Source of the DNA: Gloeomargarita lithophora Alchichica-D10
GTDB lineage: Bacteria > Cyanobacteriota > Cyanobacteriia > Gloeomargaritales > Gloeomargaritaceae
Assembly (NCBI RefSeq): GCF_001870225.1
Contig: NZ_CP017675.1
Coordinates: 575,284-615,679 of the forward strand
Direction: 5' to 3'
DNA: 40,396 bases
Shown here: positions 1-40,396 of the stretch, in pieces
Numbering within the stretch: position 1 is the stretch's first letter
Layout: the number at the start of each line of letters is the position of its first letter
Notes under the pieces: generated by a model
What the model was told of the DNA's origin: nothing
Databases searched by the model: none
Seen by the model: only the letters and a program-made list of their open reading frames with translations
Made by a program: the position numbers and the translations under genes

Positions 1-61
1 GAGAGGGGTTTCAACTGTATCCCATAACTACTTAAAAGACTGTATTTTAGCCCGCCCTTTC

Positions 62-715
62 GTGGAACAATCCGAAGTTATCAATATCATTCAACAGCAA
101 TTACCGAGGTTAATTGCCCAAGATGCCTCGGTCAGAGATTTTGTCTTGCGTACTGTATCTGAATTTTATATCAACAGAACCGAAGCCGACAGCAAATTTG
201 ACCGTATTTTGGCAGAACTTGAGCGGGATCGGCAAGAGCAAGCCCGTAAATGGGACGAACAAGCTCATAAATGGGATGAAGCACTTGCAGAAATTCGCCG
301 TCTTGATAGACGATTTGAGAGTACTATCGGGGCTTTGGGTTTTCGCTGGGGTATTGCTTCTGAAATGAGTTTTCGGAATGCTTTAGCGGGCATTTTGACT
401 AAATCTTTTAGTGTTGAAGTTCTCAACCCAACCATTTATGACCATGAGGGTGAAGTATTTGATCGCCCTGATCAGGTCGAGCTTGATCTGATCATTAAAA
501 ATGGACTGACCATTGCCTGTGAAATCAAATCTTCTATTGATAAGGCAGGGATGTATATCTTTGATCGTAAAGTGAATTTTTATATGCGCCATGCCCAACG
601 CACAATTAATCGTAAAATCGTTGTCTCACCGATGGTGGACAGTCGTGCCTTGCCCGTAGCTGAATCTCTGGGAATTGAGATTTATAGTTATGCTGATGCG
701 GTTGAAGGGCTATAG
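62..715 (+). CDS. Coiled-coil protein with PD-(D/E)XK nuclease-like C-terminal domain (DUF3782-like)
   Basis: The product has 217 residues from a GTG start. The frame stays open to the left edge of the window and no good ribosome binding site is visible, so the start is uncertain. Residues 1-90 are charged and helical, with a short internal repeat (ARKWDEQ/AHKWDEA, 61-74) of coiled-coil character. The C-terminal half has the spacing of a restriction-endonuclease-like fold: Glu101, Asp142 in ELDLIIKNG, and Glu154-x-Lys156 in ACEIKSS. This architecture is known in cyanobacterial DUF3782-type proteins; nuclease activity is inferred from the fold only. A second protein of the same layout lies at 6485-7183. 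The TAG stop abuts a small insertion element; removing that element would leave TAA at the same codon, so the protein end is unaffected. Confidence 0.7.
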   Translation: MEQSEVINIIQQQLPRLIAQDASVRDFVLRTVSEFYINRTEADSKFDRILAELERDRQEQARKWDEQAHKWDEALAEIRRLDRRFESTIGALGFRWGIASEMSFRNALAGILTKSFSVEVLNPTIYDHEGEVFDRPDQVELDLIIKNGLTIACEIKSSIDKAGMYIFDRKVNFYMRHAQRTINRKIVVSPMVDSRALPVAESLGIEIYSYADAVEGL

Positions 716-843
716 GACACTTTTGCAGCGTTTTTCACGGTGATGGGTTATGGACAAGGGGCTTAAGCCCTTTTTTTTACAGGTGTTTTAGCACTGAGTC
801 GGTATATTATCTACTAAAAAAACGCTGTATTTTTAGAAGTGTC
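715..843. mobile_element. Small non-coding inverted-repeat element (type III, MITE-like)
   Basis: The ends are inverted copies: GGACACTT then TTGCAGCGTTTTT on the left, and AACGCTGTATTTTTAG then AAGTGTC on the right. TA lies just outside each end, as expected for an IS630/Tc1-like TA target. There is no coding content. The interior holds a palindrome followed by a T-run (756-778). Only one copy of this type was seen in the window, so its mobility is inferred. Confidence 0.5.
756..778 (+). terminator. Palindrome plus T-run, likely terminator of the 62-715 gene
   Basis: GGGCTTAAGCCC is a perfect palindrome flanked by A residues on the left and followed by eight T residues. It lies about 45 bp after the stop codon at 715, inside the type III element, so the element may supply the terminator. 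The stem is short because the centre must open to form a loop. Confidence 0.55.
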
Positions 844-848
844 TAATA

Positions 849-1067
849 GGGCACCTCTATAGCAATCCCACCCGATTAGCGAACAGATGTTCAGAAGAAC
901 CAAGTACGGGGGCGGTGCCCCTGCGACCGCTATTCTGAACTCAATTAGGATTGCTATATTTATTTTCACCCGCAGAAAGGTATCTCGCTAGAATGCTAGT
1001 ATTACCGAGAACCAAGGGCGGGGGGTGCCCCCCTGCGACCGCTAATTTTCAATTTATAGAAGTGCCC
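849..1067. mobile_element. Type II MITE-like element, interrupted by a type I element
   Basis: The ends are GGGCACCTC(TA) and (TA)GAAGTGCCC, close to the 11-bp ends of the intact copy at 30648-30757. The 5-mer TAATA flanks it on both sides (844-848 and 1068-1072). A 97-bp type I element sits inside it at 860-956. Without that insert it matches the 30648 copy through the shared segment TCTCGCT-GAATGC and the GC-rich core. It has no coding capacity. Confidence 0.75.
860..956 (-). mobile_element. Type I MITE-like element (97 bp), nested in a type II element
   Basis: The 9-bp terminal inverted repeats TAGCAATCC and GGATTGCTA are perfect, and TA dinucleotides at 858-859 and 957-958 look like a target duplication. 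The uninterrupted site is seen at 30651-30668 (cacctcTAtttattt). The copy at 14707-14803 has exactly the same length in opposite orientation. TA duplication with short inverted repeats is typical of elements mobilised by IS630/Tc1-mariner transposases; the transposase is not in this window. Confidence 0.8.
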
Positions 1068-1084
1068 TAATAGATAAAGAGTGT

Positions 1085-1990
1085 TTAAGTAACAATCTCA
1101 ATCCCCCAAGGGCAAAATTCGGCCACCCAAAAATCCACCCCAGAATAATCAATTTTTAATTGAGCTATTGCTTGCTTTGCCAAAGTTAAATCAGGATACA
1201 AAGCAAACACCGTTGGCCCCGAACCGGAGAGCAAACTGCCCCAAGCACCGCTATCTAACAATCCCTGTTTTAGTCTTTCAATCTCCGGGTGAGCAGGGAG
1301 TACCACTTTTTCAAAATCATTGTGCAAATGAGTAGCAATCTCTGGCAGTATATGACGGGCTAAAACTTGCACAAAATGATCTGATTCTTGCACCGAAGCC
1401 AGGGCAAAAGTATGGCTAAATTGTTCCCCATAGGTGCGATAGGCCCAGGGCGTGGAAATGCTTAAATTGGCAAATTTAGCTAACACTACCACCCCGCCGG
1501 TTAATGGCGGTAACGGTTCCAAAAGTTCCCCCCGCCCGGTGCCTAAGGCCGTGCCTCCCTGCACACAAAAGGGCATATCGGAACCCAATCGGGCGGCATA
1601 GGACTGTAATTCCGCCAAGGTCAACCCCAAATTCCACAGATGGTTCAGCCCCACCAATAGGGCGGCACCATTGCTCGACCCCCCGGCCAACCCGGCGGCC
1701 ACCGGGATATATTTCTCAATATGAATGGTTAATCCTGTGGCTTGCTTGGGAAACTGCTCTGCCAATAAATGCGCCGCTCGCAGGGCTAAATTGGTCGTAT
1801 CCGTAGGCACTTGCGGATGGTCACAGGTAATGCTCATTTCCTTACGGGGCTGGGTGGCAATATGAATCATATCCCGTAAATTCACACTTTGTAACACCAT
1901 TGCTACGGCGTGGTAGCCATCCCCCCGCGGGCCAAGAATCCGCAGGTAAAGGTTAATTTTTGCCGCCGCCGCCAAGGTGCATTGGGACAT
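1085..1990 (-). CDS. ispE: 4-diphosphocytidyl-2-C-methyl-D-erythritol kinase
   Basis: This enzyme phosphorylates CDP-methylerythritol with ATP in the MEP pathway, which makes the isoprenoid precursors of carotenoids, phytol and quinones. The 301-residue product has the GHMP-kinase layout: Lys11 in AAAAKINLYL, the phosphate-binding loop PVAAGLAGGSSNGA at 96-109 and the catalytic Asp138 in GSDMPFC. The length is normal for IspE. A longer frame begins at a TTG two codons upstream; the ATG giving MSQCTLAAAAKINL is preferred. It is transcribed divergently from putA across about 80 bp. The 3' side is the insertion-element island. Confidence 0.95.
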   Translation of the reverse strand: MSQCTLAAAAKINLYLRILGPRGDGYHAVAMVLQSVNLRDMIHIATQPRKEMSITCDHPQVPTDTTNLALRAAHLLAEQFPKQATGLTIHIEKYIPVAAGLAGGSSNGAALLVGLNHLWNLGLTLAELQSYAARLGSDMPFCVQGGTALGTGRGELLEPLPPLTGGVVVLAKFANLSISTPWAYRTYGEQFSHTFALASVQESDHFVQVLARHILPEIATHLHNDFEKVVLPAHPEIERLKQGLLDSGAWGSLLSGSGPTVFALYPDLTLAKQAIAQLKIDYSGVDFWVAEFCPWGIEIVT

Positions 1991-2073
1991 CCGCAAAGCA
2001 TTTAGAGGTTTAACATAGACTATTGTGGCCTAAATCCACCGTTTACACTAGAAGTACCTTGAACCGTTCCCCC

Positions 2074-4974
2074 ATGTCCCTGGAATCCCGCACCCAAACC
2101 ATCGGTCAAACCCTGCTGGCCGCCACCCACCCCGGTCGTTCCTTTTTGGCACAGATGCGCGAGCCGTGGGATGAAAAACTGCTGGCCTGGACGATGGAGC
2201 ATCCCGGTTTACGCACCCAAATGTTTCGTCTGATTGATACCCTGCCCTTTTTGTCCGGGTCGGGGGAAATCAGCCGCCATATCCAGGAATACCTGCACCA
2301 GCCGGGGGTGGAACTGCCGGGGATGCTCAAAAATTTACTGAATTTTACCGGGCGGGAATCCCTAACCGCACAGGTGGCGGCACAAACTCTGACCACCGCA
2401 GTCAGTACCCTGGCTCGTAAATACATTGTCGGAGAAAATTTTAGCCAAGTACGCCAGACCTTAGAGCGACTAGGGCGGCAGGGCATGACTTTTACCCTGG
2501 ATATTTTGGGGGAGGCGGTGCTCAGTGAAAGCGAAGCCCAGGGGTATTTTCAGAAGTACATTGACCTGATGACCCAACTCGCCCCGGTGGATTGGGGATG
2601 CGTGCCCCAAGTGTCGGTGAAACTCTCAGCGTTTTACTCCCAGTTTGACCCCCTGGCAGAAAAAACCACCCGCACCCAAGTGACACAAGCGATAACCCAG
2701 TTACTCCAACGGGCGGGGGAATTGGGGGTGGCCGTGCATTTTGATATGGAACAATATAAGTATAAAAACATTACATTGGCAATCCTAAAAGATGTATTGC
2801 TCAGCGATGAATTTCGCTCTCGGACAGATGTGGGACTGACGGTACAGGCTTATCTACAGGAAAGTGAAGCGGATGTGCGGGAGATTTTGGCTTGGGTGAA
2901 ATTGCGAGGCGTTCCGGTGACCCTGCGGTTGGTGAAAGGAGCCTACTGGGATCAAGAAGTAATTTTAGCCCAACAAAAGCATTGGCCTTTGCCGGTTTAT
3001 CGGCGCAAAAGTTCCACGGATGCCAATTACGAAAAACTCACCCGGTTACTATTAGAAAATCACCCATTCATTTACCCCGCCATTGGGAGTCATAATGTGC
3101 GCTCCCAAGCCCACGCATTAGCGATTGCCGAAGAGTTATCTATTTCCCCAAACGCCTGGGAATCCCAAGTTTTATACGGCATGGCGGCGGGGTTAGCCAA
3201 AGCCTTGGTGGCGCAGGGGCAACCGGTACGAATGTACTGTCCCTACGGAGAGCTTTTGCCGGGGATGAGCTATTTAATTCGCCGTTTGCTGGAAAATACG
3301 GCCAATACTTCGTTTCTACGGCAACGGCTAGAAAAGGAAAATGAATTAGAATTACTGACCCCCCCCCAATGGGCAGAACCGACCACCCCATTACCCCAGG
3401 GGGAAACATTTATGGGCACAGCGGATACTAATTTTGCCCAGATGGGGACAGCCGATGAATTTTTACAGGCGATTGTACGGGTAAAACTCCAATTAGGTCA
3501 CAGTTATTTCCTCCCCCATTGTTCCCGGGAACGTACTTTAGATTCCGTCAATCCCAGTGACCCCAAGGAGTCAATTGGTCGGGTGGGTTTAGCGGATATT
3601 TCATCGGTGCAAAAAGCGATGGATTGTGCCCAAGAAGCGCAAAAAATTTGGGGCAGTACCCCCATCGCCATCCGGGTGAATTTACTCCAGCAAATTGCTG
3701 ATACATTACAAATGCAACGCTCAGAATGGGTAGCGTGGATGGTTTTAGAAGTGGGAAAACCAATTCGAGAAGCGGATGCGGAGGTTTCTGAGGCGATTGA
3801 TTTCTGCCGTTATTACTCTGAAATGGCCGAGGGTTTGCATCCAGGTTATACCTATGATGTCCTAGGAGAAACCAACCGTTACGTTTACCAACCCAAGGGA
3901 ATTGGGGTAGTAATTGCTCCCTGGAATTATCCCCTCGCCATTTCGGTGGGCATGATCACTGCTGGGTTGGTGACGGGGAATTGTGTGTTGTATAAACCGG
4001 CGGAACAATCGGCAGTAATTGGGTGCAAAATTAGCGAGTTGATTAGTAATTTAATCAGTGATTTGGGATTGCCCCAGGGGGTGTTTCAGGGCTTACCCGG
4101 TTGGGGGGAGGAAATCGGGCCGGAGTTGGTGCGCCATCCCGCCGTGCATTTCATTACCTTTACGGGTTCTCGGCAGGTGGGGTGTCAGATTTATGCCCAA
4201 GCGGCGCAGATGTCCCCCGGTCAAAGGCACCTGAAGCGGGTGGTGGCGGAAATGGGGGGCAAAAACGCCATCATCGTGGATGCCAGTGCGGATTTAGACC
4301 AGGCGGTGCAGGGGGTGGTGCAGTCGGCCTTTGGCTATGCGGGGCAAAAATGTTCCGCCTGCGCCCGGGTGATCGTTTTGGCGGCAATCTATGAACCATT
4401 TCTCGAACGTCTGCGGACAGCAACCCAGTCTTTAACGATTGGCTGTGCCACTGACCCGGCAACAACGATTGGGCCGGTGATTGATGCCACAGCGCAAGAG
4501 CGTTTACAAAAAAACATTACATTAGCCAAACAACGGCTAACGGTGGCCTTAGAAAGTGCGGCACCAACTTCCGGCTATTTTGTCGGGCCAGTGATTTTTA
4601 CCGATGTGCCCCCGGATGACCCCCTGGCGCAGGAGGAACTCTTCGGGCCGGTGCTGGCAGTCCTCCGGGTGGCGGATTTTGACCAAGCATTGCAGGTGGC
4701 GAATGGCACCGATTATGCCCTGACGGGGGGGCTGTATTCCCGCACACCCAGCCATATTCACCGGGCGATGCAAGAGTATATTTGTGGTAATTTGTACATC
4801 AATCGGGGCATTACGGGGGCGTTGGTAGGACGGCAACCCTTTGGCGGCTTCCGCTGTTCGGGGGTGGGTTCCAAGGCGGGCGGGCCGGATTATCTCCTGC
4901 AATTTGTGGAACCCAAGGTGGTGACGGAAAATATCCAGCGGCAGGGGTTTGCGCCGGTGGCCGAGGAGTTGTAA
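2074..4974 (+). CDS. putA: Bifunctional proline dehydrogenase / L-glutamate-gamma-semialdehyde dehydrogenase
   Basis: The enzyme oxidises proline to pyrroline-5-carboxylate with FAD and then the semialdehyde to glutamate with NAD+. The 966-residue product has a proline dehydrogenase barrel (about 60-430; VKLSAFYSQFDP, VKGAYWDQE, GSHNVRS) and an aldehyde dehydrogenase domain (about 490-950) with catalytic Glu726 in AEMGGKNA and nucleophile Cys760 in AGQKCSACAR. No N-terminal DNA-binding domain is present, so this is a catalytic-only PutA. The open frame extends 17 codons further to a TTG, but the ATG giving MSLESRTQ is more plausible. The TAA stop overlaps the ATG of the next gene (TAATG), indicating translational coupling. 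Confidence 0.95.
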   Translation: MSLESRTQTIGQTLLAATHPGRSFLAQMREPWDEKLLAWTMEHPGLRTQMFRLIDTLPFLSGSGEISRHIQEYLHQPGVELPGMLKNLLNFTGRESLTAQVAAQTLTTAVSTLARKYIVGENFSQVRQTLERLGRQGMTFTLDILGEAVLSESEAQGYFQKYIDLMTQLAPVDWGCVPQVSVKLSAFYSQFDPLAEKTTRTQVTQAITQLLQRAGELGVAVHFDMEQYKYKNITLAILKDVLLSDEFRSRTDVGLTVQAYLQESEADVREILAWVKLRGVPVTLRLVKGAYWDQEVILAQQKHWPLPVYRRKSSTDANYEKLTRLLLENHPFIYPAIGSHNVRSQAHALAIAEELSISPNAWESQVLYGMAAGLAKALVAQGQPVRMYCPYGELLPGMSYLIRRLLENTANTSFLRQRLEKENELELLTPPQWAEPTTPLPQGETFMGTADTNFAQMGTADEFLQAIVRVKLQLGHSYFLPHCSRERTLDSVNPSDPKESIGRVGLADISSVQKAMDCAQEAQKIWGSTPIAIRVNLLQQIADTLQMQRSEWVAWMVLEVGKPIREADAEVSEAIDFCRYYSEMAEGLHPGYTYDVLGETNRYVYQPKGIGVVIAPWNYPLAISVGMITAGLVTGNCVLYKPAEQSAVIGCKISELISNLISDLGLPQGVFQGLPGWGEEIGPELVRHPAVHFITFTGSRQVGCQIYAQAAQMSPGQRHLKRVVAEMGGKNAIIVDASADLDQAVQGVVQSAFGYAGQKCSACARVIVLAAIYEPFLERLRTATQSLTIGCATDPATTIGPVIDATAQERLQKNITLAKQRLTVALESAAPTSGYFVGPVIFTDVPPDDPLAQEELFGPVLAVLRVADFDQALQVANGTDYALTGGLYSRTPSHIHRAMQEYICGNLYINRGITGALVGRQPFGGFRCSGVGSKAGGPDYLLQFVEPKVVTENIQRQGFAPVAEEL

Positions 4975-5660
4975 TGCCTCCCGTTGTCCTACTGCCCGGT
5001 TATTTGGCGGGTCAGGCACCCTATCGGGGCTTGGTAACCGCCGCTCAGTCCTTGGGCGTAGCCATCCAGGTGGTGCCCCTGCGCTGGTGGGATTGGTTGC
5101 CTACCCTGGGCGGTCGGTCGGTTGCCCCGATTTTAGAACCGCTAGACCACACCATTCAACAGGTACAACAGCAGTACCCCGGTGAAAAAATCACCCTAAT
5201 TGGGCATTCGGCGGGGGGCTGGATCAGCCGCATTTATTTGGGTCAAACCCCCTACTACGGGCGGGTTTGGGGCGGAGCGGCACGGGTGGCACGGTTGGTT
5301 ACCCTGGGGACTCCCCACACCAGTCAGGAACGCTGGACACGCAAAAATCTGGACTTTGTCAATACCGAGTACCCCGGTGCCTATCACCCAGAAATCCAGT
5401 ACATTTGCATTGCGGGACAGGCGGTGCAGGGGCGCAAATGGACCTTGGCCTACGAGAGTTATCGGTTAACCTGCGGCCAGGGGGATGCGTGGGGCGATGG
5501 GATCACCCCGGTGGCGGCGGCGCATCTGGCGGGGGCGGAGAATTTGACCCTCCCATCGGTGTGGCATTCCCCCAGTTCCCCCGGTGAGTGGTATGGTTCG
5601 CCGGGGGTTCTCCCCCAGTGGTTGCCCCGCTGCCATGCCAGTTCTGATACGAAATGTTAG
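4974..5660 (+). CDS. Alpha/beta hydrolase, lipase-like
   Basis: The protein has 228 residues. It begins with the strand-plus-oxyanion segment PPVVLLPGY and carries the nucleophile elbow GHSAGG (Ser79). Asp175 in WGDGITPV and His198 in VWHSPSS can complete a catalytic triad. There is no signal peptide. Cyanobacterial proteins of this type are annotated as triacylglycerol lipase or PGAP1-like hydrolases; the substrate is unknown. The start codon overlaps the putA stop by one base, so it is probably co-translated with the proline-degradation enzyme, though no biochemical link is obvious. Confidence 0.8.
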   Translation: MPPVVLLPGYLAGQAPYRGLVTAAQSLGVAIQVVPLRWWDWLPTLGGRSVAPILEPLDHTIQQVQQQYPGEKITLIGHSAGGWISRIYLGQTPYYGRVWGGAARVARLVTLGTPHTSQERWTRKNLDFVNTEYPGAYHPEIQYICIAGQAVQGRKWTLAYESYRLTCGQGDAWGDGITPVAAAHLAGAENLTLPSVWHSPSSPGEWYGSPGVLPQWLPRCHASSDTKC

Positions 5661-5690
5661 GGTGTAAGTAAAGGTTTCAGGTTAAAGGTC

Positions 5691-6467
5691 ATGCACGTCA
5701 CCTGGTTTGAGGCCAACACCTGGTTGGTGGAATGGGCGGGATTACGGTTACTGTTTGACCCGTGGTTGATCGGGCCGCTGGTGTTTGGCAAACTGGATTG
5801 GCTCTTCAAAGCCGAGCGGCGCCAGCCCATTGCCGAATTGCCGACCAATTTAGATGCCATTGTCATTACCCAGGGTTTGGAAGACCACTGCCACCCTTTA
5901 ACCCTCAGCCGTTTAGAGCGGTCAATTCCCGTCATTGCCAGCCCCAGTGCGGCCAAGGTGGTGCAAGGGTTAGGCTACAGCCAGGTCACCACCCTGCAAC
6001 ATGGGGAAAAAACAGTGCTTGCCGAAAAATTGACCATCCAAGCCTTTCCCGGCGCACCCGTGGGGCCGAACTATGTGGAAAATGGCTATCTCATTCGGGA
6101 GCATCGCACCGGTCAGACATTGTACTACGAACCGCATGGCTATCACCAGGGGGCATTTGGGGTGGTACCGTCGGTAGATGTGGCGATTGCGCCGGTGGTT
6201 GATTTAGGTTTGCCCTTCCTGGGTGCCATCATCCGGGGCAATCAGGTGGCTTTGGAGTTGGCACGAAAATTACACCCGCAGGTGATGTTGACGACCGCAT
6301 TGGGGGACTTCTCAACCAGCGGGTTTTTGCTAAAATTTGTCCGAGCCAAGGGGGATATTCAGTCCTTTCAACAGCAATTGATCGAAGCGGGTTTAAGCAC
6401 CCAGGCGATGGAATTAACTCCCAGACAGGTCATAGAATTACCCTTAAAAGTTGGTTTGAATTGTTAG
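5691..6467 (+). CDS. Metallo-beta-lactamase-fold (UlaG-like) protein with an altered metal motif
   Basis: The 258-residue product begins MHVTWFEANTWLVEWAG and has the strand pattern of the MBL fold (LLFDPWL, LDAIVITQGLEDHCH, YYEPHG). The usual HxHxDH zinc motif reads TQGLEDH here: the first two histidines are replaced by Gln and Leu while the Asp-His pair is kept. Related plant and cyanobacterial MBL proteins appear to share this change, so it is probably a lineage feature rather than decay. Function is unknown. The gene starts 30 bp after the hydrolase gene and may belong to the same transcript. It converges on the next gene with an 18-bp gap. Confidence 0.75.
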   Translation: MHVTWFEANTWLVEWAGLRLLFDPWLIGPLVFGKLDWLFKAERRQPIAELPTNLDAIVITQGLEDHCHPLTLSRLERSIPVIASPSAAKVVQGLGYSQVTTLQHGEKTVLAEKLTIQAFPGAPVGPNYVENGYLIREHRTGQTLYYEPHGYHQGAFGVVPSVDVAIAPVVDLGLPFLGAIIRGNQVALELARKLHPQVMLTTALGDFSTSGFLLKFVRAKGDIQSFQQQLIEAGLSTQAMELTPRQVIELPLKVGLNC

Positions 6468-6484
6468 GTTGAATTGGTGATCAA

Positions 6485-7183
6485 TTACCACGCCATTGGG
6501 CGGAACTTTTGATCATTAGCAATGGTGACCGTATCCCCCGAAGGACGGATCACAAATAAACCTTTGCGGTAGGCATAACTATCCACCCCTTCGTCAATTT
6601 CGATGCCAGCCACCGCTCCGTAGGTATGATAGTTCTGGTACAAAGGGAATGAGGCTTTGAAACGAGTTAATTTCTGCAAAAAGTAATTCACATCATCTTG
6701 GGACAAACGGGATTTACATTCCACCACTACCGCCACCGTATCATTGACTGCTAAAATATCAATCTCCATTGCCACACCAGGTTGACGATTTTTGGCTCTG
6801 GAATAGGTGTAACGAATATCAATTCCCCGTTCTTGAAACAGTCGTAGCACTGCCGGTTCCACTAATTCTTCCACAAATCGTCCCCAGCGGGTGGTTAAAC
6901 CGTCAACCGCTTTAGCAGTACGTTCTACGGTTTTTTCCAACTGGGCTAGGCTTTTTTCCCGTTCTGCCCGCTGTTGGTCTGCCTCCGCCGCTCGCCGGTC
7001 TGCTTCTGCGGCTAGTTCCGCTGCTCGCCGGTCTGCTTCCGCGGCTAGTTCCGCCGCTCGCCGGTCTGCTTCCGCGGCTAGTTCCGCCGCTCGCCGGTCT
7101 GCTTCCGCAAAACGCCGGTCAGCCTCCTCTTGGGATTTTTGAAATATTTTGTAAATATCTTCCAGAGTTACAGGGGTACTCAT
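6485..7183 (-). CDS. Repeat-rich coiled-coil protein with PD-(D/E)XK nuclease-like domain (DUF3782-like)
   Basis: The 232-residue product starts at the ATG giving MSTPVTLEDIYKIFQ; 21 further open codons upstream have no family-like sequence. Residues 20-70 are a nearly pure heptad-like coil built from an 11-residue unit (ADRRAAELAAE) repeated in tandem. The C-terminal domain has the restriction-endonuclease-like signature Glu105/106, Asp142 in MEIDILAVND and Glu155-x-Lys157 in VVECKSR. Such proteins are common in cyanobacteria, often in several copies; the biological role is not established. A type II insertion element occupies the region just upstream of the start. Confidence 0.75.
   Translation of the reverse strand: MSTPVTLEDIYKIFQKSQEEADRRFAEADRRAAELAAEADRRAAELAAEADRRAAELAAEADRRAAEADQQRAEREKSLAQLEKTVERTAKAVDGLTTRWGRFVEELVEPAVLRLFQERGIDIRYTYSRAKNRQPGVAMEIDILAVNDTVAVVVECKSRLSQDDVNYFLQKLTRFKASFPLYQNYHTYGAVAGIEIDEGVDSYAYRKGLFVIRPSGDTVTIANDQKFRPMAW
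6987..7108. repeat. 33-bp tandem repeat inside the coiled-coil region of the 6485-7183 gene
   Basis: Three complete 33-bp units (6987-7019, 7020-7052, 7053-7085) and a 23-bp partial unit (7086-7108) are nearly identical at the DNA level; units two and three differ at one base. Each unit encodes eleven residues, so copy changes keep the frame. The near identity suggests recent expansion and likely length variation between strains. Confidence 0.9.
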
Positions 7184-7224
7184 AGGGTAAAATGCTAAAG
7201 AAACAATCATAATTTTAATTTTAA

Positions 7225-7343
7225 GGCAAATAGGTCGCCGGGGCACCGCCCCCGTATCAGAAGCACCTGCGGTGTATGGTTCTCAGTAATGCCATTATTC
7301 CAGCGAGCTAATTTTCTGCTGGTTCAAATAAACAGAAGTATCC
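7225..7343 (-). mobile_element. Type II MITE-like element
   Basis: The right end CAGAAGTATCC resembles the TAGAGGTGTCC end of the intact copy; the left end is internally deleted (GGC then AAATAGG). TTAA flanks both sides (7221-7224 and 7344-7347). The interior contains the shared core GGTCGCCGGGGCACCGCC and ATTCCAGCGAG. It lies between two divergently transcribed genes and may supply promoter sequence. Confidence 0.7.
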
Positions 7344-7417
7344 TTAAAGCTTTCTTACGTTTAGGGAAAAGTTCTGATTTTATTCGCTAGTCTAAAGTTA
7401 GTAATTCAGGCTTACCT

Positions 7418-7822
7418 ATGGCTAGTCGAGAAGCCGTCCGTCAATATCTTGCCTGTTGGTTTCAGGCGGGCAAAAGTGTTGTTTACGGTCAGGAAACTTG
7501 GCGACCCCAACGGGTGACCCAGGTCGGTCAATACAGTCCCGAATTTATTTCCCTGTGGCAGGAAATGGTGCAACGGGGTTTACATTACTATTCCCTGGCG
7601 GGTACAGATGTAAGTCTGGGGCAACTGTGCTCTGATGATTGGGAAATCATGGCCTGTAGTCGCTGTACAATGCCGATACCAATAAAAATCGCTGGGATGA
7701 CCACGGGTTCTTGCCCCTGTGCTGATTTAGCCTTGTGGCCGAACCCCAATTTACCCTTGCCGCATGGGGTGGTAGATAGTCAGGCGCATTTGGCACAGGT
7801 GCAGGCTCGTTTGCAGCAGTAG
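7418..7822 (+). CDS. Small conserved cysteine-containing hypothetical protein
   Basis: The 134-residue soluble product starts MASREAVRQYLACWFQAGKSV. A cluster of cysteines (CSDDW, MACSRC, GSCPCADL) in the second half could bind metal or form disulfides, but no known zinc-finger spacing is evident. Proteins of this look (a short helical N-terminus, a central Tyr/Ser-rich segment and CxxC-like pairs) occur widely in cyanobacteria as hypotheticals. It stands alone between insertion elements; no function can be assigned. Confidence 0.6.
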   Translation: MASREAVRQYLACWFQAGKSVVYGQETWRPQRVTQVGQYSPEFISLWQEMVQRGLHYYSLAGTDVSLGQLCSDDWEIMACSRCTMPIPIKIAGMTTGSCPCADLALWPNPNLPLPHGVVDSQAHLAQVQARLQQ

Positions 7823-7854
7823 TTATGTTTAAGAGCAAGATAAAATAAAAATAA

Positions 7855-7992
7855 GGGTACCTCTATTAATTCAAAATTAATGGTCGCAGGGGGGCACCCC
7901 CCGCCCCAGAAGCACCTGCGGTGTATGATTCTCCGTAATCTCTGCATTCCAGCGATGAGATTTTGGGTTAGTTCAAATAAATAGAGATGTCC
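7855..7992 (-). mobile_element. Type II MITE-like element
   Basis: The ends are GGGTACCTCTA and TAGAGATGTCC. ATAA flanks both sides (7851-7854 and 7993-7996), an apparent 4-bp target duplication. It contains the core GGTCGCAGGGGGGCACCC and, like the copy at 7225, an extra stretch AGAAGCACCTGCGGTGTAT that the 30648 copy lacks. It lies 32 bp after the stop codon of the 7418 gene. Confidence 0.75.
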
Positions 7993-8013
7993 ATAAGTAG
8001 CTCAATGCAAATA

Positions 8014-8170
8014 TAACAATCCTAATTGGGTATGGCTACGCCACGCTAATGCCTACGGCACGCTAACGCTATGAGAATAGCGGTCGCAGGGCATCGCCCC
8101 CGTACTTGGTTCTTCTGAATATTTGTTCGCTAAATGGCTTTGCCACGCAAGCTATCGAGTGAGATTGCTA
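8014..8170 (+). mobile_element. Type I MITE-like element, long variant
   Basis: The ends are TAACAATCC and AGATTGCTA with TA on each side (8012-8013 and 8171-8172). Relative to the 97-bp form it carries two inserted blocks rich in GGCTACGCCACGC- and GCCTACGGCACGC-like palindromic sequence, bringing it to 157 bp. The core GCGGTCGCAGGGCATCGCCC and TACTTGGTTCTTCTG is retained. It ends about 75 bp before the -35 box of the sbtA promoter. Confidence 0.75.
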
Positions 8171-8245
8171 TATCAGAGTTTCTGTTTACAAATCCTGTGA
8201 GATTGCTGTCGAGGTATGCCAATAATTTTTACTTATAGTAGAGAT

Positions 8246-8274
8246 TTGAAAGTCAATTTTACTAAGGATATAAT
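8246..8274 (+). promoter_or_regulatory. Consensus sigma-70-type promoter for sbtA-sbtB
   Basis: TTGAAA at 8246-8251 and TATAAT at 8269-8274 are separated by exactly 17 bp, close to the ideal housekeeping consensus. Transcription would start near 8281, leaving a 5' leader of about 310 nt before the sbtA GTG. No other element of comparable quality was seen between the insertion elements and sbtA. Confidence 0.7.
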
Positions 8275-8594
8275 TTTCCGAAATTTTGCCATACACTGTA
8301 TCGTATCGAAAAAACAAGTTGCATAGATTCCGGTCTGTGGGTTGTTTTTTTTTCGATGGAGCGAGATGGCTAATCGCTCACTTTGACCTAGGTAGCTATT
8401 ACCTTTTATCGAATGCAATTCATGTCTGGGTATGGATCACCCCTGATTTATACCTGGCTACATATATGTCGAAGTGAAACCTTATCCTCGGCGGCGCACC
8501 GGGATGAGAATGTGATGGGATGGTGGGGCTAAATTGCTTCACGTTTGCCTACTGTCCTGACCCCTAAATACCTGATTTAAGGAGGAATTACAAC
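8275..8594 (+). other. Long 5' leader region of sbtA with attenuator-like structure
   Basis: No convincing ORF lies here. An outer stem can form between ATCGAAAAAACAA (8305-8317) and TTGTTTTTTTTTCGAT (8342-8357), with three unpaired T. Inside it CATAGA (8322-8327) can pair with TCTGTG (8334-8339) as a small hairpin ending just before the nine-T run. The two pairings compete for the T-run in the manner of a terminator/antiterminator. The rest of the leader ends in the strong ribosome binding site AAGGAGGAATTA at 8579-8590. Confidence 0.45.
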
Positions 8595-9704
8595 GTGGAT
8601 TTCTTGTCTAATTTTTTGTCCGATTTCGTAGCCCAGTTGCAGTCCCCAACCCTTGGTTTTTTGATAGGGGGTATGGTGATTGCCGCCCTCGGTAGCCAAC
8701 TGGAAATTCCCGATGCAATCTGTAAGTTTATCGTCTTTATGTTGCTGATCAAAATTGGCCTGAGCGGCGGTATTGCCATCCGTAATGCCAATCTGACGGA
8801 GATGATCTTGCCCGCAGCGTTTGCTGTGATTATGGGTATCCTGATCGTGTTCATCGGGCTTTACACATTTGCCCGTTTGCCCAAGGTCAGAGTCGTGGAT
8901 GCCCTGGCGACCGCCGGGTTGTTTGGCGCTGTGAGTGGTTCCACCATGGCCGCCGCTCTAACGCAACTGGAAGAACAGAAAATAAACTACGAGCCTTGGG
9001 CGGCTGCGCTCTATCCTTTCATGGACATTCCCGCCCTTGTGACTGCGATTGTGCTGGCCAGTCTTTATCTCAGCAAACGGAGGCGCAATCAGTATCTCAA
9101 AGATGAAGCCTACCTCGGCAAGAACGAGTATCTTAGCGAGCAAGCTGGCGGGTATCCTGGCATCACCGCCCAGGGGTATCCCAGCGATGCCCCAGCCAAG
9201 CGGGTGCAGATATGGCCGATTGTCAAAGAAAGCCTCCAAGGTTCTGCCCTGTCGGCGCTCCTGCTAGGTCTTTTTCTCGGTCTGCTGACCCAGCCGGAAA
9301 GTGTTTACAAGAGTTTCTACGACCCTCTCTTTCGCGGTTTGCTTTCCATACTGATGCTGATCATGGGGATGGAAGCCTGGTCACGGATCGGTGAGTTACG
9401 CAAGGTGGCGCAGTGGTACGCTGTTTATGCGGTGGTGGCACCAATTATTCACGGGTTCATCGCCTTTGGTCTGGGGATGATTGCCCACTACACCACCGGA
9501 TTTAGCTTAGGCGGTGTGGTGATCCTCGCCGTGATCGCCAGTTCCAGTTCAGACATTTCTGGGCCACCCACGTTACGGGCTGGTATCCCGTCGGCAAATC
9601 CTTCCGCCTACATCGGTGCGTCCACGGCCATTGGTACCCCGGTTGCGATTGGCTTGGGCATACCGCTCTACATCGGGCTTGCCCAGACATTGGCGGGCGG
9701 TTAG
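8595..9704 (+). CDS. sbtA: Sodium-dependent bicarbonate transporter SbtA
   Basis: SbtA imports bicarbonate with Na+ across the plasma membrane as part of the carbon-concentrating mechanism and is normally induced at low inorganic carbon. The 369-residue product has about ten hydrophobic segments in two inverted halves, separated by a charged cytosolic loop (about 160-215, beginning LSKRRRNQYL). Family segments are clear: GLSGGIAIRN, GAVSGSTMAA, PFMDIPALVTA and SSSSDISGPPTLRAG. The start is GTG preceded by AAGGAGG at a good distance. Its regulator sbtB follows, and a consensus promoter with a long leader precedes it. Confidence 0.96.
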   Translation: MDFLSNFLSDFVAQLQSPTLGFLIGGMVIAALGSQLEIPDAICKFIVFMLLIKIGLSGGIAIRNANLTEMILPAAFAVIMGILIVFIGLYTFARLPKVRVVDALATAGLFGAVSGSTMAAALTQLEEQKINYEPWAAALYPFMDIPALVTAIVLASLYLSKRRRNQYLKDEAYLGKNEYLSEQAGGYPGITAQGYPSDAPAKRVQIWPIVKESLQGSALSALLLGLFLGLLTQPESVYKSFYDPLFRGLLSILMLIMGMEAWSRIGELRKVAQWYAVYAVVAPIIHGFIAFGLGMIAHYTTGFSLGGVVILAVIASSSSDISGPPTLRAGIPSANPSAYIGASTAIGTPVAIGLGIPLYIGLAQTLAGG

Positions 9705-9799
9705 GGCTGATCGTCTGTCGGTACAATCAACGGTCTATGATTTATGAATCACACACTTGTTCACCCGATGCAATGACTACATCTCAGGAGGAAATCCCC

Positions 9800-10114
9800 A
9801 TGACTCAGCAAGCCAGCAAACTGGTTATCGTCACAGAAAAGTTGCTGCTGAAAAAGATCATTAGGATCATTGACGAAGCTGGGGCGACCGGCTATACGGT
9901 GATGGATGCTGGGGGCAAAGGCAGTCGCAATATCCCCTCGCCGGATCAATCCCCCATTGGCGATATGTACCCGAATATCAAAATTGAGGTACTCACCCGT
10001 AATCGGGATCTGGCTATCAGGATTTCGGATCAGGTGGCAACGCAGTTTTTCGACAATTATTCGGGGATTGCTTATCTGTGTGACGTGGAGGTGCTCCATG
10101 CCCACCAGTTCTGA
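9800..10114 (+). CDS. sbtB: PII-like carbon regulator SbtB
   Basis: SbtB is a trimeric PII-like protein that binds adenine nucleotides including cAMP and controls SbtA at the membrane. The ATG at 9800 (MTQQASKLVIVTEKLLLKKI) is preceded by AGGAGG and is chosen over 21 additional open codons upstream. The 104-residue product has the ferredoxin-like fold pattern, with a T-loop region around SRNIPSPDQSPIGDMYPN. It ends in CDVEVLHAHQF and lacks the extra C-terminal cysteine loop (CGPxGC type) found in some SbtB proteins. It lies 95 bp after sbtA and is presumably co-transcribed. Confidence 0.93.
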   Translation: MTQQASKLVIVTEKLLLKKIIRIIDEAGATGYTVMDAGGKGSRNIPSPDQSPIGDMYPNIKIEVLTRNRDLAIRISDQVATQFFDNYSGIAYLCDVEVLHAHQF

Positions 10115-10386
10115 CGCAAGACCCCAGTAATGTAGCAATCCCACCCGATAGCCTGCGTGGCGTAGCCATTAGCCTGCCTGGGTTGGGAATGGGATAGGGG
10201 TCTGGGCTGACCACGACCGAAAAGATTTCTTTATCAGTTCCCCACCGATTAAATGTAAAGTTTTATAAATGAATCGGGGGTCGCAATTGTTACTTAATAT
10301 GGAGAGAGGAAGATTTCAGTTAGGTTGAAGCGATCGCTAAAACTGGACTGGGATTGTCCAACTCTGAGAAATCTTGGTGAGAACTG
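10115..10386. other. Intergenic region with a truncated insertion element and one HIP1 site
   Basis: A fragment of a type I element (TAGCAATCCCACCCGATAGC then a GGCGTAGCC-type insert, 10133 to about 10171) lacks the core and the other end. AGACCCC and GGGGTCT flank it about 80 bp apart. A single HIP1 octamer GCGATCGC is at 10330-10337. No ORF is supported. The stretch could be the sbtAB 3' UTR or could encode a small RNA ending at the following terminator. Confidence 0.5.
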
Positions 10387-10418
10387 GCCGGTTCTGGATG
10401 GAATCCGGCTCTTTTTTT
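10387..10418 (+). terminator. Intrinsic terminator on the + strand, after sbtAB
   Basis: GCCGGTTC pairs with GAATCCGGC (one bulged T) around the loop TGGATG and is followed by TCTTTTTTT. This is a textbook rho-independent structure reading rightward. Its U-run coincides with the TAA stop of the convergent kinase gene. It probably ends the sbtAB transcript, or a separate short RNA starting in the 270 bp upstream. Confidence 0.75.
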
Positions 10419-11901
10419 AGGGACAATTTCCCCACAAGACGGCACTACAGTCCTTGATCCGGGTTTCTAGTTGGGTGATTTCTTGCTGGGATTGGGCTTT
10501 GATTTGGGCGATTTCGCTGGCGGCTGAGCCGGGGTTACTAATGGCATCCAGTTCGCCTAAGACCTTCTGCCATTGGGCCTTAGCGGTTTGGAGTTCTTCG
10601 AGGGTTTTGGCTTGGGCGGTGCTTTGGCTGGCTTGGGTAACCAGGGTGCGGGCTTGGGTCAAGGCGGCGGGCGTGGGTTTGGGCACCAGTTGTTGCCAGC
10701 CGAACCAGCCCCCCGTAACCAGTACCACCAGGGCGACCGCCCCCCCAGCCACCCAGGGGAGGGGGTTTTGGGTTGATGATTGGGGAGCCTTGGCTTTGGC
10801 CGGTTCCGGCATCATTACCGTGGGGGTAACCAGGGGAGCCGCTTCCGTGCGGTCTGTATCGCTGGCGGGTGCCGTTAAATTGCCCACTAAATTGCCCGCC
10901 GGTACGGTCGCATCGGCAGCAACGGTGGGGCTAATATCCTGAGCCACCTGGGATGCGGGGGTCGTGGGCGCAATCTCAAAAGGGGTGGTGGGGGTGTGGG
11001 GTTGGGCTTCCCGGTAGGTGGGTTCGGCCACCCGCAGGGCTAAGTTCACCGCCGCTGTAGTCGGACTTACTGCCAGTTGGGGCAAACCGGCCAACAGGGG
11101 TTGCAAATCCTGAAATACTTCTTCGGCCCGTTGGTAGCGTTGGCTGAAGTGGTAGCGCACCATTTTGGTCAGAATTTGGGTCAATTCGGGGCTGGCATTG
11201 GCGCGGTCTTGCCAGAGAATCTCGCCGGTGTCCATATCTTCGGGTAAATCCCGTGGATGCACCCCGGTCAGGGCTTGAATCCCCATCATCCCCAGGGCAT
11301 ACAGGTCACTGCTAAAGCGGGGCTTGCCGCTGGATTGCTCCGTGGGCATATAGCCTTGGGTGCCGATTCCCACCGTATGGCTGGCTTCCTTGGGGGTTTC
11401 GCCTTCGATTTGCAAGTGTTTCACCGCCCCAAAATCAATCAGCACCAAATTCCCATCCCCCTGGCGCCGGATCAGATTGCTGGGTTTCAAATCCCGGTGG
11501 ATCACCCCCTGGTTGTGGATAAATTGCAGAATTTGCAGGACATCCGTCAGGAAGGTCAACACCCACCCCTCCCCAAACACCCGCCCGGCACCCAATTCCT
11601 GCGCCAGGGTATAGCCGGGGACATATTCTTCTACTAAATAAAATTCTTGCTTTTGCTCAAAAAAGGCCAACAACTGGGGAATCTGGGAATGGCGGAGTTT
11701 TTCTAGGGTTTCCGCTTCTTTGTAAAATAATCGGCGGGCGATCTCCATGGTTTGCTGGTTGTGGCTCCCGTGGAGCATTTTCACCACGCACTGGGGTTGC
11801 CCCGGACGTTTGGTATCCTGCGCCACAAAGGTTTTGCCAAACCCACCGGCGGCCAGGGTTTCAATAATCCGATACCGCCCGTCCAGCAACTGGTTGATCA
11901 C
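10417..11901 (-). CDS. Membrane-anchored serine/threonine protein kinase
   Basis: The 494-residue protein has a complete Hanks-type kinase domain: glycine loop AAGGFGKTF, Lys41 in CVVKML, catalytic loop HRDLKPSN (Asp137), DFG (Asp156) and a TQGYMPTEQ activation segment. A Pro/Thr-rich linker, one membrane segment (about 380-405) and a Cys-containing extracytoplasmic tail ending DCSAVLWGNCP follow. The GTG at 11901 is preferred over one six codons upstream because MINQLLDGRYRI matches the family start and overlaps the stop of the upstream FIST gene as GTGA. The coupling implies that the FIST protein and the kinase act together. Confidence 0.92.
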   Translation of the reverse strand: MINQLLDGRYRIIETLAAGGFGKTFVAQDTKRPGQPQCVVKMLHGSHNQQTMEIARRLFYKEAETLEKLRHSQIPQLLAFFEQKQEFYLVEEYVPGYTLAQELGAGRVFGEGWVLTFLTDVLQILQFIHNQGVIHRDLKPSNLIRRQGDGNLVLIDFGAVKHLQIEGETPKEASHTVGIGTQGYMPTEQSSGKPRFSSDLYALGMMGIQALTGVHPRDLPEDMDTGEILWQDRANASPELTQILTKMVRYHFSQRYQRAEEVFQDLQPLLAGLPQLAVSPTTAAVNLALRVAEPTYREAQPHTPTTPFEIAPTTPASQVAQDISPTVAADATVPAGNLVGNLTAPASDTDRTEAAPLVTPTVMMPEPAKAKAPQSSTQNPLPWVAGGAVALVVLVTGGWFGWQQLVPKPTPAALTQARTLVTQASQSTAQAKTLEELQTAKAQWQKVLGELDAISNPGSAASEIAQIKAQSQQEITQLETRIKDCSAVLWGNCP

Positions 11902-13133
11902 GGTTCCCCCGCGTACCACAGCACAAAAACCGAGGTATAGCCGTGCAGGTAGGTGGTATCCCCCACCGGGCCAATCTCGCCATTACAAAAGCATCCCGAC
12001 AAGGCCGTGGCGGGCACATAGCTCTGGAACAACTGGGAATCCACATCCGCCCGACCGTAGAGATGTTCCCCCCGCCCCAAACAGGCGAACATCAAGGCTC
12101 CCAAAGGCGGTTCCGGGTGGTGCCGCACATGGCTGGCCAGGAGTTGTTGCAAATCCGTGGTCGAGGTTTGGGCATCCCGCAGGTGAAACTGCACCCGCTG
12201 TCCCGGGCGCACCCGGTCACCGATGGCAATCGCCCCATGCCGGGGGTCAATCCCCAACAAATTGCGAATCAAAAAATCCGTCTGGGTCAATTCCTGCTTA
12301 AATTCATCCCCCACCACCCCAATATGCAAACCGGATTGCGCCAGTTCCCGGTCGTTATCGTCCAAATTTTGGATCAGGTTTTGCAACACCTGCAAGGGCG
12401 TGCGGTCTTCTAGTCCCAGAATGATATTGCGTTCCCCGCGGGTGACCCGGTAGGGTTCCCCAATCGGACGACACCCCTGCGCCACAATCGCCTCCGCCCG
12501 CAGACCCGCCAGGGCCACCCCCACCACCCCCTGGCGCACCCATTCCCGCTGGCAAAACAAGCCATCCCCCACCAAGCCCCCGGCCTTGACACTGCGGGGA
12601 TAGGCGTAGTCCAAGCCCTGCACCACATCGGTAATCTGGCTAGTGGCTGGGTCGGCCAGCAAAATGAAATGGGGTTCCTGGTCGGGGTCAAGGCCAATCA
12701 TATCCACCCACGCCTGGGGCGGGCTATCCAAATCCGGCAACTGCTCCGAGGATAAAATAAAAGGCCGTACCTCTACCCCCGGCAAACGGGCAACGGTCAA
12801 CGCCAACGCCGGTTTCCCCTCCACCTCCCGGGCGGCACCATCGGGCAAAGAACCAATAATGCCACTCCCCCCGCACCCAATCAAACACCGCACCGATAGA
12901 TATTCATGCAGTAGCGGCAGGAGGCGGGAGTATTCGCTGGCAAAACTATCACTAATAAATAAAATCGCTAAATCTACCGTTCCCATGCCCTGCACCTGCG
13001 CCGTCACCTCCTGAATCGCCCGTTCCAGGGAGACTTGGGTGGAAAGCGCATTCATCCACAGGGGCTGGGTGATATTGGTTTCCGCATCCACAAAACGTTC
13101 CATGGGTGACAATTTTATCCCCAGTGTACTCAT
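11898..13133 (-). CDS. FIST-domain sensory protein (FIST_N + FIST_C)
   Basis: FIST domains are predicted small-ligand sensors (amino acids have been proposed) in signalling proteins. The 411-residue product has FIST_N features (LSTQVSLERAIQEV, DLAILFISDSFASEY, LIGCGGSGIIG) and FIST_C features (NLLGIDPRHGAIAIGDRVRPGQRVQFHLRDA, split here as NLLGIDPRHG and VRPGQRVQFHLRDA; then LMFACLGRGEHLYG and GCFCNGEIGPVG). There is no output domain and no membrane segment. Its TGA overlaps the kinase GTG by 4 bp, so the kinase is the likely output. An internal ATG ten codons in (MERFVDAET) is an alternative start. Confidence 0.88.
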   Translation of the reverse strand: MSTLGIKLSPMERFVDAETNITQPLWMNALSTQVSLERAIQEVTAQVQGMGTVDLAILFISDSFASEYSRLLPLLHEYLSVRCLIGCGGSGIIGSLPDGAAREVEGKPALALTVARLPGVEVRPFILSSEQLPDLDSPPQAWVDMIGLDPDQEPHFILLADPATSQITDVVQGLDYAYPRSVKAGGLVGDGLFCQREWVRQGVVGVALAGLRAEAIVAQGCRPIGEPYRVTRGERNIILGLEDRTPLQVLQNLIQNLDDNDRELAQSGLHIGVVGDEFKQELTQTDFLIRNLLGIDPRHGAIAIGDRVRPGQRVQFHLRDAQTSTTDLQQLLASHVRHHPEPPLGALMFACLGRGEHLYGRADVDSQLFQSYVPATALSGCFCNGEIGPVGDTTYLHGYTSVFVLWYAGEP

Positions 13134-13226
13134 TTAATACCAGTCAGTGTAGCCGATAGGGTTGCCTTTGTGGGGCGGACATACTGACATGGTAAAAGTA
13201 GAGATAGGCAATTCACACAGGTGCCG

Positions 13227-14141
13227 ATGGTCTCCCATAGCGTTTTTCATCAACCCAGTGCCCCCGGACCCCAGGTGATTATCCACGGTGGGGCGGGTGC
13301 CACCCTCAAAAGTAAAGGGGCAGTCCCACCCCTACGGGAGTCTCTTTATCATATTGTTCGTACTATTTATAATCATTTAACCCAGGGGATGGGTGCGGTG
13401 GAAGCGGTGGTCATCGGTTGTCAACTGCTAGAAGATGACCCCCAATTCAACGCCGGGACGGGAGCGGTTCTGCAATCCGACGGCCAGGTGCGTTTGAGTG
13501 CCGCCTTGATGGACGGTCGTACCCAAACCTTTAGCGGGGTGATCAATGCTCAGCGGGTGCAGTATCCGATTACTTTGGCAGAGTTTTTACAAACCCAAAA
13601 TGACCGGGTGATTGCCGATGCGGGCACGGTGGAACTGGCACGGGAATTGCATACCCCCTTGTACAATCCCATTACCCCCAAACGCTTGCAAGAATGGGTG
13701 AACGAAAGCAAAGACGGGGCGTTGATGAATCTGGTCAGTGAAATGGGCACCATTGGGGTGGTGGTGCGGGATACCCAGGGGCATTTGGCGGCGGGCACCT
13801 CCACGGGTGGCAAGGGGGGCGAACGCATCGGGCGGGTGAGCGATTCCGCCATGCCTGCGGGCACCTACGCCAATGATTGTGCCGCCATTAGCTGTACGGG
13901 GATTGGCGAGGATATTATCAACGAATGTCTTGCCGCCCGGATTGTCCTGCGGGTCACGGATGGCCTGGATTTACACCAAGCCTTTGAGCGGTCATTGGCG
14001 GAATCTGCCCAACGGGGGCGGGATTTGGGAGCCATCGGTTTGGATGCCCAGGGCAATATCGCCTGGGGTAAAACCACCGAGGTCATTTTAGCGGCCTATG
14101 GTACGAACAATATTGTGGGAGATGCCCTACCGACCGCATAG
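13227..14141 (+). CDS. Isoaspartyl peptidase / plant-type L-asparaginase (Ntn hydrolase)
   Basis: The enzyme is made as one chain that cleaves itself before a threonine, which becomes the nucleophile. It then hydrolyses beta-aspartyl dipeptides and asparagine. In the 304-residue product the N-terminal block VIIHGGAGA, the FNAGTGAVLQSDG region and the cleavage site EMG/TIGVVV (Thr175) are all visible, followed by STGGKGGERIGRV and GTYANDCAA. A GTG two codons upstream is an alternative start. Cyanobacteria use such enzymes in cyanophycin dipeptide (beta-Asp-Arg) breakdown, which is a likely role here. Its 3' end overlaps the next, convergent gene by 15 bp. Confidence 0.93.
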   Translation: MVSHSVFHQPSAPGPQVIIHGGAGATLKSKGAVPPLRESLYHIVRTIYNHLTQGMGAVEAVVIGCQLLEDDPQFNAGTGAVLQSDGQVRLSAALMDGRTQTFSGVINAQRVQYPITLAEFLQTQNDRVIADAGTVELARELHTPLYNPITPKRLQEWVNESKDGALMNLVSEMGTIGVVVRDTQGHLAAGTSTGGKGGERIGRVSDSAMPAGTYANDCAAISCTGIGEDIINECLAARIVLRVTDGLDLHQAFERSLAESAQRGRDLGAIGLDAQGNIAWGKTTEVILAAYGTNNIVGDALPTA

Positions 14142-14522
14142 TACATCGTAATAATAGCCCCTGCCCCCCGCCGCCGGGGTGTAGTTGGCCGACCAGTCTT
14201 TTTGGTTCAGGGATTTCCAGCCATTGGTGGCGGGGAAGGTTTTGCTGGGGCTAAACGCCACTTTTTTATTGAAACATTCTCCCCAGGCATACACCTGTTG
14301 GGGTGCGCCGGATTTTTGGCCGTTGGTGAGGATTTGTTGCTGAAACGCTCCCCGTTTGATGCCATCGGCGACCATTTCCACCGACCCAACCAAGCTGGCC
14401 TCCACCCCACAGCCACTCCCACACCCATAACTGAAGGTTTTAGGAGCAGTTTTAGGAGCCGCTAGAGCCGTACCTCCCAGCACCAGAGTTACTGTGATTG
14501 CTAACCAATTATTGATGCCCAT
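14127..14522 (-). CDS. Small secreted hypothetical protein
   Basis: The 131-residue product starts with a signal peptide (MGINNWLAITVTLVLGGTALA, cleavage near AxA at about residue 22). The mature part has paired cysteines (YGCGSGCGVE) plus two more (GECFN, DVLCGR), suggesting two disulfides in the periplasm. No known domain is recognised. It converges on the asparaginase gene with a 15-bp overlap. A chimeric insertion element lies 34 bp upstream of its start, so its promoter may include element sequence. Confidence 0.65.
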   Translation of the reverse strand: MGINNWLAITVTLVLGGTALAAPKTAPKTFSYGCGSGCGVEASLVGSVEMVADGIKRGAFQQQILTNGQKSGAPQQVYAWGECFNKKVAFSPSKTFPATNGWKSLNQKDWSANYTPAAGGRGYYYDVLCGR

Positions 14523-14555
14523 GTTTCCCCTCGCAAAAACAGTTTTATTTTATAA

Positions 14556-14706
14556 AGACACTGCTAAAAATAGGTCGCAGGGATAGCCCCCCGCTTCTGG
14601 TTCTCCAGAATTTCTGTTTACTAAATGGCTATGTCCCGCGGACACACTGCGCTATCATCACGCAGGCTGATGGCTACGCCACGCAGTCTATCGGGTGGGA
14701 TTGCTA
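14556..14706 (+). mobile_element. Chimeric MITE: type II left end joined to type I right end
   Basis: The left end AGACACTGCTAAAAATAGG matches the type II end of the 30648 copy (reverse complement), while the right half (GAATTTCTGTTTACTAAATGGC, split here as GAATTTCTGTTT and ACTAAATGGC, to GGATTGCTA) is type I with the long GGCTACGCCACGC insert. The switch falls at the shared core GGTCGCAGGGATAGCCCCCC. This looks like recombination between the two families through the core. Its last TA is the target of the next element. Confidence 0.65.
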
Positions 14707-14803
14707 TAGCAATCCTATTTGAATTTAGAACAGCGGTCGCAGGGGCACCGCCCCCGTAATTGGTTCTGTGGAATTTCTGTTTGTAAATCGTGCCATATTG
14801 CTA
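14707..14803 (+). mobile_element. Type I MITE-like element (97 bp)
   Basis: The ends are TAGCAATCC and ATATTGCTA with TA on each side (14705-14706 and 14804-14805). Length equals the copy at 860-956 and the core GCGGTCGCAGGGGCACCGCC is intact. Its left junction with the preceding element forms the perfect 18-bp palindrome GGATTGCTATAGCAATCC (14698-14715). It sits directly before a gene remnant. Confidence 0.78.
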
Positions 14804-14805
14804 TA

Positions 14806-14982
14806 CACAAAGTTAAAGGCGTGAAACAGGCAATTTATCGAGCTGATATTGATAAAATCTCTGGGTGGCGGATTCATGTTCAATACATCAATGGACAACT
14901 TCATCTCAAAGATATTATCGAAGGTAAAAGACACGACGATGTACTGGAGGTAATTAAATCTAAAAAAATCCGTTATGAATAA
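14806..14982 (+). pseudogene. 5'-truncated hypothetical gene downstream of a type I element
   Basis: The frame from HKVKGVKQAIYRADIDK to SKKIRYE is protein-like (alternating charged and aromatic residues, RADIDKISGWRIHVQ, KRHDDVLEVI) and base composition is AT-rich. The open frame continues upstream into the 97-bp element, where the translation (SQGHRPRNWFC) is clearly element sequence. The original start was therefore probably lost when the element inserted. A GTG at 14821 could still give a 53-residue protein. The family is not recognised. Confidence 0.4.
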
Positions 14983-14995
14983 TCGCCATTTTGGA

Positions 14996-15021
14996 ACAAG
15001 CGGGCATGGCACCCTGCTTGT
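14996..15021. terminator. Hairpin between convergent genes
   Basis: ACAAGCGGG pairs with CCC-T-GCTTGT (nine pairs, one bulged T) around a 7-nt loop. It lies between the gene remnant ending at 14982 and the thioredoxin gene ending at 15049. There is no T-run on either strand, so it could be a bidirectional RNA-stabilising hairpin rather than an intrinsic terminator. Confidence 0.45.
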
Positions 15022-15048
15022 CTCTGAAAATTAGGATAGGATTAACCC

Positions 15049-15399
15049 CTAAACCGAGGCCACCGTGGGTACGGTTAAAATGGCTTCCACCGCTTGATGC
15101 AATTGTTGATACAGTTGATCCCGGCTTTGGAAGGTTTCCACCCGATGCTGTACCTGCCCATCCTGGATCACCAATAGGGTGGGTAGCATCCGCAGGCGAT
15201 AACGACTCGATAGGTGTAAACTTTCATCGGCGTTGACTCCCACCAAGCACATCTGATTACCGTACTGCTCTTGTAATTGAGCCAGTAGCGGTTCGACCAA
15301 ACGGCAAAGACCGCACCAGGGGGCGGAAAAATGGACAACAACCGGCACATTTGCCTGTAAAACTTGGGGAGTAAAGTCGGCTTCTGAAATAAATTTCAC
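15049..15399 (-). CDS. Thioredoxin-family protein with WCGLC active site
   Basis: The 116-residue protein has the thioredoxin fold: VVVHFSAPWCGLC with the redox pair Cys29/Cys32, VGVNADE, and the cis-proline loop RMLPTLLV. The active site reads WCGLC instead of the classic WCGPC; replacing that proline usually changes redox potential or partner choice. There is no signal peptide, so it acts in the cytosol. It is divergent from acs. The C-terminal extension AILTVPTVASV is short and not informative. Confidence 0.9.
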   Translation of the reverse strand: MKFISEADFTPQVLQANVPVVVHFSAPWCGLCRLVEPLLAQLQEQYGNQMCLVGVNADESLHLSSRYRLRMLPTLLVIQDGQVQHRVETFQSRDQLYQQLHQAVEAILTVPTVASV

Positions 15400-15589
15400 G
15401 GGGTGAATCCTAATGGACGTTTATAAAGTGTTTTTATCATAACAGGTCGGGGATCACGGGGCTAGGGGTTGGGATCGCCGCAAATGCAAAATTTTTGTAA
15501 ACTAAAATCTATGATTTAATCCTTTGTACTAACAGGAGATGCCGTCAAGATACGGTACCATAATCCTATGGCGGGCAATGGAGATAAGG

Positions 15590-17560
15590 ATGAGTGACAT
15601 TCTGATTGAATCGGTACTCCAGGAACAACGGCAGTTCCCACCCCCCCCAGCTTTTAGTGCCCAAGCCCGCATTGCATCTTTAGAACAGTATCAGCAGTTG
15701 TGCCAGGAATTTCAGGCTGATCCCCAGGGGTTTTGGGCTGGTTTGGCGCAGCGGGAATTGCATTGGTTTCGCCCTTGGGAACAGGTGATGGACTGGCAAC
15801 CGCCCCAGGTGCGCTGGTTTGTGGGGGGGCAGACCAACCTGGCCTACAACTGTTTAGACCGGCATTTGACCACCTCCCGGCGCACCAAACCGGCCATCAT
15901 TTGGCAGGGGGAACCGGGGGATGTGCGGACAATTACCTATGAACAATTGCATCACGATGTCTGTCAGATGGCCAACGCCCTGAAAGCCTTGGGGGTGCAA
16001 CGGGGTGACCGGGTGGGGATTTACCTACCCCTGATCCCGGAAGCGGCGATGGCGATGTTGGCCTGTGCCCGGATTGGGGCGGCGCATACGGTGGTCTTTG
16101 GCGGGTTTAGTGCCGAAGCCTTGAAGGAACGGTTGCGGGCGGCGCAAGTTAAGGTGGTGGTCACGGCGGATGGGGGATGGCGCAAAGGGGCGGTGGTGCC
16201 CCTGAAACCCCAGGTGGATCAGGCGTTGGCCGATGGGCAGGTGCCTTCGGTACAGCGGGTGCTGGTGGTGCAACGGGTGGGGGGCTGTGCCATGACCCCG
16301 GAGCGGGATGGGTGGTGGCATGAACTGCAACCCCAAATGTCCCCGGATTGTCCCGCCGAGGCGTTGGATAGTGAAGAATTACTGTTTATCCTGTACACCT
16401 CTGGTACCACCGGGAAGCCCAAGGGAATTGTTCACACAACTGCAGGATATAATTTATACACACATATCACAACCCAATGGGTATTTGACCTGCAGGAAGA
16501 CGATGTATATTGGTGTACGGCGGATGTGGGTTGGATTACGGGGCATAGTTATGTGGTTTACGGCCCTTTGTCCAATGGGGCGACGACGGTAATGTACGAG
16601 GGGGCACCCCACGGGGGCAATCCGGGTTGTTTTTGGGATGTGATTCAAACTCATAAAGTGTCTATTTTTTACACGGCACCGACGGCGATTCGGGCGTTGA
16701 TCAAAATGGGGGTAGAGCATCCCCAGGCGCGGGATTTATCCTCTTTGCGATTGTTGGGTACGGTGGGGGAACCGATTAACCCGTCGGCCTGGATGTGGTA
16801 TCACCGGGTAATTGGCGGCGAACGTTGTCCGATTGTGGATACCTGGTGGCAGACGGAAACCGGGGGGATGATGATTGCGCCGTTGCCGGGAGCCACGCCC
16901 ACCAAACCGGGGGCGGCCACCTTGCCGTTGCCGGGGATTCAGGCGCAGGTGGTGGATCGGCAAGGGGAACCGGTGCCGGTGAATCAAGGGGGTTATTTAG
17001 TCGTTACCCACCCGTGGCCGGGGATGATGCGGACGGTGTATCAGGATGAAGAACGCTACCGGCGTACCTATTGGGAGCCGATTCCCCCCCGGGATGGACA
17101 GCATTTTTATTTTGCTGGGGATGGGGCGCGCCGGGATGAGGACGGTTATTTTTGGGTGATGGGGCGGGTGGATGATGTGATTAATGTGGCGGGGCATCGG
17201 TTGGGGACGATGGAAATTGAATCGGCTTTGGTGTCCCATCCGGCGGTGGCGGAAGCGGCGGTGGTGGGGCGACCGGATGAATTAAAAGGGGAAACGGTGG
17301 TGGCCTTTGTCACCTTAGAACGCCATTACCAACCTGGGGATGCCCTGAAACAGGCATTGCTCGCCCATGTGGTGCAGGAGATTGGAGCCATTGCCCGCCC
17401 CAGCGAAATGACATTCACCGATGCCCTGCCCAAAACCCGCTCTGGCAAAATTATGCGCCGTTTACTGCGCGCCCTCGCCGCCGGAGAATCCCCCACGGGG
17501 GACATTTCCACCCTGGAAGACCGGGGGGTGTTGGAATCCCTGCGGCCTCAGCCCCAATAA
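15590..17560 (+). CDS. acs: Acetyl-CoA synthetase (AMP-forming)
   Basis: The enzyme activates acetate to acetyl-AMP and then acetyl-CoA. The 656-residue product has the AMP-binding signature [15 protein letters not shown], the TWWQTETGG motif, the [15 protein letters not shown] hinge and the C-terminal [11 protein letters not shown], whose Lys620 is the residue normally inactivated by acetylation. The ATG at 15590 has GGAG six bases upstream and begins [16 protein letters not shown] as in the family; the open frame reaches 17 codons further. It overlaps the convergent mraY gene by 13 bp at its 3' end. Confidence 0.96.
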
Positions 17561-18624
17561 CGTCCCCACCACCAGCCCCCCCACAACAGGGCTTCTATGC
17601 CCCAAAAACAGGCCACAATCTGGGTTTCCGACCAACCGCTCAGTTCCAGGTGGTGATGGTAGGGGGTCATTTTGAACAGGCGTTTGCCCACCCCGTCCGG
17701 GCCTTTGGTGGCTTTGAAATAAAACACCTGCGCCATCACGCTCAGGGTTTCCCAAACAAATAATAAACTCAAGACCCACAACAACCACAACTGTTGGGTG
17801 ACAATGCCAATCCCGGCCAACGCCCCCCCCAAGGCCAGCGAACCCGTATCCCCCATAAACACCCGTGCCGGATGATGGTTATGCACCAAAAAACCCAAAC
17901 ACGCCCCCGCCATCGCCACCGCCAACACACTCACCTCCGGGTGGGTCAGGGCACAGGCCACCCCCAACCCGGCGAGAGCCACCGCACAGGTACCGGCGGC
18001 CAGCCCATCGAGGCCATCGGTCAAATTCACCGCATTGCTCTGCGCCACAGGCACAAACCCCACCAACACCCAAAACCCCAACCCCAAATTCAGGGTCATC
18101 CCCCAGGGGAAGGCAATTGTGGGCGGCAGATTACCCTGCCACCAGAGCCAGAGGGTAAACCCCACCGCCGCCAGGATTTGTAATGCCAGTTTCGCCCTGG
18201 GAGCCAAGCCCTGGTTGGATTGTGCCTGTAAAATTAACCAATCATCCAAGCCGCCAATTGCCCCGCAAGCTAGGGTAAGGGCGATCACCGCCCAAGCATT
18301 CCCAGATAGTGTTTGCTTTTGTAATAATAAAATTAAGACAGTAACCAGGGGCACCACCGGCAAGAAAAAAATACCCCCCATCGTCGGCGTACCCGCTTTT
18401 TTGAGATGGGCTTGGGGGCCTTCCCGCCGGATAATTTGCCCCATTTTCAACCGGCGTAACCAGGGCAAAACCACCGCTCCCAACCCCGCCGTCCCCCCCG
18501 TTGCCAACCCCAGAGTTAGCAATAGCACGGGTGCATTGGGGGCAATCCCTCCCAGCACCATAAGTAACCCCACGGCCAGACCCACCACCAACCAAGCACC
18601 GGCTTTGGGAACGGGAGGGGTCAT
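17548..18624 (-). CDS. mraY: Phospho-N-acetylmuramoyl-pentapeptide transferase
   Basis: MraY transfers phospho-MurNAc-pentapeptide from UDP to undecaprenyl phosphate, the first membrane step of peptidoglycan synthesis. The 358-residue product has about ten membrane segments and the family motifs [43 protein letters not shown] and the HHH signature [12 protein letters not shown]. The ATG at 18624 is used because the frame further upstream begins only at TTG. It lies 23 bp after the preceding small gene and may share its transcript. The 3' end overlaps acs by 13 bp. Confidence 0.95.
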
Positions 18625-18647
18625 GGGCAAGGTCAAGCTAACGACTA

Positions 18648-18935
18648 CTAATAATCATCTCCCTCATCATCGCCGAGGTCATCCTCCTCGTACAAATCCC
18701 CTTCATCGGCGGTGAAGTCATCAATCGCCTCCCCGTCCTCATCGTAGAGCGACCGATAATCCTGCACCGGGTTCACATCCATGCGACCCGTAGCCTCCAG
18801 CCAATTCACAATCGAGGCATTGGCTGGGGTGGGAATCAAACCCGCCGGTTCATTGATTGAGGTTTCCCGCAGGGTGGGGATAAAAATGGGCGCATCGGCC
18901 AACGGGTTCAAGGCAGACGATTCGGGGGGGGTCAT
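18648..18935 (-). CDS. Small acidic cyanobacterial protein (DUF3134-like)
   Basis: The 95-residue product has a short motif IIxTPANxSIVNWLEATGRM-like block (TPANASIVNWLEATGRM in the middle), which recalls DUF3134 of cyanobacteria. A strongly acidic tail of Asp, Glu and Tyr follows (EEDDLGDDEGDDY). The start is the ATG giving MTPPESSALNP; seven codons upstream begin with TTG. It sits directly upstream of mraY on the same strand. Function is unknown. Confidence 0.65.
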   Translation of the reverse strand: MTPPESSALNPLADAPIFIPTLRETSINEPAGLIPTPANASIVNWLEATGRMDVNPVQDYRSLYDEDGEAIDDFTADEGDLYEEDDLGDDEGDDY

Positions 18936-18999
18936 GGGTGATATTTGCAAATTCAAAACATACTATAGCAAAATCCATTAGGCATTGAGTCCCCAACCC

Positions 19000-19242
19000 C
19001 TAGCCATGTTCCGGGCAGGGGGGAGCCTTTAGGGAACGATCCAACCACCCCTGCGCCTGTTGGGTATGGGCTAAAGCCTGTTCCGGTTGGTCATGGAGTA
19101 GATAACTCAAAGCAGCGGCCAACTGTTCGGCGGCGCGGGCGTGCCGGTTACTTTTCAAGCGATGCCATTGCTCCGGCGTGATCCGCAGGCGGTCACACAA
19201 GGCTTGCGCCAATTGCTGGGTGTCAAGGTCAGAGCCAACCAT
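19000..19242 (-). CDS. Small conserved cyanobacterial protein (DUF6439-like)
   Basis: The 80-residue helical product contains QLAQALCDRLRITPEQWHRL, then KSNRHARAAEQLAAALSYLL, and ends QGWLDRSLKAPPCPEHG. This pattern of a WHRLK segment and a C-terminal WLDRS-APPCPxHG tail is recognised from short cyanobacterial proteins of the DUF6439 type. The ATG at 19242 is chosen; the longer open frame upstream is antisense to the 19284 gene. Function is unknown. It is divergent from the next gene by about 40 bp. Confidence 0.65.
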   Translation of the reverse strand: MVGSDLDTQQLAQALCDRLRITPEQWHRLKSNRHARAAEQLAAALSYLLHDQPEQALAHTQQAQGWLDRSLKAPPCPEHG

Positions 19243-19283
19243 GGGGATACAATCAAAAGTAAGTTTCTTCAATTGTAACCACC

Positions 19284-19622
19284 GTGAGCGAACCCCCGTC
19301 CGACTGGGAGCAAGCCCTGAACCAACTGGAAAACGACCTGGAAAACCTGAAAGCCCGGTATGCCCAGGTGCAGGCCGGTCAGACGCAACAGGCGGAATTG
19401 CATCAGCGACAAATCCACGTGCGGGCACATCTGCGCCGTTACAAAGACCGGGAATCCCAGGCGGAACTGCGGCAACTGCACCAACAACTGGCGGAACTGG
19501 AAGTGGTTCTGGAAAGCCAACTGCTCACCTGGAGTAGCTGTAAGCAACCCTTTTGGCAGGCGGTGCGGTTTGGGGGGCTGGGGTTTGTCCTGGGGGTGGC
19601 TTTGCATCAGTGGCTCTCTTGA
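19284..19622 (+). CDS. Small tail-anchored coiled-coil membrane protein
   Basis: The 112-residue product starts at GTG (MSEPPSDWEQALNQLENDLE). Residues 10-85 form a long Gln/Leu/Arg-rich coiled coil. One C-terminal hydrophobic segment (AVRFGGLGFVLGVALHQWL) would anchor it in a membrane with the coil in the cytosol. No family is recognised. A 19-bp direct repeat (19608-19626 and 19627-19645) begins in its last codons, so the present stop lies at the junction of a small duplication. Confidence 0.6.
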   Translation: MSEPPSDWEQALNQLENDLENLKARYAQVQAGQTQQAELHQRQIHVRAHLRRYKDRESQAELRQLHQQLAELEVVLESQLLTWSSCKQPFWQAVRFGGLGFVLGVALHQWLS

Positions 19623-19645
19623 AAACCAGTGGCTCTCTTAAAAAT
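19608..19645. repeat. 19-bp tandem duplication at a gene end
   Basis: CAGTGGCTCTCTTGAAAAC is followed immediately by CAGTGGCTCTCTTAAAAAT. The first copy encodes the last residues (QWLS) and TGA stop of the 19284 gene. Three differences at the 3' end show it is not brand new. Confidence 0.8.
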
Positions 19646-19653
19646 CCCTTAAC

Positions 19654-19705
19654 TTGACCGACAAATGTGAGTTTCTTTAGTATCCTGATAAAATAACCTA
19701 TCAGG
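19654..19705 (+). promoter_or_regulatory. Promoter-like elements and palindrome upstream of the peroxiredoxin gene
   Basis: TTGACC (19654-19659) and TAGTAT (19678-19683) are 18 bp apart. Directly after comes the perfect inverted repeat CCTGATA-N8-TATCAGG (19684-19705), whose right arm runs into the AGGAGG ribosome binding site. If transcription starts near 19690 it is best read as a DNA operator overlapping the start site. If it starts further upstream, it would be a hairpin hiding the ribosome binding site. Confidence 0.5.
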
Positions 19706-19715
19706 AGGTGTTGTA

Positions 19716-20366
19716 ATGACCGAAGCAGTGACCCTCAAACCCATCCCCCGCATTGGCGACCCAGCCCCGGATTTTAACGTGGTGACCACCCATGGGCAAA
19801 AGAAACTCTCGGATTACCAGGGGAATTGGGTGATTTTGTTTTCCCATCCGGCGGACTTTACCCCGGTGTGTACCACGGAAATGGTGGGTTTCGCCCGTTT
19901 GAACGATGAATTTGAAAAGCGGGGGGCGAAACTGCTGGGTTTGAGCATTGACAGTATCCACGCCCACATCGCCTGGGTGGAAAATATTCGCCAGAATTTC
20001 AACATTGAATTGCCATTCCCCATCATTGCCGATTTGGATATGCAGGTGGCGAGTCTGTACGGCATGGTGCATCCGGGAGCCAGTTCCACAGCAACGGTGC
20101 GGGCGGTGTTTGTGATTGACCCGGAAGGGCTGATCCAGGCGTTGATTTATTACCCCCTGACCAATGGCCGGAATTTGGATGAAATTGTGCGTCTGTTGGA
20201 TTCTTTGCAAACCAGTCGGGCCAACAAAGTCGCCACCCCCGCCAACTGGCAAAAAGGGGAACGGGTGATTGAGCCGCCCCCGAAAACCGTGGCCGAATTG
20301 CAAAAGCGGCGGGAAACGGATTACCCGGAAAAGATTGACTTTTACCTGGTGAAAAAAGACCTGTAG
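19716..20366 (+). CDS. 1-Cys peroxiredoxin (Prx6/AhpC family)
   Basis: The enzyme reduces hydrogen peroxide and alkyl hydroperoxides. The 216-residue product has the peroxidatic motif PADFTPVCTTE with Cys52 and no other cysteine, so it must be a 1-Cys type recycled by an external thiol. The long C-terminal domain (from about 160, ending KIDFYLVKKDL) is typical of the Prx6 subgroup. The ATG is preceded by AGGAGG, and a perfect 7-bp inverted repeat lies just upstream. A strong hairpin follows the gene. Confidence 0.95.
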   Translation: MTEAVTLKPIPRIGDPAPDFNVVTTHGQKKLSDYQGNWVILFSHPADFTPVCTTEMVGFARLNDEFEKRGAKLLGLSIDSIHAHIAWVENIRQNFNIELPFPIIADLDMQVASLYGMVHPGASSTATVRAVFVIDPEGLIQALIYYPLTNGRNLDEIVRLLDSLQTSRANKVATPANWQKGERVIEPPPKTVAELQKRRETDYPEKIDFYLVKKDL

Positions 20367-20381
20367 TTAGCGGCTGAATTG

Positions 20382-20410
20382 ACCCCCCAACCGTGCTAAA
20401 ACTGGGGGGT
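20382..20410 (+). terminator. GC-rich hairpin between the peroxiredoxin gene and hisS
   Basis: ACCCCCCA pairs with TGGGGGGT (eight perfect pairs) around a 13-nt loop, 16 bp after the peroxiredoxin stop and 25 bp before the hisS ATG. No T-run follows, so it may act as a partial terminator or an mRNA 3' stabiliser rather than a full intrinsic terminator. Confidence 0.5.
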
Positions 20411-20434
20411 TAGTCTCAGTCTCAAACCTAGCCG

Positions 20435-21715
20435 ATGACCAGTGAATCCCTCCAAGCCAGCCGGGGCACCCACGATATTTGGGGCACCGAAATCCGTCTG
20501 TGGCAGTTTTTAGAACAACACGCCCGGCGCATCCTGGGGCAGGCCAACTACCAGGAGATTCGCACGCCCATTTTTGAAGCCACGGAATTGTTTAACCGGG
20601 GCATTGGCGAAGGTACGGACATTGTTAGTAAGGAAATGTACACCTTCACCGACCGGGGTGAGCGCAGTTTGACCCTACGCCCGGAGGGGACGGCGGGGGT
20701 GGTACGCAGTTTGATTGAACACAAGCGGCTTCAGCAGGGGGTGCAACGGTGCTGGTACCAGGGGGCGATGTTCCGCTACGAACGCCCCCAGGCCGGACGA
20801 CAGCGGCAATTTCACCAGTTGGGGGTGGAGGTATTTGGCAGTGATGACCCCCGGTCGGACGTGGAGGTGATCGCCCTGGGGCTGGAATTTTTGGAAGCCT
20901 TGGGGTTGTCCCACCTGACCTTGGAGCTTAATTCCGTGGGTGACCCGGAGGACCGGCAACGGTACAAAGCCGCCCTGGTGGACTATTTAACGCCCTACGC
21001 CTCGGATTTAGACCCGGATTCCCAGGTGCGGTTGACCAAAAACCCCCTGCGTATCCTGGATAGCAAAAACCCCGCCACGCAAAAAATTCTCGCCGAGGCT
21101 CCCCAACTGCCTGAGTATCTCGGTCAGGATTCGCAACGGCATTTTGAGCGGGTGCAAAGCGGGCTAACAGCCCTGGGATTGGCCTATGAACTGAACCCCC
21201 GGTTGGTGCGGGGGCTGGACTATTACACCCGGACGGCGTTTGAAATCACCACCAGGGAGTTGGGGGCGCAGTCGGCGGTGGGGGGCGGGGGACGCTATGA
21301 CCAGTTGGTGCAGGAGTTGGGCGGGTCAGCCACGCCAGCAGTGGGTTGGGCGATGGGTTTGGAACGGTTAGTCGGGCTGTTGCAAAAACGGGGGGAAACC
21401 CCAGCCCCCGATCTGGATTTTTATATCGCCACCCAGGGGGAAGGCACGGCCAATCTGTCTTTACAAATTACGCAAATGCTGCGGCGGCACGGTCTGCGGG
21501 TGGAAATGGACGTAAGCCAAAGTGCCCTGGGCAAGCAAATCAAGCGGGCGGACAAGTTGGGGTGCCAAGCCTGCGTAATTGTGGGAGAGAGTGAGGTGGC
21601 CACGGGCGACATTACCGTAAAATGGCTGGCGACCGGCGTGCAGGAACTGGTGGCGTTTCCCAGCGGTTTTAGCGACTCGGCAGTGTGGCGACAGAAATTG
21701 CGACCCAACCCCTAG
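20435..21715 (+). CDS. hisS: Histidyl-tRNA synthetase
   Basis: This class II enzyme charges tRNA-His. The 426-residue product has the N-terminal ASRGTHDIWG block, motif 2 LRPEGTAGVVRS with QAGRQRQFHQLG, the histidine-specific segment GLDYYTRTAFE, motif 3 AVGWAMGLERLVGLL and the anticodon-binding domain from about 325. Length is normal. Its stop TAG shares the CTAG palindrome at 21712-21715 with the stop of the convergent gene. Confidence 0.97.
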   Translation: MTSESLQASRGTHDIWGTEIRLWQFLEQHARRILGQANYQEIRTPIFEATELFNRGIGEGTDIVSKEMYTFTDRGERSLTLRPEGTAGVVRSLIEHKRLQQGVQRCWYQGAMFRYERPQAGRQRQFHQLGVEVFGSDDPRSDVEVIALGLEFLEALGLSHLTLELNSVGDPEDRQRYKAALVDYLTPYASDLDPDSQVRLTKNPLRILDSKNPATQKILAEAPQLPEYLGQDSQRHFERVQSGLTALGLAYELNPRLVRGLDYYTRTAFEITTRELGAQSAVGGGGRYDQLVQELGGSATPAVGWAMGLERLVGLLQKRGETPAPDLDFYIATQGEGTANLSLQITQMLRRHGLRVEMDVSQSALGKQIKRADKLGCQACVIVGESEVATGDITVKWLATGVQELVAFPSGFSDSAVWRQKLRPNP

Positions 21716-22128
21716 GCCGGAGCCGCCGTCGGTTTCTTGTCCTTGTCGTCGGCGATATTGAGCAACCGCCGGTAAAAGTCCTGGGGAAAGTCAACTTTTT
21801 GGCTCTTTTTGTAATGGATGAGCAAATCCACCAAAAAACCCACAAATTCAAAATTCACCAGCACCATATCGTAGGTGAGGTCGGGATTGCCCTCAAACTG
21901 CATCTGACAACGGCTTAAGTCGGCGGGCAAATTGGACACATTCCAGGTCGCCACGAAGGGAATCCCCTCGCCGCCATCCACATACCGTTCCCCCTCCAAA
22001 TTGCCAATCCGATACAAGCTCAGGGCAAAGGGGAGGGTTTCCCGCTTATTCCCCGCCGGTAAGAAGGGTTGAAACAGTAGCACCTGATCCTTGGGTGCTG
22101 GTTGCAATTGACTCAATACGGATGACAT
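21712..22128 (-). CDS. Conserved cyanobacterial hypothetical protein
   Basis: The 138-residue soluble product (MSSVLSQLQPAPKDQVLLFQ) contains well-ordered segments LPFALSLYRIGNLEGERYVD and DMVLVNFEFVGFLVDLLIHY and a charged tail DDKDKKPTAAPA. It looks like a folded alpha/beta domain but no family or catalytic motif is recognised. It lies 37 bp downstream of prmA on the same strand, so it may be co-transcribed. It overlaps hisS by 4 bp at its 3' end. Confidence 0.65.
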   Translation of the reverse strand: MSSVLSQLQPAPKDQVLLFQPFLPAGNKRETLPFALSLYRIGNLEGERYVDGGEGIPFVATWNVSNLPADLSRCQMQFEGNPDLTYDMVLVNFEFVGFLVDLLIHYKKSQKVDFPQDFYRRLLNIADDKDKKPTAAPA

Positions 22129-22165
22129 AGACCACCTCGAAAACGCCCCAGGATTAAACCTAATG

Positions 22166-23110
22166 TTACTGTATCACTGAGTTTGTGGTTCCCGTGTAAT
22201 CCGGGTCGGGGCGAATATTCAAACAACACCAATCCTGGCTCTGGCGCAGTGCCCCCACCATCCACCCCTGTTCTTCCAAAACCTCCGTCACCGCGGGCAG
22301 TTGATCCTGGATAATGCCACTCAAAATGCCCCAGGTTTTGGGGTGGGTGAGCATCCGAAACCGGGGTGCCATATCCATAATCGTCTCCGCCAAAATATTG
22401 CACACAAAGCCATCCAAGGGCTGGGTTAATAACTCGGCCAAGCGGGACAAACTGCCCTGCTGCACCACCAGGCGTGCCCCTTCAATTTGATTTAAGGATT
22501 GGTTTTGCCGGGTCGCCCCAATCGCCAGGGCATCCGTATCCACGGCATACACCTGTTTTGCTCCCAGCAATAGGGCACCAATCGCCAAAATCCCCGACCC
22601 ACAGCCAATATCGGCGATCACCAAATCCGTGCGCCCCCACCGGGAATCCAGCCGCATTTCCAAGGATTCTAGGCATAGCTGGGTGGTGGGATGACTGCCC
22701 GTGCCAAAGGCAAACCCGGGGTCAAGCCGCAAAACCAGCCGCTCCTCTGGATTTTGCACCGGCAACCAAGCGGGCTGGATCAAAAACCGACCCCCCACGG
22801 GTTGGGATTGCCAATGGCGTTTCCAATGCTCCGACCAGTCCTGACCGTCCATCGTCTGCCAGCGCACCCGCGGAATGGGCAGAGCGGCCTCCCGGGCATC
22901 CTCCCGCAACAACCCCGTCAACGCCTCCCAGTGGTGTACCCGGTACTGCGCCTGGGGGGCATAGGCCGTAATCCGCACCCAATCCCCCCCATAAACCGTC
23001 GCCGTACTGCGGCAGTCCAACTCCTGCAACCGCCAGAAGGCCATCTCCTCCAGCATGGGCATACATTCGATTTCCACTTCCCACCAGGAGGTGGCCGTCG
23101 GCGTGGTCAT
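22166..23110 (-). CDS. prmA: Ribosomal protein L11 methyltransferase
   Basis: PrmA uses S-adenosylmethionine to trimethylate ribosomal protein L11. The 314-residue product has an N-terminal substrate domain and a Rossmann domain with FGTGSHPTT, the SAM loop VIADIGCGSGILAIGAL, the acidic VDTDALA and the signature NILAETI. The ATG at 23110 (MTTPTATSWWEVEIE) is used; four more codons upstream begin with TTG. It is divergent from por. Confidence 0.94.
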   Translation of the reverse strand: MTTPTATSWWEVEIECMPMLEEMAFWRLQELDCRSTATVYGGDWVRITAYAPQAQYRVHHWEALTGLLREDAREAALPIPRVRWQTMDGQDWSEHWKRHWQSQPVGGRFLIQPAWLPVQNPEERLVLRLDPGFAFGTGSHPTTQLCLESLEMRLDSRWGRTDLVIADIGCGSGILAIGALLLGAKQVYAVDTDALAIGATRQNQSLNQIEGARLVVQQGSLSRLAELLTQPLDGFVCNILAETIMDMAPRFRMLTHPKTWGILSGIIQDQLPAVTEVLEEQGWMVGALRQSQDWCCLNIRPDPDYTGTTNSVIQ

Positions 23111-23262
23111 GGGGGTACTCAAAAAACCTCATTTTTAGCATAACCCTTCGGACTCCTGCCCCTAGCGGACAAAGTTTCCCTAAGTTATTGGGCAAACATC
23201 TAACAATTCATAACGGTTTATCACCGGGGCAAAATCACCATTTAGAATTCTTAAGTGCCTGA

Positions 23263-24672
<1,410 letters not shown>

Positions 24673-24788
24673 AACAGATGCACCTATACCCCATTAGTAT
24701 CAGTATAATCACGCAGACCTAATCTACCCAAAAATCAGTGATTTGTTTGCATTAGTGTAAACTTTTGTAAAATAATTCGGGTTAGTGG

Positions 24789-24858
24789 GATAGCAATAGT
24801 TCCCAGAACTAGGGACGGGCGGTGCCCCGGCGACCGTTTCTTATCATTCAAATATAAT
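24789..24858 (-). mobile_element. Degenerate type I element
   Basis: TAGCAATAG (24791-24799), CCCAGAACTAGGGACGGGCG and GGTGCCCCGGCGACCG follow the order of the type I core in reverse orientation, but about 30 bp between the end and the core are missing and the distal end is decayed. It lies between the start of the 24247 gene and the end of the YqeG gene. The rest of this 207-bp gap is AT-rich with no ORF. Confidence 0.55.
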
Positions 24859-24879
24859 TACAATTAAATTGTAACAATG

Positions 24880-25368
24880 TTATAACAATGTATTTATCAA
24901 CCAATCTTCCATACTACGGAGTTTTTGCCAGCGGGGGGCGGCAATGGGTTCCACCAGCACGGTGTACATTCCCAGGCGATTGCCCGCCAGGATGTCCGTT
25001 AAACGGCGGTCGCCAATCATGGCGGTTTGGGTTGGGGGGAGGTTCATGCCTTGGAGGGCTTGGCGCAGTTTGCGGCGGGAGGGTTTCCCGGCACCACAAA
25101 TGTAAGGGCAATTGAGTTGCTGGGCGATGTCCCCAATCCGGTGGACAAGGACATTATTGCTGACCAACCAGACGGGGCCGAGGGTTTTCAGTCGCTCGAT
25201 CCAGGTCAACACTGCCAGCGGAATCACCTGCTCATGGGCGGGCACCAGGGTATCATCCACATCCAGGACAATGCCCCGCAACGCCTGAGACTGGAGGAGG
25301 GTGACATCCAACTCCGTCACCGGGCCGGGGTGGGTCAAACGGGGACGGAGCAGGTCTTGCCAGGGCAT
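24880..25368 (-). CDS. YqeG-family HAD IIIA phosphatase
   Basis: The 162-residue product has the HAD motifs: nucleophile Asp36 and Asp38 in IVLDVDDTLVP, LVSNN (motif II), the lysine in CGAGKPSRR and the acidic motif MIGDRRLTDILAGNRLGM. In YqeG-type enzymes this architecture matches phosphatidylglycerophosphate phosphatases that act in phosphatidylglycerol synthesis, an essential thylakoid lipid. The substrate here is inferred. It is divergent from dgkA by about 50 bp, so two lipid-phosphate genes share a promoter region. Confidence 0.88.
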   Translation of the reverse strand: MPWQDLLRPRLTHPGPVTELDVTLLQSQALRGIVLDVDDTLVPAHEQVIPLAVLTWIERLKTLGPVWLVSNNVLVHRIGDIAQQLNCPYICGAGKPSRRKLRQALQGMNLPPTQTAMIGDRRLTDILAGNRLGMYTVLVEPIAAPRWQKLRSMEDWLINTLL

Positions 25369-25419
25369 AGGGAAAATCGCTTGCTAAACTATAGGCTAAC
25401 CGAGTGTGAGGATAACGCC

Positions 25420-25839
25420 ATGCCGTCATCGGTTGTTACGGATACAATACCGCTACCCAGTCCAACGAACCGGAGCAATTTGGGGCAAAGTTTTTACTAT
25501 GCCGGGCAGGGTCTCCACTACGCCTTGACCAGCCAACGGAATTTTCGCATCCATGTGGGCATCGGCACCCTCGCCCTGATTTGGTCAGCAGGGGTGCATT
25601 TGCCCTTGCCCCAAATGGCGATTATTGCCCTGACTATTGGCCTAGTGCTGGCGCTGGAATTGGTGAATACGGCCTTGGAAGCGGTGGTGGATTTGAGTGT
25701 GGGGCAAACGTATCATGAATTAGCTCGGATTGCCAAAGACTGCGCCGCCGCCGCCGTATTGGTCACGGCTCTGACCGCTGTAGGGGTGGCGGGACTATTG
25801 CTGATACCTCCGTCCTTGGCCTACCGAATACTTGGCTAA
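25420..25839 (+). CDS. dgkA: Diacylglycerol/undecaprenol kinase (DgkA family)
   Basis: The 139-residue membrane protein has a soluble N-terminus and three membrane segments. The family signature is ELVNTALEAVVDL with Glu80, Asn83, Glu87 and Asp91, followed by AKDCAAAAVL. The Gram-positive-type enzymes phosphorylate undecaprenol, and the cyanobacterial substrate may be either lipid. The ATG at 25420 follows GAGGATAACGCC; the longer frame upstream is antisense to the YqeG gene. Its stop overlaps the convergent gene by 4 bp. Confidence 0.9.
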   Translation: MPSSVVTDTIPLPSPTNRSNLGQSFYYAGQGLHYALTSQRNFRIHVGIGTLALIWSAGVHLPLPQMAIIALTIGLVLALELVNTALEAVVDLSVGQTYHELARIAKDCAAAAVLVTALTAVGVAGLLLIPPSLAYRILG

Positions 25840-26336
25840 TCGGCGGACGATAAACGCCACTGCCACCAGAGCAATCCCCCACCCAGTGCCACTTTCAGCA
25901 ACTCTAGGCCAAAATAACCGCCGTGGAGCAAATTCATCGTGCTAGGAACCACTAATTCCTGCACGTCCTGATCCAACCAATCCAAGGACAAACCGGTTGC
26001 CCCCATCCACGGGGTCAGAATATAGGTGTAAAGAAGCACAATCCCCACCAACCCCCCGGCCAAAGCCAACCCCGGCCAATACCGCTGGGGTTGCACCAGG
26101 GTCTGCGCCAACACACTGGTCATCACCAGGGCGGCACAGAGCAGTTCCGCATGGTTAAACCAACTGAATAGTAAATAACCAAAACTGGCAAAACCGGACT
26201 GGTGCATCATCCCGCCCCAGTACAGCCCCGGCATCACCAGCATATCCAGCACGACCGTCGCTCCCAGCCAAAAAATTAGGGTCAAACTGACTACCAGCGG
26301 CCAGTAGTTGGTGGGGGTAAACAAACGTGGAGTCAT
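25836..26336 (-). CDS. Four-helix membrane protein (DUF4149-like)
   Basis: The 166-residue product has four hydrophobic segments (about 12-35, 50-80, 88-110 and 140-160). It includes short motifs LDMLVMPGLYWGGMM and NLLHGGYFGLELLK that recall the DUF4149 membrane family of cyanobacteria and other bacteria. There is no signal peptide separate from the first segment. Function is unknown. It overlaps dgkA by 4 bp at the 3' ends. Confidence 0.6.
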   Translation of the reverse strand: MTPRLFTPTNYWPLVVSLTLIFWLGATVVLDMLVMPGLYWGGMMHQSGFASFGYLLFSWFNHAELLCAALVMTSVLAQTLVQPQRYWPGLALAGGLVGIVLLYTYILTPWMGATGLSLDWLDQDVQELVVPSTMNLLHGGYFGLELLKVALGGGLLWWQWRLSSAD

Positions 26337-26561
26337 GGGGTTATGTATGAAATGAAGATTATTTTCATTCTCAGGGGTCAGCCCCCGCCTGGCTAGATTT
26401 TGTGAAGCGAGTGTCGTTAAAATTACTGCTTGTTTACAGTGTTTTGAATTTTTAATACTTTCTTCAACTTTATTTTATTAGTTCTATCCTAGAGTTTTTC
26501 GGGCAGGGGCGGTCATTTGCGCCTAAAATAGAAATATTAAAGACATTCTGGAGAAATAAAT

Positions 26562-26732
26562 ATGCCTCAGCCAAAACCCGTCGGTCCGGCCTCTCAGCCT
26601 GTGCGGACACTACCTGCGGCTTCCGAACCCGGGGGAGCGTTGATTAAACCGAGTAAAGTGGTGATGGGGCGACCGGTGGCTCCCAACCAAGTTGACCCGC
26701 CCATGGGGGATTTAATGGGTTATTTGGACTAA
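26562..26732 (+). CDS. Small conserved protein, 56 residues, NRPV-type motif
   Basis: The ATG at 26562 is preceded by TCTGGAGAAATAAAT and opens a 56-codon frame rich in Pro, Val and Ala. The C-terminal part VVMGRPVAPNQVDPPMGDLM ending GYLD resembles the GNRPVAxNxxDxPxxLMGYLD tail of short cyanobacterial proteins of unknown function. It was missed by length cut-offs. It lies 12 bp before the next gene on the same strand, so the two are probably one transcript. The 225 bp upstream (26337-26561) hold only AT-rich, promoter-like sequence. Confidence 0.6.
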   Translation: MPQPKPVGPASQPVRTLPAASEPGGALIKPSKVVMGRPVAPNQVDPPMGDLMGYLD

Positions 26733-26744
26733 AACGCTCGGCCC

Positions 26745-27332
26745 ATGCCGTACACCACCCGTGAGTTGATTCAAATTTTGGAGCAGGAATTGCAGGCCAA
26801 TTGGCAGGGGCAACGCTGGCTACCTTCGGTGCGGGAACGGGTGGGTCATGCGGTGGTTGCCCTAGCGATTTCCCCGGAACGGCTGAGCATGGTGTTTGCC
26901 TTTGAGGATTTTCGGGCGCAGGTGCAGGCGTACCAGCAACAACAGGGGGTTTCCGGGATTGTCTGGCGCACCTGTCGGTTTCGGGAGGCGGGGATTGAGA
27001 TACCGGAGGTACATGGGCAGTTGTGTGCCCTTGCCAGGGACAAGGAACGGTTAATGCACACCAAACCGGCGATGGTGGATTTTTGGTGGGAGCAAACCCA
27101 GGGGTTAAATTACTGGTGGGTGCATCCCCACACCCGTCCGGTTACCGCCCAAGAATTAGCCCAAGCCCTCACCCAGGCGGAATGGTTGGAACTGGATGCC
27201 ACCCGCACGGAACTGTATCTGGGGTTGTGTTGGGGTGACCCCAAGGAGTACCGTTATCAATGGGCACGACCGGCCTCCGGGTGCGACCGAGTGGTGGCGG
27301 CGGTAGCCTTGCCCCAAGCGATTAAAGTTTAG
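26745..27332 (+). CDS. Conserved hypothetical protein
   Basis: The 195-residue soluble product starts MPYTTRELIQILEQELQANW. Trp-rich segments (DFWWEQTQGLNYWWVHPHT) and a C-terminal WGDPKEYRYQWARPASGCDR suggest a folded domain. No known motif is recognised. It sits between the 56-residue protein and a glycosyltransferase gene on the same strand. A 16-bp tandem repeat (AAGTTTAGGGATA-AA, 27325-27356) covers its stop codon and the leader of the next gene, duplicating that gene's ribosome binding sequence. Confidence 0.6.
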   Translation: MPYTTRELIQILEQELQANWQGQRWLPSVRERVGHAVVALAISPERLSMVFAFEDFRAQVQAYQQQQGVSGIVWRTCRFREAGIEIPEVHGQLCALARDKERLMHTKPAMVDFWWEQTQGLNYWWVHPHTRPVTAQELAQALTQAEWLELDATRTELYLGLCWGDPKEYRYQWARPASGCDRVVAAVALPQAIKV

Positions 27333-27356
27333 GGATAGAAAAGTTTAGGGATAAAA

Positions 27357-28283
27357 ATGACGACTACCCCTGATATTCCTGTGGTGATTGCCCATTTTGG
27401 TAACCAGCCGGAGTATTTGCAATCTGCCTTGGCACTGGCGGCACAGTGGAATCAAACTGTTGTTTTGCTGGGGGATGAGCACAATAAAAATTTCTGGCCG
27501 CACCATGCCAGTATCACCGGACTAGAATTAGCCAAATGGCAGGAATTTCAAAAAGTATATGTAAAACTATCCAATTATGATGAATTTTATGAAAAAGCGT
27601 TTTGGCAAAGAATGTTTTTTTTAGAATTTTGGATGCAGGATCAGGGCTATCAAGAAGTATTTTTGCTCGACAGTGATGTGGCAACTTTTGCTAATTTTAC
27701 CCAAGAGTTACAACTTTTTTTGTTAAACAAATATACCGCTGGGTTAATGGTTCTCCAAAATCCAGGTAATTTGCTCTGGATGGCTTCCCCGCATTTTTCC
27801 TATTGGACGCAAGCGGGAATTTCTGATTTTACCAGCTTTTGTATCCATGCCTATAGTAATCCTGAATATTTGGATAAATTTCAAGCGGTCTATAATGAAA
27901 TGAAAGATTTGGGTTTAGGGGGGGGTATTTGTGAAATGACGTTGCTTTATGAGTGGAGCCAAAAAGATACAAAAGTGTTTAATTTTGCTCAGGTATTTCA
28001 AGGAATGACATTTGATCATGGGATTAGTTCAGCGTCAAATTATTTACCTGCGGAATATCAGATGCAATTTGGTCTAAAAAAATTTATCTTTCGGGATGGC
28101 AAACCCTACGGTTACAATCAAATGTTAAAGCAGTATATTCGTTTTTGGGGTATCCATTGTTTGGGGGGCAATAAATGGTTAATCAAACGGTTTTTATCGC
28201 CTCAATGGCGGCATTTTTATCTCTGGGAAACGGGGTTGAGGAAAGCCCGCTACCGGGTTAAAAATTGGATAAAAGGCACTTAG
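27357..28283 (+). CDS. Glycosyltransferase-like protein (GT-A fold)
   Basis: The 308-residue product opens with a nucleotide-sugar-binding strand (IPVVIAHFGNQPEYLQSAL) and has the metal-binding DxD motif in EVFLLDSDVATF. The layout fits a GT-A glycosyltransferase acting on a cell-surface or storage glycan; donor and acceptor are unknown. No membrane segment is present. Codon use is clearly more AT-rich than its neighbours (for example around 27541-27730), which suggests transfer from elsewhere. The histidine kinase gene starts 7 bp after its stop. Confidence 0.75.
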   Translation: MTTTPDIPVVIAHFGNQPEYLQSALALAAQWNQTVVLLGDEHNKNFWPHHASITGLELAKWQEFQKVYVKLSNYDEFYEKAFWQRMFFLEFWMQDQGYQEVFLLDSDVATFANFTQELQLFLLNKYTAGLMVLQNPGNLLWMASPHFSYWTQAGISDFTSFCIHAYSNPEYLDKFQAVYNEMKDLGLGGGICEMTLLYEWSQKDTKVFNFAQVFQGMTFDHGISSASNYLPAEYQMQFGLKKFIFRDGKPYGYNQMLKQYIRFWGIHCLGGNKWLIKRFLSPQWRHFYLWETGLRKARYRVKNWIKGT

Positions 28284-28290
28284 TATTTCT

Positions 28291-29514
28291 ATGTTCCAAC
28301 AAATGCGTCGCCGTTTGGCTCTGTGGTACACCGGGGTAACGGCGGTTTTGCTCCTGGTGTTTGCCCTGGCGGGCTATGGCTATGTGCAAACCACCCTTAG
28401 TGAACGGATTGATGACACCCTGGATCATGTGGTGGAAGTGGTGGTGGCAACCCTGCCGAGTGCGCCGCCCCAGTGGCCGGAAGATGTGGAGGAAGACCGG
28501 GTGGCGTTGGAATGGTTTGCCCCCACCGGGGAGCGTATCTGGAGTACTTTAGATATGACTCTGGTGCCCCCTCTGCATCCGGGGGTGTGGCGGGAAACGG
28601 TGACCATTAGCGGGGATGAGGCTCTGCGGCAGGTGACGCAACCGGTGTACCTTGATCATACATTGTTAGGCTATTTACGCGTGAGTCATCCCTGGTTTGA
28701 GGTGACCAAACCGGTGCGCCAATTGCTCATAGATTTAACGGTCGGGGGGCTGGTTTCCCTGGGGTTGGTGGCGGTGGCGGGTTGGTTTCTGTCGGGGTTG
28801 GCGATGACTCCGGTGCGCCAGTCCTATCAACGGTTGGAGCAGTTTACCGCCGATGCGTCCCATGAATTGCGTAGCCCCCTAGCTAGTTTGCAAATGAATT
28901 GGGAATTATTACATTCGCAGTACCAAAGTCAACCCCAAATTCAGGCAATGGGGGGCTTAATCCAACGCTTGGGGCGGTTGGTGGATGATTTATTATTTTT
29001 GGCTCGCCAGGATACCCAGGGGGTGGGGGCGGGGGAAGCCTGTCCCTTGGATGGGCTGGTGATGGAGGTGACGCAGGAGCAACAGGGTTTGGCACCGGGG
29101 GTAATGATCCATCTGGAATTACCTACCACGGAAAACCCGGACACCCTGACGGTCTGGGGTAATTACGGCCAGTTGGGGCGATTATTCACCAATGTGATCC
29201 GCAATGCGTGGCAATATACGCCTGCGGGGGGTCAGGTGTGGGTGCGTTTATCCGTCCAGGGGGATACCCTCGCCGTTGCCGTCCAGGATACGGGGGTGGG
29301 GATTGCCGAGGCGGATTTGCCCCGGTTGTTTGACCGTTTTTACCGAGTCGATCCGGCTAGGGGTTGGGCGGGGGGCAGTGGGTTGGGGTTGGCGATTGCC
29401 CAAAGCATTGTCCAGGCGCACCAGGGGACGATGGATTTAACCAGCAAACTAGGCCAAGGTACGTTAGTTGTAATTACCTTACCTCGCTTCAAAGAGCTAA
29501 TTCATCGGGGGTAG
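28291..29514 (+). CDS. Sensor histidine kinase (RppB/NrsS-like)
   Basis: The 407-residue membrane kinase has two membrane segments (about 10-30 and 148-170) flanking a periplasmic sensor of about 115 residues, a HAMP-like linker and the phospho-acceptor DASHELRSPL with His191. The ATPase domain has the N box NVIRNAWQY, G1 VQDTGVGIAEADL, F box LFDRFYRVD and G2 GGSGLGLAIAQ. It resembles cyanobacterial RppB-type kinases that answer redox or metal signals. No response regulator gene is next to it. It may be co-transcribed with the glycosyltransferase. It overlaps the HEAT gene by 26 bp. Confidence 0.88.
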   Translation: MFQQMRRRLALWYTGVTAVLLLVFALAGYGYVQTTLSERIDDTLDHVVEVVVATLPSAPPQWPEDVEEDRVALEWFAPTGERIWSTLDMTLVPPLHPGVWRETVTISGDEALRQVTQPVYLDHTLLGYLRVSHPWFEVTKPVRQLLIDLTVGGLVSLGLVAVAGWFLSGLAMTPVRQSYQRLEQFTADASHELRSPLASLQMNWELLHSQYQSQPQIQAMGGLIQRLGRLVDDLLFLARQDTQGVGAGEACPLDGLVMEVTQEQQGLAPGVMIHLELPTTENPDTLTVWGNYGQLGRLFTNVIRNAWQYTPAGGQVWVRLSVQGDTLAVAVQDTGVGIAEADLPRLFDRFYRVDPARGWAGGSGLGLAIAQSIVQAHQGTMDLTSKLGQGTLVVITLPRFKELIHRG

Positions 29515-30193
29515 GCAGGCCAGCGATGACCCCCAAATTGAGCAATGCGCTCCAGCTATCGTCCCGGACTCCCGCATCCCCGTCTTGTAAACCGCCCCGC
29601 AGGGCTTCGACAATTTGTAAGTACAAATCCTCGGACAAATGTTCGGGGGGAATTTGCCCCAAGGCCCAGGTGCAGTTGCTCCGCACGGCGGCCACCGGGT
29701 CCTGTTGCAGGGTGTGGCAGAGAACTTGTACCGCCAAGGGCAGGAGTTGTCCATTCCCTTGCATCAGTTGCACGAGGGAACTGGCCGCCCACAACCGCAC
29801 CGCCGGAATATCCCGTTGGAGTGCCATTATCAATGTGGGAGCCGCCTGGTGATCGCGGCTGTAGCCCAAAGCCCAAATAATCCCCTTGCGGACGTAGCCG
29901 TTGGCATCGTGGTGCCATTGCTGGATGAGAGCCGGTACCGCCAGCGGGGTGGGGTTGCGTCCCAGGGCGTAGGCGGCGCTCAAACGCACCAGGGGACAGG
30001 CATCCGCCAGCAAAGGGATCAACCGTTCCCCCGCCCGCTCATCCTGGAGTTCACAAAACGCCCGGGCGGCCTGCATCCGTTGCAGGGGTTCACTGGCCGT
30101 CAACTGCGCCAGCATCAGGTCGGGGTCGGGTTGGGGTGCCTCCTGCCAGTCGTCGAGGGGGCTGGCGAGGTCGGGTTGGTCGTCGGTGAACAT
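29489..30193 (-). CDS. HEAT-repeat protein
   Basis: The 234-residue product consists of an acidic N-terminal tail followed by about five helical HEAT repeats. Visible units include RLIPLLADACPLVRLSAAYA, VPALIQQWHHDANGYVRKGI and APTLIMALQRDIPAVRLWAA. Related proteins in cyanobacteria include phycobilin lyases (CpcE/IaiH type) and general scaffolds; a role in phycobilisome chromophore handling is possible but unproven. No catalytic residues are assigned. The 3' end overlaps the histidine kinase gene by 26 bp. Confidence 0.82.
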   Translation of the reverse strand: MFTDDQPDLASPLDDWQEAPQPDPDLMLAQLTASEPLQRMQAARAFCELQDERAGERLIPLLADACPLVRLSAAYALGRNPTPLAVPALIQQWHHDANGYVRKGIIWALGYSRDHQAAPTLIMALQRDIPAVRLWAASSLVQLMQGNGQLLPLAVQVLCHTLQQDPVAAVRSNCTWALGQIPPEHLSEDLYLQIVEALRGGLQDGDAGVRDDSWSALLNLGVIAGLPTPDELAL

Positions 30194-30304
30194 GGCCTTT
30201 TTGTCCGGTTAATCCCCGGATTGGGGATAACTAAAAGTCTAACCCCGGTGGTTCCCCTTTGAACCCCAGGGCTAAAAACCCGGATTACCGACCCGCCCCA
30301 AACC

Positions 30305-30640
30305 CTAATCCACCCGTTGCGGTTGCCACTGGTAAAGGGGCAAACTGATTTTCCCGTTGGCATCAAAAACCACCCCCTCTGTCTCTAACAAAACCCGTTG
30401 CCGATGGTCATTCCCATGCCGAAACGCATCGTAGGAAATTTCACCCTTGGCATTGATTACCCGCTGCCAGGGAATTTCTGGCTGAAGGTTGGGCGGACAA
30501 GTCTGGAGTCGGTACAGGGCATAACCCACCAAACGGGCTTGACCGCTCAGATTCGCAAGCCGGGCAACTTGGCCGTAGGTCGCCACCCGGCCATAGGGAA
30601 TGTGTTGCACAACGCTATAAATCCTGGTGTAAGTATTCAT
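30305..30640 (-). CDS. Alkyltransferase-like (ATL) DNA-damage recognition protein, MGMT family
   Basis: The 111-residue product has the DNA-binding C-terminal domain of O6-methylguanine methyltransferases (IPYGRVATYGQVARL, arginine finger Arg36 in ARLVGYAL). The active-site PCHR motif is changed to PWQR (Pro57-Trp58), so it lacks the acceptor cysteine. ATL proteins of this kind bind O6-alkylguanine and pass the lesion to nucleotide-excision repair. Length and Trp substitution fit that group. A type II insertion element begins 8 bp upstream of the ATG. Confidence 0.88.
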   Translation of the reverse strand: MNTYTRIYSVVQHIPYGRVATYGQVARLANLSGQARLVGYALYRLQTCPPNLQPEIPWQRVINAKGEISYDAFRHGNDHRQRVLLETEGVVFDANGKISLPLYQWQPQRVD

Positions 30641-30647
30641 GGGTATT

Positions 30648-30757
30648 GGACACCTCTATTTATTTGCACCAACAAAAAATCATCTCGCTGGAATGCCATT
30701 ATTACCGAGAAGCAAGTACGGGGGCTGCGCCCCTGCGACCTATTCTTAGAGGTGTCC
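30648..30757 (+). mobile_element. Intact type II MITE-like element (110 bp)
   Basis: It has perfect 11-bp terminal inverted repeats, GGACACCTCTA and TAGAGGTGTCC, and TATT on both sides (30644-30647 and 30758-30761). The interior runs TCATCTCGCTGGAATGCC, then AAGTACGGGGGCTGCGCC, the reverse complement of the shared core. It has no coding capacity. It is the best-preserved copy and also shows the uninterrupted version of the site occupied by the nested element at 860-956. Confidence 0.85.
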
Positions 30758-30789
30758 TATTAAGTATTAATGTTTAAGTCTTCAGGTTT

Positions 30790-31914
30790 CTAACTCCGGC
30801 GCGCCCCCCGGTACTGCATTTGCCGCTTGAGGGTGAAATTTTGCGCCAACTGGGGCATATCGCTCCGATGCCCCACCACAATCAACGTATCCCCCATATC
30901 CACCCCCGTATCCCGGTCGGGATTATCCACCAATGTCCCATCGGCACGCCGCAGAGCCACCACGATAAACGTCCGATCCCCCCGCACCTCCACATCCCCC
31001 ACCGTCCGGCCAATTAACGGGGAATCCTCCGGCACCAGCAGTTCATCCATCCGCAGGCTGATTTGGTTGAGCATCTCATTAACCGTACTGCTACCGTCAT
31101 TACGATCCAGCAGGTCAATGGTGGCGGGATGGGTAATCAAATAGGCCAACCGCATCGCCCCAATGGTCGCCGGTAGCACCACATGATCCGCCCCGGCCAG
31201 GCGCAATTTCCGTTCCGTGGCCGGAAACTCCCCCCGCGCCAGAATCGTGATCCCCTCATTCAGCCCCCGTGCCGTCAGGGTAATAAACACATTCAACGCA
31301 TCATCGGGCAGTACCGTTGCCAACGCCCGTGCCCGTGCCACCCCCGCCAAAATCAAAGTTTCCTCATCCTCCGCATCCCCCGCATAGCCCACATAGCCAT
31401 GTTCCGTGGCCTCCCGAATCCGCTCCTCATTCACATCCAAAACGATCAAAGGCAAGCCCGCTGAACGCACCCGCTGCGCCAGGATTTGTCCCATGCGGCC
31501 ATAGCCACAGATAATCACATGGTCTTGCAGTTGGGCAATTTTCTGGTTCATGCGTTGGGACTCCAGGACGTGTTTAATTTCCCCCTCTGTCACAAACTGT
31601 ACCAATGCCCCCACCGTACCCACGACAGCGGCACTGCCCAGGAGGATAATCAGCATGGTAAAGATGCGTAACAGGGGTGTATTCAAGGGACGGACTTCCC
31701 CAAACCCCACCCCAAAAATCGTAATCACCACCATGTACAGGGCATCTAAAAACGACCAGCCCGCAAACACCCAATAGCCCAAGATACCGACCAACAGCAC
31801 CCCAGAGAACACCGCCAAGGCAATCAGTAGGTTCCGCAGACCGGGGGAAACCTGCCAGCGATCCCGCAGGCGTTGGGTTTGATTGAGCAGGGCAGGAATA
31901 GAACGACGGGGCAC
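30790..31914 (-). CDS. Potassium channel protein with RCK (TrkA-N/TrkA-C) domains
   Basis: The 374-residue product starts at GTG. It has two membrane segments (about 28-52 and 83-108) around a pore loop whose filter reads TIFGVGFGE (65-73) in place of the classic TVGYGD. An RCK domain follows with the nucleotide-binding loop ICGYGRMGQ (about 136-144) and a TrkA-C domain (about 290-365). Such MthK-like channels are gated by Ca2+ or nucleotides at the RCK ring. Ion selectivity with the altered filter is inferred, not known. Confidence 0.87.
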   Translation of the reverse strand: MPRRSIPALLNQTQRLRDRWQVSPGLRNLLIALAVFSGVLLVGILGYWVFAGWSFLDALYMVVITIFGVGFGEVRPLNTPLLRIFTMLIILLGSAAVVGTVGALVQFVTEGEIKHVLESQRMNQKIAQLQDHVIICGYGRMGQILAQRVRSAGLPLIVLDVNEERIREATEHGYVGYAGDAEDEETLILAGVARARALATVLPDDALNVFITLTARGLNEGITILARGEFPATERKLRLAGADHVVLPATIGAMRLAYLITHPATIDLLDRNDGSSTVNEMLNQISLRMDELLVPEDSPLIGRTVGDVEVRGDRTFIVVALRRADGTLVDNPDRDTGVDMGDTLIVVGHRSDMPQLAQNFTLKRQMQYRGARRS

Positions 31915-32031
31915 AGGGTGGTTCCGGGAATAAGGGCTTTGTCATAATCTAATATGATGCTAACGTGCTCAGCCCGCAGTGGCCGTCAATACCAATTACT
32001 ATTCAGGTGGTTACAAGTATTTAATTCACAC

Positions 32032-33171
32032 TTAATTCACACTGCGGCGGTCATGGATTTTCCAGCGATCTCCCACCCGGCGCAGGTCAAAGCGATAGGT
32101 GTCCCGGTCGGTTTTGCTTTGGCGCAGACGGCCATTTTTATAGATATTTAATTGTTCTTGAATGGCAATGTCTAAAACAACTTGATTGGCAGTGGATTGA
32201 ATTACCCTTTTGAGGGTCACTTGACCAGTACCGTATTGATAATAAGTATTATTTTTGCGGAGCCAATCCACCGAACCGTCCTGCTTCGCCACCGCCGTCC
32301 AGGCCGGTCCCGTTAAAAAATTAGCCGCCACATCCAGGTCATAGGGCGGGGCAAAGACGTTTTTTTTGGCCTCCAACCAGGATGCCACCAGAGCCACCCC
32401 ATCCGCACCACTAAAACGGCTCTCGGATACTGCCGTCGAGGTGCTTTTCTGGCCTCCCCCACTCCCGCTTGATTCTTGCGCTGGTTCCATCGGGGTAAGA
32501 CTGGGGACTGACTCCACCCCCGCCGGGGATTCGCTCTGGAACGGCACCGAACGCCCCAGCAACAAAAACCAGACCAACCCACCCCCCACCACCCCAAGTA
32601 CCCCTAACCCCAACCCCAACAGCAAAAGCCCCACCACATTGGGGCTAGGTTGGGGAGCAACCGGCGCAGGTGTCATTAGCTCCGGTGTCATAGACCCTAC
32701 GGTGGGGGCAATTGCGGGCATCGTCTGGGGGGTAGGCGTGGTAATTGGGGCAACCTCGGTCGGGTCAAAATCCTGGGGCACCACCACCGCCAACACTTGA
32801 CCCGCTTCGCTAAAGTCACCCGCCAACATCTGTGCCAGCGTTTGCTCCAGAGAGGCATCCAGTTGACAATGTTCCTGCCAATGCCAATCCGGGCTGGGGG
32901 GATAGCCCGTCAGCAGGGTAATCGCCGCCTGCGCCAAAGCCATCAAATCCTGTTGGGGCGTGCCGTTCGTGGGCGTGCGGGTCGGGGGAGCCAAATGACA
33001 ACCGTTGGGCACCTGTTGCATGGTGGTCAAACTCACGCCCCCGTGGGCGTGATGCCGGTCATGGTAGGTTTGCAGTTGGCTCAAGGCTTGCCGTAATAAA
33101 AGCCTGACCTGGGACTGGTTTAAGGGTTGTCCGTCCCGCTCCAGCAAAATTTGACGGTAGGATACGGCCAT
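32032..33171 (-). CDS. Degenerate kinase C-lobe - transmembrane - ARC6-like (IMS) domain protein
   Basis: The 379-residue product begins directly at a region resembling the C-lobe of a Ser/Thr kinase (VRLLLRQALSQLQTYHDRHH). Where HRDLKPSN should be it has AHGGVSLTT, and the whole N-lobe is absent, so it cannot be an active kinase. A Pro/Thr-rich linker, one membrane segment (about 190-215) and a Ser/Gly-rich spacer follow. The C-terminal domain (about 265-375; LVASWLEAKKNVFAPPYDLD, DTYRFDLRRVGDRWKIHDR) resembles the DUF4101/IMS domain of ARC6-type division proteins. A structural or signalling role at the membrane is likely. Confidence 0.72.
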   Translation of the reverse strand: MAVSYRQILLERDGQPLNQSQVRLLLRQALSQLQTYHDRHHAHGGVSLTTMQQVPNGCHLAPPTRTPTNGTPQQDLMALAQAAITLLTGYPPSPDWHWQEHCQLDASLEQTLAQMLAGDFSEAGQVLAVVVPQDFDPTEVAPITTPTPQTMPAIAPTVGSMTPELMTPAPVAPQPSPNVVGLLLLGLGLGVLGVVGGGLVWFLLLGRSVPFQSESPAGVESVPSLTPMEPAQESSGSGGGQKSTSTAVSESRFSGADGVALVASWLEAKKNVFAPPYDLDVAANFLTGPAWTAVAKQDGSVDWLRKNNTYYQYGTGQVTLKRVIQSTANQVVLDIAIQEQLNIYKNGRLRQSKTDRDTYRFDLRRVGDRWKIHDRRSVN

Positions 33172-33220
33172 GCGATCCCCTACAGGTTGCCACTTCTAGT
33201 CTAATCAGGACGGCAAGCGA

Positions 33221-35002
33221 TTATGATTCAGCCGCTCGCTGTTGCAATTGGGTTAGCCCCACCCGCTGGCAAAAGTCCCCAAATCGTTCACCCATGTACC
33301 GCTCTTGTTTATAAAAAGTAAATATTGGCTTAAGCACTTGAGTCATACCATCCAGGGGCATTTTCTCCCATAGCACTTGAGCCAGCCGGTCACCGTTGGC
33401 ACTCGCACCCACCCACACCTGGTAATGGCCGGGTAAGGTGCCCACCAAGCCCAACTCCGCCAGATAGGGACGGGCACAGCCATTGGGACAGCCCGTCATG
33501 CGAATGATTAAAGGGGTATCGCCCAAACCCAGTTCCCCCCATAGGGTTTCCACCTCTTGTACTAAATTTGGTAGTACTCGCTCGGATTCGGTAATCGCTA
33601 AACCACAGGTGGGCAGGGCGGGGCAGGCCATTGCCAAGCGGGTGAAGGGGGACAGGTCATCCGCTAAAGGCACCCGATGACTACGCAGAATCTCGCTGAT
33701 TTTGCCCCGCCAGTGGGGGTCAATGTCCATGAGAATGACATCCTGGGTGGGGCTGAGTTGCAATGGGAGGGCAAACTGCTCGTTGATCAAGCGCAGGGCG
33801 GTTTTGAGTTGCATCTCTGCCGTATCTGCGATCCGCCCGTTGGGGATGGATAAACCCAAAAACAGCTTGCCGTCCCCCTGGGTCTGCCAACCGAGGTAAT
33901 TCAACCCCGGCGGAAAGGGGGGGATTTTTTGCCAGGGTTTGAGTTTTTGCCCCACATATTCCTGCACCTTTTGCCGGAATTTACGAATACCCCAGGTGTG
34001 GACAAGGTACTTCATACGGGCTTGTTTGCGATCCTGGCGGTTACCATGATCCCGCTGGACTGCCAAAATCGCTTGCATCACCGTTTCAATCTCTGCCACC
34101 GGCGCAAACCCCAGGGGTTGACCCAACAGCGGGAAGGTTTCTTCTTTGTTGTGGGTGCGCCCCATGCCCCCGCCCACTAGGATATTAAAACCCCGCAATG
34201 CCCCCTTGGTATCGGTGACCACAATCAGGCCAATATCTTGGGAGTAAATATCCACCGAATTGTCATCGGGGACGGTGATGGCGCACTTGAATTTGCGGGG
34301 TAGATATTGGTTGCCGTAGAGGGGTTCCGTGGGATTATCCAGGTGAATTTTGGGGAGATGCTCTAGCTGGGGCAACACCGGAATTTCCACCTGTTCATCA
34401 TCAATCCACAGGTCGTAATAACTGCGGGTGCGGGGCAAAAGCAAATCCGATAACTTCCGGGCGTACTCCTGGGCGTGGCGATAGCTGGGACGGTGGCGAA
34501 AGGGAGCGGGGGGAGCCATGACATTGCGGTTAATATCCCCACAGGTGGCGAGGGTACTGCCCATATTCCGCACAATCGCCTCGATCACGGTCTGCAAATT
34601 GCCCTTGAGTACCCCGTGCATTTGAAACGTTTGCCGGGTGGTGACCCGCAGGGTGCCGTTGCCGTATTGATCCGCTAGGGCAGACAGGGTGGCGTAAAGC
34701 GGGGCGGGGACATGACCCCCCGGTTGGCGGGTGCGGAGCATCAAAGAAAAATCCCGCTCCAAACCCTGTTGGCGCAATTCCCGGCGTTTGTCCCGGTCGT
34801 CCTGCTGGTAAGAACCGTGGAATTTCAAAATCTGCACCGCCGGTTCACTAAACTGGCGGGTGGGTTGGCGGGCTTCAGTCGCCAAGGGTTCCTGGAGATA
34901 GTTGCTCGCCAGCTTGACCGCCTCACCCCGGGGTAAACGCCCGGCGGGGTCGGTGGGGGGAACGGCAGTGCTGGTATCGCCAGTGATGGTATCGCCAGTC
35001 AT
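33221..35002 (-). CDS. sir: Assimilatory sulfite reductase (ferredoxin)
   Basis: The enzyme reduces sulfite to sulfide with six electrons from photosynthetic ferredoxin. The 593-residue product has the duplicated nitrite/sulfite reductase ferredoxin-like and 4Fe-4S domains. The siroheme/iron-sulfur ligands are Cys460, Cys466, Cys505 and Cys509 in CPALPTC and TGCPNGC. RTRQPGGHVPAPLY, TTRQTFQMHG and ATCGDINRNV are typical of the sulfite branch. It is divergent from cysH, and the shared promoter region holds a palindrome also found before sbpA. Confidence 0.95.
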   Translation of the reverse strand: MTGDTITGDTSTAVPPTDPAGRLPRGEAVKLASNYLQEPLATEARQPTRQFSEPAVQILKFHGSYQQDDRDKRRELRQQGLERDFSLMLRTRQPGGHVPAPLYATLSALADQYGNGTLRVTTRQTFQMHGVLKGNLQTVIEAIVRNMGSTLATCGDINRNVMAPPAPFRHRPSYRHAQEYARKLSDLLLPRTRSYYDLWIDDEQVEIPVLPQLEHLPKIHLDNPTEPLYGNQYLPRKFKCAITVPDDNSVDIYSQDIGLIVVTDTKGALRGFNILVGGGMGRTHNKEETFPLLGQPLGFAPVAEIETVMQAILAVQRDHGNRQDRKQARMKYLVHTWGIRKFRQKVQEYVGQKLKPWQKIPPFPPGLNYLGWQTQGDGKLFLGLSIPNGRIADTAEMQLKTALRLINEQFALPLQLSPTQDVILMDIDPHWRGKISEILRSHRVPLADDLSPFTRLAMACPALPTCGLAITESERVLPNLVQEVETLWGELGLGDTPLIIRMTGCPNGCARPYLAELGLVGTLPGHYQVWVGASANGDRLAQVLWEKMPLDGMTQVLKPIFTFYKQERYMGERFGDFCQRVGLTQLQQRAAES

Positions 35003-35008
35003 TATGTC

Positions 35009-35036
35009 GCTAATTCCGGTCGGATTTAGATGGATT
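35009..35036. promoter_or_regulatory. Palindromic block in the sir/cysH divergent promoter region
   Basis: The core AATTCCGGTCGGATTT (35012-35027) is a near-perfect palindrome (TCCG-N2-CGGA with A/T arms). Together with its flanks it matches the block upstream of sbpA except for two single-base gaps. It ends about 7 bp before the sir ATG and lies about 50 bp before the cysH start. An operator for a sulfur regulator is the simplest reading. Confidence 0.6.
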
Positions 35037-35042
35037 ATTTCA

Positions 35043-35084
35043 ATGTATCATTTTTCCTATGGTGACACTCTTAAGGGAAGTTGA
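35043..35084 (+). CDS. Possible 13-codon upstream ORF in the cysH leader
   Basis: An ATG at 35043 opens a frame encoding MYHFSYGDTLKGS, whose TGA is immediately followed by the cysH ATG. GATGGATT lies upstream as a weak ribosome binding site. It contains no cysteine or methionine beyond the start, so it is not an obvious attenuation peptide. It may be chance. Confidence 0.25.
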   Translation: MYHFSYGDTLKGS

Positions 35085-35876
35085 ATGAATCCGGCTCACG
35101 AAATCCAGAACCCGTATGGTGGTAAGGCGAATGCGCCTACGGAGACCCTGATGTTCCCCGAACTGATGCAAAAAGTACAAACCCTGGATTTGGCGGTGCT
35201 GAACCAGGAATTGGATGCGGCTTCACCCCAGGAGATTTTGGCCTGGGTAACCCAGGTATTGCCGGAGGGGTTGGTGCAGGCCAGTGCGTTTAATGTGGAT
35301 GATATGGTGGTGACTGACCTGCTTTACCGGGGCTTAAAACCCCAACATCCGGTGCCGGTGTTATTTTTGGATACCCTGCACCATTTCCCGGAAAGCCTGG
35401 AGTTGGTCGCCCGCAGTACCCAGCACTACGACCTGAACCTGAAAATTTACCGGCTTGTGACCGTGGATTCCCGGCTGGGGTTTGCCCAACGCTACGGGGA
35501 AAATCTTTGGGAAACGGATATTCAGCAGTTCCATCACCTGACCAAAATCGAACCCCTGCACCGGGGGCTGGCGGAGTTGGGGGCGGTGGCCTGGATCACG
35601 GGGCGGCGGCGGGATCAAGCCCACACCCGCTCGGATATGCCGGTGCTGGAGTGGGACAAACAACAACGGCTGAAAATCAATCCCCTCGCCAACTGGACGC
35701 GCCCCCAAAGTTGGCGCTATGTGATGGAATACCAAGTGCCCTACAACCCGCTCCACGACCAGGGCTATGCCAGCATTGGCGATGAACCCCTCACGACCCC
35801 GGTGGCCGAGGGCGAAGATGAGCGGGCGGGACGCTGGCGGGGGTCGGGGAAAACCGAGTGTGGCATCCACATTTAG
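35085..35876 (+). CDS. cysH: Phosphoadenylyl-sulfate (PAPS) reductase
   Basis: CysH reduces PAPS to sulfite using thioredoxin, the step before sulfite reductase. The 263-residue product has the phosphate-binding and arginine-loop motifs (VLFLDTLHHFPESLEL, ITGRRRDQAHTRSDM) and the catalytic C-terminal ECGIHI. The CC...CxxC cysteines of iron-sulfur APS reductases are absent (FHHLTKIEPL stands where CCxxRKxEPL would be), so PAPS is the expected substrate. Two starts are possible: ATG 35085 with AAGGGAAG upstream, and ATG 35151 (MFPELMQKV) with GGAG at 6 bp. The extra 22 residues contain a small GGCGAATGCGCC palindrome and look dispensable. Confidence 0.94.
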   Translation: MNPAHEIQNPYGGKANAPTETLMFPELMQKVQTLDLAVLNQELDAASPQEILAWVTQVLPEGLVQASAFNVDDMVVTDLLYRGLKPQHPVPVLFLDTLHHFPESLELVARSTQHYDLNLKIYRLVTVDSRLGFAQRYGENLWETDIQQFHHLTKIEPLHRGLAELGAVAWITGRRRDQAHTRSDMPVLEWDKQQRLKINPLANWTRPQSWRYVMEYQVPYNPLHDQGYASIGDEPLTTPVAEGEDERAGRWRGSGKTECGIHI

Positions 35877-35927
35877 GCTGAACCGATTTATACTGAACTT
35901 AATCAGTTCTTAACCTTGGGGGCACCG

Positions 35928-36848
35928 ATGGCATCAACAAGCCTGGGGTGGTGGCTCCATCAGCATCTAGGGCAAGCCTTTTGCAAATGGGGCAAGCAAG
36001 AGGCGGGGGTACGCCTGGGGGAAGACCCGGAGGCGATTCACCAAATGCGGGTGGCTCTGCGGCGAATGCGGGCACTGATGGGGGGATTTCAGGCGGTTTT
36101 AGACCTGCCCCGGGTGACCCGCAAGGTGGGGATGATCAGCCGGGTGTTGGGGCAAGCGCGGGATCAGGATGTGATGTTGGCTCGCCTGCATGACCATTAT
36201 CTCCCGGCTCTACCTGCCCCGGAGCAGGCATGGGTAGCGGATTTGCTCAAAGACCTGCGCCAGCAACGCCGGGGGGCGCAACGGGAATTGGTAGCTTTGC
36301 TAACTTCTGCCACCTACCAGCGGGTCAAAGAAGCCTGGGTAAACTGGTTGGATCACCCCCGCTGGGGGTCTTTGGGGGACTGGCCGGTGGCGATGGCTTT
36401 GCCCCATCTGTTGGTAATCGCCTGGGGGGAACTGGCTCTGCACCAGGGCTGGCGGGTGGTGGCGGCGGATGCTGACCCGGAGTTACTCCACGACCTCCGC
36501 AAGGCCATTAAACGCACCCGCTACCAGTGGGAATTTGCCCAGGATGGGGCACCCGTTGGATTGGCGGAGCCGTTAGCATTATTACGGCAGGCGCAGGAAC
36601 AGTTGGGGGCACTTCAGGATGGTGTTGTCCTTGCCGAGCAAATTGGTGTCACTTGCCCGACCCTGCAAGGATTGTTAGCCCAAGAGCGGGCAGAAATCTG
36701 GCAAGCTTGGCAAACCCTACGGGGTCACTACCAACAGGGGGCAACGCACCAGCATATTTATCAAACCCTGGGGAACCGCTGCCTTAACTGGGATGATCTT
36801 CCCCCAGGGGACGGAACCGTTCATCCGTCTGCAATGCCGTTTGGATAA
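35928..36848 (+). CDS. CHAD-domain protein
   Basis: CHAD domains are helical bundles with conserved histidines and basic residues that bind inorganic polyphosphate. The 306-residue product shows both halves: EAIHQMRVALRRMRALMGGF near residues 40-60 and LLHDLRKAIKRTRYQWEFAQ near 190-210. No CYTH phosphatase domain is attached. The ATG at 35928 is used; four more codons upstream begin with TTG. Its last 65 bp overlap the 3' end of the convergent TerB-like gene. Polyphosphate storage is common in cyanobacteria; a granule-associated role is inferred. Confidence 0.88.
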   Translation: MASTSLGWWLHQHLGQAFCKWGKQEAGVRLGEDPEAIHQMRVALRRMRALMGGFQAVLDLPRVTRKVGMISRVLGQARDQDVMLARLHDHYLPALPAPEQAWVADLLKDLRQQRRGAQRELVALLTSATYQRVKEAWVNWLDHPRWGSLGDWPVAMALPHLLVIAWGELALHQGWRVVAADADPELLHDLRKAIKRTRYQWEFAQDGAPVGLAEPLALLRQAQEQLGALQDGVVLAEQIGVTCPTLQGLLAQERAEIWQAWQTLRGHYQQGATHQHIYQTLGNRCLNWDDLPPGDGTVHPSAMPFG

Positions 36849-37299
36849 TCTGCTCTAGGCGCAATTCACTCACCCCCAGGGCGTGGGTAAGGTCAATCAG
36901 CATGGTATTTTCCTCAATTAATACAAACCCATCCGCCAGGGCAATCCGCACCGCCAACTGCATGGCCAATTCCGCCTGTTTGGTACTGGCCACCGCCCGA
37001 CAGGCCGCTCCCCCCAAGGGAGCCACGCCCTCTTGTACCAAAATCTGGAGGGCTTTTTGGGTGGCGGCTTGCGCCGTTGCCACCGGTACTCCCTGCTGGA
37101 CAAGAAACTCCACCAGTTGGTCTTCCTCTTCGGGGGCAGCATCCTCATCCGCTGTCATCATCAAGACACCGATAGCGGCAATCCCTTCCCACAGACTCAG
37201 GGTGGCGATGGAGGGAGTGCTGGGGTCAAACCAACGGTTTCCAGTCACGGCCTTACTGGGGTAGGTGTTCCCCTTTAGTAAATCAGAAAAATTACTCAA
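36784..37299 (-). CDS. TerB-like (tellurite resistance fold) protein
   Basis: The 171-residue product starts at TTG; the start is uncertain because 17-bp direct repeats cover it and no ATG is near. The helical domain has the TerB pattern, including GIAAIGVLMMTADEDAAPEE and a second metal-binding-like AVRIALADGFVLIEENTMLI. TerB proteins may bind Ca2+ and often act in membrane-associated stress complexes. It lies 39 bp downstream of cysT in the place where cysW is usually found. It overlaps the CHAD gene by 65 bp. Confidence 0.72.
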   Translation of the reverse strand: MSNFSDLLKGNTYPSKAVTGNRWFDPSTPSIATLSLWEGIAAIGVLMMTADEDAAPEEEDQLVEFLVQQGVPVATAQAATQKALQILVQEGVAPLGGAACRAVASTKQAELAMQLAVRIALADGFVLIEENTMLIDLTHALGVSELRLEQIIQTALQTDERFRPLGEDHPS

Positions 37300-37330
37300 T
37301 CAGAAAGTTTACTCAATCAGAAAAATTTAC
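37282..37330. repeat. 17-bp direct repeats between cysT and the TerB-like gene
   Basis: ATCAGAAAAATTACTCA (37282-37298), ATCAGAAAGTTTACTCA (37299-37315) and ATCAGAAAAATTTAC (37316-37330) are tandem copies. They cover the ribosome-binding and start region of the TerB-like gene. Since 17 is not a multiple of three, copy changes would alter any frame that crosses them. Confidence 0.85.
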
Positions 37331-37338
37331 CCCAAAGG

Positions 37339-38160
37339 TTAGGCGGGGGGCAATACCCAGCGTTGCACCAGATTCGTCATGGCAAACACCACCAAAGAAG
37401 CCAGGAGCAATACCAGGGCAATGGCCGTCGCCGCCGGGTAGTTAAATTCTTCCAACTGTTGATACACATAAACCGTCGCCGCCAGGGTGCGGTAAGGGAT
37501 ATTCCCGGAAATAATCACAATCACCCCAAATTCGCCAATCCCCCGCGCCAACGCCAGGGTAAACCCGGTCACCAAAGCGGGCACCAATGGGGGGAAAACC
37601 ACCCGCCAAAAACACAGCCAATCCCCCGCCCCCAGGGTGTAGGCCGCCTCCTCCACCTCCGGTTCCAACTCCAAAAGCACCGGTTGCACCGTCCGCACCA
37701 CAAACGGCAGGGTGACAAACAACTGCGCCAACACCACCGCCCCCACGGAAGCCGTGAAATTCAGGGGCAGGAAACCCCCCAAGGCCGTCCCTTCCTCCCA
37801 AAACTGACCCAGCACCCCCCCGGCACCATAGAGGGTCGCCAGGGTAATGGCCGCCACCACCGAAGGCATGGCAAAGGGCAAATCCACCAGGCTATCCAAC
37901 ACCCGCCGCCCCGGAAACCGATACCGCACCAGCACCCAGGCCAAGACCAACCCCAGTACCGTATTCACCACCGCCGCCGTCACCGCCGTACCAAAGGTCA
38001 ACTGGTAGGCCGCCAAAGCGACGGGAGCCGTGACCACCGGCCAGAACTCCGCCCAGGGGTACTGCACGCCCGTCCCCACCAACGCCCCCAGGGGCAAAAG
38101 GAGCAAAAACCCCAGATAGGTGAGCATCACCCCGACCAGCCAAGGGGAACGCTTCATCAA
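37339..38160 (-). CDS. cysT: Sulfate ABC transporter permease CysT
   Basis: CysT is one of two membrane subunits of the sulfate/thiosulfate importer. The 273-residue product has six membrane segments and the EAA loop that contacts the ATPase (EEAAYTLGAGDWLCFWRVVF), plus PFAMPSVVAAITLATLYG and GEFGVIVIISGNIPYRT. The ATG overlaps the sbpA stop by 4 bp (ATGA); a second ATG follows at once. The partner permease cysW and ATPase cysA, which normally follow, are not in the window. Confidence 0.94.
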   Translation of the reverse strand: MMKRSPWLVGVMLTYLGFLLLLPLGALVGTGVQYPWAEFWPVVTAPVALAAYQLTFGTAVTAAVVNTVLGLVLAWVLVRYRFPGRRVLDSLVDLPFAMPSVVAAITLATLYGAGGVLGQFWEEGTALGGFLPLNFTASVGAVVLAQLFVTLPFVVRTVQPVLLELEPEVEEAAYTLGAGDWLCFWRVVFPPLVPALVTGFTLALARGIGEFGVIVIISGNIPYRTLAATVYVYQQLEEFNYPAATAIALVLLLASLVVFAMTNLVQRWVLPPA

Positions 38161-39185
38161 CGTCTCTGCGCCGCCGTCCGTTGTACCTGGTCAAACAACG
38201 CCCCATCGGCAAACAATAGGGCATTCACCTTGCCCCAGCCGCCAAAATCGCTGATTTTATAGATGCGATTGACATTCTGAAAGTTTTTGACAAACCGTTG
38301 CCGCACCTGGGGGTCAACTGGCCGATAGCCCGCCTCGGCGTAGATTTCCTGGCCTTTGGGGCTAAACAAAAACTGGGTAAACGCTTCCGCCACCCGGCGA
38401 GTACCCCGTTTATCCACCGTGCGGTCAATCACCGTCACCGGGAAATCCGTCTGGAGATTGGGGGAGGGTGCCACGTAGGGAAAATCCTTGGGGATGGATT
38501 CGTTCAAAAAAATCACCTCATTTTCAAAATTGATCGTCACATCCCCAATCCGGTTTTTGACAAATTTATCCGTGCCATCCCGCCCGGAATTAGCCAGGAC
38601 TTTCGTATTCGCCACCAACCGGTTGAGGTACTCTTGGGCCTTGGCTGTTCCGAGGCTTTTTTGGGTAGCCCCAAACCCGGCCATGATTCCCCAGCGGGCA
38701 TTTCCCGCCGTTTTGGGATTGATCAACAAAACCTCCACATCCGGGCGGGTGAGGTCACTCCAAGTGCGGATATTTTTGGGATTGCCGGGGCGGGTAATCA
38801 ACACCATGACACTGGTGGCGGGAATGGCCTGATTCGGTAAACGTTTTTGCCAGTCCGCCCGCACAAAACCTTTTTCCACCAGGGGGTCAATGTTGCTTTG
38901 GATATTCTGCGCCAAAATGTCCGCCTCCAACCCCCCCAAAATCGCCCGGGTTTGCGCCCCCGATGCCCCGTAGGACTCCTTAAAAGTCACCCGTTGCCCC
39001 GTGCGAGCCTGCCATTGTTTTTGAAACTCCGGGATCAACTTGGCAAAAACCGGCTTGGCGACCGCATAACTCACCAGGGTCAATTCCGTGCCCCGCTGCG
39101 CCTGGGCCAACCAACCGGGTAAAACGGCTACCGCTACCCCCGTGACCACCGCCGCTAACCCTGCCCCCCATTTTCCCCAACCCAT
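38157..39185 (-). CDS. sbpA: Periplasmic sulfate-binding protein
   Basis: SbpA captures sulfate in the periplasm and delivers it to the CysT/CysW channel. The 342-residue product has a signal peptide (to about residue 30, ending WLAQAQ) and the family body TLVSYAVAKPVFAKLIPEF, ESYGASGAQTRAILGGLEAD and VLLINPKTAGNARWGIMAG. SYGASG stands where SHGGSG is common. GAGGA precedes the ATG. The upstream region carries the block shared with sir/cysH. It is translationally coupled to cysT. Confidence 0.94.
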   Translation of the reverse strand: MGWGKWGAGLAAVVTGVAVAVLPGWLAQAQRGTELTLVSYAVAKPVFAKLIPEFQKQWQARTGQRVTFKESYGASGAQTRAILGGLEADILAQNIQSNIDPLVEKGFVRADWQKRLPNQAIPATSVMVLITRPGNPKNIRTWSDLTRPDVEVLLINPKTAGNARWGIMAGFGATQKSLGTAKAQEYLNRLVANTKVLANSGRDGTDKFVKNRIGDVTINFENEVIFLNESIPKDFPYVAPSPNLQTDFPVTVIDRTVDKRGTRRVAEAFTQFLFSPKGQEIYAEAGYRPVDPQVRQRFVKNFQNVNRIYKISDFGGWGKVNALLFADGALFDQVQRTAAQRR

Positions 39186-39187
39186 AG

Positions 39188-39214
39188 TAATCCTCTAAAT
39201 CCGACCGGAATAGC
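39188..39214. promoter_or_regulatory. Palindromic block upstream of sbpA, shared with sir/cysH
   Basis: AAATCCGACCGGAAT (39197-39211) is the same palindrome as in the sir/cysH spacer (reverse strand). With flanks TAATCC-TCT on the left and AGC on the right it differs from that copy only by two single-base gaps. It begins 3 bp before the sbpA ATG and so overlaps the sbpA ribosome binding site. Confidence 0.6.
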
Positions 39215-39256
39215 GGTGATTGTAACATGAATAGGGCAGGCGTGCATAATAGAGCC

Positions 39257-39577
39257 ATGATCTGGCTTGTGATTGGGATAAACCTGGGCATCAGTTGGGG
39301 CTGTTGGCAACTGGTCGGTATCTTGGTGGGTTTGCGGCGGACGTTGGTGGGGGTGACCCGGGGCATTGAGGGGGCAGACCGGGCGACCCATGACCTGTTG
39401 GCGGGGGCACCGCAGGCGATTTTGGCAGGCCAAACGGGGACACGGGCGTTACGGCGGCAAATCCCCGGCTTGGGGCAATATCTCAGCAAAGCCCAGCAGG
39501 TGCTGACGGTGACATTGTGGTTACAGAAGCAATTAAAACCCCTTCAATCGAGAACCAAAGGTAACCGCCGTGCATAG
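39257..39577 (+). CDS. Small membrane-anchored hypothetical protein
   Basis: The 106-residue product starts MIWLVIGINLGISWGCWQLV: one N-terminal membrane segment followed by a basic, helical cytosolic part (TLVGVTRGIEGADRATHDLL, LRRQIPGLGQYLSKAQQVL) and a basic tail. The ATG at 39257 is chosen because the ten codons before it are not hydrophobic. It is divergent from sbpA across 71 bp that contain the shared palindrome. It overlaps sfsA by 34 bp. Function is unknown. Confidence 0.6.
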   Translation: MIWLVIGINLGISWGCWQLVGILVGLRRTLVGVTRGIEGADRATHDLLAGAPQAILAGQTGTRALRRQIPGLGQYLSKAQQVLTVTLWLQKQLKPLQSRTKGNRRA

Positions 39578-40257
39578 CTGATGCCGGTGGGATTGACCGC
39601 AAATTGACAGGGGAAAACCTCCACCCCCACCTGTACCGCCTGACGCAATAACCGGCCATACTCCGGGTCAGCCGCATCCCCCGGCGCAAAGTGGGTACAG
39701 TCCTCCCGGCCAATAAAATAGACCAAAATTGCCCGGAACTCCGGCACCAGGCGCATCAATTCCCGCAGGTGTTTTTGGCCGCGGGTGGTGACCGTATCGG
39801 GAAAAAGAGCTAATTTGCCCTGTACCCAGGTGGTATTTTTTACTTCGATATAAATCGGTTGTGCCCCACCAGTTAAACAAAAATCCACCCGGCTCCCCTC
39901 GATGCCATAGGGCACTTCCGGGGTAATTTGTTGATAATCCTGCACTTCTGGTAAACCGTAGATGTTTAACAATTGCCTAATGACCGGATTGGGGCGACTG
40001 GTGTTGATATTCACCCACGTCGGTTGCGTATCTTCCAAGTGAATCAACTCCCAGGTGTAGGCCAGTTTACGTTTTGGGTCAGAGTGATGGGAAACCAGCA
40101 CCGGGCGACCGGGAATCGCCACCCCCGTCATCGGCCCCGTATTGGCACAGTGGGCAGTGACCATCTCCCCCCTGTCCAAAAGAATATCCGCAAAAAAGCG
40201 TTTGTACCGTTTTTGAAATTGCCCCGGCAGGAGCAATGGATAGGAATAAAGAAGCAT
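39544..40257 (-). CDS. sfsA: SfsA-family DNA/RNA nuclease-like protein
   Basis: SfsA (sugar fermentation stimulation protein) has an OB-like N-terminal domain and a PD-(D/E)XK-like C-terminal domain. The 237-residue product has the family segments KRYKRFFADILLDRGE, AHCANTGPMTG, SRVDFCL and IYIEVKNTTW (catalytic-type Glu-x-Lys), then FPDTVTTRGQKHLREL and HFAPGDAADPEYG. Length is normal. The true cellular role of SfsA is unsettled. Its 3' end overlaps the small membrane-protein gene. Confidence 0.93.
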   Translation of the reverse strand: MLLYSYPLLLPGQFQKRYKRFFADILLDRGEMVTAHCANTGPMTGVAIPGRPVLVSHHSDPKRKLAYTWELIHLEDTQPTWVNINTSRPNPVIRQLLNIYGLPEVQDYQQITPEVPYGIEGSRVDFCLTGGAQPIYIEVKNTTWVQGKLALFPDTVTTRGQKHLRELMRLVPEFRAILVYFIGREDCTHFAPGDAADPEYGRLLRQAVQVGVEVFPCQFAVNPTGISYARRLPLVLD

Positions 40258-40284
40258 GGGAGATTCACCAAAAAAAATCCGCAG

Positions 40285-40360
40285 AGATAGGGGGGGTCTG
40301 CAACGCTGTCCCCGTTATTCGTTCTCCAAAATATCTATTCACAACCCGTATTGGTTTGTT
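40285..40360 (+). mobile_element. Possible degenerate type I element at the right edge
   Basis: GGGTCTGCAACGCTGTCCCC, GTTATTCGTTCTCCAAAATA and TCTATTCACAACCCG follow the order of the type I core and right arm at low similarity. No end repeats are preserved, and the window ends soon after. Confidence 0.35.
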
Positions 40361-40396
40361 ATATTTTATAATTATCGGGTGTATCTCTACACGGAT

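Follow-up and report, generated by a model that had tools for sequence, protein, structure and literature searches.

One hairpin core in MITE families with unrelated ends in the cyanobacterium Gloeomargarita lithophora

MITEs are usually viewed as internally deleted copies of transposons with an unimportant interior, and MITEs derived from IS630 elements (Tc1/mariner-like) are also known from other cyanobacteria. In 2008, Elhai et al. reportedly found very short repeats lying within larger ones in the genomes of cyanobacteria. The highly conserved domains of SINEs (CORE, V, Deu) are described in PMC6887750 as short central domains of unknown function that occur across families with unrelated ends; the V domain is also present within the mariner-type MITE MER6, and the same text proposes that such domains spread by the combining of elements. 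According to PMC3116915, REP/REPIN sequences, which are associated with RAYT, are hairpins of high copy number whose 5' side carries fixed letters.

The elements analyzed here carry a 33-nt hairpin module, GGTCGCAGGG-stem-loop-CCCCG-N3/4-TGGTTYT, designated the core, between several types of ends (types I to IV below). Types I and III resemble IS630-derived MITEs in being about 100 bp long and gene-free, in having terminal inverted repeats in common with IS630, and in the TA duplication; unlike in those MITEs, their interior, rather than being left over from the parent IS, is a conserved core found also in families with other ends. The nearest parallel is provided by the SINE domains, since in both cases one short conserved center occurs in non-autonomous families with differing ends. 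However, the SINE domains belong mostly to eukaryotic retroposons, whereas here a core of only 33 nt forms a hairpin in bacterial DNA elements and direct scars of nesting and core–core recombination are seen. Some inserts in these MITEs look like the small dispersed repeats of cyanobacteria, but the core is no optional insert, being present in nearly every end-paired copy. With REP/REPIN sequences the core has in common the high copy number, the hairpin and the fixed 5'-side letters; in contrast to them, no RAYT was found in the genome, and the elements have inverted-repeat ends and target duplications. To our knowledge, no other bacterial elements with unrelated ends have a conserved core in common. 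No bacterial parallel was found in the accessible parts of the literature, no report on MITEs of Gloeomargarita was found, and the literature matches listed for the core sequence were, by title, unrelated to cyanobacteria. The elements represent a bacterial case of unrelated transposons with one conserved core in common.

The window, that is, the whole stretch of 40,396 nt that was analyzed, is part of a single contig of 3,049,282 bp. Pattern searches of this 3.05-Mb genome indicated about 300 core copies: the count was 127 for a strict pattern, 289 for a looser one and 307 for GGTCGCNGGGN{2,12}CCCCGN{2,5}TGGTT, the reversed control being 0 each time. The similarity of cores is thus not limited to the window but extends genome-wide and to other genomes, and the proposal of the initial annotation that types I and II have the core in common was borne out at the loci concerned. 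Family counts were drawn from 840 kb of the genome, comprising the window and further stretches; the latter were picked for known cores, so that copy density there is no estimate, whereas the family make-up is unselected. The claim that all copies are intergenic is mostly true: among 150 cores, 20 overlap an ORF called by naive rules, and many of the ORFs concerned are short and may be spurious. Covariance model R1 detected nine cores in the window, which belong to the following loci.

14556..14572, plus strand: decayed type II left arm (AGACACTGCTAAAAATA) of the focal chimera
14573..14604, plus strand: decayed core of the focal chimera (model R1, 30.9 bits)
14605..14706, plus strand: right arm of the focal chimera, of type I and with small inserts in its interior
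14705..14805, plus strand: complete 101-bp type I element adjoining the focal chimera, outer TA at each edge
14735..14767, plus strand: core of the type I element 14705..14805 (50.3 bits)
30648..30757, minus strand: complete type II element of 110 bp, flanked on each side by the 4-bp duplication TATT
30708..30740, minus strand: core of the type II element 30648..30757 (45.9 bits)
849..1067, minus strand: type II element whose right-end TA hosts a nested type I element
858..958, minus strand: nested type I element inside type II 849..1067
896..928, minus strand: core of the nested type I element 858..958 (52.7 bits)
1008..1040, minus strand: core of the host type II element 849..1067 (50.0 bits)
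7233..7343, plus strand: type II element, left end decayed, with its core at 7233 and a right arm reaching about 7343 (24 bits)
7855..7992, plus strand: type II element with a small insert after the core, which starts at 7882 (25.1 bits)
8012..8172, plus strand: type I element, extended by small inserts in its interior; core at 8082-8113 (38.1 bits)
24805..24835, minus strand: weak core, no recognizable ends (21.9 bits)

Decayed fragments resembling type I arms but lacking an intact core were noted at 10130-10180 and 40280-40340 of the window. The insert AGAAGCACCTGCGGTGTATG lies between CCCCG and TGGTTCT at 7233-7290 and 7882-7930 of the window and in L209 of G002; it is found in two species, in copies of both type I and type II. 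Many copies have a further small insert, ATGGCTACGCCACGC.., in each of their two arms. Type I elements form tandem arrays, repeating every 84–98 bp or so, at G000 73994-74407, 1848292-1849216 and 2479473-2479865. In arrays of the 98-bp kind, the junction of neighbors reads GCTATAGC or GCTATGGC and lacks an additional TA; simple insertion beside a copy would not give such junctions.

Type I elements have TAGCAATCC ends and a TA duplication, and type II elements have GGACACCTCTA ends and a 4-bp A/T duplication. Where the initial annotation distinguished two families, at least four end types carry the core in this genome, the others having been recognized from the flanks of about 200 cores: type III, with TAGCTAA ends, a TA duplication and the layout TATAGCTAAACACGTAAAGGTTGACATAATAACATG, core, CATTGGTTTTCCGAAATCTTGAGACGACAACCTTACTCTACTTAGCTATA, and a minor fourth family (type IV), with the core between TGTGAGCAAGG / CCTTGYTATTCACA-like ends. 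The duplications ascribed to types I and II were upheld. Of 72 type I copies, 67 have TA at each outer edge, as do 16/16 type III copies, with no further duplication; among the 29 type II copies with a detectable duplication, it was exactly 4 bp long in 26, and 91% of its letters were A or T. Types I and II differ in ends, in duplication length and in arms, and are thus distinct rather than one decayed family. End-paired type I (n = 61) and type III (n = 19) elements are short and non-coding, mostly 101 and 106 bp, respectively. Selection by paired ends only, in the 840 kb, placed the core inside 58 of the 61 type I, 47 of the 52 type II and all 19 type III elements. The core-less exceptions comprise three type I and three type II elements with a decayed core and two type II sequences that do not look like elements.

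Such regularity makes it very improbable that the core is a mobile unit of its own (REP/RAYT, IS605-like or a small dispersed repeat) inserted independently into several MITE families, as empty copies of types I–III were not found and the position and orientation of the core are fixed in each family. A hairpin with fixed 5'-side letters and a mismatch does resemble REP and IS605 hairpins, and other small inserts do occur in these MITEs; however, the only Y1 transposase of the genome is a plain IS605 TnpA beside TnpB, with no core at its ends, and a Y1/RAYT or IS605 origin of the hairpin was rejected for this reason.

Possible transposase partners were found for two of the families. An IS630-type element at 2.157 Mb of the same genome (L093) has TAGCAATCC ends and encodes DDE_3 and helix-turn-helix domains, its transposase gene being split into two frames; it sits in the TA of a type II end and thereby reveals the empty site. 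A second IS630-type element, with TATAGCTAA ends and a DDE_3 match (L148), was identified in a genome of the same genus. Roughly 27–30 nt of the type I and type III arms can be aligned with the ends of the two elements, the left arms best, and the core begins where this similarity stops; no core was found within either IS630 element. Judged by these alignments, types I and III are IS630-derived MITEs with arms from two different IS630-type elements, and movement by the corresponding transposases is predicted. As for type II, no autonomous partner with its ends (GGNACCTCTA) was found among PF01609 genes, and none between paired ends, in the sequence examined; the PF01609 genes examined were rejected as the source of the type II transposase, since none has type II ends. 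By its inverted-repeat ends and constant-length duplication, type II is a candidate MITE of a transposase that makes 4-bp duplications. In L148 (G006), positions 550-2479 hold a core-bearing repeat between two IS630 copies with TATAGCTAA ends, which is a possible composite unit. The G002 (VI4D9) genome contains 122 near-identical DDE_Tnp_1 transposase gene matches, compared with 5 in the genome of the window.

Two repeat families of the genome have spread without the core, which is therefore not required for MITE amplification in general; the core is common, not universal, among the repeat families of this genome. One of the core-less repeats, at 724-829 of the window, is about 106 bp long, has TACAGCG-like ends and a GGGGCTTAAGCCC-type hairpin followed by a T-run, and has about seven relatives in 840 kb. 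Another is a 188-bp repeat with TGGGACTTT ends and an apparent 4-bp duplication of CTAR type, with about nine copies in 840 kb (among them G000 382043, 386739, 463926, 710556, 898656, 1396479 and 1659449). A probable CRISPR array in L137 (G000 1396377-1399195), built of GTTTCAATCCTCATTCACTCCTAA repeats and variable spacers, is interrupted by a copy of this 188-bp repeat.

Arms were compared on both sides of 138 classifiable cores in the 840 kb. They were concordant in 115 cases and discordant in about 22, so that about 16% are chimeras; a 23rd apparently discordant locus, 582516, was misassigned. Arm switches run in both directions, also involve types III and IV, and have their junction at the core, in agreement with the earlier suggestion that the core is the site where the families recombine. 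In six chimeras with a type I right arm (888889, 816038, 1392129, 706674, L079 and 341125, the last by eye), a scar was found, namely, a piece of the type II right end beyond the type I end; chimera 888889 also retains the matching TGTA duplication of the host element. A scar of this kind is expected if a type I element inserts at a TA within a type II arm and the stretch from one core to the other is later lost; the type I element nested in type II at 849-1067 is proposed to represent the precursor state.

The focal locus at 14556-14706 had been described as a type II left end running through the core into a type I right end, and both arms and the decayed core were confirmed. The wider region 14556-14803 does contain this chimera, but the core at 14735-14767 belongs to the separate complete type I element 14705-14805. 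The focal chimera has no scar and is directly followed by that complete element. About half of the II/I chimeras, the focal one included, are scarless, and other recombination routes must therefore exist.

Frequent exchange at the core, seen here directly, also speaks for the strongest rival explanation, neutral common ancestry with gene conversion. It assumes a single ancestral MITE, in which recombination and gene conversion keep a functionless core uniform while the ends follow diverging transposases. Identical small inserts within type I and type II cores favor it too, and three end types (I, III and some of those in Pseudanabaenaceae) are TA/IS630-like and could be one lineage; the type II duplication, however, is of another kind. 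On the whole of the evidence, including that from core structure and from other genomes given below, this explanation is considered unlikely.

The consensus of the core is GGTCGC, A or C, GGG, variable inner pairs and loop, CCCCG, 3–4 nt, and TGGTTYT. The pattern used to collect copies fixed GGTCGC, GGG, CCCCG and TGGTT and left the inner pairs, the loop, position 7 and the spacer free, so the invariant columns of the resulting alignment A1 are built in. Conservation was therefore read from 82 type II copies chosen by the right end alone, in which the three core motifs agree at 81%, 78% and 84%, compared with 66% for the arm and 43–55% for the loop and spacer. This agreement fits either selection after insertion or constraint on the source copies and cannot tell between them. 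The per-column profile of type I is mixed, as its palindromic ends admit both orientations, and was left unused.

Compensatory base changes, which the initial annotation had suggested looking for, were found in the inner stem, where the two innermost pairs vary on both sides. Pair 11-17 is G-C in 28 copies, C-G in 12, and G-U and U-G in one each; pair 12-16 occurs as C-G, U-G, U-A, G-C and G-U, and in the short form its two positions do not pair. For these inner pairs, covariation was 0.210, compared with 0.059 in shuffles and at most 0.070 when the pairing was slid. Such compensation is not what neutral common ancestry leads one to expect. As DNA, the core alone folds no better than shuffled sequence (z −0.22); the type II element and the Pseudanabaena element do fold better (z −3.3 and −6.6, respectively), and type III does so weakly.

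Core matches were detected with the covariance model in 22 of 390 genomes of the class, all from two families, that of the genus Gloeomargarita and the Pseudanabaenaceae (which includes Pseudanabaena); every other lineage among the 390 genomes lacked the core. It was likewise not found in G003, of the same genus, or in the sister genus G007; relatives in the genus include Gloeomargaritales cyanobacterium VI4D9 and Gloeomargarita sp. SKYG116. Within Pseudanabaenaceae, the core lies between TTACGCGGAA / TTCCGCGTAA ends in G089 (about ten copies read), between TTACAGCA / TGCTGTAA ends in several genomes of one genus (g24) and between AAGTAGGTAA / TTACCTACTT ends in G259 (one copy read); it occurs with TATAGTCATTTTAATTAA ends in G277, with a related form in G306, and G289 has type II-like copies. 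The description of the core as a conserved cargo of several transposition systems is thus supported by four end types in the present genome and by others in Pseudanabaenaceae. IS630 genes are no predictor of the core, which is missing from G007 and several further IS630-bearing genomes; in G005, whose assembly is incomplete, there are cores and no IS630 hit. Phages were considered as carriers and rejected; a loose pattern matched 67 viral contigs, and the four matches with TGGTT look like chance and have no MITE-like flanks.

This distribution weighs further against neutral common ancestry, as two cyanobacterial orders have retained the same core frame despite unrelated arms. Copy number is also low in many of the core-bearing genomes, which leaves gene conversion little to work with.

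A further explanation is that the core acts as RNA (a terminator, a processing site or another structure) that makes insertions harmless or useful. It would account for a GC hairpin with A-rich sequence before and T-rich sequence after it in many families and for the covariation of the inner stem, and one terminator-like match was indeed obtained, at 14594-14577 on the minus strand, in the core of the focal chimera. However, the intact type II element gave no such match, the T-rich part lies several bases past the stem rather than as in an intrinsic terminator, and placement is not tied to gene direction. With genes called by simple ORF rules, the orientation of cores relative to genes showed no bias once clusters were counted once, nor in two other genomes; gene-linked orientation, suggested by a bias in the raw counts, was rejected accordingly. 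A search of Rfam 15 found no match for the window or for eight core-bearing loci. The terminator option of the initial annotation is therefore unsupported, and an RNA role in general appears improbable. As there is no orientation bias, no Rfam match, no Y1/RAYT relation and no convincing terminator, a role of the core in the element's own life is more likely, we infer, than one in gene regulation. We know of no factor that binds the core.

The reading preferred here, to which we give a probability of roughly 55%, is that the core is a conserved module of several non-autonomous MITE families served by different transposases, with arms exchanged at the cores and the hairpin serving as a cis signal. 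A core-bearing MITE would insert into another, after which two cores would recombine and unite arms of different families; rarely, such recombination may give the core a new mobile pair of ends. The least secure step is the last one, in which the hairpin and its fixed flanks would form a cis signal aiding the spread or the tolerance of the element; this signal would operate during the life of the element itself, on DNA or on a single strand, rather than regulate neighboring genes. Against the reading speak the scarless chimeras, the repeat families that have spread without the core, and the folding of the core alone, which is no better than that of shuffled DNA. In its distribution and its junctions, the core behaves as a conserved recombinogenic module retained through changes of transposon ends, like the eukaryotic SINE domains, though its function is one that we infer. 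More tentatively, it may be a cis-acting hairpin read by a host or shared factor and boosting the spread of any MITE that carries it, whatever the transposase family serving its ends.

In these elements, the interior of the MITE is constant and the ends are exchangeable, and this holds for both kinds of target duplication and across two cyanobacterial orders. The scars offer a concrete route for the swapping of MITE ends. This opens to bacterial tests the questions of how MITEs change their transposase and whether a common interior drives their success. If true, a cis-acting core would be a bacterial counterpart of the SINE domains, across transposase superfamilies and two cyanobacterial orders.
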